Source of the DNA: Oceanithermus profundus DSM 14977 | Lineage (GTDB): Bacteria; Deinococcota; Deinococci; Deinococcales; Marinithermaceae | Assembly (NCBI RefSeq): GCF_000183745.1 | Contig: NC_014761.1 | Coordinates: 1,302,001-1,366,000, forward strand | DNA length: 64,000 nt | Reading direction: 5' to 3' | Part shown: piece after piece, positions 1-64,000 of the stretch | Position numbering within the stretch: the first letter of the stretch is position 1 | Layout: each line of letters begins with the position of its first letter | Position numbers and translations under genes: made by a program | Notes under the pieces: model-generated | Databases searched by the model: none | Told to the model about the DNA's origin: nothing | The model's input: the letters and a program-made list of their open reading frames with translations, nothing else

Positions 1-1
1 C

Positions 2-893
<892 letters not shown>

Positions 894-897
<4 letters not shown>

Positions 898-2300
898 ACG
901 CCGCCAGCGTTCAGCGCGTCTGGGCGCTGACCTTTCTGCTCGCCGCCTGGGCCGCGCTGCTCACGATGGGCCTCGCGAGCATCCTGCGCACGGCGCCGCT
1001 GCCCAGCAGCGGCTGGCCCGAACCCGCGCGGCCGCAGCCGGTGGTGCCGCCCCGCGGCGCGATCTACGCCGCCGACGGCACCCCGCTCGCCCTCAGCCTG
1101 CTCAGCGGCGACCGCGTCTACCCCATGGGGACGCTCGCCGGGCAGGTCGTGGGCTACGTCAAGGGAAAACGCGACCCCGAAAGCGGCCGCATCAACACCG
1201 CGGGCGAGCTCGAGGCCGGCCAAGCCGGCGCGGAACGCGCCATGGAAGGCCGGCTCGCGCGGGCGGGGGACGTCTACCTGACGATCGATCCGGCGTTGCA
1301 GACCTTCGCCGAGGAGGCCCTCTGGAAAGGGGTCGAGGCCAGCGGGGCCGAGTGGGGAACGGCGATCGTCATGGAAACGAAGAGCGGGCGCCTGCTGGCC
1401 GTGGCCAACGCCCCCGCCTTCGACCCCGGTGCGCCCCGCGGGGCTCCGGGCGACGACCCGCGGCTCACTAACTACGCCTTCGAACGGTTGATCGAACCGG
1501 GTTCGACGATGAAGGCGCTCACCGCCGCCGCCTTGCTGCAGGCGGGCGCCGCCCGCATGGACGACGTCGTCGACGCGCCGATGCGGCGCAAGGTCGCCGA
1601 CCGCACGATCCGCGACGTCGTCCACCATCCGTCCAGGCTCAGCCTGGCCCAGGTCCTCGCCTACTCCTCGAACGTGGGCATGAGCACCTTCGCCGAGCGC
1701 ATCGACGCCCGCACCCTGACCGGCTTCCACAGGAAGCTGCACCTCTACGACGGCGACCTGCTGCCCGGCTTCCGCGTCTGGGCGCCGCTCTACCGCCCCC
1801 CCGAACAGGTGGGCGAGGTGGAGCTGGCCAACCTCTCCTTCGGCCAGGGGCTCTCGGTGACGCCGCTGCACCTGGCCGCGGCCTTCAACACCCTGGCCAA
1901 CGACGGCGTCTACGTTCCCCCGGCGCTCGTGGAACCGGTGGGCGCGCCGCGGACCGAGCGGGTCTTCCGCCCCGAGGTGGCCCGCGAGCTGCGTGCGGTG
2001 CTGAGCGAGTTCAACGCCCCCAGGGCGCGCCTGCGCGGCTACGACTTGGGCGGGAAGACCGGCACGGCCCAGATCTCGACCGGCCGCGGCTACGAAGACT
2101 CGGAAACCTACGCCGCCCTCTACGCCGGCTTCGTGCCCGCGAGCCGGCCCCGCGTCACCGTCCTGGTGGTGCTCTACCGCCCCCAGACCTCCATCTTCGG
2201 CTCCAAGGTGGCCGCGCCCATCTTCCGCGAGATCGCCGCCCGCGCCCTCGCCTATTGGGGGGTACCGCCCGCTTCGGTTAGACTGGGTAGTGGTGAGTAA
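894..2300 (+). CDS. ftsI: Peptidoglycan transpeptidase FtsI (class B PBP)
   Basis: Septal class B penicillin-binding protein that cross-links peptidoglycan at the division site. One N-terminal membrane anchor (about residues 9-30) precedes a short non-catalytic region and the transpeptidase domain. The three catalytic motifs are visible: STMK with the nucleophilic Ser near residue 204, SSN further on, and KTGT. About 468 residues is short for FtsI, mainly because the pedestal region is reduced and there are no PASTA domains. GTG at 894 is chosen because it makes the 4-nt GTGA overlap used through this cluster. GTG at 885 is a possible alternative. Confidence 0.93.
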
Positions 2301-2306
2301 GTTGTG

Positions 2307-2312
2307 TATGAT
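2307..2312 (+). promoter_or_regulatory. Candidate leaderless -10 box before murF
   Basis: TATGAT lies exactly 6 nt before ATG 2319, the same geometry as many other genes in the window. It falls in the only real gap in the first part of the dcw cluster (18 nt between ftsI and murF). I see no convincing -35 element. Confidence 0.45.
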
Positions 2313-2318
2313 GTGCAA

Positions 2319-3599
2319 ATGACGCAGACCAGAGAGGTCTCGCCGATGCTGCTGGCGCGCGTGCTCGGCGGCCGCCCCGGTCCCGATGCCCGGCCCGCCC
2401 GCGACCTGGTGTGGGATTCGCGCGCGGTGGAACCGGGCGCGGCCTTCGTGGCGCTTCCGGGGACGCGCACCCACGGCGAGGCCTACGCGGAAGACGCCCT
2501 GGCCCGCGGCGCCGCCCTGGTGATCGGGCCGCAGGCCCGGGACCGGGGCCTCCAGGTCGACGACCCCTACCGCGCGCTGCTGCGTCTGGGGCGCTGGCTG
2601 CGCACCGGCTTTCCGGGGGTCGTGGCGGGCGTCAGCGGCTCCGTGGGCAAGACCTCGACCAAGGAGGCGCTGGCGCGCGCGCTGGACTGGCCGGCGACGG
2701 AAGGCAACCTCAACACGCCCCCGGCGCTCACGCGCTTCTTCTGGCACCTGAGCCCCGACGCCGAGGGCGCGGTGGTGGAACTGGGCATCGACCGGCCGGG
2801 CGAGATGGACGAGCTGCTCGAGCTGACCGCCCCCGACCTGGGCGTGTTGACCGCGATCGCCCCGGTGCACCTCGAAGGCCTCGGGAGCCTCGAGGCGGTG
2901 GCCCGCGAAAAGTTGAAGCTGCTCGCGGCCAGCCCCCTGCGGCTGGCCCACGTGGACCTGCGCCACTGGGGCCTTCCCGAAGGCACCCGCACCTACGGCT
3001 TCGACCCCGCGGCGAACTTCGCCGGCGAAGCCCTGGAGCTCGGCTGTGCGGAAACGCGCTTCCGCTACGCCGGCCGGACGCTGCGGCTCGGCGTCCTGGG
3101 GCGGGGCGCGGCGCTGGCGGCGCTGGCGGCGCTGGCGGCGGCGGAGCTGCTGGGCCGGGACGTCCGCGTCGCGGCCGAACGCCTGGAAGCCCTTAAACCC
3201 GCCCCCGGGCGGCTCGAACCCCTGCGCGCCGGGGGAACGCTCTGGCTCAACGACAGCTACAACGCCAGCCCCAAGGCCGTGGAGGCGGCGCTCGAGGTGC
3301 TGGCCCGCTGCCCCGGACCCCGGGGCGTGGTCCTGGGCACGATGCGCGAGCTCGGGCCCGAAGCCGAGCGTTGGCACCTGGAGGCGGCCGAGCGCGTGAT
3401 GGCCACGGCGGACCGCGCCCTCTTCGTCGGCGAGTTCGCCGCGGCGATGGCCGCCGGGCGGCCCGGCGCGACGGCGGCGGCGAGCGTGGAAGAGGCCTCC
3501 GAGCGGCTGCCCGACTGGTCGCGCGGCCTCGCCAGCGTGCTCGTCAAGGGATCGCGGGCGCTGGCGCTGGAACGCCTGCTGGAGGGGATCCGTGCGTAG
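2319..3599 (+). CDS. murF: UDP-MurNAc-tripeptide--D-Ala-D-Ala ligase MurF
   Basis: Cytoplasmic Mur ligase that adds D-Ala-D-Ala to the UDP-MurNAc tripeptide with ATP. The N-terminal substrate domain holds LVWDSRAVEPGAAFVALPG, the ATP P-loop is GVSGSVGKTST, and the C-terminal domain carries LNDSYNASPKAVEAAL. Length (426 aa) is normal. ATG 2319 is preferred because a TATGAT box sits 6 nt upstream. ATG 2346, behind AGAGAGG, is an alternative that would trim nine residues. murE, which usually stands just upstream, is absent here. Confidence 0.95.
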   Translation: MTQTREVSPMLLARVLGGRPGPDARPARDLVWDSRAVEPGAAFVALPGTRTHGEAYAEDALARGAALVIGPQARDRGLQVDDPYRALLRLGRWLRTGFPGVVAGVSGSVGKTSTKEALARALDWPATEGNLNTPPALTRFFWHLSPDAEGAVVELGIDRPGEMDELLELTAPDLGVLTAIAPVHLEGLGSLEAVAREKLKLLAASPLRLAHVDLRHWGLPEGTRTYGFDPAANFAGEALELGCAETRFRYAGRTLRLGVLGRGAALAALAALAAAELLGRDVRVAAERLEALKPAPGRLEPLRAGGTLWLNDSYNASPKAVEAALEVLARCPGPRGVVLGTMRELGPEAERWHLEAAERVMATADRALFVGEFAAAMAAGRPGATAAASVEEASERLPDWSRGLASVLVKGSRALALERLLEGIRA

Positions 3600-4338
3600 C
3601 TGGATCGGCGCCGCCCTGCTCCTGCTGCTCGCCGCCTGCGCCCCCCGCAGCGCCGGCGGCGCCGAAACACCGGTCGCACTGGTCTTTCCGGGCGGGGTCG
3701 TGCAGGGGCGCTGGGTCGAGGCCGCGGGTGCGAGCTTCCCGCTTCCTGCCCCGCCGCTGGACGTCGACGCCGGCGACCAGGGGCTCGAGGTGCTCTACCC
3801 CTACGTCTGGCAGCGCTACCTGGGCGGCGAACTGCTAACGAGCTACGACCTGCCCGCGCGCGCGCGGGCGGTCCGCGCCCGCCCCGAACCGGTCGTGTTG
3901 CTCGAAGACGGCCTCTACACCCCCGAGTCGGGCTGGCGCGCCTTTCCCGCACGCGACGCGGTGCGCACCGGTCAGGGGACGTTCTGGGTGAACGACGAGG
4001 GGCTCTGGCGCGGCGCCGACCGCCTGCAGGACGGCGACTTCGAACGGGTGGTCGCACTTGGGCGCGGGGTGCTGGCCCTGGGGCGAGGGCGCGCCCTCCT
4101 CTGGCCGGCCGAACGCGAACTCGAACTCCCCCGGGACTGGACGGCCGCCGACGCCGCCGGCGACCTCTACCTGCTCACCCCCGCCGGGGTGCACCGCTAC
4201 GACCCCGAGGGCTACGAACTCGGCTTCTATGCCGGCGACTTCCGCGACCTGGCGGCGAGCCGGGCCGCGGGGGTGTGGCTGCTGACCCAGGGCGGGGAGC
4301 CGGTCCACCTGACGCTCGAACTGGAGGAAGCATGGTAG
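3592..4338 (+). CDS. Unrecognised lipoprotein inside the dcw cluster
   Basis: I do not recognise this 248-residue protein. It starts with a type II signal peptide (hydrophobic stretch then LLAAC, acylated Cys near residue 15), so it should be a membrane lipoprotein. The mature part is rich in Trp, Gly and Tyr, with recurring short motifs such as FWVNDEGLWRG, LLTPAGVHRYD and VWLLTQGG that resemble blades of a beta-propeller. It overlaps murF by 8 nt and mraY by 7 nt and has a good GGAGGGG site, so it is firmly part of the operon. A division or wall-related role is inferred from context only. Confidence 0.8.
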   Translation: MRSWIGAALLLLLAACAPRSAGGAETPVALVFPGGVVQGRWVEAAGASFPLPAPPLDVDAGDQGLEVLYPYVWQRYLGGELLTSYDLPARARAVRARPEPVVLLEDGLYTPESGWRAFPARDAVRTGQGTFWVNDEGLWRGADRLQDGDFERVVALGRGVLALGRGRALLWPAERELELPRDWTAADAAGDLYLLTPAGVHRYDPEGYELGFYAGDFRDLAASRAAGVWLLTQGGEPVHLTLELEEAW

Positions 4339-5195
4339 CGGCCGCCGCGGTGTTGAGCTGGTTCCTGGTGGGGCTGCAGGCGGCGCTGATGCGCGGCCTC
4401 GGCGTGGGCAAGACGGTGCGCTCCGACGGCCCCGAAAGCCACCTGGCCAAGACCGGCACGCCCAGCATGGGCGGCGTCGCCTTCACGATCGCCGCGGCCC
4501 TGCTCTACCTGACCGCGGGCGCGGGCCCGCTGGCTCCGGTCTTCCTGCTGGCGGCGGGCTACGGGTTGCTGGGCCTCGCCGATGACCTGGGGGGGCTGTA
4601 CGGGCGCCCGCTCAAGGCCCGCGAGAAGCTGGCGCTGCAGCTGCTCATGGCCCTGGTCTTCGCCGGCTTTGCGGTCCGCTCCGTGAGCTACACCCCCTGG
4701 ACCGCGCTCGATTACGCCCTGATCGTGGCGGCGGTGGTCGGCGCGGCCAACGCCTTCAACTTCACCGACGGCCTCGACGGCCTCGCCGCGGGCGTGACCG
4801 CGGTGATCCTACTGCCCTTCCTGCACCTGCCGCTGGCGCAGGTCTTCGTGGGCGCGTTGCTCGGTTTCCTCTGGCACAACGCCCCCAAGGCCCGGATCTT
4901 CATGGGCGACGCCGGCAGCCAGCTGCTGGGCGCGCTGGTGGCGGGGATCTTCGTCCTCGAGGGCAAGGCCTGGTACCTGCCGCTCGCCGCGGCGGTGCCG
5001 GTGCTCGAGGTGGTCTCGGTCGTCGTGCAGGTCGTCTGGTTCCGCCGCACCGGCCGCCGTCTGCTGCGCATGGCGCCGCTGCACCACCACTTCGAACTCT
5101 CGGGCTGGAGCGAGGCCAAGGTCGTCTTCCGCTTCGTCGTCGTCACCGCGGTGGCCACGGCGCTGGCGGTGCAGCTGTGGGGAGGTGGCGGGTGA
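4332..5195 (+). CDS. mraY: Phospho-N-acetylmuramoyl-pentapeptide transferase MraY
   Basis: Integral membrane enzyme that transfers phospho-MurNAc-pentapeptide to undecaprenyl phosphate, giving lipid I. It has about ten hydrophobic helices over 287 residues and the family motifs SMGGVAF, DDLGGLYGRPLKAREK (aspartate pair), NFTDGLDGLA, FMGDAGSQLLGA and MAPLHHHFELSGWSE. The start at 4332 follows GGAGGAAG and overlaps the lipoprotein stop. It is shorter at the N-terminus than E. coli MraY, lacking the first helix region. Confidence 0.96.
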   Translation: MVAAAAVLSWFLVGLQAALMRGLGVGKTVRSDGPESHLAKTGTPSMGGVAFTIAAALLYLTAGAGPLAPVFLLAAGYGLLGLADDLGGLYGRPLKAREKLALQLLMALVFAGFAVRSVSYTPWTALDYALIVAAVVGAANAFNFTDGLDGLAAGVTAVILLPFLHLPLAQVFVGALLGFLWHNAPKARIFMGDAGSQLLGALVAGIFVLEGKAWYLPLAAAVPVLEVVSVVVQVVWFRRTGRRLLRMAPLHHHFELSGWSEAKVVFRFVVVTAVATALAVQLWGGGG

Positions 5196-6448
5196 CCCTG
5201 GTCTACGGACTCGGGCGCAGCGGTCTGGGCGTGCTGCGCTTTCTCGCGCGCCGCGGCCGCGCCGCCTGCTTTCACGACGACCGGCCCCGCGACGCCGACG
5301 TCGCAGCGGCGCGGGCGCTGGGCTTCGAGCCCTGCGCCCCCGAGCCGGGCCGCTTCGGCACCGTAGTCGCCGCGCCCGGCGTTCCCATCGACCACCCCGC
5401 GCTGGCCGCCCTCGAGCGCGGCGGGGCCGAGGTGATCGGTGAGGTGGAGCTGGCCTGGCGGGAAACCGACCTGCCGCTGGTGGGCGTGACCGGCACCGCC
5501 GGCAAGACGACGACGACGGTCTTCACCGCCCGCCTGCTCGAGCAACTGGGCCTGCCCGCGGCCGCCGCGGGCAACGTGGACCCGCCGCTGGTGGACGTGG
5601 TCGACCGCCCCGGTCTCGCGGCCGCGGTGGTGGAGCTCTCCAGCTTCCAGCTCGAGCGCGTCCGCGGCTTCCGGCCGCGGGTGGCCGTGCTGCTCAACCT
5701 GGGCACCGACCACCTCGACCGCCACGGCAGCCTGGAGCGCTACCACGCCGCCAAGCTGCGCCTGCTCGCAAACCTGACGTCCGAAGACGTGCTCGTCTAC
5801 AACGCCGCCGACCCGCGGGTGCGCGCCGCCGCCGAAGCCTCCCCGGCGCGCAAGCGCCCCTTCGAACCCGCCGCCCAGCCCCGCGCCACCAACGCCCGCG
5901 CCGCCGCCCTGGCCGCCGCGGCGCTGGCCGAGGCGCTGGGCCGCGCCGCCGACCCGCGGGAGCTGGAAGCGCGGGCGCTCGAGCTCCCGGCCGTGCCCGG
6001 CCGCTTCGAGGCCGTGGGCCGGGTGGGCGACGTCGTGGTGATCGACGACTCGATCGCCACCCGCACCGAGGCGGTGCGCGCCGCGCTGGAGGCGGCGCCG
6101 GCGCCGGTGGCATGGATCGTGGGCGGCGAGGACAAGGGGGCCGACCTGAGCGCGCTCGAGCCCGTGGTGCGCGAGCGCGTGGCCCTGGTGCTGGCCATCG
6201 GGCGCGACGGCCCCCGCTTCGCGCGCGCCTTCGCGGCGCACGCGCCCACCGTGGTGATCGAGGAGGCCGAGGGTCCGCGCGCGCTCGAGCGCGCCCTCGA
6301 AGCCGCCTTGGCCGCGCCGGGGGTGGCGAGCGTGCTGCTCGCCCCGCTGGCCGCCTCCTTCGACCAGTTCGCCGACTACAAGCACCGCAGCCGCGCCTTC
6401 CGCGAGGCGCTCGCGCGGGTGGGGGGTGAGGCGTGGACCGCATCCTGA
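5192..6448 (+). CDS. murD: UDP-MurNAc-L-Ala--D-Glu ligase MurD
   Basis: Cytoplasmic Mur ligase that adds D-glutamate to UDP-MurNAc-L-Ala. The N-terminus shows a Rossmann-like GLGRSGLGVLRFL. The ATP loop is GVTGTAGKTTTT, followed by VVELSSFQLE and the LNLGTDHLDRHG segment. The C-terminal domain has DDSIATRTEA and GGEDKGADLS. GTG 5192 overlaps the mraY stop as GTGA and follows GGAGGTGG. The product is about 418 residues, normal to slightly short for the family. Confidence 0.95.
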   Translation: MTLVYGLGRSGLGVLRFLARRGRAACFHDDRPRDADVAAARALGFEPCAPEPGRFGTVVAAPGVPIDHPALAALERGGAEVIGEVELAWRETDLPLVGVTGTAGKTTTTVFTARLLEQLGLPAAAAGNVDPPLVDVVDRPGLAAAVVELSSFQLERVRGFRPRVAVLLNLGTDHLDRHGSLERYHAAKLRLLANLTSEDVLVYNAADPRVRAAAEASPARKRPFEPAAQPRATNARAAALAAAALAEALGRAADPRELEARALELPAVPGRFEAVGRVGDVVVIDDSIATRTEAVRAALEAAPAPVAWIVGGEDKGADLSALEPVVRERVALVLAIGRDGPRFARAFAAHAPTVVIEEAEGPRALERALEAALAAPGVASVLLAPLAASFDQFADYKHRSRAFREALARVGGEAWTAS

Positions 6449-7527
6449 TCCTCGCCCAGCTCCTGCTCATGGGGTTCTCCGTGCTCGGCATCGCCGCCGG
6501 CGCGCCCGCGCTGATGGAGCGCCACCTGCTCACGCTGGGCGTCGCCTTCGGCGGCACCCTGGCGGCGGCGCTGGTGCCCCCGCGCTGGATCATCGCCCAG
6601 GCCCGCTGGCTCTACGTGCTCGGCCTCGTCGCCCTGGTGGCCGTGCTGATCGTGGGCCGCGGCCCTGCGGGCCAGGAGGAGGTGCGCCGCTGGTTCCAGC
6701 TGGGGGCGTTCTCGCTGCAGCCCTCCGAGTTCATGAAGATCGCGCTGGTGGCCTACCTGGCCTCGTTCTTCAGCCGCCGCGGCACCGACTACCCGATCAT
6801 CGGACCGGTGGTGGCCATCGGCCTGGCCGCGGGCCTGATCGCCATCGAGCCCGACCTGGGCACGGCGCTCTTTTTGCTCTTCCTGGCAGCGTTCATTCTG
6901 ATCGTCATCGGCGTACCTTTCCGCCGGCTGGTCGCCATCGGGCTGCTGGTGACGCTGATCGTCGCCAGCATCCACGGCGTCTTCCTGAACCGGTTCGAGT
7001 ACATCACCGACCGGGTGGACGCCTGGCGGGTCATGAACCTGGACCCCACGCTGCTCGAACGCTGGGACCCCGACCGCGCCGAGCGCATCCGAAACGCCAT
7101 CTACCAGCCGGAGCGCGCGCGCCTGGTGCTGCGCGCCGCCGGCCCTCTGGGGCACGGCCCCAGCGCCGAACTGCCCACCAACCTGCCCGAACGCCAGAAC
7201 GACATGATCTTCGCCGTCGTCACCTACGCGAGCGGCTGGATCGGCGCGGGCATGCTGCTGCTGGCCTACGGCCTCGTCTTCGCCCGCGGCATGCAGATCG
7301 CCACCCGCAGCACCGGGGCGCTGAGCGTGATGGCCCTGGGCCTGACCGGCTACCTGACCGGTCAGGCGCTGATGAACGTCGCGGTGACGATGGCCATCGT
7401 GCCGGTCACGGGCATCTCGATGCCCATGGTCAGCGCCGGGGGCAGCGGGCTGCTGGCCGCGGGGCTGGCCTTCGGCGTGCTGCACGCGAGCGCGCGGCGC
7501 ATCGACCTGCCGGAGGTGCGGGCGTGA
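6433..7527 (+). CDS. ftsW: SEDS-family peptidoglycan glycosyltransferase FtsW
   Basis: Multi-spanning SEDS protein (364 aa, about 9-10 membrane helices) that polymerises septal glycan from lipid II together with the FtsI partner encoded upstream. Typical segments are the WFQLGAFSLQPSEFMKIAL stretch, the EPDLGTAL motif, and TGISMPMVSAGGSGLLA near the C-terminus. It overlaps murD by 16 nt and murG by 4 nt. Whether it serves division or elongation cannot be told from sequence alone; its position argues for FtsW rather than RodA. Confidence 0.93.
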   Translation: MDRILILAQLLLMGFSVLGIAAGAPALMERHLLTLGVAFGGTLAAALVPPRWIIAQARWLYVLGLVALVAVLIVGRGPAGQEEVRRWFQLGAFSLQPSEFMKIALVAYLASFFSRRGTDYPIIGPVVAIGLAAGLIAIEPDLGTALFLLFLAAFILIVIGVPFRRLVAIGLLVTLIVASIHGVFLNRFEYITDRVDAWRVMNLDPTLLERWDPDRAERIRNAIYQPERARLVLRAAGPLGHGPSAELPTNLPERQNDMIFAVVTYASGWIGAGMLLLAYGLVFARGMQIATRSTGALSVMALGLTGYLTGQALMNVAVTMAIVPVTGISMPMVSAGGSGLLAAGLAFGVLHASARRIDLPEVRA

Positions 7528-8579
7528 AGGTCGCGGTCACCGGCGGCGGCAGCGGCGGGCACATCTTCCCCGCCCTGGCCGTGGCGCGCCGCCTCATCGA
7601 GCTGGGCCACGAGGTGAGCTACGTGGGCGCCGAGGGGGGCATGGAGACCCGGCTCGTGCCCGAGGCGGGCGTGCCCTTCCACGCGCTGCCGGCCGGCAAG
7701 TACAACCGCAACACCCTGCAGCCGCGCGAGGCCTGGAAGGCGCTGCGCGGCCTCGTGAGCGCCCGCGCGCTGCTGCGGCGGCTGCGCCCGCGGGTCGTGC
7801 TCAGCACCGGAGGCTTCGCGGGCTTCCCCCTGGCCTTCGCCGCCGAAAACGCCGGGGTGCCGGTGGTGTTGCTCGAACAGAACGCCGCCCTGGGCCTGGC
7901 CAACCGCTGGCTGGCCCCCCGCGCCCGCCGCATCGCCCTGGCCATGGACGTCAGCCTGCCCCGCAAGCTCGCCTTCAAGGCGCTGGTCACCGGCATGCCG
8001 GTGCGCGAGGAGCGCCGCGAGGCGCGCGCTGCCAAGCAGGCCCTGGGCTTCGACCCCGACCGGCCCCTGCTCCTCGTCATGGGCGGCAGTCAGGGCTCGC
8101 TGGCGCTCAACCGCGCCCTGCCCGACCTGCTCGAGCCCCACCTGGAGGGCTGGCAGGTGCTGCACCAGACCGGGGAACGCGGCCTCGAGGCGGTGCGCGC
8201 GCGGGTGGCCGGCCTTGCGGGCTACCGGGCCGAGGCCTTCGTGGACGCCGTCACGGCCTGGTCCGCCGCCGACGCGGCCGTGACCCGCGCCGGCGCGACG
8301 ACGCTGGCCGAGGCCGCCTACCACGGGGTGCCGCTCCTGGCCGTGCCGCTGCCCGCAGACGTCGACGGCGGCGCCCAGGAACAGAACGCCCGATTCTACG
8401 CCACGCGCGAGGCCGCCCTGGCGGCCGATCAGGAAAAGCCGGGGGAGCTCGCCGCCCAGCTCGAGCGCCTGCTCGAAGACGCCGAACTGCGCGCCCATCT
8501 GCGGGCGCACCTCGCCGAGCTCTCCCCCGCCGGCGCCACCGAGCGGCTCGCGCACCTGCTGCTGGAGGTGGCCGAGTGA
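7524..8579 (+). CDS. murG: UDP-GlcNAc transferase MurG (lipid II synthase)
   Basis: Peripheral membrane glycosyltransferase that adds GlcNAc to lipid I to make lipid II. The N-terminal glycine-rich loop TGGGSGGHIFPALAVARRL, the second loop LSTGGFAGFPLAFAA, and the C-domain MGGSQGSLALNRALP and VTRAGATTLAE segments all fit. GTG 7524 gives a GTGA overlap with ftsW. The product is 351 residues, normal for MurG. Confidence 0.96.
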   Translation: MKVAVTGGGSGGHIFPALAVARRLIELGHEVSYVGAEGGMETRLVPEAGVPFHALPAGKYNRNTLQPREAWKALRGLVSARALLRRLRPRVVLSTGGFAGFPLAFAAENAGVPVVLLEQNAALGLANRWLAPRARRIALAMDVSLPRKLAFKALVTGMPVREERREARAAKQALGFDPDRPLLLVMGGSQGSLALNRALPDLLEPHLEGWQVLHQTGERGLEAVRARVAGLAGYRAEAFVDAVTAWSAADAAVTRAGATTLAEAAYHGVPLLAVPLPADVDGGAQEQNARFYATREAALAADQEKPGELAAQLERLLEDAELRAHLRAHLAELSPAGATERLAHLLLEVAE

Positions 8580-9928
8580 AGCACGTGCACTTCATGGGCA
8601 TCGGCGGCGTGGGCATCAGCGCCCTGGCCTACGTGCTGCACCGCGAGGGCTGGAAGGTCTCGGGCTGCGACGCCCGCCCCTCGGAGCTGGCCCGGCGCCT
8701 GGGCGAGCTGGGCGTCGAGGTGCGCACCGGCCACGACCCCGCCCACCTGGAGGGCGTGGACGTCCTCGTCGCCTCGAACGCGGTGCCGGAGGACCACCCC
8801 GAGCGCCGCGCCGCGGCCCGCGCCGGCGTGCCGGTGATGGCGCGCATGCAGGTCCTCGCCGGCATCCTCGAGCGCGGCCGCTCCATCGGCGTCAGCGGCA
8901 CCCACGGCAAGACGACGACGACCTCGATGATCGCCCACGTCTTCACCGAGCTGGGGGCCGATCCGGTGGTGCTCGTGGGGGCGACCGTGCCCAGCCTGGG
9001 CGGCAACGCCCGCTGGGGCGCGGGCCGGCACCGCATCGCCGAAGTGGACGAGTCCGACCCGCTCTTCGCCGAGGTGGCCGTGGACCTGGCCGTGCTCACC
9101 AACCTGGAGGACGACCACGTGGCCGCGGGCGCCGCGCGCCAGACCTACCACGCCGACTACGCCAGCCTGCGCGCCGCCGCCCGCGCCTACGCCGCGCGCG
9201 CCGGCCGCGTGCTCTACAACGCCGACTGGGCGGAGCTCGAAGCGCTGACCGAGGGGCTCGAGCGCGTGGGCTACGGCTTCGAGCGCGGCCGCTACCGCGC
9301 CGAAGACGTGCGGCTCGAGGCGGGCGGCAGCCGCTTCGTGCTGACCCACGACGGCGCGGCGCTCGCCGAGGTGGCGCTCGCGGTACCGGGCCGCCACAAC
9401 GTCGAGAACGCCGTCGCCGCGCTGGCCACGGCGCACCTGGAGGGCCTGGACCCCGCCCTGGCGGCGTGCGCCCTGGCCGGCTACAAGGGCGCGGCCCGCC
9501 GTTTCCAGACCACCGGCCACCTGCGCGGGGCCTGGGTCGTGGACGACTACGCCCACCACCCCACCGAGGTCCGGGCCACCCTGGCCGCGGCGCGGGCCAC
9601 CGGTCGGCGGGTGCGGGTCGTCTTCCAGCCCCACCGCTACCTGCGCACCCAACAAATGTGGGCCCGCTTCGCCGAGGCGCTGCGGGATGCCGACGAGGTC
9701 TGGGTCCTCGACGTCTACGCCGCGAGCGAGGAACCCATCCCCGGGGTGAGCGGGGCGCTGATCGCCGACCGGCTGCGGGAACTGGGGCACGAACGCGCCC
9801 GCTTCGCCGCCTGGGAAGAGGTGCGAGGTGCGCTGGCGGAAAGTGCAAAGGCGGGCGACCTGATCCTCACCATGGGCGCCGGCGACGTGTGGAAGCTGGG
9901 GCGCGAGCTCGTGGAGGGGGCGCGGTGA
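8576..9928 (+). CDS. murC: UDP-MurNAc--L-alanine ligase MurC
   Basis: Cytoplasmic Mur ligase that attaches L-Ala to UDP-MurNAc, the first peptide step. It begins with HFMGIGGVGISALAYVL, has the ATP loop GVSGTHGKTTTTSMIAHV, an EVDESDPLF acidic segment, and the C-terminal DDYAHHPTEVRATL motif. The length of 450 aa is typical. The start overlaps the murG stop and the stop overlaps the murB start, both as GTGA. Confidence 0.97.
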   Translation: MKHVHFMGIGGVGISALAYVLHREGWKVSGCDARPSELARRLGELGVEVRTGHDPAHLEGVDVLVASNAVPEDHPERRAAARAGVPVMARMQVLAGILERGRSIGVSGTHGKTTTTSMIAHVFTELGADPVVLVGATVPSLGGNARWGAGRHRIAEVDESDPLFAEVAVDLAVLTNLEDDHVAAGAARQTYHADYASLRAAARAYAARAGRVLYNADWAELEALTEGLERVGYGFERGRYRAEDVRLEAGGSRFVLTHDGAALAEVALAVPGRHNVENAVAALATAHLEGLDPALAACALAGYKGAARRFQTTGHLRGAWVVDDYAHHPTEVRATLAAARATGRRVRVVFQPHRYLRTQQMWARFAEALRDADEVWVLDVYAASEEPIPGVSGALIADRLRELGHERARFAAWEEVRGALAESAKAGDLILTMGAGDVWKLGRELVEGAR

Positions 9929-10764
9929 AGGTCGAACGGCGCAACCTGGCCGAGTTCACCACCCTGTCCGTGGGCGGCCCCGCCGAGGTCTGGACGGTGG
10001 AGACGCCCGAAGACCTCCTGCAGGCCACATCCGCGCCCTACCGGGTGCTGGGCAACGGCTCCAACCTGCTCGTCGCCGACGGCGGCGTGCCGGAACGGGT
10101 GATCCGCCTGGGCGGCGTCTTCGCCCGCGGGGCCCTGGGGCGGCCGCGGGCCGGCGCGGCGGTCCACCTCAGCCCCTGGATCGGCGCCGGGGTGCTGCTG
10201 CCAGGCCTCGTGCAGGAGGCGGCGCGGCTGGGGCTTTCGGGCCTCGAGCCGCTGCTGGGCATCCCCGCGAGCGTCGGCGGCGCGGTACGCATGAACGCCG
10301 GAACCCGTTTCGGCGAGATCGCCGACGTGCTCGAGGCCATCGAGCTCTTCCACGAAGGCCGCTTCCGCGTCCTCGACCCCGGCGAGCTGGGCTTCGGCTA
10401 CCGCACCAGCCGCCTGCCCGAGGGGGCGATCGTGACCCGGGTGCGCCTGCGCCTCACGCCGGCGCCGGCGGCGGCCATCGAGGCCCGCATGGCCGAGGTG
10501 GACGCCGCGCGCAAGGGGCAGCCCAAGCGCAAGAGCGCCGGCTGCGCCTTCAAGAACCCCCCGGGCGACGCCGCCGGCCGCCTCATCGACGCGGCCGGCT
10601 TCAAGGGGCTGCGCGTAGGCGCGGCGATGGTGAGCCGCGAGCACGGCAACTTCATCGTCAACACCGGCGGAGCCCGCGCCGAGGACGTCTGGAAGCTGGT
10701 CAAACGCATCCAGGAGGAGCTGGGGCTCGAGTTAGAGTGGGAGGTATGGGGGGAGCTGCCTTGA
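9925..10764 (+). CDS. murB: UDP-N-acetylenolpyruvoylglucosamine reductase MurB
   Basis: FAD-dependent reductase that converts UDP-GlcNAc-enolpyruvate to UDP-MurNAc with NADPH. FAD-binding segments LGNGSNLLVADGG and GIPASVGGAVRMNAGT are clear, with a YRTSRL segment. The catalytic position that is Ser in many MurB proteins is Cys here (SAGCAFKNP), a known alternative. The second conserved acid falls in the C-terminal VSREHGNFIVNTGGA region. The product is 279 residues. The annotated start is GTG 9925 with a GTGA overlap to murC. Confidence 0.95.
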   Translation: MKVERRNLAEFTTLSVGGPAEVWTVETPEDLLQATSAPYRVLGNGSNLLVADGGVPERVIRLGGVFARGALGRPRAGAAVHLSPWIGAGVLLPGLVQEAARLGLSGLEPLLGIPASVGGAVRMNAGTRFGEIADVLEAIELFHEGRFRVLDPGELGFGYRTSRLPEGAIVTRVRLRLTPAPAAAIEARMAEVDAARKGQPKRKSAGCAFKNPPGDAAGRLIDAAGFKGLRVGAAMVSREHGNFIVNTGGARAEDVWKLVKRIQEELGLELEWEVWGELP

Positions 10765-11348
10765 GCCGTTTCGTGCTCGCCTTGCTGCTCGGCGCCACGC
10801 TCTACGTGGCCAGCCTGGTCGCCTGGCCCATCGAGCGGGTCGAGGTGGCCGGCAACGCCCACCTCGAGCGCGCCCGGGTGCTCGAGCTCGCCGACCTCTA
10901 CCCCGGCGACCCCTGGCTCTGGGCGACCCAGGGCCGGCTCGAGGCCCTGCGCGCCGATCCCTGGGTGCTGGAGGCGCGGCTGGAGCGGCCGCGCGTGGGC
11001 GCGGTGCGGATCGTGGTGCGCGAACGCGTCCCCGTGGCCACGCTCGAGACCCCGGAGGGCCCGGTCGGCCTCGCGGCCGACGGCACCCGGCTGCCCGGCG
11101 CCAAGCCCACGGGGCCCGTGATCGAGGGCTTCGGGCACGACCGCACCCTCGAGGCCCTGCAGATCGCCGCGCTGCTGCCCACGGCCAAGCGCATCGCCTA
11201 CAACCCCGCGGGTTTTACCGTAGACTGGGAAGGAAGGCATCTTTGGATCCGCAACCTGGAAAACCTGCGGGTCTGGCTGCCGCGTGTGGACATGATACGG
11301 GGTAACGACGTAGCCATTTATTCCTGGGGGGTGAGCATCCGCCGATGA
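10746..11348 (+). CDS. ftsQ: FtsQ-type POTRA division protein
   Basis: Bitopic division protein of about 200 residues. There is one membrane helix near residues 8-26, then a POTRA-like domain (VEVAGNAHLERARVLELAD) and a beta domain (VVRERVPVATLETPEGPVG). FtsQ links early and late divisome proteins outside the membrane. ATG 10746 is preferred because TAGAGT (10733-10738) lies 7 nt upstream, the local leaderless pattern. TTG 10761, overlapping the murB stop as TTGA behind GGGGGAG, is an equally possible start. Confidence 0.85.
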   Translation: MGGAALSRFVLALLLGATLYVASLVAWPIERVEVAGNAHLERARVLELADLYPGDPWLWATQGRLEALRADPWVLEARLERPRVGAVRIVVRERVPVATLETPEGPVGLAADGTRLPGAKPTGPVIEGFGHDRTLEALQIAALLPTAKRIAYNPAGFTVDWEGRHLWIRNLENLRVWLPRVDMIRGNDVAIYSWGVSIRR

Positions 11349-12604
11349 GCGATCGTATTATCGTTGGGCTGGACGTAGGGACCACCAAGGTCTGCACCGT
11401 TATAGGGGAACAGAGCGAGGACGGAATCCTCGACATCATCGGCGAGGGCACCGTCCCTTCGCAGGGTATGAAGCGCGGCGCGGTGGTCAACCTCGACAAG
11501 ACCACCGAGGCCATCCGCGCCAGCGTCAAGCTGGCCGAACGCGTGGCCGGGGTGCCGGTGGAACGCGTCTTCGTGGGCATCGCCGGCCCCCATATCAAGA
11601 GCGTGACCAGCCACGGCCTCGCGGCCATCCGCCGCGGCCACAGCATCGGCCCCGCCGACGTGGAGCGCGCGGTCGAGCAGGCCAAGGCCTACCCCTTCGA
11701 CGGCGACTACGAACTGATCCACGCGCTGCCCCTGGAGTACCGCGTGGACGGCCAGGAAGGCATCAAGGACCCCCTCGGCATGGCCGGGGTGCGGCTTGAG
11801 GTGGACGTGCACCTGGTGGCCGCCGCCACCGGTCCGCTCACCAACCTGCGCCGCGCCGTCGAGGCGGCCGGGCTCGAGATCGAGGGGCTGGTGCTCCAGT
11901 CCTACGCCTCCGGCCTCGCGGTGCTCACCCCCGAGGACCACGAGTCCACGGTCATGCTCGTCGACATCGGCGGCAGCACCACCGACGTGGCCGTCTTCCA
12001 GAACGGCCAGCTGGCGCACTCCTCGGTCATCCCCCTGGGGGGCGAGCAGGTGACCGGCGACATCGCCCAGCTGCTCAAGATCCCGCTCGAAGAGGCGGAG
12101 CGCATCAAGAAGAAGTACGGGGCGGCGCTCGTCGAGATGGCCGACCCCGACCTGATGCTCGAGATCAACCAGGACGGCAACCACGTGCGCGACGTGCCCG
12201 CGCCCGAGCTGGCCCATTACATCCGCCCGCGGGTGCGCGAGATCCTGCTCCTCGCCCGGGGGGCGGTGGACGAGCAGCTGGGCCCGCTGGAGCTGACCGT
12301 GCACAAGGTCGTGCTCACGGGCGGCTCGGCGCTTTTGCGCGGGGTCGAGGAGCTCGCCTACCAGGAGTTTCACCTGCCCGTGCGCCTGGGCCGCCCCGAG
12401 GGGCTCTCGGGGCTGGCCGACGTGGTGGCCTCGCCCGCCCACGCCACCGCGGTGGGCCTGGTGCACTTCGGCAGCAAGAGCGAACCGGCGGCCGCCCCGG
12501 CGCGGCGAACCCGCCGCGAACCCGCGCGCGGCGAACGTGAGCGCGAGGGCAAGGACGCCGGCATCTGGGAAAAAATCAAGGGGATCTTCGAAAACTTCTT
12601 CTAG
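11345..12604 (+). CDS. ftsA: Cell division actin-like protein FtsA
   Basis: Actin-family ATPase that tethers FtsZ to the membrane. The phosphate 1 motif [15 protein letters not shown] is at the N-terminus, phosphate 2 is [15 protein letters not shown], and [15 protein letters not shown] forms the adenosine motif. The SHS2 (1C) domain lies around residues 85-165. The last residues ([13 protein letters not shown]) form the amphipathic membrane-targeting helix, after a charged linker. The start overlaps ftsQ as ATGA, and ftsZ follows 8 nt downstream. Confidence 0.97.
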
Positions 12605-12612
12605 GAGGCGGC

Positions 12613-13656
12613 ATGCAGGGTGCAACGATCAAAGTCATAGGTTTGGGAGGGGCCGGCAACAACGCCGTGAACCGGATGATCGAGTCCGGGCTCCACGGCG
12701 TCGAGTTCATCGCCGGAAACACGGACGCGCAGGTGCTGGCGCGTTCGCTCGCTGACATCCGCATCCAGATGGGCGAGAAGCTGACGCGCGGTCTGGGGGC
12801 CGGGGCCAACCCCGAGATCGGCGAGAAAGCCGCGCTGGAAACGCGCGACCTGATCGCCGAGCAGCTCGACGGGGCCGACCTGGTCTTCATCACCGCCGGC
12901 ATGGGGGGCGGCACCGGCACCGGCAGCGCGCCGGTGGTGGCGGAGATCGCGCGCGAGATCGGGGCGCTCACCCTGGGCGTCGTCACCCGCCCCTTCAACT
13001 TCGAAGGCCCCAAGCGCCGCCGCGTCGCCGAGGAGGGGATCAAGCGGCTGCGCGAGCGCGTGGACGCCATGGTCGTGGTCAACAACGACCGCCTGCTGGC
13101 CGCCGCCGACAGCAAGAAGATCGCCCTGCGCGAGGCCTTCCTGATGGCCGACCGGGTGCTCTACCACGGGGTCAAGGGCATCTCCGACGTGATCAACGCC
13201 CCGGGCGAGATCAACGTCGACTTCGCCGACCTGCGCAACATGCTCAACGGCGCCGGCCAGGTCCTCATGGGCATCGGCGCCGGCCGCGGCGAGAACCGCG
13301 TCCAGGAAGCCGCCCAGACCGCGATCAACTCCCCCCTGCTCGACCGCACCATCGAGGGGGCGCGCAACGTGCTGCTCAACGTGGTGGGCTCGGAAGAGCT
13401 CACCTTGGCCGAGGCCATCGAAGTGGCCGAACGCGTCCGCGACGCCACCGGCATCGAGGACGTGGACGTCCTCTACGGCATCACCTACGACGACCGCGCC
13501 GCCGACGAGATGCGCATCGTGCTGATCGCCTCGGGCTTCTCCGAAGCCACGGTGATGCCTGCGAGCGCCGAGGGCTCGAGCGGCGCCTTCGACCCCAACG
13601 ACCTGGAGATCCCCGCCTTCATCCGTTACGGCGACGAGGGCCCCGGCCGCCTCTGA
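12613..13656 (+). CDS. ftsZ: Cell division tubulin-like GTPase FtsZ
   Basis: GTPase that forms the Z ring. The GTP-binding glycines [13 protein letters not shown] and [14 protein letters not shown], plus the NFDFAD-type synergy segment (NVDFADL), are present. The C-terminal linker is unusually short and the conserved tail that binds FtsA reads DLEIPAFIR. The gene has the strongest ribosome-binding site in the cluster (AGGAGGC), consistent with high FtsZ demand, and is followed by a strong terminator. Confidence 0.98.
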
Positions 13657-13670
13657 GCCAGCACCGATCC

Positions 13671-13704
13671 AAAAACCCACCGCCCCGGCGGTGGGTTTTT
13701 CTTT
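13671..13704 (+). terminator. Intrinsic terminator of the dcw operon
   Basis: A perfect 13-bp inverted repeat (AAAAACCCACCGC / GCGGTGGGTTTTT, loop CCCG) ends in a T-rich run. It begins 15 nt after the ftsZ stop and closes the cluster. Confidence 0.95.
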
Positions 13705-13980
13705 CGACCGCTTCGAGGTGGAGGCCCCGCAAGCAGACCCTCACTTTTCGGAGCGACCCGGCTTCCCGGCGCTCGGCGCCAGCCCGCTACGGGAGCCCGC
13801 CCCTGGAGGGGACGTGCTGGCATGGAAGCCCACATCCGGGGACCGTTGACCGGTCCACCACGAGCCGGGCGCAACAGGACCGCTCCATCCGCCAAGGGCC
13901 ACGAAACCTCCGGCGGGACCGCCCCGACGGCGAAGCGCCGGAACCGGCGTCTCCCGGACGGGCCGCTCGGTACGGTTGGC
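13705..13980. other. Unassigned GC-rich gap between ftsZ and secA
   Basis: This stretch between convergent genes holds no ORF I can support. It contains several short palindromes: GGACCG-TTGAC-CGGTCC around 13840-13856, GGCGCTCGGCGCC near 13769-13781, and CGCCGG-AA-CCGGCG around 13937-13950. None is followed by a T run, so a secA terminator is not evident. The repeated pairing potential makes a structured RNA possible. I could not match it to RNase P RNA, SRP RNA or tmRNA signatures. Confidence 0.4.
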
Positions 13981-16998
<3,018 letters not shown>

Positions 16999-17038
16999 AA
17001 CTTATCGCATTCTAAGCTTGGAAGATGAGAAGGGCCAG

Positions 17039-18028
17039 CTAGACCGCCTCGCCCAGGGGCCAGTAGGGCTCGGCGGAAACCGTGAGGGAATCGGCGCGCC
17101 GTTCGCGCGCCCAGCGGCGGGCGGCGGCCAGGGCGATCATGGCGCCGTTGTCGGAGGTCAGGCCCGGCGGGGGCAGGTGCACTTCGAGGCCGGTGGCCGC
17201 GAGCGCCGCGCGCAGGGCCCGGTTGGCGGCCACGCCCCCGGCCACCACGACCCGGCGGAGGCCGGTGTCCTGCGCCGCGCGCTCGAGGGTGCCCACCAGC
17301 GAGGCCACGGCCACCCGCTGGAAGCCGGCGGCGATGTCGGCGGGCGCGTGGCCTTCGTCCCTGAACCGCACCGCGGCGGTCTTGAGCCCGGAGAAGCTGA
17401 AGTCGTAGCCCGCGCGTCCGCGCATGGGCACGCTGAAGGGCACCGCGTGCGGGTCGCCCGCTGCGGCCAGCCGCTCTATCTCGGGCCCGCCGGGGTAGCC
17501 GAGGCCCAGCGTGCGGGCGACCTTGTCGAAGGCCTCGCCCGCAGCGTCGTCGCGGGTCGCGCCGAGCAGCTCGTAGCGCCCCCACGCCTCCACGCGGTAG
17601 AGGTGGGTGTGGCCTCCGGAGGCGATCAGGACAAGAAAGGGCGGTTCCACCGGCGCCTCGGCGAGGGCACCGTGCAGGTGGCCTTCCAGGTGGTGCACGC
17701 CCAGGAAGGGCCTCTCCAGCGACCAGGCCAGCCCCTTGGCGTAGCCCAGCCCCACGAGCAGCGGGCCGACCAGGCCGGGGCCGCGGGTGGCGGCCACCAG
17801 GTCCAGGTCCCGGGGCCGAACCCCGGCCTCGTCCAGGGCGCGGGCCACGAGCCGGTCGAGCACCTGCGCGTGCTCCCGGCTGGCCAGCTCGGGCACCACC
17901 CCGCCGTATTCGGCGTGCAACAGGGTTTGCGACGCCACCAGGTTCACGCGGACCCGGCCGTCCTGCACCAGCCCCACCCCGGTGTCGTCGCAGCTGGTTT
18001 CGATGCCGAGCACGAGCACGTTCCCCAT
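17039..18028 (-). CDS. tsaD: tRNA threonylcarbamoyltransferase TsaD
   Basis: Catalytic subunit for the t6A modification at A37 of ANN-decoding tRNAs, working with TsaB and TsaE. The metal-binding HLEGHLH motif, the N-terminal GIETSCDDTGVGLV and the VVAGGVAANRALRA segment are diagnostic of the Kae1/TsaD fold. At 329 residues it is of standard size. It lies 40 nt upstream of secA in the same direction and diverges from rsmC. Confidence 0.96.
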   Translation of the reverse strand: MGNVLVLGIETSCDDTGVGLVQDGRVRVNLVASQTLLHAEYGGVVPELASREHAQVLDRLVARALDEAGVRPRDLDLVAATRGPGLVGPLLVGLGYAKGLAWSLERPFLGVHHLEGHLHGALAEAPVEPPFLVLIASGGHTHLYRVEAWGRYELLGATRDDAAGEAFDKVARTLGLGYPGGPEIERLAAAGDPHAVPFSVPMRGRAGYDFSFSGLKTAAVRFRDEGHAPADIAAGFQRVAVASLVGTLERAAQDTGLRRVVVAGGVAANRALRAALAATGLEVHLPPPGLTSDNGAMIALAAARRWARERRADSLTVSAEPYWPLGEAV

Positions 18029-18044
18029 TCTAGCGAATATGTGC

Positions 18045-18050
18045 TAAAGT
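18045..18050 (+). promoter_or_regulatory. Candidate -10 box for rsmC
   Basis: TAAAGT lies 9 nt before GTG 18060 in the 31-nt gap between the divergent genes tsaD and rsmC. It predicts a nearly leaderless mRNA. No Shine-Dalgarno sequence is present. Confidence 0.45.
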
Positions 18051-18059
18051 GTACATTCC

Positions 18060-19184
18060 GTGGAGCTCGTGGAGTACCACACCCTCACAACCCTGCCGAC
18101 CCCTGCGGGCCCGCTCTGGATCAAGCGCGGCGCCCCCGGCCTGGAGGACCCCGCCTACCGGTTGCTGGCCGATGCGGTCGAACCCCGGGGAACGCGGGCG
18201 ATCGACCTCAACCCGGGGGTGGGGGTTGCGTCGTTGCCGCTGCTGGCCGCGGGGCTCGAGGTGCACGCTTGGGAGGACCGGCGCTCGGCCCTGCGGGCGC
18301 TCGAGGCCAGCGCCGCGGCGCATCCGGGCCTGCGGGTCCACGCCGCCCTGCCCTGGCAGGTACCCGAGGCGGCCTACGGCACGGCCCTGCTCGTCTTCGG
18401 GGCCGACCGCGGCAACGCCTGGGTGCAGGCGCAGATTCGGGCGGCCGCGCGGGCGCTCGAACCCGGCGGCCTGCTCTGGGTGGCCGGCGACAAGAAGCTC
18501 GGCTTCGAACGCTACCTCGGCTGGGCGCGCGAGCTCGTCGGCGGCGGCGAGGTGGTCGCGCGCGCCAAGGGGGTGCGCGTCGCCGTCCTGGAACGCGCCC
18601 CCGGTCCGGCCCCGGAGGCGCGGGGCGAACCCGAACCCCTGGAGGCCGAGCTGCGCGGCCGGCGGCTGACCTTCTGGGTCTGGCCCGGGGTCTTCTCCGC
18701 GGACGCGGTGGACCCCGCCACCCGCCTGCTGCTGGAACACCTGCCCGCAGACGTCGAGGGGGCCCGCGTGCTCGACCTGGGCGCCGGGTACGGAGCCCTC
18801 AGCCTTCCCCTGGCCTGTGAAGGCGCGCAGGTGACGTTGCTCGAGCACCAGCTCGCCTCGGTGGAGAGCGCCAGGCGCAGCTTTCGCGCCGCCGGCCGGT
18901 CCGCGGCGGTGCATCACTCCGACGTTGATGAAGCATTGCAAGAAAACGAAGTTTATGATATAGTAGTATCAAACCCCCCCTTCCATGTTGGGGGTCGCGT
19001 TGTTTTGGACGTAGCCGAGGCTTTCGTGGCCGCAGCCCATCGACGTACACGACCTGGAGGTCGGTTTTACCTGGTGGCCAACCCGTTTCTAAAATACGAA
19101 GTCTGGATGCACGACCGGTTCGGCAACGTGCGCACGTTGCACGCTGGCCGTTACAAAGTGCTGCTTGCCGTAAAGCAACCCTGA
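18060..19184 (+). CDS. rsmC: 16S rRNA m2G1207 methyltransferase RsmC-like
   Basis: Two-domain SAM methyltransferase of the RsmC/RsmD type (374 aa). The N-terminal half is a degenerate methyltransferase fold; the C-terminal half has the SAM loop [16 protein letters not shown] and the catalytic SNPPFHVGG motif used for base N2 methylation. The RsmC call follows from this duplicated architecture, known for the Thermus enzyme. Roughly the last 80 codons are noticeably AT-richer than the rest and appear to contain a promoter for sigA. Confidence 0.82.
18936..18964 (+). promoter_or_regulatory. Candidate sigA promoter inside rsmC
   Basis: TTGCAA (18936-18941) and TATAGT (18959-18964) are separated by exactly 17 bp within an AT-rich patch of the rsmC coding region, about 250 bp upstream of sigA. 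The spacing and hexamers fit a primary sigma factor promoter. Confidence 0.5.
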
Positions 19185-19219
19185 CCGTGCCGACGCCGCA
19201 CGACCGGGAGGTGACCCGC

Positions 19220-20641
<1,422 letters not shown>

Positions 20642-20658
20642 GCCGACGACGCACCGCC

Positions 20659-20690
20659 GGCCCCCCGCGTCCGCGGGGGGCCGCTTCGTT
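20659..20690 (+). terminator. Terminator-like hairpin after sigA
   Basis: An 11-bp GC inverted repeat (GGCCCCCCGCG / CGCGGGGGGCC) begins 18 nt after the sigA stop and is followed by a weak T-containing tail (GCTTCGTT). Confidence 0.75.
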
Positions 20691-20721
20691 AGCGGGGGCG
20701 GATCTGCGCTAGACTGAAACC

Positions 20722-21354
20722 GTGGCGCGCGTAGAGCTGGAAGGGCACGAAGGGCACCGCTTCTTCCTGGTGGTCGAGGGCGATCCCCGCGGGGAACCCG
20801 TGGCCGTGGTCTTCCCCGGCCTGCGCTACTCCCCCGCGCGGCCCCTGCTGCACTACACCACCAAGCTGCTGCGCGCCCGAGGGTGGGCGGTCGTCGAGGC
20901 CTGGTACGACTACGACCGTCCCGAGTTCCTCACCGCCGCCGAAGCCGAACGCCACTCCTGGATCACCGCCGACGCCGCGGCGGTGTGGCGCTGGGTGCGC
21001 GGGCACGCCCGGCCGCGCCTGCTGGTGGGCAAATCGATCGGCACGCTGGCCATGGCCTTCCTCATGCGCGACGCCCGCGACGCCGCGGCGGCCAAGGTTT
21101 GGCTCACCCCGCTGCTCCGCGCGGACGACGTGCTCCGCGCCATCGCGGAAGACGCCGCCCCCGGCCTGCTCGTGGCCGGCGGCGCCGACCCGGCCACCCC
21201 GCCCGAGCTCCTGGACGGGCTGGAGCGTCCGAGCCTGCACACCCTCGTGCTGCCGGGCGCAGGCCACGGGCTCGAGGTGAACGAACCGCTCCCCTCGCTT
21301 GACCTCATGCGGGACTACCTGCAGTCCCTCGACGCGTTCCTGGGCGCCCTATGA
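20722..21354 (+). CDS. Alpha/beta hydrolase of unknown substrate
   Basis: This 210-residue cytoplasmic protein has an alpha/beta-hydrolase outline. The nucleophile elbow is GKSIG, the probable acid lies in AGGADPATPP, and the catalytic His is in GAGHGLEV. No lid domain is evident. It belongs to the small dienelactone-hydrolase/esterase-like group but the substrate cannot be named. TAGACT (20710-20715) stands 6 nt before GTG 20722, so it is probably leaderless. It overlaps the next gene by 4 nt as ATGA. Confidence 0.8.
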   Translation: MARVELEGHEGHRFFLVVEGDPRGEPVAVVFPGLRYSPARPLLHYTTKLLRARGWAVVEAWYDYDRPEFLTAAEAERHSWITADAAAVWRWVRGHARPRLLVGKSIGTLAMAFLMRDARDAAAAKVWLTPLLRADDVLRAIAEDAAPGLLVAGGADPATPPELLDGLERPSLHTLVLPGAGHGLEVNEPLPSLDLMRDYLQSLDAFLGAL

Positions 21355-22247
21355 AGATCCTCTCCGCCACCACGACCGCCGCCTTGCTCCCCTACGAGGC
21401 CCTCGCCGGCACCCTGGCCCGGGTCGTCCTCGACGCCCGCGCGGGTCGGGCGGTCGCGCCCGAACGCACGGTGCACCCGCTGCCCGAAGGAAGCACGCTG
21501 CTCCTCATGCCCGCCTGGGACGAACGCCTGGGCGTGCTCAAACGCGTCAGCGTCCACCCCGCCAACCCCGAACGCGGGCTCGCTCAGGTGCAGGCCGAGG
21601 TGCTCGTCTTCGACGTCCGCACCGGGGAGGCCAAGCTGCTGCTCGACGGGGCCGTCGTTACCGCCCGGCGGACGGCCGCCCTCTCGCTGCTGGCCGTTCA
21701 GAGGCTCGCCGCGAAACCGCCCGAACGGGTGCTCGTCCTGGGCGCCGGCACGCAGGCGCGGGCCCACCTCGAAGCGCTCTCGACGCTCCGCCCCGGGCGC
21801 GTCTTCGTCTACAACCGCACCTTCTCGCGAGCGGCCGAGCTGGCCGCGCACGGGCGCAAGCTGGGCCTCGCCATGCAGACCGTCCCCTTCCCCGACAAGG
21901 TCGCGTCCGAGGTCGACCTGATCGTCAGCGCCACGAGCAGCGCCGCGCCGGTGGTGCCGGAAGAGGTCGCCGACGACGCGCTGATCGTCGCCGTCGGCGC
22001 CTTCACCCCGCGCATGGCCGAGTTGCCGGCGACGCTGGTGAAGCGTTCGCGCGTCTTCGTGGACACCCTGCCCGGAGCGCGCGCCGAGGCCGGCGACCTG
22101 CTGCAGGCCGGTGTGGACTGGGCGCAGGTGCGCACCCTGGGGGACGCGCTCGAAGAGGGTCCGCCCGTGGGCGGACCGGTGGTGTTCAAGAGCGTCGGTT
22201 CGGCGCTATGGGATCTGGCGGCGGCGCGGCTGATCTACGGAACGTAG
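21351..22247 (+). CDS. Ornithine cyclodeaminase / mu-crystallin family protein
   Basis: NAD(P)-binding protein of the OCD/mu-crystallin family (298 aa), whose members are ornithine cyclodeaminases, imine reductases or alanine dehydrogenases. Visible features are the LDGAVVTARRTAALSLLA substrate loop and the Rossmann motif VLGAGTQARAHLEAL, followed by VYNRTFSRAAELA. The exact reaction cannot be assigned. It is coupled to the hydrolase upstream and converges on the DUF3084 gene, overlapping it by 13 nt. Confidence 0.85.
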   Translation: MKILSATTTAALLPYEALAGTLARVVLDARAGRAVAPERTVHPLPEGSTLLLMPAWDERLGVLKRVSVHPANPERGLAQVQAEVLVFDVRTGEAKLLLDGAVVTARRTAALSLLAVQRLAAKPPERVLVLGAGTQARAHLEALSTLRPGRVFVYNRTFSRAAELAAHGRKLGLAMQTVPFPDKVASEVDLIVSATSSAAPVVPEEVADDALIVAVGAFTPRMAELPATLVKRSRVFVDTLPGARAEAGDLLQAGVDWAQVRTLGDALEEGPPVGGPVVFKSVGSALWDLAAARLIYGT

Positions 22248-23725
22248 AGCACCTGGTAGAGCAACCGCGGCACCTCGGTGGTCCAGACGTCGTCGGCCGC
22301 CACCACGGCAACCACGACGTTGCCTACCTCGTCGCGAATCTGGGCCTGGAAGTCGGCGAGGACCGCACCCGAAAGCCCCGCGGCGGCCACCCGTTCGGGC
22401 AAAACCCCGGCCTTGAGCAGGCGCTCGAAGGCGGTTTCGCGCAGGTCCTCCAGGCTCCTGCGGACGCGCTCCGGCTGCAGGCGCGGGGGCGGGAGCTCCC
22501 GCAGGGCGATGACCTGCCCGATGCGGAAGCGCAGCTCCTTGGGCACGAAGCGCAGCTGCAACAGCACCTTGCCGTCGGGCGTCACCCCTTCGGCGCGGGC
22601 CTGGATGACGCCGGGGGCGCGCCACCCCTCGCTGTTGAGGTCCTCGGGAACGAGGACGCCGCGAAAACCCTCCACCCGAACCTGCACCTCGGCCAGGTGC
22701 ACCGCCTGGTCAAGGGCCTGCTGCAGGGGCCCCGTCGACCACACCAGTTCGGAAAGCACCGTGTCCTTGAGGCTGTCGCTCAGCTGCCGCCGCAGCACCT
22801 CCAACCCCCGCTCCGTCGAGCTGCGTTCCTGCTCGAGCCGCAGCAGCTCCTGCTTGAGGTCGAAGACCTGCTGGTTCGCCGCCGCCAGCTGGTCCTGCAG
22901 GCGGCGGTTGGCCAGCCGCAAGGCGTCGCGCTGCTCCTCGAGCGCCTTGCGCTCGGCGTCAAGGGTGGTGATGTCGCCCAAGAGCTGCTGGCGCTCCTTT
23001 TCCAGCGCCGCGATCTCCTTCTGGATGGCGCGCACCCGCGCCTCGGCCTGGGCCGCGGCCGCCTCGGCTTCGCGGGTCTTGGCCTGGGCCGCCTCAGCCC
23101 GCTGGATCGCGTCGGCCTCGGCCTGGCGCAGCTTCTCGAGGTCGTCCAGCAAAAGGATCTGGCCCTGCTGGAGGGCGTCGAACTCGCGCTCGAGCGCCTC
23201 GCGCTCGGATCCGATCCGCTCCACCTCGGCGCGCACCCGCCCCAGCTCCACCTCGCGCTCTTCGAGCTGTTTGCGGGTTTCCTCGACCGCCTGCCGCAGC
23301 AGCTCCTTCTCGCCCTGCAGCTTGCGGATTTCTTCTTCGGCCAGCTTGAGGGCGTCGGCCTTGGCCTTCAGCTCCCGCTCCAGGCGCTCGCTCTCCCCCA
23401 GCGCCCGGGCGGCGCGCGCCTCCAGGTCGCTTACGTGCCCGCCCAGACGTTCGACCTCGGACCGCAGCTGGTCCCGCTCCTCGCGCACCTTCTCCGCCTC
23501 GAGGATCGTCTTGCGCGCGTCGCTGGCCAGGAAGAAGAAAGCCGCGAACGCCAGCAGGGCGATGACCACGCCGGTAAAAACGGCCACGACCAGCGCGGTG
23601 GTGCGCGGACGCAGGCCGAAGAGGCGCAGGTGGCGGCGTCCCACCCGGCGGCCCACCACGTCGCCCACGTAGGCGACGACGGCTGCGATGAGCAGCAGGT
23701 TGACGAGCAGCGTCCAGAGGCTCAT
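22235..23725 (-). CDS. DUF3084 coiled-coil membrane protein
   Basis: A 496-residue protein with two N-terminal membrane helices (about residues 5-22 and 45-67), a coiled coil of roughly 230 residues rich in Glu, Arg, Leu and Gln, and a globular C-terminal domain of about 190 residues. This is the DUF3084 layout. The function is unknown. It lies 7 nt downstream of lptB in the same direction without its own Shine-Dalgarno site, so co-expression is likely. A link to envelope or LPS-type transport is only inference. Confidence 0.8.
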   Translation of the reverse strand: MSLWTLLVNLLLIAAVVAYVGDVVGRRVGRRHLRLFGLRPRTTALVVAVFTGVVIALLAFAAFFFLASDARKTILEAEKVREERDQLRSEVERLGGHVSDLEARAARALGESERLERELKAKADALKLAEEEIRKLQGEKELLRQAVEETRKQLEEREVELGRVRAEVERIGSEREALEREFDALQQGQILLLDDLEKLRQAEADAIQRAEAAQAKTREAEAAAAQAEARVRAIQKEIAALEKERQQLLGDITTLDAERKALEEQRDALRLANRRLQDQLAAANQQVFDLKQELLRLEQERSSTERGLEVLRRQLSDSLKDTVLSELVWSTGPLQQALDQAVHLAEVQVRVEGFRGVLVPEDLNSEGWRAPGVIQARAEGVTPDGKVLLQLRFVPKELRFRIGQVIALRELPPPRLQPERVRRSLEDLRETAFERLLKAGVLPERVAAAGLSGAVLADFQAQIRDEVGNVVVAVVAADDVWTTEVPRLLYQVLYVP

Positions 23726-23732
23726 GAGGAGG

Positions 23733-24497
23733 CTAGAGCTCGAAGTCCTCGCCCAGGTAGTAGTTGCGGGCGCCCGTGTCGCGTGCGAACTCGTCGGGGC
23801 TGCCGTGGAAGACGACCTGGCCGTCGTACATCAGGTAGACCCGATCGGTGATGGCCAGCGTTTCGCGCACCGAGTGGTCGGTGATGAAGACCCCAAGGCC
23901 GCGTTTGGCGCGCAGTTCCTGGATCAGGGTCTGGATGTCGCCCACGTTCTTGGGGTCGACGCCGGTGAAGGGCTCGTCGAGGAGGATGAAGTCGGGGTTG
24001 GTGGTGAGGGCCCGGGCGATCTCGAGCCGCCGCCGCTCGCCCCCCGAGAGCGTGTAGGCGTACTTGTCCTTGAGGTGGTCGATGTGGAACTCCTCGAGCA
24101 GCCCCAGCGCGGTGTCGTGCCGCTCCTTCTTGGGGAGGGGTTGGTGCTCGAGGATGGCCAGCAGGTTTTCGAGCACGGTCATGCGCCGGAACGCCGAGGG
24201 TTCCTGAGGCAGGTAACCCAACCCCAGCCGCGCCCGCTTGTGCATGGGCAGACGGGTCACGTCCTCTCCGCGCAGCAGGATCCGCCCGCCGTTGGGGCGC
24301 ACGAAACCGACGAGCATGTAGAAGGTGGTCGTCTTGCCCGCCCCGTTGGGGCCGAAGAGGGCGACGATCTCCCCGCGCCCGAGAACCAGGTCCACGCCCC
24401 GAACCACGTCCCGCCGCCCGTACCGCTTGCGCAAACCCTGGGCCGAAAGGCGCGCCTGCTGGGCGTATTCCACCTCGGGGGAAAGAGCCGTTTCCAT
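23733..24497 (-). CDS. lptB: LptB-type ABC transporter ATPase
   Basis: Cytoplasmic ATP-binding subunit (254 aa) of an export ABC system, closest to LptB. The Walker A is [10 protein letters not shown], the Q-loop is [14 protein letters not shown], the signature is [15 protein letters not shown], the Walker B is [13 protein letters not shown] and the switch His is in ITDHSVRET. In LPS-type bacteria LptB powers envelope lipid transport through LptFG; no permease gene is adjacent. TACGAT (24506-24511) is 8 nt upstream of the ATG. Confidence 0.88.
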
Positions 24498-24562
24498 TGC
24501 GCTCCATCGTACACAAACGGGCTTAAGGGGCGGTGAGAGGGCGCTGCGCGTAGAATGAAGGC

Positions 24563-24832
24563 ATGAAATACCTTGGCTGGGCGCTGCTGCTCCTCGGGCT
24601 CCTGCTGCTGTGGCCGATCCTGGGACCGCTGCTGGCGGTGGCCCTGACCCTGATCGGCCTGGTCCTGGCGCTGGCGCTGGGGGCGGTGCTCGTGAGCTTC
24701 GGCTGGATCCTGGCGCTGGCGCTGCTGGCGCTGGGCCTCTTCTTCGCGGCGCTCAAATGGGCGCTCCCGCTCGGCATTCTGCTCCTGGGGCTATGGCTGC
24801 TTTCGACGGATCGACGACGCAACCGGGGCTGA
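24563..24832 (+). CDS. Small hydrophobic membrane protein
   Basis: An 89-residue protein that is almost entirely Leu, Ala, Gly and Val, with about three membrane helices and a basic C-terminal tail. I do not recognise a family. TAGAAT (24551-24556) lies 6 nt before the ATG. It overlaps the patatin gene by 40 nt, so the two are coupled. Confidence 0.7.
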
Positions 24833-25698
24833 TCCTCGCGCTCAGCGGCGGCGGGGTGCGGGGGTTCGCGCACCTGGGCGCGTTGCGTGCGATCCGGGAG
24901 GCGGGCCTGCCGATCGCCGGCGTGGCGGGCAGCTCGGCGGGGGCCTACGCCGCGGCCAACCTGGGGCTCGACCTGCCGCTCGAGGTCGAGCCGCTGATGA
25001 GCCATGTGATCGACCGCCAGCTCGCCGACCTCTTCATGGCCAACGGCAACCGCCTGCTGCGGGTGGCCAAGATCCAGGGCCGGCTGTTCAAGGCGCTGCG
25101 CCATACGGCGATCGCCGACGCCGAGCGGCTCCGCGAAGGCCTGCTCGAGCTCTACGGCACCGCCAGGATCGAGGAGCTGGTGCCCCCGCTGGCCATCAAC
25201 GCCGCCGACCTGAACACCGGCGAGGTGGTGGTGCTGCGCGAGGGGCCCCTGGTGGACGCGGTCATGGCCTCGAGCGCCATCCCGGGCATCTTCCCGCCCG
25301 TTCCCTGGGGCGGCCGGCTTCTCGTCGACGGCGACGTGGTGGAAAAGGTGCCGGTCACCGCCGCCCGGCAGCTGGGCCCCGGCCCGGTGGTGGGCGTGGA
25401 CGTGTCCAACCCCGTGCGTCTGCACAAACCCCACAACTCGTTCGAGGTGATGCTGATGGCCAGCGAGGCCTCGATCCGTCGGCTCAAACGGCTGGCGCTC
25501 GAACGCGCCGACTACGTGCTCTCGCTGGTCCCCGACCATCCGGTGGACACCTTCGACTACAGCCAGGCGAACGCGCTGTACGCCTTCGGATACGAGACCA
25601 CCCAGGCCCACCTGCCCGAGCTCGAAGCGTTGCTCGCGCCCAAGCGCAGGGGGCTATTCGCCTGGTTGCAACGCGAACCCCAGCGCCGCAAGGGCTAG
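24793..25698 (+). CDS. Patatin-like phospholipase
   Basis: Serine lipid hydrolase of the patatin family (301 aa, close to the bacterial RssA-type proteins). The oxyanion loop is SGGGVRGFAHLG, the nucleophile elbow is GSSAG, and the catalytic aspartate is in VDGDVVEKVPV. ATG 24793 lies within the preceding small membrane protein gene. No signal peptide is seen, so it should act from the cytoplasm on the membrane. The 3' end overlaps the convergent gene at 25654 by 45 nt. Confidence 0.92.
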   Translation: MAAFDGSTTQPGLILALSGGGVRGFAHLGALRAIREAGLPIAGVAGSSAGAYAAANLGLDLPLEVEPLMSHVIDRQLADLFMANGNRLLRVAKIQGRLFKALRHTAIADAERLREGLLELYGTARIEELVPPLAINAADLNTGEVVVLREGPLVDAVMASSAIPGIFPPVPWGGRLLVDGDVVEKVPVTAARQLGPGPVVGVDVSNPVRLHKPHNSFEVMLMASEASIRRLKRLALERADYVLSLVPDHPVDTFDYSQANALYAFGYETTQAHLPELEALLAPKRRGLFAWLQREPQRRKG

Positions 25699-26019
25699 CG
25701 CCACCAGCGCCAACCCCGTACCGGTGGCGCCGTACCCCGCCCAAAACGCCAGCACCGCGAACAGGCCCCAGACCATGGGCAGGGCCGCCAACGAAAGCGC
25801 GGCCACGCGTCGTTCCGTGACGTCGCCACGGCTCATCAGCTGCCGGCGGTAGACCAGCACGCCGGCGCTCAAAACGGCAGCGCTGAGCCACCACGCCGCC
25901 GGCATCCAGTCCGGCCAGCCCCGCGGCGAGGGCAGCAAGAGCGCGCTCGCCGCCGCGAAGAGCACGACGAAGAAGTTCAGGCCCAAAAGCCAAAGGTAGA
26001 CCTGGCGGATGCGGTTCAC
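25654..26019 (-). CDS. Small integral membrane protein, unknown
   Basis: A 121-residue protein with four predicted membrane helices (around residues 8-28, 40-56, 72-90 and 95-115). No family is recognised. GTG 26019 is preceded by TAGTCT (26026-26031) at 6 nt, so it is probably leaderless. It starts just past the end of the amino-acid transporter operon. Confidence 0.65.
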   Translation of the reverse strand: MNRIRQVYLWLLGLNFFVVLFAAASALLLPSPRGWPDWMPAAWWLSAAVLSAGVLVYRRQLMSRGDVTERRVAALSLAALPMVWGLFAVLAFWAGYGATGTGLALVALALAALGFALQPGE

Positions 26020-26028
26020 GCCCCCAGA

Positions 26029-26763
26029 CTAATGCAAGATCCGTGCCAGGAAGGCCTGGGTCCGCTCGTGTTGCGGACTGGAGAAGACCTGGTCGGGTTC
26101 GCCCTCTTCGATGATCTCGCCCATGTCCATGAAGATCACCCGGTCGGCCACCTCGCGCGCGAAGCCCATCTCGTGGGTGACCACCAGCATGGTCATGCCG
26201 CTCTTCGCCAGCTCCTTCATGGCGTCGAGCACCTCGCCCACCATCTCGGGGTCGAGTGCGCTGGTGGGCTCGTCGAAGAGCATAATCTTGGGCTGCATGG
26301 CCAGGGCCCGGGCAATGGCGACGCGCTGCTGCTGCCCGCCGGAAAGCTGGGCGGGGTACTTTTCCGCCTGGTCGGCGATGTCCACCCGCTCGAGCAGCTC
26401 CATGGCGATCTGCTCGGCCTTTTCGCGCGGCCACTTGCGCACGATCCGCGGGGCGAGGGTGATGTTCTCGAGCACGGTCATGTGGGGAAAGAGGTTGAAG
26501 CTCTGGAAGACCATGCCCACTTCCTTGCGCACCGCGTCGATGTTGCGCACGTCGCGGTTGAGCTCGATTCCGTCCACCACGATGCGGCCCTTCTGGATCT
26601 CCTCAAGACGGTTGATGGTCCGGATCAAGGTGCTCTTCCCCGACCCCGAAGGGCCGATGACGACGACCACCTCGCCTTTTTGCACGTCCAGATTGATGTC
26701 CTTCAGGACGTGCAGGGCGCCGAACCATTTGTTGACGTTCTCCATGTGGATGATGGGTTCCAT
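26029..26763 (-). CDS. Polar amino-acid ABC transporter ATPase
   Basis: ATP-binding subunit (244 aa) of the GlnQ/AapP type. The Walker A is [13 protein letters not shown], the signature is [15 protein letters not shown], the Walker B is [13 protein letters not shown] and the switch region is [12 protein letters not shown]. It is the only ATPase gene in the locus and sits last after two permease genes, 13 nt from the nearer, so it probably energises both transporter halves encoded here. Confidence 0.95.
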
Positions 26764-26776
26764 GCGTGCCTCCAGC

Positions 26777-27892
26777 TTACCGCGTCCCCAAGCCCATGGC
26801 GCGTTCGAGCTTCCGGCTCGCGTAGGACATGAGGGCGGCCCCGACGAAGTAAACGAGTGCTATGAACAACAGCACTTCCCTCTCGGTGCCCAGGAACTTC
26901 GGGTTTCTTGCCACGGTAATCGCCATGAAAAGCAGATCGAAGAGCCCCAGGATGTAAACCAGTGAGGTGTCTTTAAAAATGGCGATAAGTTGTCCGATCA
27001 GAGCAGGGATGACCGAGCGGATCGCCTGCGGAAGAATAATGTAGCGAGCCGACTGAGTCCCCGATAAACCCAGCGCCCAAGCGGCCTCGTACTGCCCTTT
27101 GGGTACCCCCTGGATCCCACCGCGAACGTACTCCGCCAAGTAGGCGGCCGCGAACATGCTGAAACCGACCACGATGGAAAACAGCGTCGGCACCTCCCAG
27201 CTCGCCGGAAGGAAGAGGGGGACCATGTAGTAGGAGAGAAAAAGTACGGTGATCAGTGGAACGCCACGAATCAGCTCAATGTAAAGAATCGACAGCGCCC
27301 GAAAGACGGGCCACTTGCCCGTTCGTCCCAACGCCAGCAATAGCCCTAGCGGGAAAGCGAAAACGCTGGCCAGTACGGTCAACATTAAAGTGAACGAAAA
27401 TCCGCCCAAGCGATCGGTTTTCCCCCACAGCAAAAAAAGGATCACGAGCGCACCGAAGGCCGCCGCCGCATGCACCACCCTGGCTGAAAGGTAATGGCCG
27501 ACGGTAATACCGACGGGCAAGGACAAAACGGTAATGAGGAGATAGACGCGGGTCAACGGAAACAGAACCGGGAAACTCACCGCAAAAACGGCAACGGCCC
27601 CGATCCACATCCATAAGGGCGCACGCCCCCGGTTACAATGCGCATACAGCAGGCCTGCAACAAAAAGGACCACAGCAGTAATCGTCCATATGCGCCACAC
27701 CTGATCCGGCGGATAGGAACCGACCATGAGCAGGCGCATGTTTTCAGGGACGACGGACCAACGCGCTTCCTCGAAAACCCAGAGGAAGACGCCTTTGGCA
27801 ACGGCAAACAGCAGCCAAGCGGTAACCACCGTTAACGCCGAGTTGAACCAGCCGTTAAAAAGGTTTTCCTTTAACCAAGTCAGGGCCCTCAT
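26777..27892 (-). CDS. Amino-acid ABC transporter permease (AapM-like)
   Basis: Membrane subunit of the polar amino-acid importer (371 aa). Three to four extra N-terminal helices precede the standard permease core. The EAA loop that contacts the ATPase reads [22 protein letters not shown], preceded by [17 protein letters not shown]. The long N-terminus matches the AapQ/AapM pair of general L-amino-acid permeases. Its GC content is visibly lower than that of neighbouring genes. It overlaps the upstream permease by 4 nt. Confidence 0.92.
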
Positions 27893-29067
27893 CGCGCCAC
27901 CCCCACGAGGGCCACCTTGACGTTGTACCAGTTGATCAACGCGCTGATGAAGAGCGAAAGGCTTAGGTAGGCCGCCATGACGATGAGGATGCCTTCAATG
28001 CTGTGCCCGGCCTGATTGACCGTCGTTTCGTAGACGCTCATGATTTCAGGGAAGGCGATCGCGATGGCCAGGGACGAGTTCTTGGTGAGGTTGAGGTATT
28101 GGTTGCCCAGGGGGGGTATGACGATACGCATGGCTTGAGGAAGAATGATCAGCCTAAGAGTTTGTGCGTAACTAAGCCCCAGGCTTGCGGGCGCCTCCCA
28201 CTGCCCTTTCGGCAGCGATTGTATGGCGCCGCGAACGATCTCGGCAATGTACGAGGCCGTATAAAGCACGAGGGCCAAAAGCACCGAACTAAACTCAGGA
28301 GAGAGCTGCATGCCCCCCTCAACGCGGAAGCCTTGGACCTGCGGAACGGAGAGCTCAAGCGGTATGGAACCCACCAGGTAGAGGCCCAAACCCCACGCAG
28401 CCGCCGGCGTCAACCAATACAGCCAACGCGGGGGGCGCCAAAGCGAACGCGCGAGCCATAACAAGGCCCACAAAGCCAACCCGGCGTAAAAATAAGGCGC
28501 GAAGCTGGCCCACGCCGCATCAGGAACGGGCCAAGGAATGAGCACCCCTTTATTGCTGACGATCACGCCATGGAAGCGGGGTGCCGTGCGTATCGGCGGA
28601 AGCAACAAAAACACCGCCAAGTACCAAAACACCATCTGCACGAGCAGGGGCGTGTTGCGGATAAGTTCCACATAGGCAAACGAAAGCCGGTTGACGAGCC
28701 AGTTGCTCGATAGTCGGCCGATACCGATCAAAACACCCAACACGGTTGTGAGCACGATGCCCAGAAAGGATACCCTTAGGGTATTAAGAAACCCCGTGAC
28801 CATGGCCTGCCAAACCTGATCGGAGGGGTGGTAAAGACGCAAGATCCAGCGCCCCTGCTCCTTGGCCACGGTATAGCCTTCATAGATTTGGAAGTCAGCG
28901 GGCTCAGTCAGGAACCCAAATGAAAACTGGAGGTTGCGGGCGGCCATGTTGGTGCTGGCCATATAACCCAGGAAAAGCAGGACCGCGACGACCACGGTCA
29001 ACAGCAGGGCTTGGAAAAGAATGGCGAGCTTGCGTTCGTCTTTCCAGAAGGGGACGGCCTCGATCAT
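27889..29067 (-). CDS. Amino-acid ABC transporter permease (AapQ-like)
   Basis: Second membrane subunit (392 aa) of the general L-amino-acid importer. It has a large insertion between the first conserved helix (IELIRNTPLLVQMVFWYL-type segment) and the core, containing an extra pair of helices, as in AapQ. The EAA loop is EAPASLGLSYAQTLRLIILP. It lies between its binding protein gene and AapM. Base composition is again AT-richer than the window average. Confidence 0.92.
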   Translation of the reverse strand: MIEAVPFWKDERKLAILFQALLLTVVVAVLLFLGYMASTNMAARNLQFSFGFLTEPADFQIYEGYTVAKEQGRWILRLYHPSDQVWQAMVTGFLNTLRVSFLGIVLTTVLGVLIGIGRLSSNWLVNRLSFAYVELIRNTPLLVQMVFWYLAVFLLLPPIRTAPRFHGVIVSNKGVLIPWPVPDAAWASFAPYFYAGLALWALLWLARSLWRPPRWLYWLTPAAAWGLGLYLVGSIPLELSVPQVQGFRVEGGMQLSPEFSSVLLALVLYTASYIAEIVRGAIQSLPKGQWEAPASLGLSYAQTLRLIILPQAMRIVIPPLGNQYLNLTKNSSLAIAIAFPEIMSVYETTVNQAGHSIEGILIVMAAYLSLSLFISALINWYNVKVALVGVAR

Positions 29068-29136
29068 AGTTCCTCAGCGTGCGACGCTTGCAAGTGGTGA
29101 GCGGCCCCATGCAGGGGCCGCTCGGGTTTTCGTGGT

Positions 29137-30156
29137 TTACCGGAAGGGCGGCGAGTAGATGAGGCCGCCGTCGGTGTAGAGCGCGTTCAAGCTACCCTCG
29201 CGCGGGATGAAGAACGGGCTGTCGGGCCCGAGGTGGCGGGCGTAGATTTCCCCGTAGTTGCCCACGTGACGAATTACGCGCGCAGCAAAGTCGTTGGTAA
29301 GTCCAAGCCCTTCACCCAGCTTGCTCTCGACACCCAGGAAGCGGCGAATGCCAGGGTTGCTGCTCTTCAGCATCTGGTCGAGGTTGGCTTGGGTGATGCC
29401 GAACTCCTCGGCCTGCATGGTGGCGTAAACGATCCAGGTGAGCGCGTCGCGCCACTTGCTGTCGTTCTGGAAGGTAAAGCCCGCGAGCGGCTCCTTGGAA
29501 AGGGTTTCGGGGAGGATGACAAGCGACTCGGGATCCTTGCTCTTGGCCTTCCACCCCACCAAGCCGGATTTATCGGTGGTAACCGCATCGCAGCGGCCCG
29601 ACTCGAGCCCGGCCATGGACTTGCTGAAGTCGTCGAAAGTCAACAGCTTGGTGCCCAGGTTGTGCGCACGGTCCACGTCGGTCCAGTTCTTTTCGGTCGT
29701 GGTGCCGGCGTTGGTGCAGACCGTCGCACCCTTCAGGTCGTAGACCGACTTCACGCCCAGGCTCTTCTTGACCATGACGCCCTGACCGTCGTAGAAGTTG
29801 ACGGGAAGGAAGTCCACGCCCAGCTGGCTGTCGCGGCTGGTGGTTACGGTGGTATTCCGGAAAACCACGTCCACCTTACCGGTCTGGATCGCGTTAAACC
29901 GCACTTTCGCATTCAGCGGCACGAAATCAACCTTGGTGGGGTCATCGAAGATGGCCGCCGCAACGGCGCGGCAGAAATCGACGTCGAAGCCAACGTAGTC
30001 GCCGGTCTTCTCGTCGATGAAGCCAAAGCCCGGAGCGCCACCGTTGACGCCGCAGATCAACTTGCCGCGCTGCTTGACGACGTCAAGACGCGACTGCTGC
30101 GCCAAGCCCAGAACACCCAAAGAAAGGACGGCCAACAGAACGAGCAGTTTTCTCAT
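29137..30156 (-). CDS. Amino-acid ABC transporter binding protein (AapJ-like)
   Basis: Periplasmic solute-binding protein (339 aa, SBP family 3). A Sec signal peptide spans about residues 1-20 ending LGLAQ. Core features include GVNGGAPGFGFIDEKTGDYV, VGFDVDFCRAVAAAIF and the ligand loop around VTTSRDSQLGVDF. It resembles AapJ, a binding protein for a broad range of L-amino acids. ATG 30156 is chosen because GGAGGGAG stands upstream. The leader contains a near-perfect palindrome. Confidence 0.93.
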   Translation of the reverse strand: MRKLLVLLAVLSLGVLGLAQQSRLDVVKQRGKLICGVNGGAPGFGFIDEKTGDYVGFDVDFCRAVAAAIFDDPTKVDFVPLNAKVRFNAIQTGKVDVVFRNTTVTTSRDSQLGVDFLPVNFYDGQGVMVKKSLGVKSVYDLKGATVCTNAGTTTEKNWTDVDRAHNLGTKLLTFDDFSKSMAGLESGRCDAVTTDKSGLVGWKAKSKDPESLVILPETLSKEPLAGFTFQNDSKWRDALTWIVYATMQAEEFGITQANLDQMLKSSNPGIRRFLGVESKLGEGLGLTNDFAARVIRHVGNYGEIYARHLGPDSPFFIPREGSLNALYTDGGLIYSPPFR

Positions 30157-30174
30157 AAGCTTCTCCCTCCAAAA

Positions 30175-30219
30175 TGCAATATGCCCTCGCATTTTGCATG
30201 AAGGTAAGCATAATGTCAA
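30175..30219 (-). promoter_or_regulatory. Promoter and palindromic operator of the AapJ-QMP operon
   Basis: On the minus strand TTGACA (30214-30219) is followed after 17 bp by CAAAAT (30191-30196). The -10 box lies within an inverted repeat, TGCAAAATGC-GAGG-GCATATTGCA (30175-30198), with a single mismatch. A repressor bound there would block the promoter; alternatively it folds in the mRNA leader. Confidence 0.55.
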
Positions 30220-30245
30220 GGAAAATGTATGGTCTTGCAGCGTGT

Positions 30246-31073
30246 TCAGGTCTCAGCACCGCGACGCGCCATCTCGCGCTCCAGCCAGTCGGTGAAGAAG
30301 GTGAGCACCGTTGTCAATATGAGGTAGATGGCCGCCACCGCCACGTAGACCTCCACCGGGCGGAAGGTGATCGAAATCATGCGCTGACCCTGATGCACAA
30401 GTTCAAGCAACGTAATGACCGAAGCCAAGGAGCTGTCCTTGAGCAGCGCGATGACGTTGTTGACCAGAGGCGGAACGACGATCTTGATGGCCTGGGGCAC
30501 AATGATGTAGCGCATCACCTGAAACGGTCGCATGCCCAGAGACATGGCTGCTTCCCACTGCCCTTTCGCGATCGCCTGGATCCCCGCACGGATAACCTCG
30601 GCGTTGTAGGCCCCCACGTTGACGCTCAGCGCGATGAAAGCGGCCCAGTAAGGGGTCAGCACGTCCTGGATCGGCGGTGCGCCCAGGGGCTGGAGGTACT
30701 TCCAAGCCGGTTCGAGCAGGAAGGGCAGCGCGTTGTAGGCGAACAGAATCTGCACGAGGAGCGGCGTTCCCCGAATTACCCAGACATAGAACTGCGCCGG
30801 CCAGCGAAAGAGCGGGTTCTTCGAGAGGCGGGCGATGCCGGCAAAGAGCCCCAGGAAGAGGCCCGTGACCGAGCTGATCACGGTCAGCTTGATCGTGACT
30901 TCCGCCCCCAGCCGCAGATTGTGGGCGAAGTTGGGAACCTTGCTCGCGGTGAAGTTCACCGCCAGAAAGTACCACCGAAGCGCAGCCTCGATACCCGCGA
31001 AGAAGACGACGTAACCCACGGCGATCGCGGCCAGCGCGACGCCCAACCATGCCAGCACCTTGAGCAGCTTCAT
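30246..31073 (-). CDS. Amino-acid ABC transporter permease (single-subunit type)
   Basis: Membrane permease (275 aa) of the HisM/GlnP family with about five core helices and the EAA loop EAAMSLGMRPFQVMRYIIVP. It follows its own binding protein gene and is separated from it by a GC hairpin. No ATPase gene belongs to this two-gene unit, so it probably shares the ATPase encoded at 26029-26763 or one elsewhere. Confidence 0.92.
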   Translation of the reverse strand: MKLLKVLAWLGVALAAIAVGYVVFFAGIEAALRWYFLAVNFTASKVPNFAHNLRLGAEVTIKLTVISSVTGLFLGLFAGIARLSKNPLFRWPAQFYVWVIRGTPLLVQILFAYNALPFLLEPAWKYLQPLGAPPIQDVLTPYWAAFIALSVNVGAYNAEVIRAGIQAIAKGQWEAAMSLGMRPFQVMRYIIVPQAIKIVVPPLVNNVIALLKDSSLASVITLLELVHQGQRMISITFRPVEVYVAVAAIYLILTTVLTFFTDWLEREMARRGAET

Positions 31074-31095
31074 GCCCGCCTCCTAACACGGCAAG

Positions 31096-31122
31096 GGCCC
31101 GGGGGCCATTGGCCCCCGGGCC
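31096..31122 (-). terminator. Intercistronic GC hairpin
   Basis: A 12-bp perfect stem (GGCCCGGGGGCC / GGCCCCCGGGCC, loop ATT) lies between the binding protein and permease genes. It has no T run, so it more likely stabilises the upstream mRNA or attenuates read-through, favouring binding-protein excess. Confidence 0.6.
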
Positions 31123-31134
31123 GGGGACGATAGC

Positions 31135-31899
31135 TTACTTACAGCGGATGTCCTTGCCGAACCACTTCATCGAGATCTGCTCATAGACCCCGTTGGCCTG
31201 GATCTCGTCCAGCGCCTGGTTGAGCGCGGCGAGCAACAGGCTGTTGCCCTTGGCCACGGCCATGCCAATCTCTTCCCGGTTCAGGAGGCCGGAGATCTGC
31301 AGGTTGAGGTCGCGCGATTGGATGGCCTCGATCGCCGTGAACTGGTCGGTGATCCAGGCATCGATGCGGCCGAGCATCAGGTCCTGCACCGCGTCCGGGT
31401 TGGTCTGGTAGGTCTTGAGCTGCTTCGGCCCGAACTGCTTGGCGAACTCCTCGAAGGTCGTGCCCAGCTGGGCGCCGATGACCTTGCCCTTAAGCTCCTC
31501 GGGCGTCTGGGGACCGCCCGGCTTGGAGACGATCACGTTACCGGTGCAGTAGTAGGGCTTGGTAAAGTCCACCGCCTTGGCGCGCTCCTCGGTGATGGTG
31601 TGCGAAGCGATCACGAAGTCGAAGCGGCCCTGGTTGAGGGCGATGAGCATGGTGTCCCAGGCGTGGGCCTTCCACTCGGGCCCGAGCCCCAGCTGACCAG
31701 CGATGGCGTTGCCGATGTCGATGTCGAAACCCTTGAGGTTGTTCTGATCGTCGAAGAAGTTGAACGGCGGGAAGGCCCCCTCGGTGCCGATCAGGATCTT
31801 GCCGCTCTGCTTGATCTCGGGAAAGGTGCGGAACTTCTGCGCCATACCCAAAGAGCCCAGGACCAATACGAGCGATGCCAACCATAGAATTCTCTTCAT
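31135..31899 (-). CDS. Polar amino-acid ABC transporter binding protein
   Basis: Solute-binding protein family 3 (254 aa) with a signal peptide ending LGMAQ near residue 19. Motifs are GTEGAFPPFNFFDDQNNLKG, FDIDIGNAIAGQLG and the Arg/Asp ligand-contact segment (FDFVIASHTITEERAKAVDF). The amino-acid specificity cannot be read by eye. ATG 31899 is preferred over 31905 because AAGGAGGT lies 6 nt before it. It is transcribed from a good TATAAT promoter shared with the divergent methyltransferase region. Confidence 0.92.
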   Translation of the reverse strand: MKRILWLASLVLVLGSLGMAQKFRTFPEIKQSGKILIGTEGAFPPFNFFDDQNNLKGFDIDIGNAIAGQLGLGPEWKAHAWDTMLIALNQGRFDFVIASHTITEERAKAVDFTKPYYCTGNVIVSKPGGPQTPEELKGKVIGAQLGTTFEEFAKQFGPKQLKTYQTNPDAVQDLMLGRIDAWITDQFTAIEAIQSRDLNLQISGLLNREEIGMAVAKGNSLLLAALNQALDEIQANGVYEQISMKWFGKDIRCK

Positions 31900-31926
31900 G
31901 TGCATACCTCCTTAAACCACGGTATG

Positions 31927-31954
31927 ATTATACGCGTTCGCGTCCTGAACGCAA
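31927..31954 (-). promoter_or_regulatory. Promoter for the binding protein-permease unit
   Basis: TTGCGT (31949-31954) and a consensus TATAAT (31927-31932) are separated by 16 bp on the minus strand. The transcript would begin shortly before the AAGGAGGT ribosome site. Confidence 0.75.
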
Positions 31955-31974
31955 ATCGCGTAGACTGCAAGGTC

Positions 31975-33207
31975 ATGGATCTGGAAGCCGTCATCGAAAA
32001 ACTCGTTCCCGGTGGTTTGGGCCTGGCCCGCACCCCCGAAGGGGTGCTGCTGGTGCGCGGCGCCCTGCCCGGGGAGCGCGTGCGGGTGCGCGCGGAGCGC
32101 AAGAAAAACCACCTCGAGGGCGAGCTGCTGGAGGTGCTCGAGCCCTCGCCCGACCGCGAGGACCCGGGCCTGCCGCCGGGCGCGGACCTGCCGCTTGGCT
32201 ACGAGGCCCAGCTGCCCGTCAAGGAAGGCTTCGTGCGCGAATCGCTGGCGCGGGTGGCGCGGCTGGAAACCGAGGTGCAGCCCATCCACCCCTCCCCCGC
32301 CCCGCTGGGCTACCGCACCGCCGCCCAGTTCGCGCTCCACCCCCTCGGGGGGCTGGCCTACCGGGTTCCCGGATCGGACGAGCTGGTGCGGGTGGAGGAC
32401 GACCCGCTGCTGGCGGAGCCGCTGCGGAAAGCCCTGAGGCTTCTGAACACCTGGCCGCTGGTGGGCCTGGAAGAGGTGGCCCTGCGCGGCAGCCTGCTCA
32501 CCGGCGGGGTGCAGGTGGGCCTCGTCGGCGGCAAGGCGCGCCATTTTCGCAAGGCCGCCGAAGGGCTGGTGGAGGCCGGCATCGCCGGGGTCTGGTGGGG
32601 CGCGGCCGACCCGCGCGGCCGCTTCCGCGGGCCGACGCGTTTTCTGGCGGGCAAGGAAACGCTGCTCGAGCGCTACGGCGAGCTCGAGGTGCAGGTGGAC
32701 GTGGTCAGCTTCGCCCAGGTGAACCCCCCGGCCGCGGCGGCGCTCTACGCCGAGGCGGCGAAGCTGGCCGGCACCGGAGAAAGCGCGCTCGAGCTCTACG
32801 GCGGCTCGGGGGTGCTGGGCTTCTTCCTGGCGCAGGGCTACGCCCGGGTGACCGTGACCGACCTGAACCGGCGCAGCATCGAAAAGGGCCGCGCTGACGC
32901 GGCGCGGCTGGGGCTCGCGAACGTCCGCTTCGCCCGCGCCGACGCCCGCGAGGCCGCCCGCTTCGGCCCCGCCGAACTGGTGGCCGTGGACCCGCCGCGC
33001 TCGGGGCTGGCGCGGGAAACGCTGGCGGCGCTGGTGGAGCTAAAGCCGGAAAAGATCATCTACGTCGCCTGCGACCCCGCCACCTGGGCGCGCGACGTGG
33101 CCCGGCTTGCGGAACGCGGCTACCGCCTCGAGTTCGTGCGCCCCTACGACTTCTTCCCCTACACCCACCACGTCGAGGTTCTCAGCTACTTGACCAAGTC
33201 AACATGA
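31975..33207 (+). CDS. RNA m5U methyltransferase (TrmA/RlmD family)
   Basis: SAM-dependent uridine-C5 methyltransferase of tRNA or rRNA (410 aa). A TRAM-like OB domain occupies about residues 1-60. The SAM loop is LELYGGSGVLGFFLA, followed by DPPRSGL, the catalytic Cys in YVACDPATWARDVA and the C-terminal FFPYTHHVEVLS base Glu. The four cysteines that bind a 4Fe-4S cluster in RlmD are absent, so this is a cluster-free member. TAGACT (31961-31966) stands 8 nt before ATG 31975. The target uridine is unknown. Confidence 0.88.
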   Translation: MDLEAVIEKLVPGGLGLARTPEGVLLVRGALPGERVRVRAERKKNHLEGELLEVLEPSPDREDPGLPPGADLPLGYEAQLPVKEGFVRESLARVARLETEVQPIHPSPAPLGYRTAAQFALHPLGGLAYRVPGSDELVRVEDDPLLAEPLRKALRLLNTWPLVGLEEVALRGSLLTGGVQVGLVGGKARHFRKAAEGLVEAGIAGVWWGAADPRGRFRGPTRFLAGKETLLERYGELEVQVDVVSFAQVNPPAAAALYAEAAKLAGTGESALELYGGSGVLGFFLAQGYARVTVTDLNRRSIEKGRADAARLGLANVRFARADAREAARFGPAELVAVDPPRSGLARETLAALVELKPEKIIYVACDPATWARDVARLAERGYRLEFVRPYDFFPYTHHVEVLSYLTKST

Positions 33208-33219
33208 CCAAGTTAAACT
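33190..33219 (+). promoter_or_regulatory. Promoter and operator of the toxin-antitoxin pair
   Basis: TTGACC (33190-33195) and TAAACT (33214-33219) are 18 bp apart, with the -10 box 6 nt before the antitoxin ATG. The palindrome TTGAC-CAA-GTCAA (33190-33202) and a direct repeat TGACCAAGT (33191-33199 and 33205-33213) overlay the promoter. Both overlap the end of the methyltransferase gene. This fits autoregulation by the antitoxin. Confidence 0.6.
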
Positions 33220-33225
33220 GCAGAC

Positions 33226-33456
33226 ATGAAGCGGGTCGTTAACGTCGCCGAGGCCAAGGCCAAGCTCTCCGAGCTGCTGGAAGCGGCGCTGCGGGGGGAG
33301 GAGGTCGTTATCGCTAAGCGGGGCAAACCCGTGGCCACCCTCTCCCCCATTGAACCGGCGAAGACGCGCAAACTCGGCCTCATCGACATGGAAATCCCCG
33401 ACAGCTTCTTCGAGCCCCTCCCCGAAGAAGAGCTCGAGGCATGGGAGGGTCGTTGA
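33226..33456 (+). CDS. Phd/YefM-type antitoxin
   Basis: A 76-residue protein of the Phd/YefM (prevent-host-death) family. The N-terminal DNA-binding part reads VVNVAEAKAKLSELLEAALRGEEVVIAKRGKPVATL, shown here in two family motifs: the VAEAKAKLSELL helix and the KRGKPVATL strand. The C-terminal acidic tail wraps the toxin. It is followed by, and overlaps, a PIN-domain toxin gene. The start is set by the leaderless -10 box at 33214-33219. Confidence 0.88.
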   Translation: MKRVVNVAEAKAKLSELLEAALRGEEVVIAKRGKPVATLSPIEPAKTRKLGLIDMEIPDSFFEPLPEEELEAWEGR

Positions 33457-33842
33457 ACTCCGGCTACCTGCTCGACACCCACGCGCTGCTTTTTGCCGCC
33501 GCCCGGCCGAATCGGCTCTCCCCCAAAGCGCACGCCGCCATCCTCTCCGGTTCGCGGGTATACACCTCCAGCGCCTCCGCCTGGGAGATCGCCACGAAGC
33601 ACCGCATCGGCAAACTACCCGAAGCCGGAGGTCTGTTACTCAACTACCGCGAGCTGATGAACGAGATGGGGTTGCTCGATCTGCCCATCTACACCGAGCA
33701 CGCGCTCCTTGCGGGCAGCATGGTAGGCGACCACCGGGACCCCTTCGACCGCATCCTCGCCGCCCAGGCGCGGCTGGAGAACCTGACCGTCATCAGCGCC
33801 GACCCCGCCTTCGACGCGCTGGGCGTGCGCCGGCTCTGGTAG
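33453..33842 (+). CDS. PIN-domain ribonuclease toxin (VapC-like)
   Basis: A PIN-domain endoribonuclease of about 129 residues. The acidic metal-binding residues lie in [32 protein letters not shown] and ISADPAFD. With the Phd-type protein just upstream it forms a type II toxin-antitoxin module. TTG 33453, overlapping the antitoxin stop as TTGA behind GGGAGGGT, is favoured; ATG 33441 would add four residues. Confidence 0.88.
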
Positions 33843-33852
33843 AATCGCCTCC

Positions 33853-34620
33853 GTGCTGGCGCGTCGCATCGTCCCCTGCCTCGACGTCCACGAGGGCCGC
33901 GTGGTCAAGGGCGTCAAATTCGTCAACCTGGTCGACGCCGGCGACCCGGTCGAGGCCGCCGTGGCCTACGACGAAAGCGGCGCCGACGAGCTCGTCTTCC
34001 TCGACATCACCGCCACCCACGAGAACCGGCCGCTGGTGCTGGAGATGGTGCGCCGGGTGGCCGAGCGCGTCTTCATCCCCTTCACCGTCGGCGGCGGGGT
34101 GCGCAGCCTCGAGGACGCGCGGGCGCTCCTGCTCGCGGGCGCCGATAAGGTGAGCGTGAACTCGGCGGCGGTGGCGCGGCCCGAGCTGATTCGCGAACTG
34201 GCCGACCACTTCGGCTCGCAGGCGGTGGTGCTGGCCATCGACGCCAAGCGCGTCGGGCCCGGACGCTGGGAGGTCTACGTCGCCGGCGGACGCAAGCCCA
34301 CGGGGCTGGACGCGGTGGCCTGGGCGCGCGAGGGCGAACGGCTCGGCGCGGGCGAGATCCTGCTCACCAGCATGGACGCCGACGGCACCAAGGCCGGATA
34401 CGACCTCGACCTCACCCGCGCGGTGGCCGAGGCCGTGCGCATCCCCGTCATCGCCTCCGGCGGGGCGGGCGCGCCCGAGCACTTCGCCGAGGTCTTCGAA
34501 GAGGCCGCCGCCGACGCCGCGCTGGCGGCGAGCGTCTTCCACTTCGGCGAGATCCCCATCCCCGATCTCAAGCGCTTCCTGGCCCGGCGCGGCATCCCCA
34601 TGCGGGAGGACATCGAATGA
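33853..34620 (+). CDS. hisF: Imidazole glycerol phosphate synthase subunit HisF
   Basis: TIM-barrel cyclase subunit that makes imidazole glycerol phosphate and AICAR in histidine synthesis, with HisH supplying ammonia. Hallmarks are [18 protein letters not shown] (catalytic Asp near residue 11), FTVGGGVRS, and [15 protein letters not shown] with the second catalytic Asp. At 255 residues it is standard. TAGAAT (33840-33845) overlaps the toxin stop and lies 7 nt before GTG 33853. The stop overlaps hisIE as ATGA. Confidence 0.97.
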
Positions 34621-35246
34621 ACCTAGACGCGGTCAAGTTCGACGAACGCGGGCTGGTGCCCGTCGTTATTCAGGACGCCGACTCCGGTGAGGTGCTCACG
34701 CTGGCGTGGGCCAACCGCGAGGCGCTCGAGCGCACCCTGCAGACCGGCCAGACCCACCTCTACTCGCGCAGCCGCCAGGCGCTGTGGAAGAAGGGCGAGA
34801 CCTCGGGCCACGTCCAGGACCTGGTGGAGATGCGGCTCGACTGCGACGGCGACGCCGTGCTCTACCGGGTGCGCCCCCACGGCCCCGCCTGCCACACCGG
34901 GGCCCGCAGCTGTTTCCACAACCCCGTCACCCCCGAGGCGACCCCGCCCCTGGGCTGGGTGCTCGAGCAGGTCTGGCGCACGATCCAGGACCGCCTCGAA
35001 ACGATGCCCGAGGGCTCCTACGTCGCCAAGATGCACGCCGCCGGCCTCGACCGCATCCTCAAGAAGATCGGCGAGGAGGCGGGCGAGGTGATCATCGCCG
35101 CCAAGAACCCGGACGCGGCCGAGCTTGCCTGGGAGGCCAGCGACCTGCTCTTCCACCTGCTGCTCACCCTGGCCGAGCGCGGCCTCGGGCCGGCCGACCT
35201 GGCCCGGGTGCTGAGCGAACGGCACCAACCAGGCTCCGAAGGCTGA
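34617..35246 (+). CDS. hisIE: Bifunctional HisIE
   Basis: Fused histidine enzyme (209 aa). The N-terminal HisI domain (phosphoribosyl-AMP cyclohydrolase, about residues 1-105) has the zinc and Mg ligands in [11 protein letters not shown] and [14 protein letters not shown]. The C-terminal HisE domain (phosphoribosyl-ATP pyrophosphatase, about 115-209) has [15 protein letters not shown] and [11 protein letters not shown]. It catalyses the second and third steps of the pathway and is translationally coupled to hisF. Confidence 0.96.
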
Positions 35247-35287
35247 AAACCCCGCCGGTCCTTGCGGACCTTTGTTAGGCTGAGGGC

Positions 35288-36256
35288 ATGAGCATCGAGA
35301 ACAAGCTGGTCCTCGAGGTCGTCCGCGTCACCGAACAGGCCGCCTTGGCGGCCAGTCGTTTTTCGGGTAAGGGCGACAAGCACGCCGTGGACGAAGCCGG
35401 CACCGAAGCCATGCGCAAGCAGCTGAACGAGATGGAGATCAGCGGCACGGTGGTGATCGGCGAGGGCGAGATGGACGAGGCCCCCATGCTCTACATCGGC
35501 GAGCAGCTGGGCAAGGGCGGCGTCGAGGTGGACATCGCGGTGGACCCGGTCGAGGGCACGAACATCACCGCCAAGGGCCTACCCAACTCGGTCACGGTGA
35601 TCGCCATCAGCGAAAAGGGCGGGCTCTTCCACGCCCCCGACATGTACATGGACAAACTGATCGTCGGCCCCCCCGCCGCCGGCAAGGTGGACCTCAGCTG
35701 GCCGGTGGGGGCCAATCTGAAGGCGATCGCACTCTCGATGAACCGCAACGTCGAGGACCTGGTCATCGTCGTCCTCGACCGCCCGCGTCACGAGCGGCTG
35801 ATCCGCGAGATTCGCGAGGCCGGCGCCCGCGTCAAGCTGATCGGCGACGGCGACGTGATCGCCGCGCTCGCCGCGGCCATCCGCGGCACCGGCGTGCACG
35901 CGGTCATGGGCTCGGGGGGCGCGCCCGAAGGCGTGCTCGCCGCCGCCGCGCTCAAATGCCTGGGGGGCGAGATCCAGGCCCGCTTCCTGCCTGAAGACGA
36001 CGAACAGCGCGAACGCCTGCACGCGATGGGCGGCGACGAAAACAAGATCTACAAGACCGCCGACCTCGCCCCGGGGGACGAGATCGTCTTCGCCGCCACC
36101 GGCATCACCGACGGCGACATCCTCGAGGGCGTGCGCTTCTTCGGCGGCGGGGCCCGCACCCACACGATCGCGATGGGTCACAAGACCCGGGTGGTGCGCT
36201 TCATCGACACCATCCACCTCATGGAGGCCGACGCCCGGGTGGTCATCCGCGTCTGA
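35288..36256 (+). CDS. glpX: Fructose-1,6-bisphosphatase class II GlpX
   Basis: Metal-dependent phosphatase of gluconeogenesis (322 aa). Family motifs include [35 protein letters not shown] and [15 protein letters not shown], which hold the metal ligands, plus [21 protein letters not shown] (35276-35281) stands 6 nt before the ATG, so the mRNA should be leaderless. It converges on malQ and overlaps its 3' end by 14 nt. Confidence 0.96.
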
Positions 36257-37754
36257 GGCGGGCGTAGCGTTCCGCCAACCCCCTCAGCCGCTCGGCCAGC
36301 CCGTGCGTCAGGTCCCGGGTGGAGTAGCGCCAGGCCCAGTTCCCCTCGGGCCGTGAGGGGAAGTTCATCCGCGCCTCCGATCCCAGTTCCAGCGGATCCT
36401 GCAGCGGAAAGACGGCCATGCGGCAGCGGCTTTGCAGCGCCAGCTCGATCAGGGCCCAGGGAGCGTCCTGGCAACCGCGGCAGGCGATGCCCCGTCCCTC
36501 CAGGTAACGGCGCATGAAGTCGAGCTCCGCATCCGGGGCGTGCTCGCACCAGCCGCGGGTGGTGTCGTTGTCGTGGGTCCCGGTGTAGACCACGCAGTTG
36601 CCCGACTCCGGGTAGTTGTGGGGCAGGAAGGGGTTGTCCTCGCCGGTGAAGGCGAACTGCAAGACCTTCATGCCCGGCAGTCCGAAGCGGTCGCGCAGGG
36701 CCTCCACCTCGGGGGTGATCAGCCCCAGGTCTTCGGCGAGGATGGGAACCGAACCAAAGGTCGCCTCGACCTTGCGAAAGAACGCCTCGCCGGGGGCCTT
36801 CTCCCAGCGGCCGTGTTCCGCCGTGGGGGCGCCCGCCGGTACGGCCCAGTAGGCCTCGAAGCCCCGGAAGTGGTCGATGCGAACGAGGTCGGCGGTCTCG
36901 AGCGCCCGGCGAATGCGCCGCAGCCACCAGTCGAAGCCGCTGCGCTCGAGGGCGTCCCAGTCGTAGAGCGGGTTGCCCCAGAGCTGGCCGGTGGGGCTGA
37001 AGTAGTCGGGCGGCACCCCGGCCACGGCAACGGGGTTGAGATCCTCGTCGAGTTGGAAGAGTTCGGGATGGGCCCAAACGTCGGCCGAGTCGTGCGCCAC
37101 GAAGATGGGCATGTCGCCGACGATGCCGAGGCCCAGGTCGTGGGCGGCATTCGCGAGCGCACGCCACTGCGAAAAGAAGACCCACTGGGTCCAGCGTTGG
37201 AAGGCGGCCTCCTCGGCCAGGCGCTCGCGCGCCGCGGCCAGTGCGCCGGGGTCCCGGCGCTTCAGGGGCTCGGGCCAGGACCACCAGGGGGCGCCGCCAT
37301 GCTCGCCCTTGAGCGCCATGAAGAGCGCGTAGTCCTCGAGCCAGTCGGCGTGCTCACGCTCGAAGACCGCGAGCGCGTGCGTGTCCTCGCGCGTTGCACG
37401 GGCCCGGAACCCGGCGTAAGCGCGGCGCAGCAAAGGCCAGATCCAGCGGTAGACGAGGCCGTAGTCCACCCGGTCGGGCGGCGACTCCGGGGGGTCGGCG
37501 GCCTCGAGCCAACCCCGCGCGACGAGCCGCCGCGGGTCGATCAGGTAGGGGTTGCCGGCGAAGGCCGAGAACGCCTGGTAGGGCGAGTCGCCGAATCCGG
37601 TCGGCCCCAGGGGCAGCACCTGCCACCAGCGGGCGCCGGTAGCCGCGAGCCAGTCCAGGAAGGAGCGGGCCTCGTCGCCGAGGTTGCCGATGGGGTAGGG
37701 TCCGGGGAACGATGTGGGGTGCAGCAGGATGCCGAAGCTGCGCGGGAGCTCCAT
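36243..37754 (-). CDS. malQ: 4-alpha-glucanotransferase (amylomaltase)
   Basis: GH77 amylomaltase (503 aa) that transfers maltosyl units between alpha-1,4-glucans. The N-terminus reads [19 protein letters not shown]. Active-site regions are [14 protein letters not shown] with the nucleophile Asp, [12 protein letters not shown] with the acid/base Glu, and [13 protein letters not shown] with the transition-state Asp. TACCAT (37760-37765) lies 5 nt before the ATG. It follows the exb-DUF3048 genes 26 nt downstream, with no obvious functional link. Confidence 0.97.
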
Positions 37755-37780
37755 GCCTCATGGTAACGCTTCCGCGCCGA

Positions 37781-39553
37781 CTAGCGCAGCGTCGCCCAGG
37801 GAGGCACCCAGAGGAACCAGGTCCGGTAGGGGGTGAGGTCGAGCGCGCGGCCGGAGGCGTCTTCGATGACGAGCCCGCCCTGGATCCTCCAGGTGACGGG
37901 CACCCGCCTGCCGTCGAGGTAGAGCGCGCCGTGCCCCTTGGAGAGGTCGAGCGCGAGGCGGCCCACGTCGTCGATCACGCGCGCGTCGACGCGCAGCACG
38001 GCCACCGCCGTGACCCGGAAGGGCGCGCTGCCGCGCACGATCCGGCCGTTGCGGTACCAGACGTACCCCTGGCCGTCGTAGCGAAACGCGCTGACGTAGT
38101 CGGGGGCGTAGCGCACCTCGACCCGCTCCCCGTCCGGGGCGTCCTCGGGGGGCCGGTAGGCCTTGCCGCTGAGCGTGCGCTTGCGCTCGAGGCGGAGGCG
38201 GGCGAGTTGCTGACGCACCTGCCCGCCCTCCACGTAGGTGTTGTGGGGCGGGCGCCGCTGGGGGTCGCGGCGAAACAGCGGATCGTAGAGGCCGTCGAAG
38301 GTGATCATCTTTTCCCGCTCGATCATCGCCAGCGCCTCGGGGCTGCCGCCCACGTGAAGCAGGACCGCGCCCATCGCCTGGGCGAGGCGCAGGATGTACG
38401 GCCGCGCCGATCGTACCGGGCCCAGCTTGCCCTTCTCGCCGCCCTCGTAGCGGACGAGCAGGCGGGTCACCCCGCCCTCGACGGGGACCTCGTGCACCTG
38501 CACCGCCCAGTCGAGCCCCCACTGGGGGTAGGCGGCGGCGCTGTTGTCGACGGCGACCAGAATGGGCCGGAGGCGCTCGAGCTTGTAGGGCTTCTCGCCG
38601 GGTCCGATGGCGCCGCCCTGCTTGGGCCCCGGTTGCGGGCTCGTCGCGGGAACGGGGGCCGGCGCGGGCTCGCCTCCCGCCAGCGGCAGTGCGGGGGCCG
38701 GGGGCGCGGGCGCGAAGGCGGGAGGGGCGGGGGCCGGTGGCGGGGGAGCAAGAGCGCCGGGCGCCGTCGAAACGGGAGGCGCCCCAACGGGGGCGGCGGG
38801 CGACGCCACGGGCGCGGGCGCCGGGCCTGCCGGCGGGGCCGAGGCGGCTTCGGGGGCCGGGGGAACCTCGCTGGGCACGGCCGTCTCCGGTGCGGCCGCG
38901 GGGGTGGGCTCTGTGGGGACGGGCTCGAGGCCGGGCGCCGCCGCTTCGGGCGCCGGTGCGGGCGGGGTCTCCGTGGCCACGGCGGGCGCTGCGGCCGCTT
39001 CCGGAGCGGTCTCCGGCACCGGTTCGGGAGCGGGCGCGGGCTCGGCCGGGGCCTCGCCGGGGGCGGGCGCCGCGGAGGCCGATGCCGGCTCCACGGCCTC
39101 CGCCGGAGCCGGCGGCTCGGTGGGGGACGCGGCCGGCGGCAGCGGCAGCGGCGCCTCTTCGGCAGGGGGCTGGACGGCCGTTTCGGCCGGTGGCGGGGTC
39201 TCCGGCGCGGCGGTCTCGGGCTCGGGGGCCGGCGCCTCTTCGGGGGCGGCGGCCTGGGGCTCGGGCGGAGGGCTGGGCTCGGAGGGCGTTTCGGTTTCGA
39301 CCGGCGGTTGGGCCAGCGGTGGGGCCTCGGGGGCGGGTTCCGGAGTGGCGGGGGGCGCCTCTTCGCCGGCCACTTGCGCGCCTTCGCCGAGCTCGAGGAG
39401 CAGGTACCCGGTGGCCTCGGGCGGGGGTGGCGTCGGCGTCCACACCAGAAGGACGAAGACGAGGGTCAGGAACGCCGTCGCCGTCAGGGCCAGCAGCGCG
39501 GCCCGGCGCTTGCGCTTCTGTTCGGGGGTGAGGTGGCGCACGCGGCCCGTCAT
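37781..39553 (-). CDS. TonB-shaped anchor-linker protein with C-terminal DUF3048 domain
   Basis: A 590-residue protein with a short basic cytoplasmic tail (residues 1-19), one membrane helix (about 20-42), a Pro/Ala/Glu-rich linker of about 280 residues, and a 270-residue C-terminal domain. That domain shows DUF3048 (YerB-like) signatures: RPILVAVDNSAAAYPQWGLD, EVPVEGGVTRLLVRYEG, LGPVRSARPY and LLHVGGSPEAL. Membrane anchor plus Pro-rich spacer is the plan of TonB or TolA, but the end domain is not a TonB domain. It starts 10 nt after exbD and 26 nt before malQ. The function is unknown. A proton-motive-force-driven envelope role is inference from exbB-exbD. Confidence 0.85.
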   Translation of the reverse strand: MTGRVRHLTPEQKRKRRAALLALTATAFLTLVFVLLVWTPTPPPPEATGYLLLELGEGAQVAGEEAPPATPEPAPEAPPLAQPPVETETPSEPSPPPEPQAAAPEEAPAPEPETAAPETPPPAETAVQPPAEEAPLPLPPAASPTEPPAPAEAVEPASASAAPAPGEAPAEPAPAPEPVPETAPEAAAAPAVATETPPAPAPEAAAPGLEPVPTEPTPAAAPETAVPSEVPPAPEAASAPPAGPAPAPVASPAAPVGAPPVSTAPGALAPPPPAPAPPAFAPAPPAPALPLAGGEPAPAPVPATSPQPGPKQGGAIGPGEKPYKLERLRPILVAVDNSAAAYPQWGLDWAVQVHEVPVEGGVTRLLVRYEGGEKGKLGPVRSARPYILRLAQAMGAVLLHVGGSPEALAMIEREKMITFDGLYDPLFRRDPQRRPPHNTYVEGGQVRQQLARLRLERKRTLSGKAYRPPEDAPDGERVEVRYAPDYVSAFRYDGQGYVWYRNGRIVRGSAPFRVTAVAVLRVDARVIDDVGRLALDLSKGHGALYLDGRRVPVTWRIQGGLVIEDASGRALDLTPYRTWFLWVPPWATLR

Positions 39554-39563
39554 CGCGCCTCCG

Positions 39564-39959
39564 CTAGGGCACCGCGGCCACGGCCACCCGCTTGGCCCCG
39601 GCGCGGCGGATGACGTCCATTACCTGGACCACCCGGCCGTGGGGGGTCTTGCGGTCGGCCCGCAGGATCACCGTGCCCACCGGATCCTGGGCCAGCTCGG
39701 CGCGCAGCGAGGCCAAGAGCGCCGCGTCGTCCACGGGCTCGCCCTTCCAGAAGGCCTGGCCGTCGGCCTGGACGACGACGGTGGGCGCGCCCTCGGGGCG
39801 GGCCTCGCCGCTCGTCGCCTGGGGCAGGTCGATGGGCAGGCCGGTCTCGGGGGTGATGAAGGTGCTGCTGACCATGAAGAAGATCACCAGCAGGAAGACG
39901 ATGTCTACCAGCGGCGCCAGGTTGATGCTGGGCTCGCGCCTACGCCTGCGGTTCGCCAT
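39564..39959 (-). CDS. exbD: ExbD/TolR-family proton channel subunit
   Basis: Single-pass proton-channel partner (131 aa) of an ExbB/TolQ pentamer. The membrane helix carries the conserved proton-binding Asp in LAPLVDIVFLLVIFFM (about residue 19). The C-terminal periplasmic domain shows LPQATSGEA and VILRADRKTPHGRVVQVMD. It overlaps exbB by 20 nt. The partner downstream is a DUF3048 protein rather than TonB or TolA. Confidence 0.93.
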   Translation of the reverse strand: MANRRRRREPSINLAPLVDIVFLLVIFFMVSSTFITPETGLPIDLPQATSGEARPEGAPTVVVQADGQAFWKGEPVDDAALLASLRAELAQDPVGTVILRADRKTPHGRVVQVMDVIRRAGAKRVAVAAVP

Positions 39960-40560
39960 TCCTCACCTCGGCCAGGATGCCCAAGAGCTCTTCCCGACGT
40001 TGCTCGAGCTCGCTGAGGATGTCGTCCACGCGCCCGGCCAGGTAGTGGTAGGCGATCAGCGCCGGGATGGCGACGATCAGGCCGGCGGCGGTGGTGAAAA
40101 GCGCCTCGCCGATGCCGCCGGCAAGCAGCTTGGCCGTCGTCTGCCCCTGGCTGGCGAGCACGTTGAAGGCGCGGATCATGCCGCTCACGGTGCCCAAAAG
40201 GCCCAGAAGCGGCGCCACCTGCGCGGTCACGCTGAGCACACCGAGGCCGCGCGCGAGCCGCGACTCCTCCTCGAGGAGCGCCGCCTTGAGCGCGGCGTCC
40301 ACCGCGGTGACCCCGAAGGGGACCCGCGCCAGGCCCGCGAGCATGAAGCGTCCGAGGGTGCCGCCGTGGGCGCGCGCGGCCTCGAGCGCCACGTCGATCT
40401 GGCCGCGCCGCACCGAGGCGTCGACCTCGCGCATCAACCGTTCGCCGCCGATCTTCTCGCGGCGGAGCGCCAGGTAGCGCTCGAAGAAGACGTAGGCGGC
40501 GTAGAGGGTGAGCAGGAGCAGGAAGACGAGGATCCAACCCCCTTGCTGAAGCTGCAACAT
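39940..40560 (-). CDS. exbB: ExbB/TolQ/MotA-family proton channel subunit
   Basis: Three-helix proton-channel protein (206 aa). The family core is VAPLLGLLGTVSGMIRAFN in the second helix and GEALFTTAAGLIVAIPALIAYHYL in the third. It assembles with ExbD to use the proton motive force for mechanical work at the envelope. TAGGAT (40567-40572) is 6 nt before the ATG, so the three-gene unit exbB-exbD-DUF3048 is probably a leaderless operon. Confidence 0.94.
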   Translation of the reverse strand: MLQLQQGGWILVFLLLLTLYAAYVFFERYLALRREKIGGERLMREVDASVRRGQIDVALEAARAHGGTLGRFMLAGLARVPFGVTAVDAALKAALLEEESRLARGLGVLSVTAQVAPLLGLLGTVSGMIRAFNVLASQGQTTAKLLAGGIGEALFTTAAGLIVAIPALIAYHYLAGRVDDILSELEQRREELLGILAEVRNGEPQA

Positions 40561-40626
40561 AATGCAATCCTACCGCCAAGCCATGAGAAGTGCTTTACCC
40601 CGCCGCCGCGCGGTAGGATGGGGGAC
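40561..40626. promoter_or_regulatory. Divergent exbB / mqnE promoter region
   Basis: A 66-bp gap carries two TAGGAT boxes facing away from each other: 40567-40572 (minus, 6 nt before exbB) and 40614-40619 (plus, 7 nt before GTG 40627 of mqnE). About 41 bp lie between them, so the -35 zones must overlap. Confidence 0.55.
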
Positions 40627-41742
40627 GTGAGCAAGGTTCTCGACCCCGCGCTCGAGCCCATCGCCGCCAAGGTCGCGGCCGGCGAGCGCCTGAGCTTCGA
40701 CGAAGGGCTGGCGCTGTACAAGACCCGCGACCTGAACACCCTGATGCGGCTCGCCGACCACGTTCGCCGCAAGAAGCACGGCGACCGCACCTACTTCGTG
40801 CACTCGCTGCGCTTCTCGCAGACCAACATCTGTTACGTGGGCTGCCCCTTCTGCGCCTTCGCCAAACGCTTCGGCGAGGAGGGCGCCTGGGACTGGAGCG
40901 TGGAGGAGTCGGTGGCCTGGGTGCAGGAGCGCTACGAACCGGGCCTGACCGAGATCCACATCGCGAGCGGCCACCACCCCAGGAAACCCTTCGGCTACTA
41001 CCTCGAACTCGTGGCCGCGCTCAAGGAAAACTTCCCGGGGGTCCAGGTCAAGGCCTGGACCGCCGCGGAGATCCACCACTTCGCCAAGATCGCCCGGTCC
41101 GACTACCGCACCGTCCTGAGCGAGCTGAAGGCCGCGGGCCTCGACGCCATGCCGGGGGGCGGGGCTGAGATCTTCGCCGAGCGGGTGCGCCGCCAGATCG
41201 CGAAGAACAAGGTGAACGCCGAGGGCTGGCTCGAAGTGCACCGCACGGCGCACGCGCTGGGGCTGCCCACCAACGCCACCATGCTCTACGGCCACATCGA
41301 GACCCTGGAAGAGCGCCTCGACCACATGGACCGGCTGCGCCGGCTGCAGGACGAAACCGGAGGCTTCATGAGCTTCATCCCGCTGGCCTTCCAGCCGCTG
41401 GGCAACAACCTGGCCCAGAACCTGGGCAAGACCGAGTTCACCACCGGCCTCGACGACCTCAGGAACCTGGCGATCGCCCGCATCTACCTGGACAACTTCC
41501 CCCACATCAAGGGGTACTGGGCCACGCTTACCGCCCCGCTCGCGCAGGTCTCGCTCGACTGGGGCGTCTCCGACATCGACGGCACCCTGATCGCCGAGTC
41601 CATCGTCAACGCCGCGGGCGCCACCTCGGGCCGCGCCATGACCAAGGAGGAGCTGGCGCGCATCGTGCGCCGCGCCGGCCGTCTGCCGGTCGAGCGCGAC
41701 GCGCTTTACAACGTCGTCCGCGTCTACGACGCCGTCGCCTGA
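40627..41742 (+). CDS. mqnE: Aminofutalosine synthase MqnE
   Basis: Radical SAM enzyme (371 aa) of the futalosine menaquinone pathway that joins 3-((1-carboxyvinyl)oxy)benzoate with the SAM-derived adenosyl radical. The 4Fe-4S cluster motif is CYVGCPFCAF, and EIHIASGHHPRKPFGYYLE is typical of MqnE. GTG 40627 is favoured by the -10 box 7 nt upstream; ATG 40618 is an alternative. It is followed 4 nt later by mqnA, the preceding enzyme in the pathway. Confidence 0.93.
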   Translation: MSKVLDPALEPIAAKVAAGERLSFDEGLALYKTRDLNTLMRLADHVRRKKHGDRTYFVHSLRFSQTNICYVGCPFCAFAKRFGEEGAWDWSVEESVAWVQERYEPGLTEIHIASGHHPRKPFGYYLELVAALKENFPGVQVKAWTAAEIHHFAKIARSDYRTVLSELKAAGLDAMPGGGAEIFAERVRRQIAKNKVNAEGWLEVHRTAHALGLPTNATMLYGHIETLEERLDHMDRLRRLQDETGGFMSFIPLAFQPLGNNLAQNLGKTEFTTGLDDLRNLAIARIYLDNFPHIKGYWATLTAPLAQVSLDWGVSDIDGTLIAESIVNAAGATSGRAMTKEELARIVRRAGRLPVERDALYNVVRVYDAVA

Positions 41743-41746
41743 CGCC

Positions 41747-42562
41747 ATGGCCTACCGCATCGGTCTCCCCCACTACGCGAACACCGCACCCCTGGTCCAC
41801 TTCCTCGAGGCCCCGCGAGGGGTCGAGCTGCGCTTCGGCGTCCCCACCGAGCTCAACCGCTGGCTGGCCGAGGGCGAGGTCGACCTCTCGCTGGTCTCCA
41901 GCCAGTTCTACCTGGAGGCGCGCGGAGCCCTGCGGGCGCTTCCCGACTTCTCGGTGGCCGTTCTGGGCGCGGTCTACTCGGTCAACCTCTTTCACAAGCG
42001 GCCCTGGGAAGAGCTGCGCCGCATCGCCATCACCTCGGAGTCGGCCACGAGCGTGCGGCTGCTCGGCCACCTGCTCGAGCGCAGCGGGGTCGAGGCCGAG
42101 CTCGAGCCCGCCCCCGTGGGTCTGGAGGGTTTAGCGACCTACGACGGCGTGCTGCTCATCGGCGACCGCGCCCTCGCCGCTTACGCGGGCCTCCTGGAGC
42201 ACACCCCCGCCTCGGTGCACGACCTTCCGCGGCGCCCCGGCGGGTACTACGTCACGGATCTGGCCATGCGCTGGTTCCGGGCGACGCGGCTCCCCTTCGT
42301 CTTCGCCCTCTGGGCCACGCGCTCAGGCGAACAGCCCCCGCCCGAAGTGGTGGCCCTGCTGCGCCACGCACGGCGCGAGGGCCTGGGGCGCCTGGGCGAG
42401 GTGGCCGCGGCCGAGTCCGCGCGGCTGGGGATCCCCGCGCCCCTTTTGCAGCACTACCTCTGGAACTTCCGCTACCACCTGGAACCGCCCGACCGGCTCG
42501 GCCTCGCGGCGTTCGCCGAAGCGGTGGGGCTCCTCGGCCCCGAAGAGTACTGGTCGGTATGA
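41747..42562 (+). CDS. mqnA: Chorismate dehydratase MqnA
   Basis: First enzyme of the futalosine pathway: it dehydrates chorismate to 3-((1-carboxyvinyl)oxy)benzoate. The 271-residue protein has the periplasmic-binding-like fold of MqnA/MqnD, with the N-terminal IGLPHYANTAPLVHFL and the active-site SLVSSQFYLE and TSESATSVRLLG segments. It forms an operon with mqnE and ends at a bidirectional terminator. Confidence 0.92.
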   Translation: MAYRIGLPHYANTAPLVHFLEAPRGVELRFGVPTELNRWLAEGEVDLSLVSSQFYLEARGALRALPDFSVAVLGAVYSVNLFHKRPWEELRRIAITSESATSVRLLGHLLERSGVEAELEPAPVGLEGLATYDGVLLIGDRALAAYAGLLEHTPASVHDLPRRPGGYYVTDLAMRWFRATRLPFVFALWATRSGEQPPPEVVALLRHARREGLGRLGEVAAAESARLGIPAPLLQHYLWNFRYHLEPPDRLGLAAFAEAVGLLGPEEYWSV

Positions 42563-42586
42563 AAACCCCCGCCGCGGCGGGGGTTT
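42563..42586. terminator. Bidirectional terminator between mqnA and htrA
   Basis: An inverted repeat, AAACCCCCGCC / GGCGGGGGTTT, sits between convergent genes, with A and T flanks that serve both strands. Confidence 0.88.
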
Positions 42587-42604
42587 CCGGTACGTCCGCT
42601 CCGG

Positions 42605-43819
42605 CTACTTGACGACGCGGGGTACGAGCTCGACGACGCGTTCCTTGCCGCCGCGCACCAGCTTGAGCTTCACCTTCTGGCCGGGCTTGAGCCCGTACAG
42701 GACGGCGCGCAGGTCGGTGATGTCGTAGATGGGGCGGCCGTTCGCCTCCACGATCACGTCGCCGCCGACCCCGAGTTCGAGCGTCTTGCCGTTGGGCAGC
42801 TGCAGGTAGATGTAGTCCGTCGCCCCCTTGAGGCCCGCCTCGGCCGCCGGGCTGTTCTTGTCGACGCTCTGCACGACGAGGCCGTGATCGGGCAGGTCGT
42901 AGCGCTGGCGCACCTGGTCGGGATAGAACTGCACCGGCATCACCGTGACGCCCAGGCGCGGGTTGTTCTTGACGACCTCCTCGGCGGTGACTTTCTTGCC
43001 CGCGCGCATCTCCGGCAGGTACTTCTTGGCCAGGTTGATGGGAATGGCGAAGCCGATGCCCGCGAACTGGGGCACGCCGTTGGGGTTGATGATCGCGGCG
43101 TTGATGCCGATGACCTCCCCGCGCGAGTCGAGCAGCGGCCCGCCGGAGTTGCCGGGGTTGATCGCGGCGTCGGTCTGGATCAGGCGCGGGATCAGCGAGC
43201 TCTCCGCGCCGGGGTTGGTGCGGATCGCGGAGATGATGCCCTCGGTCACGGTGAACTCGAGCCCGAAGGGGTTGCCGATGGCGATCGCCTTCTGCCCCAC
43301 CTTCAGCCGGTCCGAGTCGCCCAGCGGGATGGGGTGCAGCATGCCCTTGTCGGGCACGTCGACCTTGAGGAGCGCCAGGTCCAAGGGCGGCGCCGAGCCG
43401 ATCAGCTTGGCCGGGTAGGCCGTGGGATCCTCGTGGAACTTCACGGTAATCTCGTCCGCGCCCTCGACCACGTGGTAGTTCGTCAGGATGTACCCCTCCT
43501 TGTCGAGGACGAAGCCCGACCCCGTACCCTGACGGGGCGGCTGCACGTAAGGCGCGAAGAAGGGGGCGAAGTCCTCGAAGCCCGGCGGCAGGTTCGGGCG
43601 CACCACCTTGGGCGCCGTTGCCACCGAGACGAAGACCACGCCGTCGCCGTAGGTTTCGACGATTCCGATCGTGTTGCGCTCGTTCTGCAGGTAGGCCTCG
43701 GGTTGGTTGAAAGGTTTGACCTCCCCGGTGGCGCGGGCGCCGGGGAGGTTCCAGGACAACGCGACGGCGGCCACCAGGACGATGCCCGCGAAACCGATCA
43801 GCGACTTTCTCATCGACAT
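42605..43819 (-). CDS. htrA: HtrA/DegP-type serine protease with PDZ domain
   Basis: Exported trypsin-like protease (404 aa) for envelope protein quality control. The N-terminal helix (about residues 6-25) acts as a signal or anchor. The catalytic triad is visible as His in LTNYHVVEG, Asp in PLDLALLKV and Ser in NPGNSGGPL. One PDZ domain follows (LGVTVMPVQF to the end). A good GGAGGTG site lies 8 nt before ATG 43819, so unlike many neighbours this gene has a conventional leader. Confidence 0.95.
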   Translation of the reverse strand: MSMRKSLIGFAGIVLVAAVALSWNLPGARATGEVKPFNQPEAYLQNERNTIGIVETYGDGVVFVSVATAPKVVRPNLPPGFEDFAPFFAPYVQPPRQGTGSGFVLDKEGYILTNYHVVEGADEITVKFHEDPTAYPAKLIGSAPPLDLALLKVDVPDKGMLHPIPLGDSDRLKVGQKAIAIGNPFGLEFTVTEGIISAIRTNPGAESSLIPRLIQTDAAINPGNSGGPLLDSRGEVIGINAAIINPNGVPQFAGIGFAIPINLAKKYLPEMRAGKKVTAEEVVKNNPRLGVTVMPVQFYPDQVRQRYDLPDHGLVVQSVDKNSPAAEAGLKGATDYIYLQLPNGKTLELGVGGDVIVEANGRPIYDITDLRAVLYGLKPGQKVKLKLVRGGKERVVELVPRVVK

Positions 43820-43911
43820 CTTATATGCACCTCCGCATCTAATCTTAGTCTCCTCGTATTAAGTACGCGTGAGGAAGCGGCTGCGCGTCGGCGCGCATGT
43901 ATCCTGGGGTC

Positions 43912-44970
43912 GTGAGGGTATTCGCGATCAACCCCGGTTCGACGAGCACCAAACTGGCCCTCCTGGAGGTCGACGCGTCCGAAGCGCGGCTCCTGGAAGA
44001 GGAGGTCGTGCGCCACGCGCCGGCCCCCAGCCTGGCGGCCGACCTCGAACGCCGGCGCGAGCAGGTCCTTACCCAGGCGCAGGCCTGGGCCCCCTTCGAC
44101 GCCTTGGCCGCTCGCGGAGGGCTCCTGGGCCCGCTGCCCGCCGGCGTCTACGTGGTGGACGAAGCCATGGTGCGCGTCTGCCTGGAGGCCCCGCACGGCG
44201 CCCACCCCGCCAACCTGGCCGCCCCGCTGGCGCTCGAGCTGGCCCGGCGCTACGGCGTGCCCGCCTTCGTGGTGGACCCGCCCACCGTCGACGAACTGGA
44301 GGAGGTGAACCGCATCAGCGGGGCCCCGGGCGTTCCCCGGCGCAGCCGGGTGCACGCCCTCAACCTGCGCTACACCGCACGCAAGGTGGCCGCCGAACTG
44401 GGGGCGCGGTTCGAGGAGGTCCCGCTCGTGGGGGCGCACCTGGGGGGCGGCACCTCGGTGGTGCGCTTCGCCCGCGGGCGCATGGTCGACACCAACGACG
44501 CCCTTTTGGGCGAGGGGCCTTTCAGCCCCAACCGCGCGGGCACCGTTCCCGTCTACGGCGTCATCGAAAAGACCGCCCGCGACGGGCGGCAGGCGGCCCG
44601 CAACTTCTTCGGCCGTGCGTCGGGGTTCAAAGGGCTCCTGGGCACCGACGACCTGCGCCGGGTCGAGGCGCGGCTCGACGAGCCCCAGGTACGTTTGACC
44701 ACGGACGCCTACGCGCTCCAGGTGGTAAAATACATGTTGGGCCTGGCGGCGGGCGAACGTCCGCAAGCCTTCTTCCTCACCGGGGCCGGGGCGCGCTTTG
44801 GCTACGTCGTCCGGCAGATCGAAGCGCGCCTGAGCTGGGCCGCGCCGGTGCACGTGCACCCGGGCGAGTTCGAGATGCAGGCTTTGGCCACGGGGGCGTG
44901 GCGCGCGCTCTCCGGCCAGGAAAATCCCAAGCGGATGGACGAGGTACGCCATGGAAGCGCTGGACTTTAA
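43912..44970 (+). CDS. buk: Butyrate kinase
   Basis: Acetokinase-family enzyme (352 aa) that interconverts butyryl phosphate and butyrate with ATP. Motifs: FAINPGSTSTKLALLE at the N-terminus, HLGGGTSVVRFARGRMVDTND, and FLTGAGARFG. The length and the RRSRVHALN segment favour butyrate kinase over acetate kinase. TATCCT (43900-43905) is 6 nt before GTG 43912. It overlaps the phosphotransacylase gene by 20 nt, so the two act in sequence. Confidence 0.92.
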   Translation: MRVFAINPGSTSTKLALLEVDASEARLLEEEVVRHAPAPSLAADLERRREQVLTQAQAWAPFDALAARGGLLGPLPAGVYVVDEAMVRVCLEAPHGAHPANLAAPLALELARRYGVPAFVVDPPTVDELEEVNRISGAPGVPRRSRVHALNLRYTARKVAAELGARFEEVPLVGAHLGGGTSVVRFARGRMVDTNDALLGEGPFSPNRAGTVPVYGVIEKTARDGRQAARNFFGRASGFKGLLGTDDLRRVEARLDEPQVRLTTDAYALQVVKYMLGLAAGERPQAFFLTGAGARFGYVVRQIEARLSWAAPVHVHPGEFEMQALATGAWRALSGQENPKRMDEVRHGSAGL

Positions 44971-45919
44971 AGAAATCCAACCCCTGCGGGACATGACGGG
45001 CCTGCTCGAGCTCGCCCGCCTGATCGCCCAAGTGGGCGGCCCCAAGAAGGTGGCCGTCGCCGCCGCCGAAGAAGCCCACGTCATCGAGGCCGTCAACGAG
45101 GCGCGCATCGAAGGGCTGGTGCACCCCATCCTCTTCGGCAACCCCGAGCGCATCCGCCGCATCGCCAGCGAGCTGGGCATCCGCACCCAGAACCTCGAGA
45201 TCCGCCACGCCAAGAACCCCGCCGAGGCGGCGGAATTGGCCACCCAGGCCGTCTCCAGCGGCGAGGCCGACATCCTCATGAAGGGGATGGTGCAGTCGTC
45301 CGACTTCCTGCGCGCCGCGCTCAACCGCGAGTGGGGCCTGCGCACCGGCCGGCTCCTCTCCCACGTCCTCATCTACGAGGCCAAGGGCTACGACCGCCTC
45401 TTCTTCATGTCCGACGGGGCCATGAACATCAACCCCGACCTCAAGGCCAAGATCCAGATCGTCGAGAACGCGGTCACGCTGGCCCACGTGCTGGGCGTGA
45501 ACCCGCCCAAGGTGGCGCTCCTCGCCGCGGTGGAGGTGGTCAACCCCGAGATGGACACCGCCGTCGAAGACGCCATCATCGCCAAGATGGCCGACCGCGG
45601 GCAGATCAAGGGAGCGGTCATCGACGGACCCCTCGCGCTCGACAACGCCGTCAGCGAGGAGGCGGCCCGCATCAAGGGCATCAAGAGCCCCGTCGCCGGC
45701 AAGGCCGACATCCTGATCGTCGACAACATCGACGTGGGCAACGTCTTCTACAAGAGCCTGATCTACTTCGCGCGGGTGCGCGGGGCCGGCCTGATCATGG
45801 GAGCGCGCGCGCCGATGGTGCTCACCAGCCGCGCCGACCCCGAAGAGGTGAAGTTCCTCTCGCTGGCCACCGCGGTCATCGCCGCGGAGCGCCTGCCCTA
45901 CGTGCATGAGGCGGTTTAA
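44951..45919 (+). CDS. ptb: Phosphate butyryltransferase
   Basis: Phosphotransacylase (322 aa) that converts butyryl-CoA (or a branched acyl-CoA) and phosphate to the acyl phosphate used by butyrate kinase. Motifs include VAVAAAEEAHVIEAVNEA, ADILMKGMVQSSDFLRA, FMSDGAMNINPDL and DNIDVGNVFYKSL. Together with buk it gives substrate-level ATP or branched-chain acyl-CoA recycling. It overlaps the cytochrome gene that follows by 14 nt. Confidence 0.9.
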   Translation: MEALDFKEIQPLRDMTGLLELARLIAQVGGPKKVAVAAAEEAHVIEAVNEARIEGLVHPILFGNPERIRRIASELGIRTQNLEIRHAKNPAEAAELATQAVSSGEADILMKGMVQSSDFLRAALNREWGLRTGRLLSHVLIYEAKGYDRLFFMSDGAMNINPDLKAKIQIVENAVTLAHVLGVNPPKVALLAAVEVVNPEMDTAVEDAIIAKMADRGQIKGAVIDGPLALDNAVSEEAARIKGIKSPVAGKADILIVDNIDVGNVFYKSLIYFARVRGAGLIMGARAPMVLTSRADPEEVKFLSLATAVIAAERLPYVHEAV

Positions 45920-46529
45920 CCCGGCGACGCTGGCCCGGCTCGGGGTGCTGCTGTCGCTCGCGGCGGCGGGGGCGCCGCTGCCGCCGGCGCCCGGTGCGGA
46001 GCTGGTCTACCGGCACTGCACGAGCTGCCACGCAATCACGACGGTGCTCGCGGCGCGCGGCCTCGACCGACCCGGGTGGTCGGCCGTCCTCGCGCGCATG
46101 GAGGGTTACGGCCTCGCGCTTCCCAAGGAGGAGCGCGCGCGCCTGCTCGACTACCTGACCGCCCGGCTCGGCGACCGCCCCGCGGCCACCGCTGCGCCCG
46201 TCCCCGCCGCCGGCGGGGAGGCGCTCTACCGGGAACACTGCGCCGCCTGCCACGAAGACCCCGACCGCGCGCCGCCGCTCGTGGGGCGCCCCGAATGGGG
46301 CGATCACCCCGACTACCTGGCGCAGGTCGTCGTCTTCGGGGTGTCGGGGCCGCTGCCCGGAACCCCCTACGCCGGCGCCATGGAGCCGCTCCCCTACCTC
46401 GACGACGCCGCGGTGGCCCGCATCGTGGGTTACCTCTCAGGCGTGCCCTTCACGGCGGAGGACGTCGCCCGGGAGCGCGCGCGGGGGTGGACCCCCTCCC
46501 TGGTGCGGCTCTTTCGCCCGCTCCCCTGA
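45906..46529 (+). CDS. Exported dihaem cytochrome c
   Basis: A 207-residue protein with an N-terminal signal sequence and two c-type haem sites, CTSCH and CAACH, each in its own domain. It is clearly paralogous to the cytochrome encoded at 48051-48740 (same order, LVYxxC start of each first domain, and PYLDDAA / GHLDDAT in the second). The sulfite dehydrogenase gene lies between them, so it probably carries electrons from sulfite to the respiratory chain. Confidence 0.9.
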   Translation: MRRFNPATLARLGVLLSLAAAGAPLPPAPGAELVYRHCTSCHAITTVLAARGLDRPGWSAVLARMEGYGLALPKEERARLLDYLTARLGDRPAATAAPVPAAGGEALYREHCAACHEDPDRAPPLVGRPEWGDHPDYLAQVVVFGVSGPLPGTPYAGAMEPLPYLDDAAVARIVGYLSGVPFTAEDVARERARGWTPSLVRLFRPLP

Positions 46530-46577
46530 GGCACCGGAGCAAGGCCGACGGGAACGTGTAATTTTATACCGTTTGCC

Positions 46578-46606
46578 TTGAATGTCCTAAGAAAAAGTAG
46601 TATATT
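46578..46606 (+). promoter_or_regulatory. Promoter of the sulfite dehydrogenase gene
   Basis: TTGAAT (46578-46583) and TATATT (46601-46606) are separated by 17 bp in an AT-rich gap. The leader then contains the hairpin CACACC-CCAA-GGTGTG (46612-46627) before the AGGAGGAGGG ribosome site. Confidence 0.78.
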
Positions 46607-46663
46607 ACCCCCACACCCCAAGGTGTGCGGCGGCGTATGGCCGCGCCTACAGGAGGAGGGATT

Positions 46664-47947
46664 ATGAAGGAGCAGCAAGCAACCGGTATGACCCGCAGGG
46701 ACCTTTTCAAGCGCGCCGGTGCGGCTTCGGCGGCGCTCGGCTTCTTTCCGGTCGTCACGCGGTTCGCCCGCGCCCAGGCCGCGCCCAAGGCCAACGAGGT
46801 GGTGATCGGCAAGGACCCGCGCCTGATCGTGCACAACTCCAAGACCGGCGTGCTGGAGACCCCGCTCGACATCCTGCGCGAGTACGAGGTCACCCCGAAG
46901 CAGTTCCTCTACATCCGCAACAACCAGGTGCTCGAAGGCGGCAAGACCAACGAGCCCATCCCCCTCGAGGGCTGGCCCGTGGAGATCGTGGGCATGGTGC
47001 TGCGCCCCGCCCACTTCGACGCCAGCGTCCTCAAGGACCTGCCCCAGCACGAGGTGAAGATGGTGCTCCAGTGCTCGGGCAACGGCCGCAGCTTCTTCGC
47101 CAAGTATGGCGCCAAGGCCAAGGGCACCCAGTGGGGGCACGGCGGCATGGGCCAGACCGTCTGGAAGGGGCCCAAGCTCGTTGACGTGCTCGCGCACTTC
47201 AAGGTGGAGCCCCACGAGGCGGCGCAGTTCCTCACGGTCAACGGCCGCGACCTGCCGCCCAAGACCGGGGGCCGCCCCGACTTCGAGCACAGCCTTCCCT
47301 GGTCGAACGACCCCGAGACCGACTGGATCGGCCGCGACGTGATGGAGAACGCCATCCTCGCCATCGAGATGAACGGCGAGCCCATTCCCGCGGTGCACGG
47401 CGGCCCGGTGCGCCTGATCGTGCCCGGCTACTACGGCACGATGAACGTCAAGTGGGTCGGCCAGATCCGCTTCGAAGCCCGCGAGAGCTACAACTACAAC
47501 CAGGTCTTCCGCTACCGGGTTCCCCTCTACCCGGTCGAACCCGGCCAGTACGACAAGAAGAAGCAGGGCTTCGAGAACTCGCGCCCCAACTGGCACCAGA
47601 AGGTGAAGGCCGTGGTCTTCGCCCCCCTCGACGGCGAGCAGGTGAAGGCCGGCACGGTCAAGTTCTGGGGCGTGGCCTGGAACGACGGCGTGCAGCCGAT
47701 CGAGCAGGTCCTCGTCTCCAAGGATCAGGGAAAGACCTGGGTCTCGGCCAAGATCACCGCGCCCGACAGCCCTTACGCCTGGTACAAGTGGGAGATCTAC
47801 CTGCCCATGAGCGCCGGCGAGCACGAGGTCTGGGTCCGCGCCATCGATCGCTGGGGCCGCGCCCAGCCGCTCGACGGTGTGGTGGACTGGAACCCCTCGG
47901 GTTACGAGTGGAACGGCGCCGACAAGATCAAGGTGAAGGTAAGCTAA
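46664..47947 (+). CDS. Sulfite dehydrogenase molybdopterin subunit (SoxC/SorA family)
   Basis: Periplasmic molybdenum enzyme of the sulfite oxidase family (427 aa). A Tat signal peptide (TRRDLFKRAG, then a hydrophobic stretch to ARAQA) implies folding with cofactor before export. The molybdenum-binding Cys is in VLQCSGNGRSFF, followed by WGHGGMGQTVWKGPKL, and the C-terminal Mo-cofactor dimerisation domain starts near residue 285. ATG 46664 follows AGGAGGAGGG. Flanking dihaem cytochromes are the likely electron acceptors. Oxidation of sulfite is inferred from the family. Confidence 0.92.
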   Translation: MKEQQATGMTRRDLFKRAGAASAALGFFPVVTRFARAQAAPKANEVVIGKDPRLIVHNSKTGVLETPLDILREYEVTPKQFLYIRNNQVLEGGKTNEPIPLEGWPVEIVGMVLRPAHFDASVLKDLPQHEVKMVLQCSGNGRSFFAKYGAKAKGTQWGHGGMGQTVWKGPKLVDVLAHFKVEPHEAAQFLTVNGRDLPPKTGGRPDFEHSLPWSNDPETDWIGRDVMENAILAIEMNGEPIPAVHGGPVRLIVPGYYGTMNVKWVGQIRFEARESYNYNQVFRYRVPLYPVEPGQYDKKKQGFENSRPNWHQKVKAVVFAPLDGEQVKAGTVKFWGVAWNDGVQPIEQVLVSKDQGKTWVSAKITAPDSPYAWYKWEIYLPMSAGEHEVWVRAIDRWGRAQPLDGVVDWNPSGYEWNGADKIKVKVS

Positions 47948-47959
47948 CCCCCGACACGC

Positions 47960-47988
47960 GCCGCCTCGCCTCCGCGGGGCGGCCTTTT
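47960..47988 (+). terminator. Terminator after sulfite dehydrogenase
   Basis: A GCCGCC / GGCGGC stem with a GC-rich interior is followed by a run of four T. It lies 13 nt after the stop codon and just before the next cytochrome promoter. Confidence 0.75.
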
Positions 47989-48050
47989 CCATGTAAACTA
48001 CGCGCGTACCGCCGCACCGCATCCGGTGCCGCCCTAGCGATGGAGGACGA

Positions 48051-48740
48051 ATGAAAAAAGGGATCTTGATCGCACTCCTGCTCGCCGGCCTGGCCGTGGC
48101 CGAGGAGCTCCCCAAGGGACCCGGCGTCGATCTGGTCTACGCCAAGTGCCAGATCTGCCACGACCTCACCTACCCCCTGCAGAACGCGGGCCTCAGCGAA
48201 GCCGACTGGGAAGGCATCGTCGACGACATGATCGACTACGGGGCCCCCATCAACGAGGAGGAGCGGGCCGCCATCATCAAGTACCTGGCCACCTACCTCG
48301 GCCCCAACCCGCCCCCGGCCGAGGAGGCCGCCGCGTCTGAGGCCCCCGCCGGTGTCGACGGCAAGGCCGCCTACGCGGCCAACTGCGCGGGCTGCCACCA
48401 GGCCGAGGGGCAGGGGGTGCCGGGCGCCTTCCCGCCGCTCAAGGGGAACCCGGTGCTGGTGAAGGACGCCACCTACCCGGCGCTGGTGGTGCTCTTCGGG
48501 CTGCAGGGCAAGATCGAGGTGAACGGGGCCGCCTACAACGGGGCGATGCCTCCTCTCGGCCACCTGGACGACGCGACGGTGGCGGCGCTGGTCAACTACC
48601 TGCTGCAGGAATTCAACGAAGAGCTGCTGCCCAAGGACTTCAAGCCGCTGGACGCCGCAACGGTCGCCGAGCTGCGCAAGAAGGCGCTGACGCCGAAACA
48701 GGTGCAGGCGTTCCGGCAGAAGCTGTTGAACGGCGAGTAG
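48051..48740 (+). CDS. Exported dihaem cytochrome c (paralogue)
   Basis: A 229-residue dihaem cytochrome with a signal peptide (about residues 1-17), haem sites CQICH and CAGCH, and a second domain with QAEGQGVPGAFPPLKGNP and Met ligands in NGAMPPLGHLDD. It has its own candidate promoter (TAAACT at 47994-47999), a leader hairpin GCACCG-CATC-CGGTGC (48014-48029) and a GGAGG site. It probably serves the sulfite dehydrogenase, as SorB-type cytochromes do. Confidence 0.9.
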   Translation: MKKGILIALLLAGLAVAEELPKGPGVDLVYAKCQICHDLTYPLQNAGLSEADWEGIVDDMIDYGAPINEEERAAIIKYLATYLGPNPPPAEEAAASEAPAGVDGKAAYAANCAGCHQAEGQGVPGAFPPLKGNPVLVKDATYPALVVLFGLQGKIEVNGAAYNGAMPPLGHLDDATVAALVNYLLQEFNEELLPKDFKPLDAATVAELRKKALTPKQVQAFRQKLLNGE

Positions 48741-48768
48741 CTCCGAGCCGCAGGCTTCGCCGCCCGGT

Positions 48769-49296
48769 TCAGGCCGGGCGGCTCGTTTCTTGGTTTTCGA
48801 GGCCGCCCAGCGGCAGCCGGGCGATCTCGATGAGGTCGCCCCCGTCGTCGTCGGTCACGAGGGCGACCTCACGGACGGTGAACGACTTGCGCGGCGGCGG
48901 CGGCAGCTTCGCCGCCAGCTCCCGGGCCTCCTCGTCGCTGAGGCCCAGGGCCAGCGTCAGGTGGGGGATGTAGCTGGGGCCCTCGATCTCCTGCTCGGGC
49001 TCGGCCAGGGGCTCGAGCGCATGGTACAGGCGCTGGAAGGGGCCGCCCCCGTAGGCGCGCAGGTAGACGACGCCGCCGCCGAAGGTGCGCCAGTCGCCCA
49101 GGCGCACCCGAAAGGGCTCGTGGCCGCGCAGGATGCCCTCGACGCCCCGTCGCAGCGCCTCCTGGCTCCAGCGCCACTTGAAGGGCTGGCGCAGGTTGAG
49201 GTGGGGCGGGCCGTAGCCGGAAACGCCGTGCGCTTCGGAGAGTTGCTGCATCCATTCGCTCAGGTCGTCGGGAGGCCACGCCAGGATGCCGTACAC
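48769..49296 (-). CDS. 2'-5' RNA ligase-like 2H phosphoesterase
   Basis: A 175-residue protein with two HxT/HxN-type motifs, PPHLNLRQPF and IPHLTLALGL, the mark of the 2H phosphoesterase superfamily. Such proteins act on 2',3'-cyclic or 2'-5' phosphodiesters, but the substrate is unknown here. GTG 49296 is preceded by TATACT (49304-49309) at 7 nt, so I prefer it over longer upstream starts. Confidence 0.75.
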   Translation of the reverse strand: MYGILAWPPDDLSEWMQQLSEAHGVSGYGPPHLNLRQPFKWRWSQEALRRGVEGILRGHEPFRVRLGDWRTFGGGVVYLRAYGGGPFQRLYHALEPLAEPEQEIEGPSYIPHLTLALGLSDEEARELAAKLPPPPRKSFTVREVALVTDDDGGDLIEIARLPLGGLENQETSRPA

Positions 49297-49318
49297 GTGT
49301 GCCAGTATACTCCGCCGC

Positions 49319-49795
49319 TCAGGGACCCCATTCCCGGGACCTTTCCGGATCCCAGGGGTAGACGATCCAGGCGTCGGTCTCCTCGCCATAGAAGTCGGGG
49401 GCGTCTTCGGGAAAGTGGCTGAACTTGGGCTTGTAGTGCAGCACGGCCACCGTCGGCGCCCCGCCCGCCTGAGCGACCCGCTCCCGCACCGCCAGCGCCG
49501 TCTTTCCGGAGTCCCAGACGTCGTCCACGATGAGGACGCGCTTTCCGATCAGCAGCGCGTCGCCCGGGAACTGCAGGAAATGGGGTTCTTCGAGGGCCTG
49601 CTGCTCGCCCTGGTAGAACATAACCGCCGCGGTCATGACATTGCGCAGGTCCATCGCTTCGCTGACGAGCGCCCCGGGGATCATGCCGCCGCGGGTGATG
49701 GCGAGCACCACGTCGTAGTCTTCGGGGTTCAGCTGGGCGATCAGCTTGCCCGCGAGCCGGGTGATGTCGTTCCAATCGAGGATGACCTTGTTCAT
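49319..49795 (-). CDS. Phosphoribosyltransferase, purine type
   Basis: PRTase-fold protein (158 aa). The PRPP-binding loop is VLIVDDVWDSGKT, and the N-terminal AITRGGMIPG forms the pyrophosphate loop. It resembles xanthine-guanine/hypoxanthine salvage enzymes, but the base specificity is not readable by eye. It overlaps the end of lysC by 4 nt and so is co-transcribed with it. Confidence 0.8.
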   Translation of the reverse strand: MNKVILDWNDITRLAGKLIAQLNPEDYDVVLAITRGGMIPGALVSEAMDLRNVMTAAVMFYQGEQQALEEPHFLQFPGDALLIGKRVLIVDDVWDSGKTALAVRERVAQAGGAPTVAVLHYKPKFSHFPEDAPDFYGEETDAWIVYPWDPERSREWGP

Positions 49796-50295
49796 TCGCC
49801 GTTCCCTTCCTCGGTGCGGTCCAGACCGAAGGTGCGGTGGATCTCGCGGGCGGCCGCCTCCGCGAACTCGGCGGGGATGATGACCGAGATGCGCACCTCG
49901 CTGGTCGCGATCATCTCGATGTTCGCCCCCACGCGCGCGACCGCGTCGAACATGCGCGAGGGGATGCCCGGGGTCGAGGCCAGCGCCACCCCGACGATCG
50001 AGACCTTGGCGATCGCGGGGTTGTAGGTCACCTCGCCCCCCATCTCGGCGGTGAGTTCACGCAACGCCTCGAGCGCGTCCTCGGCGTAGTCCTTGGGCAC
50101 GGTGAAGGCCATCTGGGTGCGGCTGGCGTCGTGCCCCGGCACCCCCTGGATGATCATGTCCACGGCGATGCCGCGCTCGGCCAGCTTCTCGAAGACGCGG
50201 CTGGCGATCCCGGGACGGTCGGGGATCCCCACCAGGCCGATCTGGGCCTGACCTTCGTCGATGGCCACTCCGGTCACGGGACGGTCGAGTTTCAT
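49792..50295 (-). CDS. Aspartokinase beta subunit from an internal start
   Basis: Within lysC an ATG at 50295 is preceded by GGAGGAAG at a normal distance. Translation from it gives 167 residues that contain only the ACT regulatory domains, beginning MKLDRPVTGVAIDEGQ. In Thermus and Bacillus aspartokinases a beta subunit arises from exactly such an in-frame start, giving an alpha2-beta2 enzyme. Confidence 0.75.
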   Translation of the reverse strand: MKLDRPVTGVAIDEGQAQIGLVGIPDRPGIASRVFEKLAERGIAVDMIIQGVPGHDASRTQMAFTVPKDYAEDALEALRELTAEMGGEVTYNPAIAKVSIVGVALASTPGIPSRMFDAVARVGANIEMIATSEVRISVIIPAEFAEAAAREIHRTFGLDRTEEGNGE

Positions 50296-51027
50296 GGCTT
50301 CCTCCGATACGATGGTGCCCTTGCTGAAGTTGAAGGCGCTGCGCACGTGCAGGCGCACGCCGTAGCGCTTGGCGTACCAGACCGCGCGCGGGTGCAGCAC
50401 CTTGGCGCCCAGCGCGGCCATCTCGATCATGGGGTCGTAGGCGATGTGGTCGATCTTGCTGGCCGCGGGAATACGGTGCGGATCGGTGGTGAAGACGCCG
50501 TCGGTGTCGGTGAAGATCTCGGCTTCGTGCGCGCCCACCGCTGCGGCCAGCGCCACCGCGGTGGTATCGGACCCCCCGCGGCCCAGGGTGTTGAGTTCGC
50601 CTTCGGGGGTCGTGCCCATGAACCCGCCCACGACGGCGACGTACCCGTCGCGCACGGCCTCCAGGATCTTGCCGGGGCGCACCTCGACGATGCGGGCGTT
50701 GGTGTAGCGGCCGTCGGTGGTGATCCCGATCTGGTGCTGCACGAAGGCGCGCGCCGGCAGGCCCAGCGCCTGGAGCTGCAAGGCCAGGAGCGCGGCCGAC
50801 TGCTGCTCGCCGGTGGTGGTCAGCAGGTCGAGTTCGCGCGGCTCGGGTCTGGGGTTGACCCGACGGGCCAGGGCGATCAGCTCGTCGGTGCTGCGCCCCA
50901 TGGCCGAGACGACGACGATCAGGTCGTGCCCCTTTTCGCGGTAGTGCTGGATGCGTTGGGCGACCTTGTGGATCCGGTCCAGGTCGCCCACGGAGGTGCC
51001 GCCGTATTTCTGGACGATGAGCGCCAT
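49792..51027 (-). CDS. lysC: Aspartokinase LysC
   Basis: Phosphorylates aspartate, opening the Lys/Thr/Met branch (411 aa). The catalytic domain begins VQKYGGTSVGDLDR and has TTTGEQQSAALLA, LGRGGSDTTAVALA and FTDTDGVFTTDPH. Two ACT domains (about residues 260-400) bind feedback inhibitors. TACGAT (51040-51045) gives a leader of a few nt without a Shine-Dalgarno site. Homoserine dehydrogenase and threonine synthase genes diverge from it. Confidence 0.96.
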   Translation of the reverse strand: MALIVQKYGGTSVGDLDRIHKVAQRIQHYREKGHDLIVVVSAMGRSTDELIALARRVNPRPEPRELDLLTTTGEQQSAALLALQLQALGLPARAFVQHQIGITTDGRYTNARIVEVRPGKILEAVRDGYVAVVGGFMGTTPEGELNTLGRGGSDTTAVALAAAVGAHEAEIFTDTDGVFTTDPHRIPAASKIDHIAYDPMIEMAALGAKVLHPRAVWYAKRYGVRLHVRSAFNFSKGTIVSEEAMKLDRPVTGVAIDEGQAQIGLVGIPDRPGIASRVFEKLAERGIAVDMIIQGVPGHDASRTQMAFTVPKDYAEDALEALRELTAEMGGEVTYNPAIAKVSIVGVALASTPGIPSRMFDAVARVGANIEMIATSEVRISVIIPAEFAEAAAREIHRTFGLDRTEEGNGE

Positions 51028-51078
51028 ACTTGAGTGTGTATCGTATCACAAGCACCGCGGTGAACGTATAATCGCCCC

Positions 51079-52101
51079 ATGGAAACGCTGCGCATCGCAC
51101 TCCTTGGGGCGGGCACGGTTGGCAGCGGGTTCGTCAAGCTCCTCGACGAACACCGCGGGCGCTTCCGGGCGCTGGGCCTCGAGCCCGCCCTGACCGGCAT
51201 CCTCGTGCGCGACCCCCGCAAACCGCGGCCCGGCTGGGTTCCGGAAGGGCTGCTGACCACCGACGTCGGGCGGGTCTTCGAGGAGGTCGACGTCGTCGTC
51301 GAACTCATGGGAGGCACCGAGCGTGCGGGGCGGCTGGTCCTCGACGCCCTGGGCCAGGGGCTGCCGGTGATCACCGCCAACAAGGCGCTCCTGGCGGAAC
51401 GCTGGGAGGAGCTCAAACCCCACGCCATGGAGGGCCTCCTCTACTACGAGGCCAGCGTCATGGCGGGGACGCCCGTGATCGAACCGCTCTCCGGCGTGCT
51501 CCGCGGCAACCGCACGCTCGAGCTGCACGGAATCCTGAACGGCAGCACCAACTACGTCATCGGCCGCATGGAAGACGGCCTGGGCTTTGCCGAGGCCCTC
51601 GCCGAGGCGCAGGCCAAGGGCTTCGTCGAGGAGGACCCGTTCCTCGACGTCGGCGGCATCGACGCCGCCCACAAACTCACCGTGCTCGCCCGCCTCGCCG
51701 TCGACCCCGACTTTTCCTGGGAAGAGGTGCGCGCCGCCACCCGCGGCATCCAGGAGCTGACCCGCGAGCAGATCTTCGAGGCCGAGGCCGAGGGCAAACG
51801 CATCCGCCTGGTGGCGAGCCTGGTTCCCAACGGCGGCCGCTGGAAGGCTTCGGTGCGCCCGGTCAAGCTGCTGGCGGACCACCCGCTGGCCCAGGCGGCG
51901 CAGGCGCGCAACGCCCTGCTCTACCGGGGCGACGCCGTCGGCGAGGTCCTGATCAGCGGCGGGGGAGCCGGCAGCGCGGTAACGGCCAGCGCGGTCGTGG
52001 GCGACCTGCTGCGCATGCTCGAGGGTTACCCGGGCCACCCGCCGCTGCCCGAGCCCGTACCCGTGCCCGACTACGAGCCCGAGATCCTGGAGGAAGCCTG
52101 A
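51079..52101 (+). CDS. hom: Homoserine dehydrogenase
   Basis: NAD(P)-dependent reduction of aspartate semialdehyde to homoserine (340 aa). The Rossmann motif is LLGAGTVGSGFV, followed by VVELMGG, TANKALLAE, and the catalytic region EASVMAGTPVIEPL with GILNGSTNYVIGRM. The C-terminal ACT domain found in longer versions is missing, so feedback by threonine would need another route. TATAAT (51067-51072) is 6 nt before the ATG. Confidence 0.96.
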   Translation: METLRIALLGAGTVGSGFVKLLDEHRGRFRALGLEPALTGILVRDPRKPRPGWVPEGLLTTDVGRVFEEVDVVVELMGGTERAGRLVLDALGQGLPVITANKALLAERWEELKPHAMEGLLYYEASVMAGTPVIEPLSGVLRGNRTLELHGILNGSTNYVIGRMEDGLGFAEALAEAQAKGFVEEDPFLDVGGIDAAHKLTVLARLAVDPDFSWEEVRAATRGIQELTREQIFEAEAEGKRIRLVASLVPNGGRWKASVRPVKLLADHPLAQAAQARNALLYRGDAVGEVLISGGGAGSAVTASAVVGDLLRMLEGYPGHPPLPEPVPVPDYEPEILEEA

Positions 52102-52102
52102 C

Positions 52103-53155
52103 GTGCGCCGCCCCCTGCTCGAACGCTACCGCGACCGCCTCCCCGTCGGTCCCGACACCCCGATCGTGAGCCTGCTCGAGGGCGACACCCCGCTGGTTCC
52201 GCTCAAGGGACCCCCCGAGGCCCGCGAACGCGGCGTGCGCCTCTTCGCCAAGTACGAGGGCGCGAACCCCACGGGCAGCTTCAAGGACCGCGGCATGACG
52301 ATGGCCGTTAGCAAGGCCGCCGAGCACGGCGCCGCGGCCGTCGCCGCGGCCAGCACCGGCAACACCGCCGCCTCGGCCGCCGCTTACGCCGCGCGCGCGG
52401 GAATGAAGGCGATCGTCGTCCTCCCCGCCGGCTACGTGGCCGCCGGCAAGGTGGCCCAAAGCCTGGTGCACGGCGCGCGCATCGTCCAGGTGAGCGGCAA
52501 CTTCGACGACGCCCTGCGCCTGGTGCGCGAGCTGACCGAACGCTATCCGGTCACCCTGGTCAACTCGGTCAACCCCTTCCGCATCCAGGGGCAGAAGACG
52601 CTCGCCTTCGAGGTGGCCGACGAGCTCGGCCGCGCCCCCGACTACCACGCGCTCCCCGTCGGCAACGCCGGCAACATCACCGCCCACTGGATGGGCTACT
52701 CCGAGCTCTATGAGGACGGCACCCTGGAAACCCGCCCCCGCATGCTCGGCTTCCAGGCGGCCGGCGCCGCCCCGATCGTGCGCGGCGAACCGGTGGCCGA
52801 ACCCAAGACCGTGGCCACGGCCATCCGCATCGGCCGCCCCGCCAGCTGGGAGGGCGCCACCCGCGCCCGGGACGAGTCGGGCGGGGCCATCGAGGCGGTG
52901 ACCGACGAGGAGATCCTGCGCGCCTACCACTACCTGGCGCACGGCGAGGGGCTGTTCGTGGAACCAGCTTCGGCCGCCGGCTTGGCCGGGGTCTGGCGCT
53001 GGCTGCGTGAAGGGCGGATCGAAGATGGCGCCACCGTGGTCCTCACCCTGACCGGCCATGGGCTCAAGGATCCGGGCACCGCCGAGCGCGAGGTGCGCCT
53101 GCCCGACCCCGTCCCCCCCACCCTGGACGCGGTGGCCCGGGCCGCGGGACTCTAG
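52103..53155 (+). CDS. thrC: Threonine synthase
   Basis: PLP enzyme that converts O-phosphohomoserine to threonine (350 aa). The PLP Lys lies in NPTGSFKDRGMTMAV, with the phosphate-binding ASTGNTAASAAAYAA and PVGNAGNITAHWMGY segments. It is of the short class, as in Thermus. GTG 52103 follows hom after 1 nt, with GGAGGAAGC inside the hom tail as its ribosome site. Confidence 0.96.
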   Translation: MRRPLLERYRDRLPVGPDTPIVSLLEGDTPLVPLKGPPEARERGVRLFAKYEGANPTGSFKDRGMTMAVSKAAEHGAAAVAAASTGNTAASAAAYAARAGMKAIVVLPAGYVAAGKVAQSLVHGARIVQVSGNFDDALRLVRELTERYPVTLVNSVNPFRIQGQKTLAFEVADELGRAPDYHALPVGNAGNITAHWMGYSELYEDGTLETRPRMLGFQAAGAAPIVRGEPVAEPKTVATAIRIGRPASWEGATRARDESGGAIEAVTDEEILRAYHYLAHGEGLFVEPASAAGLAGVWRWLREGRIEDGATVVLTLTGHGLKDPGTAEREVRLPDPVPPTLDAVARAAGL

Positions 53156-53193
53156 CTCACGCCGCCCCCACGCACACGGGTAAACTGTGGACC

Positions 53194-53499
53194 ATGGACA
53201 AGAGCGCGAGGAAAGAGCCCTTTCCCGGAGCCTACTACGCGGGCCTCTTCATCACCCTGGCCCTGCTGCTCCTGATGATCGTCATCGCCAGCGCCCTGCC
53301 GCCGGGGCCGGCCGGCGCGTTTTTCGCCTTCGTGCTTGGGTTGACCGTCAACCCCAAGTACGCGCCCTGGTTCGCCCTGGTCGGGCTGCTGGGTGCGGTG
53401 CTCGGCTTTGCGGGGGACGAACCGATGGTCGCCTGGGGGGGTGCCGCCCTCGTGGTTTCGCAGGCGCTCGTCTACCTTTGGCACCGCAAAGGGTCATGA
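53194..53499 (+). CDS. Small membrane protein 1 of a tandem trio
   Basis: A 101-residue protein with three membrane helices and a basic C-terminal end. The family is not recognised. TAAACT (53181-53186) is 7 nt before the ATG, giving a leaderless start for the trio. It overlaps the second member as ATGA. Confidence 0.7.
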   Translation: MDKSARKEPFPGAYYAGLFITLALLLLMIVIASALPPGPAGAFFAFVLGLTVNPKYAPWFALVGLLGAVLGFAGDEPMVAWGGAALVVSQALVYLWHRKGS

Positions 53500-53804
53500 G
53501 GCTGAGCGCCGAACGCACCACCCGGGCGATGATGATCGCCGGCGCGGTCTTCTACGTCTACTGGACCTTCGTCGAACCCAGCGCCGCGGGCCAGGCGCTG
53601 GCGGTGGGCACGCTCTTCGGCGGGGGCTCGTTCAGCTACGCGCCCCGCCCTCGGCCGATCCCGTTCGTGCTGGGGTTCGCCGCGGTGCTGTTCGTCGTCC
53701 ACCTGCTCAGGGGGGCGCCCCTCCTCTTCGCCGAAGGCTACGCCGTCGGCGCGGGGCTGCCCTGGCTGATCCACCGCTTCGCCCCCCGTCATGACGCCGA
53801 CTAA
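53496..53804 (+). CDS. Small membrane protein 2 of a tandem trio
   Basis: A 102-residue protein with three predicted membrane helices. Its segment YWTFVEPSAAGQALAVG matches YWSLVEPDPQGLALALG in the next gene, so the two are tandem paralogues. The start overlaps gene 1 by 4 nt and its end overlaps gene 3 by 14 nt. No function is recognised. Confidence 0.7.
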   Translation: MRLSAERTTRAMMIAGAVFYVYWTFVEPSAAGQALAVGTLFGGGSFSYAPRPRPIPFVLGFAAVLFVVHLLRGAPLLFAEGYAVGAGLPWLIHRFAPRHDAD

Positions 53805-54078
53805 GCTCAAGGGCCTGCTCGTCTGGGCGGCGCTCTTGCTCTCGCTCTACTGGAGCCTGGTCGAACCCGATCCCCAGGGGCTGGCGCTGGCGCTGGGCCT
53901 GCTCCTGGGCGCGGGCAGCCTGATCTACCGAACCGGGGTGGAGCTGGTCGTGCCGGTGGCGCTGCTGGCGCTGGCGGTGGGGGTTCTGGAGGTGCAGAAC
54001 GGCCGGCTGGCGCCGTACCTGCTGGGTTTCCTGGTGGGCCTTTTCGCCCCCCTGGGTGCGGCGCGCTGGCTCCGCTAG
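53791..54078 (+). CDS. Small membrane protein 3 of a tandem trio
   Basis: A 95-residue protein, three membrane helices, paralogous to the preceding gene through the shared WxxVEP...GxALAxG...GAGS segment. It ends 4 nt inside the convergent S41 protease gene. Confidence 0.7.
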   Translation: MTPTKLKGLLVWAALLLSLYWSLVEPDPQGLALALGLLLGAGSLIYRTGVELVVPVALLALAVGVLEVQNGRLAPYLLGFLVGLFAPLGAARWLR

Positions 54079-55085
54079 CGGGTGCGCAAAAGCTTCACGG
54101 CGGCTTCGAGCTGGGCCCCCTCGTCGGCCACCGCCACGTCGGGCTCGACGCCCCGACCCTCCCAGGTGGGCGCCCCCACAGGGGCCAGCACCCCGCTGGC
54201 CAGCATGGCCACGCCGCCGTCGGGGAAGCAGTAAGGCAGCACCACCTCGGTGTTGCCGGCCGTCGTCTCCCCCACCAGCCGCGCGCGGCCGGCGCGTTTC
54301 AACGCTCCGGCCAACCCCTCGGCCGCCGAGTTGACGTTGCGGTTGATCAGCACCACAAGGGGCTTGTCGGTCAGCGGCCGGCCCCAGAAGGGCAGCGTGG
54401 GCTGCGGCGTCACCCCCTTGGTGCGGGTCACGATGCGCCAGGGCAGGCCGCGCATGAAGACGCCGGCCACCTCGGCCATCACGTAGGCCAAGCCGCCCGG
54501 GTTGTCGCGCAGGTCGAGGATGTAGCCTTGGACCCCTTCGGACTCCAGGCCGCGCACGGCCTCGGCCAGCCGCCGCGCGACGTCCGGTTCCACGAGCTGG
54601 GGAACGCGCAGGTAGGCGATGCCGTCCTCGAGGCGGCGGTAGCTGAAGGGATCCCAACCCGCCTCCGCGCCCCCTCCCGGCGCGTCGGGCGCCGCGGAGC
54701 CCGGGCCGTCGCCTTCGGGTGCGGGCGCCGCGGGTCCGGGCGCCGGAGGCTGCGGCCGCTCGACCGGAAAGGGCAGCGGCAGGCACAGCGCCCCCCGCAA
54801 CGCGGCGCGGGCCTCGTCGGGGGCGAGCACGCGCGAGTGGTCGTCCCCCAGCTCGCCGTACATGCGGTCGAGCAGGCGGTAGACCTCGTCCCAGGAGGCG
54901 GCCGCGGCCACCTGCGGCCGGTAGCGCTCGCCGATGGCCCGCCAGTCGACCCCCAGGTGGTCTTCGTCCCAGTAGAACTCGTCGACGAGCCGCCAGGCCT
55001 GATCGAACCGGGTCAGGTAGTCGGGGGCCGCCGCGGCGGCCAGCCCCGACGCCAGCACGAGGGTCAGGAGCAGGCTTCGCATCAT
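54075..55085 (-). CDS. S41-family peptidase, secreted
   Basis: A 336-residue protein with a signal peptide (residues 1-20) and an S41 (tail-specific protease) core: DGIAYLRVPQL, YILDLRDNPGG and VVLINRNVNSAAEGLAGAL, where the nucleophilic Ser is expected. The Lys of the Ser-Lys dyad is not in its usual place: the loop reads GETTAGNTEV rather than having GK. A Pro/Ala/Gly-rich insert (about residues 110-150) replaces the normal PDZ region. It may use a tricorn-like mechanism or be inactive. It is translationally coupled to the kinase upstream (ATGATG). Confidence 0.82.
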   Translation of the reverse strand: MMRSLLLTLVLASGLAAAAAPDYLTRFDQAWRLVDEFYWDEDHLGVDWRAIGERYRPQVAAAASWDEVYRLLDRMYGELGDDHSRVLAPDEARAALRGALCLPLPFPVERPQPPAPGPAAPAPEGDGPGSAAPDAPGGGAEAGWDPFSYRRLEDGIAYLRVPQLVEPDVARRLAEAVRGLESEGVQGYILDLRDNPGGLAYVMAEVAGVFMRGLPWRIVTRTKGVTPQPTLPFWGRPLTDKPLVVLINRNVNSAAEGLAGALKRAGRARLVGETTAGNTEVVLPYCFPDGGVAMLASGVLAPVGAPTWEGRGVEPDVAVADEGAQLEAAVKLLRTR

Positions 55086-56530
55086 GCGCGCGCACCGTCG
55101 CGCTCTTGGGCGCGGAACAGGTCGTGGAAGCGTTCGGTGATGACCTCGAGCCCCTTGTCCACGGCCTTGTCGAGGTTGTCGCCGGGAATCACCGGCACGC
55201 CCATCGCCCGGGCGAGGGCCTCGAGGTGGTCCTGGATCATCCGCAGCGCCCCGAAGTTGGCCAGGTACTTGTCCACCGGCCGCCGGCCCGAGGTCTCGCG
55301 CTCGCGCAGGCGGAAACGGTCGCGGTGGAGCTTTTCGTCGCGCACCACCACGAGCATGGGGATCTGCACCACCTCCGACTGCAGCGGGTGGCTGAGGAAG
55401 CCCGGAACGACGTGCACCCCCTCGATGACCACCGAGGTGCGCTCGCGGGCGTTGCGCTCCTGAATGGCGCGGATGCCCACGCTCACCCGGGCCACCTGGT
55501 CGCGGAACCCCTGGAGGACCACCTCGTCCCCGGGTTCGCCCTCGAGCCCCAGCACCTCGGCCAGCGCCTTCCAGGCGTCGAACGAAGAGGTGTGCAGGGT
55601 GGGCACCAGGTCGCGGGTCGTGGTGGCGCGCAAGATCTCGCGCACCGAGTCGCTCGAGGTCATGCGGGTGATGCCCAGCCGGTAGGCCAGCGAGGCGGCG
55701 AGGGTGCTCTTGCCCACGCCGCTCACGCCGCCGATGAGGATGTGCATGGGGCGCTCGAGCCGGCGCACCGCGCGCAGCACCCGGTAGCGCTCGGCGACCT
55801 CCTCACCGATGCGGCGCTCCAGCAGGCGGGCCACCCGCTCGCGCAGTTCGTCGCGCCCCACGACCCGGCGCCCGTCGCGGATCAGTTCGCGCTCGACCTC
55901 GCGCGCCAGACGGTAGGCGCGGTCGGGCGTGAGCCCAGCGGCCATCAGCGACTGGGAAAGGATTCCTTTGGAAAAGGGCACCCGGGGCTCCCCGCCGGGC
56001 TCGACCACGAAGATGCCGCCCCCGTACTCGAGCCGCTTCTGGTAGCGCTTGCGGGCGTCCTTGCCGTACTGCTCCTTGATGATCTGGGCGACGAAATCCT
56101 CGAGTTCGTCGGCCTCGATGCGCACCTTCCCCGCCTGGCGCAGGCGCTGCTCCACCTGCTTGGCCAGCGCGTGCGCCTCGCGCAGCGAAAAGCCGGCCTC
56201 CTCGAGGCTGCGCACCAACAACCCCTTCGAGAAGGGGCGCTCGCCGTGCTCGTCCTCGACGAGGATTTCTTCGAAACTCTGCGTCTGCCGCGCCACCCGC
56301 GCGGCGGCTTCGGGGCCGAGGCGCTCGGCGACGGCCTCGGTCATGCGCCGCTTCAGCTCCTCGCTGGCGATCTGCGTCGCCCCGCTCGCGCGCAGCGAGC
56401 GCTCGATCGCGTGGGCGATCTCGTCGGCGACGCTCAACTCGACGCCGGCGTTGACGAGCGACTCGATGACCAGCCCCTTGGAAAAAGGCCAGCGCATCCC
56501 GCGCGAGGTGGTCACGTAGATCTCCGGCAT
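55082..56530 (-). CDS. 2-phosphoglycerate kinase-like protein with three ATP-cone domains
   Basis: Cytoplasmic protein of 482 residues. Three ATP-cone repeats come first, marked by PFSKGLVIESL, PFSKGLLVRSL and PFSKGILSQSL, each about 85 residues. A P-loop kinase domain (about residues 265-482) follows, with GGVSGVGKSTLAASLA, a DSVRE switch and VVIEGVHVVPGF. The nearest family is archaeal 2-phosphoglycerate kinase, which makes 2,3-diphosphoglycerate. ATG 56530 is set by TATAAT (56537-56542) at 6 nt. The bacterial role is unclear. Confidence 0.83.
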   Translation of the reverse strand: MPEIYVTTSRGMRWPFSKGLVIESLVNAGVELSVADEIAHAIERSLRASGATQIASEELKRRMTEAVAERLGPEAAARVARQTQSFEEILVEDEHGERPFSKGLLVRSLEEAGFSLREAHALAKQVEQRLRQAGKVRIEADELEDFVAQIIKEQYGKDARKRYQKRLEYGGGIFVVEPGGEPRVPFSKGILSQSLMAAGLTPDRAYRLAREVERELIRDGRRVVGRDELRERVARLLERRIGEEVAERYRVLRAVRRLERPMHILIGGVSGVGKSTLAASLAYRLGITRMTSSDSVREILRATTTRDLVPTLHTSSFDAWKALAEVLGLEGEPGDEVVLQGFRDQVARVSVGIRAIQERNARERTSVVIEGVHVVPGFLSHPLQSEVVQIPMLVVVRDEKLHRDRFRLRERETSGRRPVDKYLANFGALRMIQDHLEALARAMGVPVIPGDNLDKAVDKGLEVITERFHDLFRAQERDGARA

Positions 56531-56586
56531 CGCTGCATTATAGCCCGTGCGGATTAAAGGTTTGTGCGCCCCTGGACGCGCATTCG

Positions 56587-56615
56587 TTGACAGCCCCATG
56601 CGCGCGTGCTAGCAT
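56587..56615 (+). promoter_or_regulatory. Promoter of the tRNA pair
   Basis: A consensus TTGACA (56587-56592) and TAGCAT (56610-56615) are separated by 17 bp. Transcription would start about 8 nt before tRNA-Cys. It is the best -35/-10 match in the window. Confidence 0.88.
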
Positions 56616-56629
56616 GAACCCTGCTACGG

Positions 56630-56704
<75 letters not shown>

Positions 56705-56710
56705 CTACGC

Positions 56711-56787
56711 GGGCGCGTAGCTCAGGTGGCTAGAGCGCTACCTTGACACGGTAGAGGTCGGAGGTTCAAGTCCTCTCGCGCCCACCA
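56711..56787 (+). tRNA. tRNA-Val (GAC)
   Basis: A 77-nt cloverleaf with acceptor arms GGGCGCG and CGCGCCC, anticodon GAC in CCTTGACACGG, T loop TTCAAGT and an encoded CCA end. It is co-transcribed with tRNA-Cys. Confidence 0.97.
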
Positions 56788-56791
56788 GAAC

Positions 56792-56820
56792 ACCCCCGGC
56801 CACGGCCGGGGGTTCGCCTT
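56792..56820 (+). terminator. Terminator after the tRNA pair
   Basis: ACCCCCGGCC-AC-GGCCGGGGGT stem (56792-56813) starts 5 nt after tRNA-Val and is followed by TTCGCCTT. It could also serve the convergent gene ending at 56822. Confidence 0.85.
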
Positions 56821-56821
56821 G

Positions 56822-57226
56822 TTAGCGGGGCGGGTGGGCGATCAGGTAGACGGCGGCGTTCTTCCCCGGAAACAGGAAGTATTCGACGAAGAGCTCGCGC
56901 TCCCCGGCCCGCCAGCGCTCGAGGACGAAGCGGTCCTCGCCCGAAAGCGGCCGGGCTTCGCGGGCGGTGCGAACGTAATCCGCCTTTTCCAGCGCCAGGG
57001 CCAGCGCCTTTTCCAGGACGTAGGCGTCGCCGTGGACCAGGAAGCAGGCGTTCTCCCAGCCTTTCGCCTCGAGCGGCTCCCAGAAGCCGCGCGGAACCGG
57101 GCAGGCCTCCATCGCGAGCGCTTCGGACCCGTCGGGCAGGACGACCGCGGGATCGTAGTCCAGCCTTGGCGCGGTTGCGAGGGCGAGGGCCAGTAGCCCC
57201 GCCGCCGCGAAGCTCCAGCGTTTCAC
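56822..57226 (-). CDS. Secreted protein of unknown function
   Basis: A 134-residue protein with a Sec signal peptide (about residues 1-18, ALATA end) and a mature part with two Cys (MEACPVP and ENACFLV) that could form a disulfide. No family is recognised. TAGGCT (57233-57238) lies 6 nt before GTG 57226. It diverges from rarA across an AT-rich palindrome. Confidence 0.7.
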
Positions 57227-57269
57227 GGGGCCAGCCTAACAGGTCCAGCGGTGGCGAATGTACCCAATG

Positions 57270-57292
57270 GGATTATGTTATTTACGTAATCC
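57270..57292. promoter_or_regulatory. AT-rich palindrome between divergent genes
   Basis: GGATTATGT-TATTT-ACGTAATCC is an inverted repeat with 8 of 9 positions pairing. It stands out in a GC-rich genome and covers the expected -35 zone of rarA. It looks like an operator for a dimeric regulator. Confidence 0.5.
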
Positions 57293-57309
57293 GTGGTAGA
57301 CTGGAACCG

Positions 57310-58617
57310 ATGAGCCTCTTCACCCCCCGCGCCCCCCTGGCCGAACGCCTGCGCCCCCGGACGCTCGACGAGGTGGTGGGGCAGGAACACCTGACGGGCC
57401 CGGGCAAACCCCTGCGGGTCATGCTCGAGAACGGCCGCCTCGCCTCGATGATCTTCTGGGGACCGCCGGGCACCGGCAAGACGACGCTGGCGCGCATCCT
57501 CGCGAACGGGGTCGACGCCCGCTTCGTCGCCATGAGCGCGGTGAGCGCCGGGGTGAAGGAGGTGCGCGAGGCCGTCAAGCAAGCGCAGGAGGCCGTGAGC
57601 GCAGGGCGGCCGACCGTCCTCTTCCTCGACGAGGTGCACCGCTTCAACAAGGCCCAGCAGGACGCCCTGCTGCCCCACGTGGAGTCGGGGTTGCTGACCC
57701 TGATCGGGGCGACGACCGAGAACCCCTCGTTCGAGGTGAACCCGGCGCTGCGCTCGCGGGCGCGGGTCTACGTGCTGAAGGCGCTGGGCGAGGACGACCT
57801 GATGCGGGTGCTCGAGCGCGCCCTGATCAGCTCCGAGGGCCTGCCCGAGGCCGAGGCCGAGGAGGAGGCGCTGCGCCTCATCGCCGCCGCGGCCATGGGC
57901 GACGCGCGCCGGGCCCTGAACGCGCTCGAACTGGCCGCCGAGCTGGGCGGCGGGCGCGTCACCCTCGATGCCGCCCGCGAGGCCCTGGGGGCGGGCCAGC
58001 CCGTCTTCGACAAGGGCGGCGAGGCCTTCTACGACCTGATCAGCGCCCTGCACAAGAGCGTGCGCGGCTCGCACGTGGACGCCGCGCTCTACTACCTGGC
58101 GCGCATGCTCGCCGGCGGCGTGGACCCGCTCTACGTGGGCCGCCGGCTGGTGCGGATGGCCAGCGAGGACGTGGGCCTGGCCGACCCGGGAGCGCTCCGG
58201 CAGGCGCTGGCGGCGGTCGAGGCTTACCAGCTCCTCGGCAGCCCCGAGGGCGAGCTGGCGCTGGCCCAGGCCACGGTCTACCTGGCGCTGGCGCCCAAGT
58301 CGAACTCGGTCTACCGCGCCTTTGCGGCCGCGCGGCGCGCGGTGGAGACCCACCCCGACGCCGAGGTGCCGCTGCACCTGCGCAACGCCCCCACCAAACT
58401 GATGAAGGAGCTGGGCTACAGCCGGGGGTACGCCTACTACCACGACGACCCCGAGGGCAGCTTCGCCCAGGCCTACCTGCCCGAACCCCTCGAGCCCATG
58501 CGTTTCTTCGACCCCCGCGGCGAGGGCTGGGAACGCAAGGTGGCCGAGCGCTACCGCGAGCTGCGCCAGCGCTTTAGCGCCGCCCGGCGCAAGGAGCCGC
58601 CGGACCCCGCCCGCTGA
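57310..58617 (+). CDS. rarA: Replication-associated recombination ATPase RarA
   Basis: AAA+ ATPase (435 aa, MgsA/RarA) that acts at stalled replication forks. Features: [20 protein letters not shown], Walker [15 protein letters not shown], Walker [21 protein letters not shown], sensor 1 [14 protein letters not shown], and the tetramerisation region with [18 protein letters not shown] and [15 protein letters not shown] 57310 is set by TAGACT (57297-57302) at 7 nt. Confidence 0.96.
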
Positions 58618-58621
58618 AAAC

Positions 58622-59170
58622 TCAGAAGCGGTAGCCCGCCGAAACGCTGAGGATCGGGTTCCCCTCGCTGGACATCAGGAATCCGCCCTCGAAGAGCCAG
58701 CGGTCCTGACGGTAGACGACGCTCGCCCCGCCCAGCCAGGCGCCGCCGAAGTCGCTCACCGCGGCGTACATCCCCCGGCCGATCACGGTGAGCTCGTCGG
58801 TCGCCTGGAAGAGGGCCTCGGCGTCGACCGTGAAGGGCAGGCTCGGCCCGCCCGACGAACTGAAGACGGCCCAAGGAACGGTGAGCCCGGCGGCGACGCT
58901 GAAGCGGTCCGCTACCTTCTGCTTGACCCCGCCGCGCAGGCCAATCTGGGTCGAGACGCTGAACTCGGTCTCGCCGTTCCCCCAGCGGTAGGCCAGGTAC
59001 GGGAGACCGCCCACGGGGGCGTCGGAACTCACGGCCACCACGCCGGTCAGGCCGACGACGACCTGCTGCCCGTCGGCCGGCTCGGCGGTTTCGAAGGTCG
59101 CCACCGGCAGGCAGGCGTTCAGCAACGCGAGCAGGGCCGCCCCCACCACGAGCCTTCCGAGTGTTTTCAT
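58622..59170 (-). CDS. Probable outer-membrane beta-barrel lipoprotein
   Basis: A 182-residue exported protein. The signal peptide ends LLNAC, a plausible lipobox with Cys near residue 20. The mature part alternates hydrophobic and polar residues in strands and ends in Tyr-Arg-Phe, as outer-membrane barrels do. The substrate or role is not recognised. TATCCT (59177-59182) is 6 nt before the ATG. Confidence 0.68.
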   Translation of the reverse strand: MKTLGRLVVGAALLALLNACLPVATFETAEPADGQQVVVGLTGVVAVSSDAPVGGLPYLAYRWGNGETEFSVSTQIGLRGGVKQKVADRFSVAAGLTVPWAVFSSSGGPSLPFTVDAEALFQATDELTVIGRGMYAAVSDFGGAWLGGASVVYRQDRWLFEGGFLMSSEGNPILSVSAGYRF

Positions 59171-59196
59171 ACCACCAGGATAGCGCAACCCCGCGC

Positions 59197-59979
59197 TCAG
59201 GTGATCGCGGCCTCCGCAAGGATGGGCTCCGCCGCCTCCCGCAACCGCTTGCGCACGCGCGCGAAGCGCTGCAGCGTGCGCCGGCCGTCGAAGCCCGCGG
59301 GCGCGAGCTCGGGGGGCAGGCCGGGATCGAAGAAGAGCACCTTGCGCGCCTCGTGCACCAACCGCACCAGGTTTACGAAGGCGTCCTCGGGCGCCGGATC
59401 GGGGGGGAGGGCGTCCATGCGCGCGTTCAGGGCGCGGTAGCGCTCGGCGGCCTCCTCCAGGTGGAAGGCCCGCTCCACCAGCCGTGACTCGGGCTGCGCG
59501 CCGACGCGCTCGGCGCGGAAGAACTCGACGTAGGGCTCGAGCCCGTAGTAGCCCACGAGCTCGCGGGTCGCCTCCAGGTCGGCCGTGGGGCTCACCCAGA
59601 CGCCCGCGGCGGGGGTGCCGTAGCCCAGGAGGACCAGCTCGTTGCGGAACTTGTCGCGCTGGCTGCGCAGCCCTTCGGGAACGGCGTAGACGAGGATACG
59701 CCAGTAACCGTCCCAGACGGCGTCGTGCATCTCGCACAGACGCCGGCGCACCTGCCGGACCTGCCAGTAGACGCGCGGGCTGAGCCGGTAGTAGGCGCGC
59801 CGCCCCTTGCGTTCCGGGATCACCCAGCCGCGCGCCGCGGATCGGGAAACGGCCGCGCGCACCGCGGGCTCGCTGAAACCGAGCCGCTCCATCCAGTGGA
59901 CCAGCTGACCGATCCAGACGGTGTCGTCGGGGTAGACCAGTTCGGTGTACAGCGTGAAGAGGGTGGACCTGGCCCGCAT
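59197..59979 (-). CDS. PaaX-family transcriptional regulator
   Basis: A 260-residue regulator with the PaaX layout: an N-terminal winged helix (TLYTELVYPDDTVWIGQLVHWMERLGF type; VRAAVSRSAARGWV is the recognition helix), a middle YRLSPRVYWQV section and a C-terminal ligand-binding region. PaaX binds phenylacetyl-CoA to control aromatic degradation, but no such genes lie nearby, so the target is unknown. TAAACT (59987-59992) is 7 nt before the ATG and lies at the 3' end of thrS. Confidence 0.85.
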   Translation of the reverse strand: MRARSTLFTLYTELVYPDDTVWIGQLVHWMERLGFSEPAVRAAVSRSAARGWVIPERKGRRAYYRLSPRVYWQVRQVRRRLCEMHDAVWDGYWRILVYAVPEGLRSQRDKFRNELVLLGYGTPAAGVWVSPTADLEATRELVGYYGLEPYVEFFRAERVGAQPESRLVERAFHLEEAAERYRALNARMDALPPDPAPEDAFVNLVRLVHEARKVLFFDPGLPPELAPAGFDGRRTLQRFARVRKRLREAAEPILAEAAIT

Positions 59980-59989
59980 GGGACCCAGT

Positions 59990-61939
<1,950 letters not shown>

Positions 61940-62069
61940 GACTCCTCCAAAAGAACGGCCCGCATCCATGCGGGCCCGGGAGCGGTGGCTCACCGCTCCC
62001 TCAGCGCGTAGTGGTCGCACGTGGCGCCATGTTGGGCTCATGCTACCGCCGCCGCAGGGGCGGCGTCAA
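61940..62069 (-). promoter_or_regulatory. thrS promoter and attenuator-like leader
   Basis: On the minus strand TTGACG (62064-62069) and TAGCAT (62040-62045) are 18 bp apart. The ~95-nt leader holds hairpin 1 (61978-62000, GGGAGCGGTG arms) and hairpin 2 (61957-61976, GGCCCGCA-TGGA-TGCGGGCC) followed by GTTCTTTT, a terminator-like run ending just before the GGAGGAG ribosome site. This suggests transcription attenuation or autogenous control of thrS. Confidence 0.7.
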
Positions 62070-62078
62070 CGTAATGGG

Positions 62079-62176
62079 GATGTGGGGTGCAGGGGGCGGG
62101 GTGTGGGCCGGTCATGCATCGGCGATAGACGTTTGTATCACATCGCGCCAACAACCCCCGTCCCGGCCGGAGGGCG
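62079..62176 (+). repeat. Direct repeat copy 1
   Basis: Begins GATGTGGGGTGCAGGGGG, includes GGGCCGGTCATGCATCGGCGAT and a later GCGCCAACAACCCCC. It is nearly identical to copy 2 over its first 50 bp. Confidence 0.85.
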
Positions 62177-62495
62177 AGAAAACAGCCGGACAACATAACA
62201 CCGGCCACGGCTTGGCGACCCGGTCTGGACCCCGGCTTCCGCTGGGGTGACGAAGTTTTGTCGTGAGTGCTATTGTTGGGGGCTTGTAAATACCCTGCCC
62301 AAAACGCAACTAAACAACCTCGCCGGTTCGTTCATTTTCGTCATTCCAGCCAAGCAGGCCCTTGGCGTGCGCGAGCTGGAATCCAGAGCGTAAAGCACGG
62401 TGAGCGCTTCGTTTTTGTCTGATGACGACTCTTGAAAACCTCCCCCTTGGGGGAGGTGGCCGCAGGCCGGAGGGGGGTTGTTTGCTGGAATGCCG

Positions 62496-62600
62496 GATGT
62501 GGGGTGCAGGGGGTGGGGTGTGGGCCGGTCATGCATCGGCGATTTACGTTTGGCTTCTGCTGCGCCAACAACCCCCACCCCGGCCCTCCCCCAGGGGAGG
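62496..62600 (+). repeat. Direct repeat copy 2
   Basis: Same order of blocks as copy 1: GATGTGGGGTGCAGGGGG, then GGTCATGCATCGGCGAT, then GCGCCAACAACCCCC, about 417 bp downstream. It ends in the CCTCCCC/GGGGAGG hairpin. Confidence 0.85.
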
Positions 62601-63079
62601 GAGGTTCGTTTTCGCGGCGACCTAGCCGTGGATTTTGGGCGCGGCATGGGGCCGATGGGTCGGCTTCGCCGGGAAGTGGGCTGTAGGGGGTGGGAGGTGG
62701 GAAAATCAAGCTTCGTATCCGAGCTTCCGCCCACGACCTCGTCAGCAGACTTATTTTGAACAAAACCTACATCCCACACCCCACCTCCTACCTCCCGTTT
62801 TCCCGTTCCCCGGACGACCGAGGCAACTAGCCGAGGGAGATCCGGGGTCCATGCTGTACGAACAGCCGAGGTTTCGTTGCCGTTGACGGGACCACCACAG
62901 GCTACAAGCTACGAGCTACAGGCCCTCACACGAGCCAGGCGGGCATGCAGGCCCGCCCCTACCACGAACTGCGCACCACGAACCGATCGGGCGGGGGCAC
63001 GGGCCCGCCTACGCTGCCTGCACCGCGCCCGATGCACCCTTCCTTGCCTTTTCCCAGCCGCCTCGTTAACGTAAATAGG

Positions 63080-64000
63080 ATGAAGGACTACTACGCCGTT
63101 CTGGGCGTATCCCGAGACGCCAGCCAGGAGGAGATCAAGAAGGCCTACCGCAAGCTGGCGCTCAAGTACCACCCCGACAAGAACCCGGGCGACCCCGGCG
63201 CCGAAGAGCGCTTCAAGGAGATCAACGAGGCCTACGCGGTGCTCTCCGACCCCGAGCAACGGGCCCGCTACGACCGCTTCGGCACCGCCGACCCGCGCCA
63301 GGCCCACCCGGCCGACCCGGGGGTGGGCGACCTTTTCGACCTGCTGGGGCAGATGTTCGGTTTCAACGTGGGCGGGTCCAGGAGCAGCGGACCCCGGCGG
63401 GGCGAGGACCTGGAGGCGGTGGTCGAGGTCAGCCTGGAGCAGGCGGCCAAAGGCGGCGAGGTGGAGGTCCGCTACCGCCGGCTGGTCCTTTGCGAGGCCT
63501 GCGGCGGCGCCGGCGGCGAGCAGCAGCCCTGCCCCACCTGCGGCGGCGCCGGGCGGGTGCGCCAGGTGCAGCAGAGCCTCTTCGGCCAGTTCGTCACCGA
63601 GTCGGCTTGCCCCCACTGCCGCGGCCGCGGCTACCTGCTGCGCGAGACCTGCCCCACCTGCGGCGGGCGCGGGCGGCTGGAAAAGCAGGAGCGGATCAAG
63701 GTCACCCTTCCCGCAGGGATGGACGAAGACGACCTGCTGCGCGTTCCCGGCGGCGGCAACCAGGCCGCCGGCGGCGCGGGCGACCTCTACGTGCGGGTGC
63801 GCATCCGGCCGCACCCCGAGCTCCGGCGCGAGGGCAAGCACCTGATCTACACGCTCAAGCTGGGCCTGGCCCAGGCGGCGCTGGGCAGCCAGGTGCACGT
63901 GCCCACGCTCGACGGCGCGGTTCCGCTCGACGTGCCCCCGGGCACCGAACAGGGCGCCGTCTTCGAGCTGGAGGGCAAGGGCCTGCCCGACCCCCGCGGC
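63080..64000 (+). CDS. dnaJ: Chaperone DnaJ (3' end beyond window)
   Basis: Hsp40 co-chaperone of DnaK. The J domain (residues 1-68) has KYHPDKN with the HPD motif. A short Gly-containing linker follows, then the zinc-finger region with four CxxCxGxG repeats: [24 protein letters not shown] and CPTCGGRG. Part of the substrate-binding C-terminal domain is included before the window ends at about codon 307. TAACGT (63067-63072) is 7 nt before ATG 63080. The linker is shorter than in E. coli DnaJ. Confidence 0.95.

Follow-up and report, generated by a model that had tools for sequence, protein, structure and literature searches.

The exbB and exbD genes of Oceanithermus profundus DSM 14977 are followed by a gene for a TonB-like protein with a DUF3048 (YerB) head, and this trio probably encodes a PMF-driven force transducer whose head is directed at the cell wall. 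Gene order and sequence motifs make the coupling of ExbBD to the DUF3048 protein appear well supported; from these we infer physical coupling and proton-driven pulling in O. profundus. The genes lie on the minus strand of the window (the whole analysed stretch of 64,000 nucleotides, positions 1,302,001 to 1,366,000 of contig NC_014761.1) in the order exbB, exbD, DUF3048 gene. An overlap of 20 bp joins exbB to exbD and a spacing of 10 bp separates exbD from the third gene, so that the tight unit described in the original prediction is exact to the base in coordinates and strand. The features are as follows.

39940..40560, minus strand: exbB, 206 residues (Pfam MotA_ExbB, 3.3e-32)
39564..39959, minus strand: exbD, 131 residues (Pfam ExbD, 5.5e-34)
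37781..39553, minus strand: DUF3048 protein, 590 residues, the candidate force transducer (Pfam DUF3048, 2.8e-32)
39440..39499, minus strand: single TM helix of the 590-residue protein, residues 19-38, ALLALTATAFLTLVFVLLVW, preceded by a basic cytoplasmic tail
38597..39439, minus strand: periplasmic Pro/Ala/Glu-rich linker, residues 39-319
39389..39409, minus strand: D-box-like hydrophobic strand GYLLLEL, residues 49-55, Pro-flanked and shortly after the TM helix
38198..38584, minus strand: DUF3048 N-terminal domain (PF11258), residues 324-452 (Pfam 2.8e-32)
37817..38122, minus strand: DUF3048_C domain (PF17479), residues 478-579 (Pfam 3e-6)

The TonB/TolA plan that had been ascribed to the 590-residue protein is fully present: basic tail, single TM helix, long Pro-rich linker and folded C-terminal head, with exbBD adjoining. 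The linker comprises about 281 residues, 72% of which are Pro, Ala or Glu (33% Pro), compared with about 115 residues in Escherichia coli TonB (PMC12905483). In TonB and TolA an SxxxH helix docks on ExbB/TolQ, where its Ser and His touch Ser34 and Trp38 of ExbB (PMC12215075), and a D-box strand is captured by ExbD (PMC10907165). The TM helix of the window protein corresponds to this SHLS helix; its His is lost in the window's family, and SxxxH is accordingly absent from the window protein and its relatives there. GYLLLEL is the sole such hydrophobic patch within the linker and fits a D-box in position and composition, the strict seven-residue pattern PhiZetaPhiZetaPhiPhiZeta being unmatched.

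The same features recur in the motor-linked DUF3048 proteins of other genomes. SxxxH is found in 24 of 31 distinct motor-linked copies from Deinococcota, among them those of the Trueperaceae, and the well-read misses all come from the window's family. All 36 distinct copies of the motor-linked type from Atribacterota carry SxxxN or SxxxH. The strongest hydrophobic linker strand lies no more than 40 residues from the helix in 28/29 Deinococcota and 36/36 Atribacterota proteins, and the linkers (range 160-480 residues) have a median length of 360 residues in Deinococcota and 173 in Atribacterota. No motor-linked DUF3048 protein, including that of the window, has a lipobox. Unlinked copies from Bacillota have a lipobox in 45 of 59 cases, a spacer of about 41 residues and no neighbouring exbD (0/59), while those from Patescibacteria are TM-anchored with a spacer of about 39 residues. 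DUF3048 proteins had been described as lipoproteins of Gram-positive bacteria, which is too narrow for the family as a whole.

Pfam assigns both DUF3048 and DUF3048_C to the end domain, and neither TonB_C nor a TolA domain is found in the trio, in agreement with the prediction of a DUF3048 head in place of TonB. A vWA head is likewise absent, Pfam and Foldseek returning only DUF3048/YerB. The structure predicted for residues 308-590 (pLDDT 94.6) has the YerB fold. The only solved relative of the head is Bacillus subtilis YerB (PDB entry 2PSB, E 7e-25), which is also the sole Foldseek match of the predicted structure (TM 0.82, E 4e-22); viral structure models gave no significant fold match. Glu355, Glu359, Arg364, Arg381, Arg384, Tyr386 and Trp555 are invariant over 153 sequences and are all kept in the window protein, the first five falling inside the N-terminal domain. 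With these residues retained and a fold equal to that of YerB, the head is not degenerate.

For DUF3048/YerB no paper on function and no biochemical data were found in the searchable literature; the YerB gene appears in a list of core sporulation genes (PMC3416734). The idea that the head has an active site of the L,D-transpeptidase type is unsupported, the PDB and the viral models containing no fold relative of known function. Extra C-terminal domains fused to DUF3048, which were sought as a hint to the ligand, amount to acidic low-complexity tails in two Halanaerobiales.

The unit is conserved in the order. DUF3048 is present in 38 of 81 Deinococcales genomes, belonging to two families (the window's own and Trueperaceae), and is absent from the remaining families in this set, the Thermus-like ones included. 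Exactly one ExbD is encoded in 34 of these 38 genomes, the other four being draft assemblies with truncated DUF3048 frames (189-381 residues). The O. profundus genome (2,439,291 bp, two contigs) contains one ExbD and one DUF3048 protein by profile search. Of 20 extended Deinococcota loci, 19 have exbB and exbD ahead of the DUF3048 gene, and in four own-family drafts with exbD at a contig end the same TonB-plan protein starts directly after exbD. Such an adjacency of exbD and the DUF3048 gene is far more than chance would give. Protein identity across the Deinococcota trios is about 40%, and the outer flanks hold mqn and malQ genes in the window's genus versus ymdB and PEP carboxylase genes in Trueperaceae; since the flanks differ while the trio persists, the trio itself is the conserved unit.

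The single exception among the 20 loci is a second DUF3048 copy, and the same Trueperaceae genome also holds the trio. This copy (L051:3086-4894, minus strand) is fused to an HtrA/trypsin-like protease (Trypsin_2 1.4e-28, DUF3048 8.5e-27), with no exbBD next to it.

A DUF3048 profile scan of the genome collection matched Bacillota, Patescibacteria and Atribacterota. In the latter phylum DUF3048 occurs in 46 of 50 genomes and in two forms. The long form (480-540 residues) has the TonB plan and adjoins exbBD in 29 of 36 distinct copies, the other seven lying mostly at contig or locus ends; the order exbB-exbD-DUF3048 was seen in all six loci first read. The short form of about 315 residues is secreted and stands without exbBD. 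No exbBD was found near DUF3048 in 59 Bacillota and nine Patescibacteria loci, where the protein is a lipoprotein or short-tethered, and among the groups sampled the motor-coupled form is confined to diderms. The three genes are thus kept together, in the same order and on one strand, by two families of Deinococcales as well as by Atribacterota, in line with a putative transducer unit. In the free tree the motor-linked proteins of Deinococcota and Atribacterota form separate groups, while a single clade for both phyla is not rejected by the AU test (p 0.56), so that DUF3048 may have been joined to ExbBD once or twice. The Atribacterota exbBD-DUF3048 operon begins, upstream of exbB, with the gene of a secreted TPR protein that is conserved and about 1200 residues long (loci L092, L093, L096, L098, L113 and L130).

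ExbB and ExbD have the hallmarks of the motor family: the MotA_ExbB and ExbD domains, the proton-carrying Asp in the ExbD TM helix (Asp19) and the conserved Thr residues of ExbB TM2/TM3 at the pore positions (Thr124 and Thr156). The NCBIfam equivalog models for TolQ, ExbB, TolR and ExbD gave only matches far under their cut-offs, and the motor is therefore neither standard Tol nor standard Ton. The ExbB TM1 position predicted to face the transducer helix is Thr18. Thr is found here in ten distinct own-family ExbBs and Ser in the 44 distinct others sampled, and the change is thus seen only in the family whose transducer helix has lost its His; it counts as one event on the tree, though at a predicted contact. 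In two Thermus-type loci (L168 and L169) ExbB is unusually small, most of the cytoplasmic domain that links TM1 to TM2 being absent.

Partners of the Ton or Tol type were sought and not found. TonB_C is absent from 81 Deinococcales genomes, with a profile that detects its positive controls at 40-75 bits (loci L232-L235), and none is above cut-off in the O. profundus genome, which speaks against a canonical tonB elsewhere as the true partner of the motor. The TonB-dependent receptor barrel is absent from 41 Deinococcales genomes, again with controls detected, and the O. profundus genome has no match to an OmpA/Pal domain. All three were accordingly dismissed as hidden partners. In Halanaerobiales exbBD precede the gene of a TonB_C protein and DUF3048 is located elsewhere.

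Other Deinococcales, including Thermus, have exbBD followed by a gene for an SxxxH protein of the same plan with an unnamed end domain of about 110 residues (CAVVVELRGL...VWPD...CQAVFIR; loci L168, after exbD from about 6620, L169, L170, L166 and L163), for which Pfam and the PDB gave no match. It occurs in nine of the 81 genomes, none of which has DUF3048. Because ExbBD pairs with a different end domain in these relatives, the heads seem to be interchangeable within one order.

Unlinked DUF3048 genes offer a clue to what the head may work on. In Patescibacteria the order is rodA/ftsW-rplY-DUF3048, with rplY in ten loci and RodA/FtsW in seven (L114, L126, L132, L143, L147, L151 and L110). In Clostridia and Halanaerobiales the order is 7TMR-HD-ybeY-DAGK-type kinase-DUF3048-cdd-era (11-13 loci), and some of the kinases are fused to PAP2. 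Prokaryotic DAGK homologues in Gram-positives are undecaprenol kinases. By association inside conserved gene clusters, the two neighbourhoods suggest a link to the peptidoglycan cycle. Force had been proposed to reach the head across the thick Thermus-type envelope; an outer-membrane ligand is unlikely because DUF3048 occurs in bacteria without such a membrane, and its position beside rodA or lipid-kinase genes in Patescibacteria and Bacillota argues for a target on the wall side.

In the model that we favour, a ring of five ExbB subunits and an ExbD rotor would form the usual 5:2 motor, with the DUF3048 protein standing in for TonB or TolA. Its TM helix would dock onto TM1 of ExbB, and the juxtamembrane strand would be caught by the periplasmic domain of ExbD. 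The long extended linker would keep the YerB-type head at a distance from the inner membrane, and the head would most likely grip the peptidoglycan itself or a protein of wall synthesis, not a TonB-dependent receptor or Pal. The motor could then pull on, position or remodel the wall and, via the wall, also the outer envelope. Taken as a separate step, the wall as the load has a little less than an even chance. Several points weigh against the model: the His on which TonB and TolA depend is missing from the window helix, the D-box candidate departs from the strict pattern, the Ser-to-Thr change in ExbB is a single event, the links to rodA and the lipid kinase come from gene context, the YerB fold has no relative of known function, and very long linkers would suit an outer-membrane target too. 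A bolder version, which we consider rather unlikely, has the proton motor directly energizing peptidoglycan synthesis or remodelling; the YerB head, an ancestral RodA/FtsW accessory, would have moved onto a TonB-type arm, and PMF would drive wall growth and envelope assembly in diderms without Tol-Pal.

The outer membrane itself could be the load if the trio were a TolA-like tether or constriction machine. Its head would cross the wall, bind an outer-membrane or S-layer-associated protein and pull the membrane inward during growth or division without Pal. In line with this are the TonB/TolA plan, whose linker could span the periplasm, the restriction of motor coupling to diderm groups among those sampled, the absence of OmpA/Pal domains from the genome and the TPR protein that opens the Atribacterota operon (compare Tol systems with CpoB). 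However, motorless DUF3048 proteins with all invariant residues in Patescibacteria and Bacillota make the outer membrane an unlikely basic target, and the diderm Halanaerobiales hold DUF3048 uncoupled to ExbBD; we regard such a tether as unlikely. Much less probable is a Ton system for nutrient import in which DUF3048 would take over the role of TonB_C and open a transporter in the outer membrane that escapes recognition by Pfam. The TonB-type anatomy would allow it, as would the joining of ExbBD to another end domain in other Deinococcales, but the receptor barrel is missing from the 41 genomes searched and no transport genes flank the trio. Moreover, a receptor is present in 13 of 50 Atribacterota genomes, and in the two receptor loci read it adjoins a canonical tonB (TonB_C 70-75 bits) that is distinct from the trio and has an exbBD pair to itself.

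Least probable of all is mere co-transcription, with ExbBD driving something else and the DUF3048 protein being an independent membrane-anchored wall protein. The argument for coupling is drawn from sequence, and the loss of the SxxxH His in the window's family would fit such an arrangement. Against it stand the single ExbD per genome with no other TonB-type partner found, the coupling motifs in motor-linked and not in unlinked DUF3048 proteins, and the co-variation at the predicted ExbB contact. The wall-directed transducer thus remains our preferred reading.

Compared with known machines, the trio resembles the Ton system in its ExbB/ExbD motor, one-helix transducer, juxtamembrane strand, Pro-rich linker and folded C-terminal head, and SxxxH is present in sister families; it differs in having a DUF3048/YerB head instead of TonB_C, in an order without detected TonB-dependent receptors. 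With Tol-Pal it shares a three-gene motor-transducer unit and a long arm, and in Atribacterota also the TPR protein in the operon, whereas the TolA head is absent, tolB and pal are not in the unit and the genome has no OmpA/Pal domain. Curated Tol-Pal has been placed in Gracilicutes only, and thus in neither Deinococcota nor Atribacterota (PMC12204202). YerB has the two-domain fold and the invariant residues in common with the window head, but YerB-type proteins are lipoproteins that have no motor and whose spacer measures about 40 residues.

The closest parallel is provided by the vWA-headed transducers of Proteobacteria, PVC, Bacteroidetes and Rhodothermaota, presented as a new class by Williams-Jones et al. 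in 2025 (PMC12204202). They too are TonB-plan proteins beside TolQR-like motor genes, with an SHLS helix, a non-TonB head and in some operons a TPR gene (PMC12204202); their head has the vWA fold and that of the trio the YerB fold. The same survey states that further force transducers remain to be discovered, and its text mentions no DUF and no Deinococcota (PMC12204202). The 'new class of energised envelope machine' of the original prediction stands as far as an ExbBD motor with a TonB-plan, DUF3048-headed protein is concerned. Since vWA-headed transducers of the same plan had already been described (PMC12204202), it is better seen as a variant of a recognized kind, and other Deinococcales use yet another end domain.

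As such, the DUF3048 head would extend the short list of loads for ExbBD/TolQR-type motors (TonB_C, TolA and vWA), in Deinococcota and Atribacterota, and shows that the domain at the end of a TonB-type arm can be swapped inside one bacterial order. It would also open a first route to the mechanism of the widespread DUF3048/YerB family: should the motor-linked form depend on PMF, its head has to perform mechanical work, and the rodA and lipid-kinase context indicates where to seek the target.

Two further loci near the trio may be mentioned. About 2 kb away from exbB, and also on the minus strand, lies the gene of an HtrA/Do-type serine protease with a PDZ domain (window 42605-43819). Window 43897-45919 on the plus strand looks by eye like a gene pair for butyrate kinase and phosphotransbutyrylase, which would be unexpected in a Thermus-like heterotroph.
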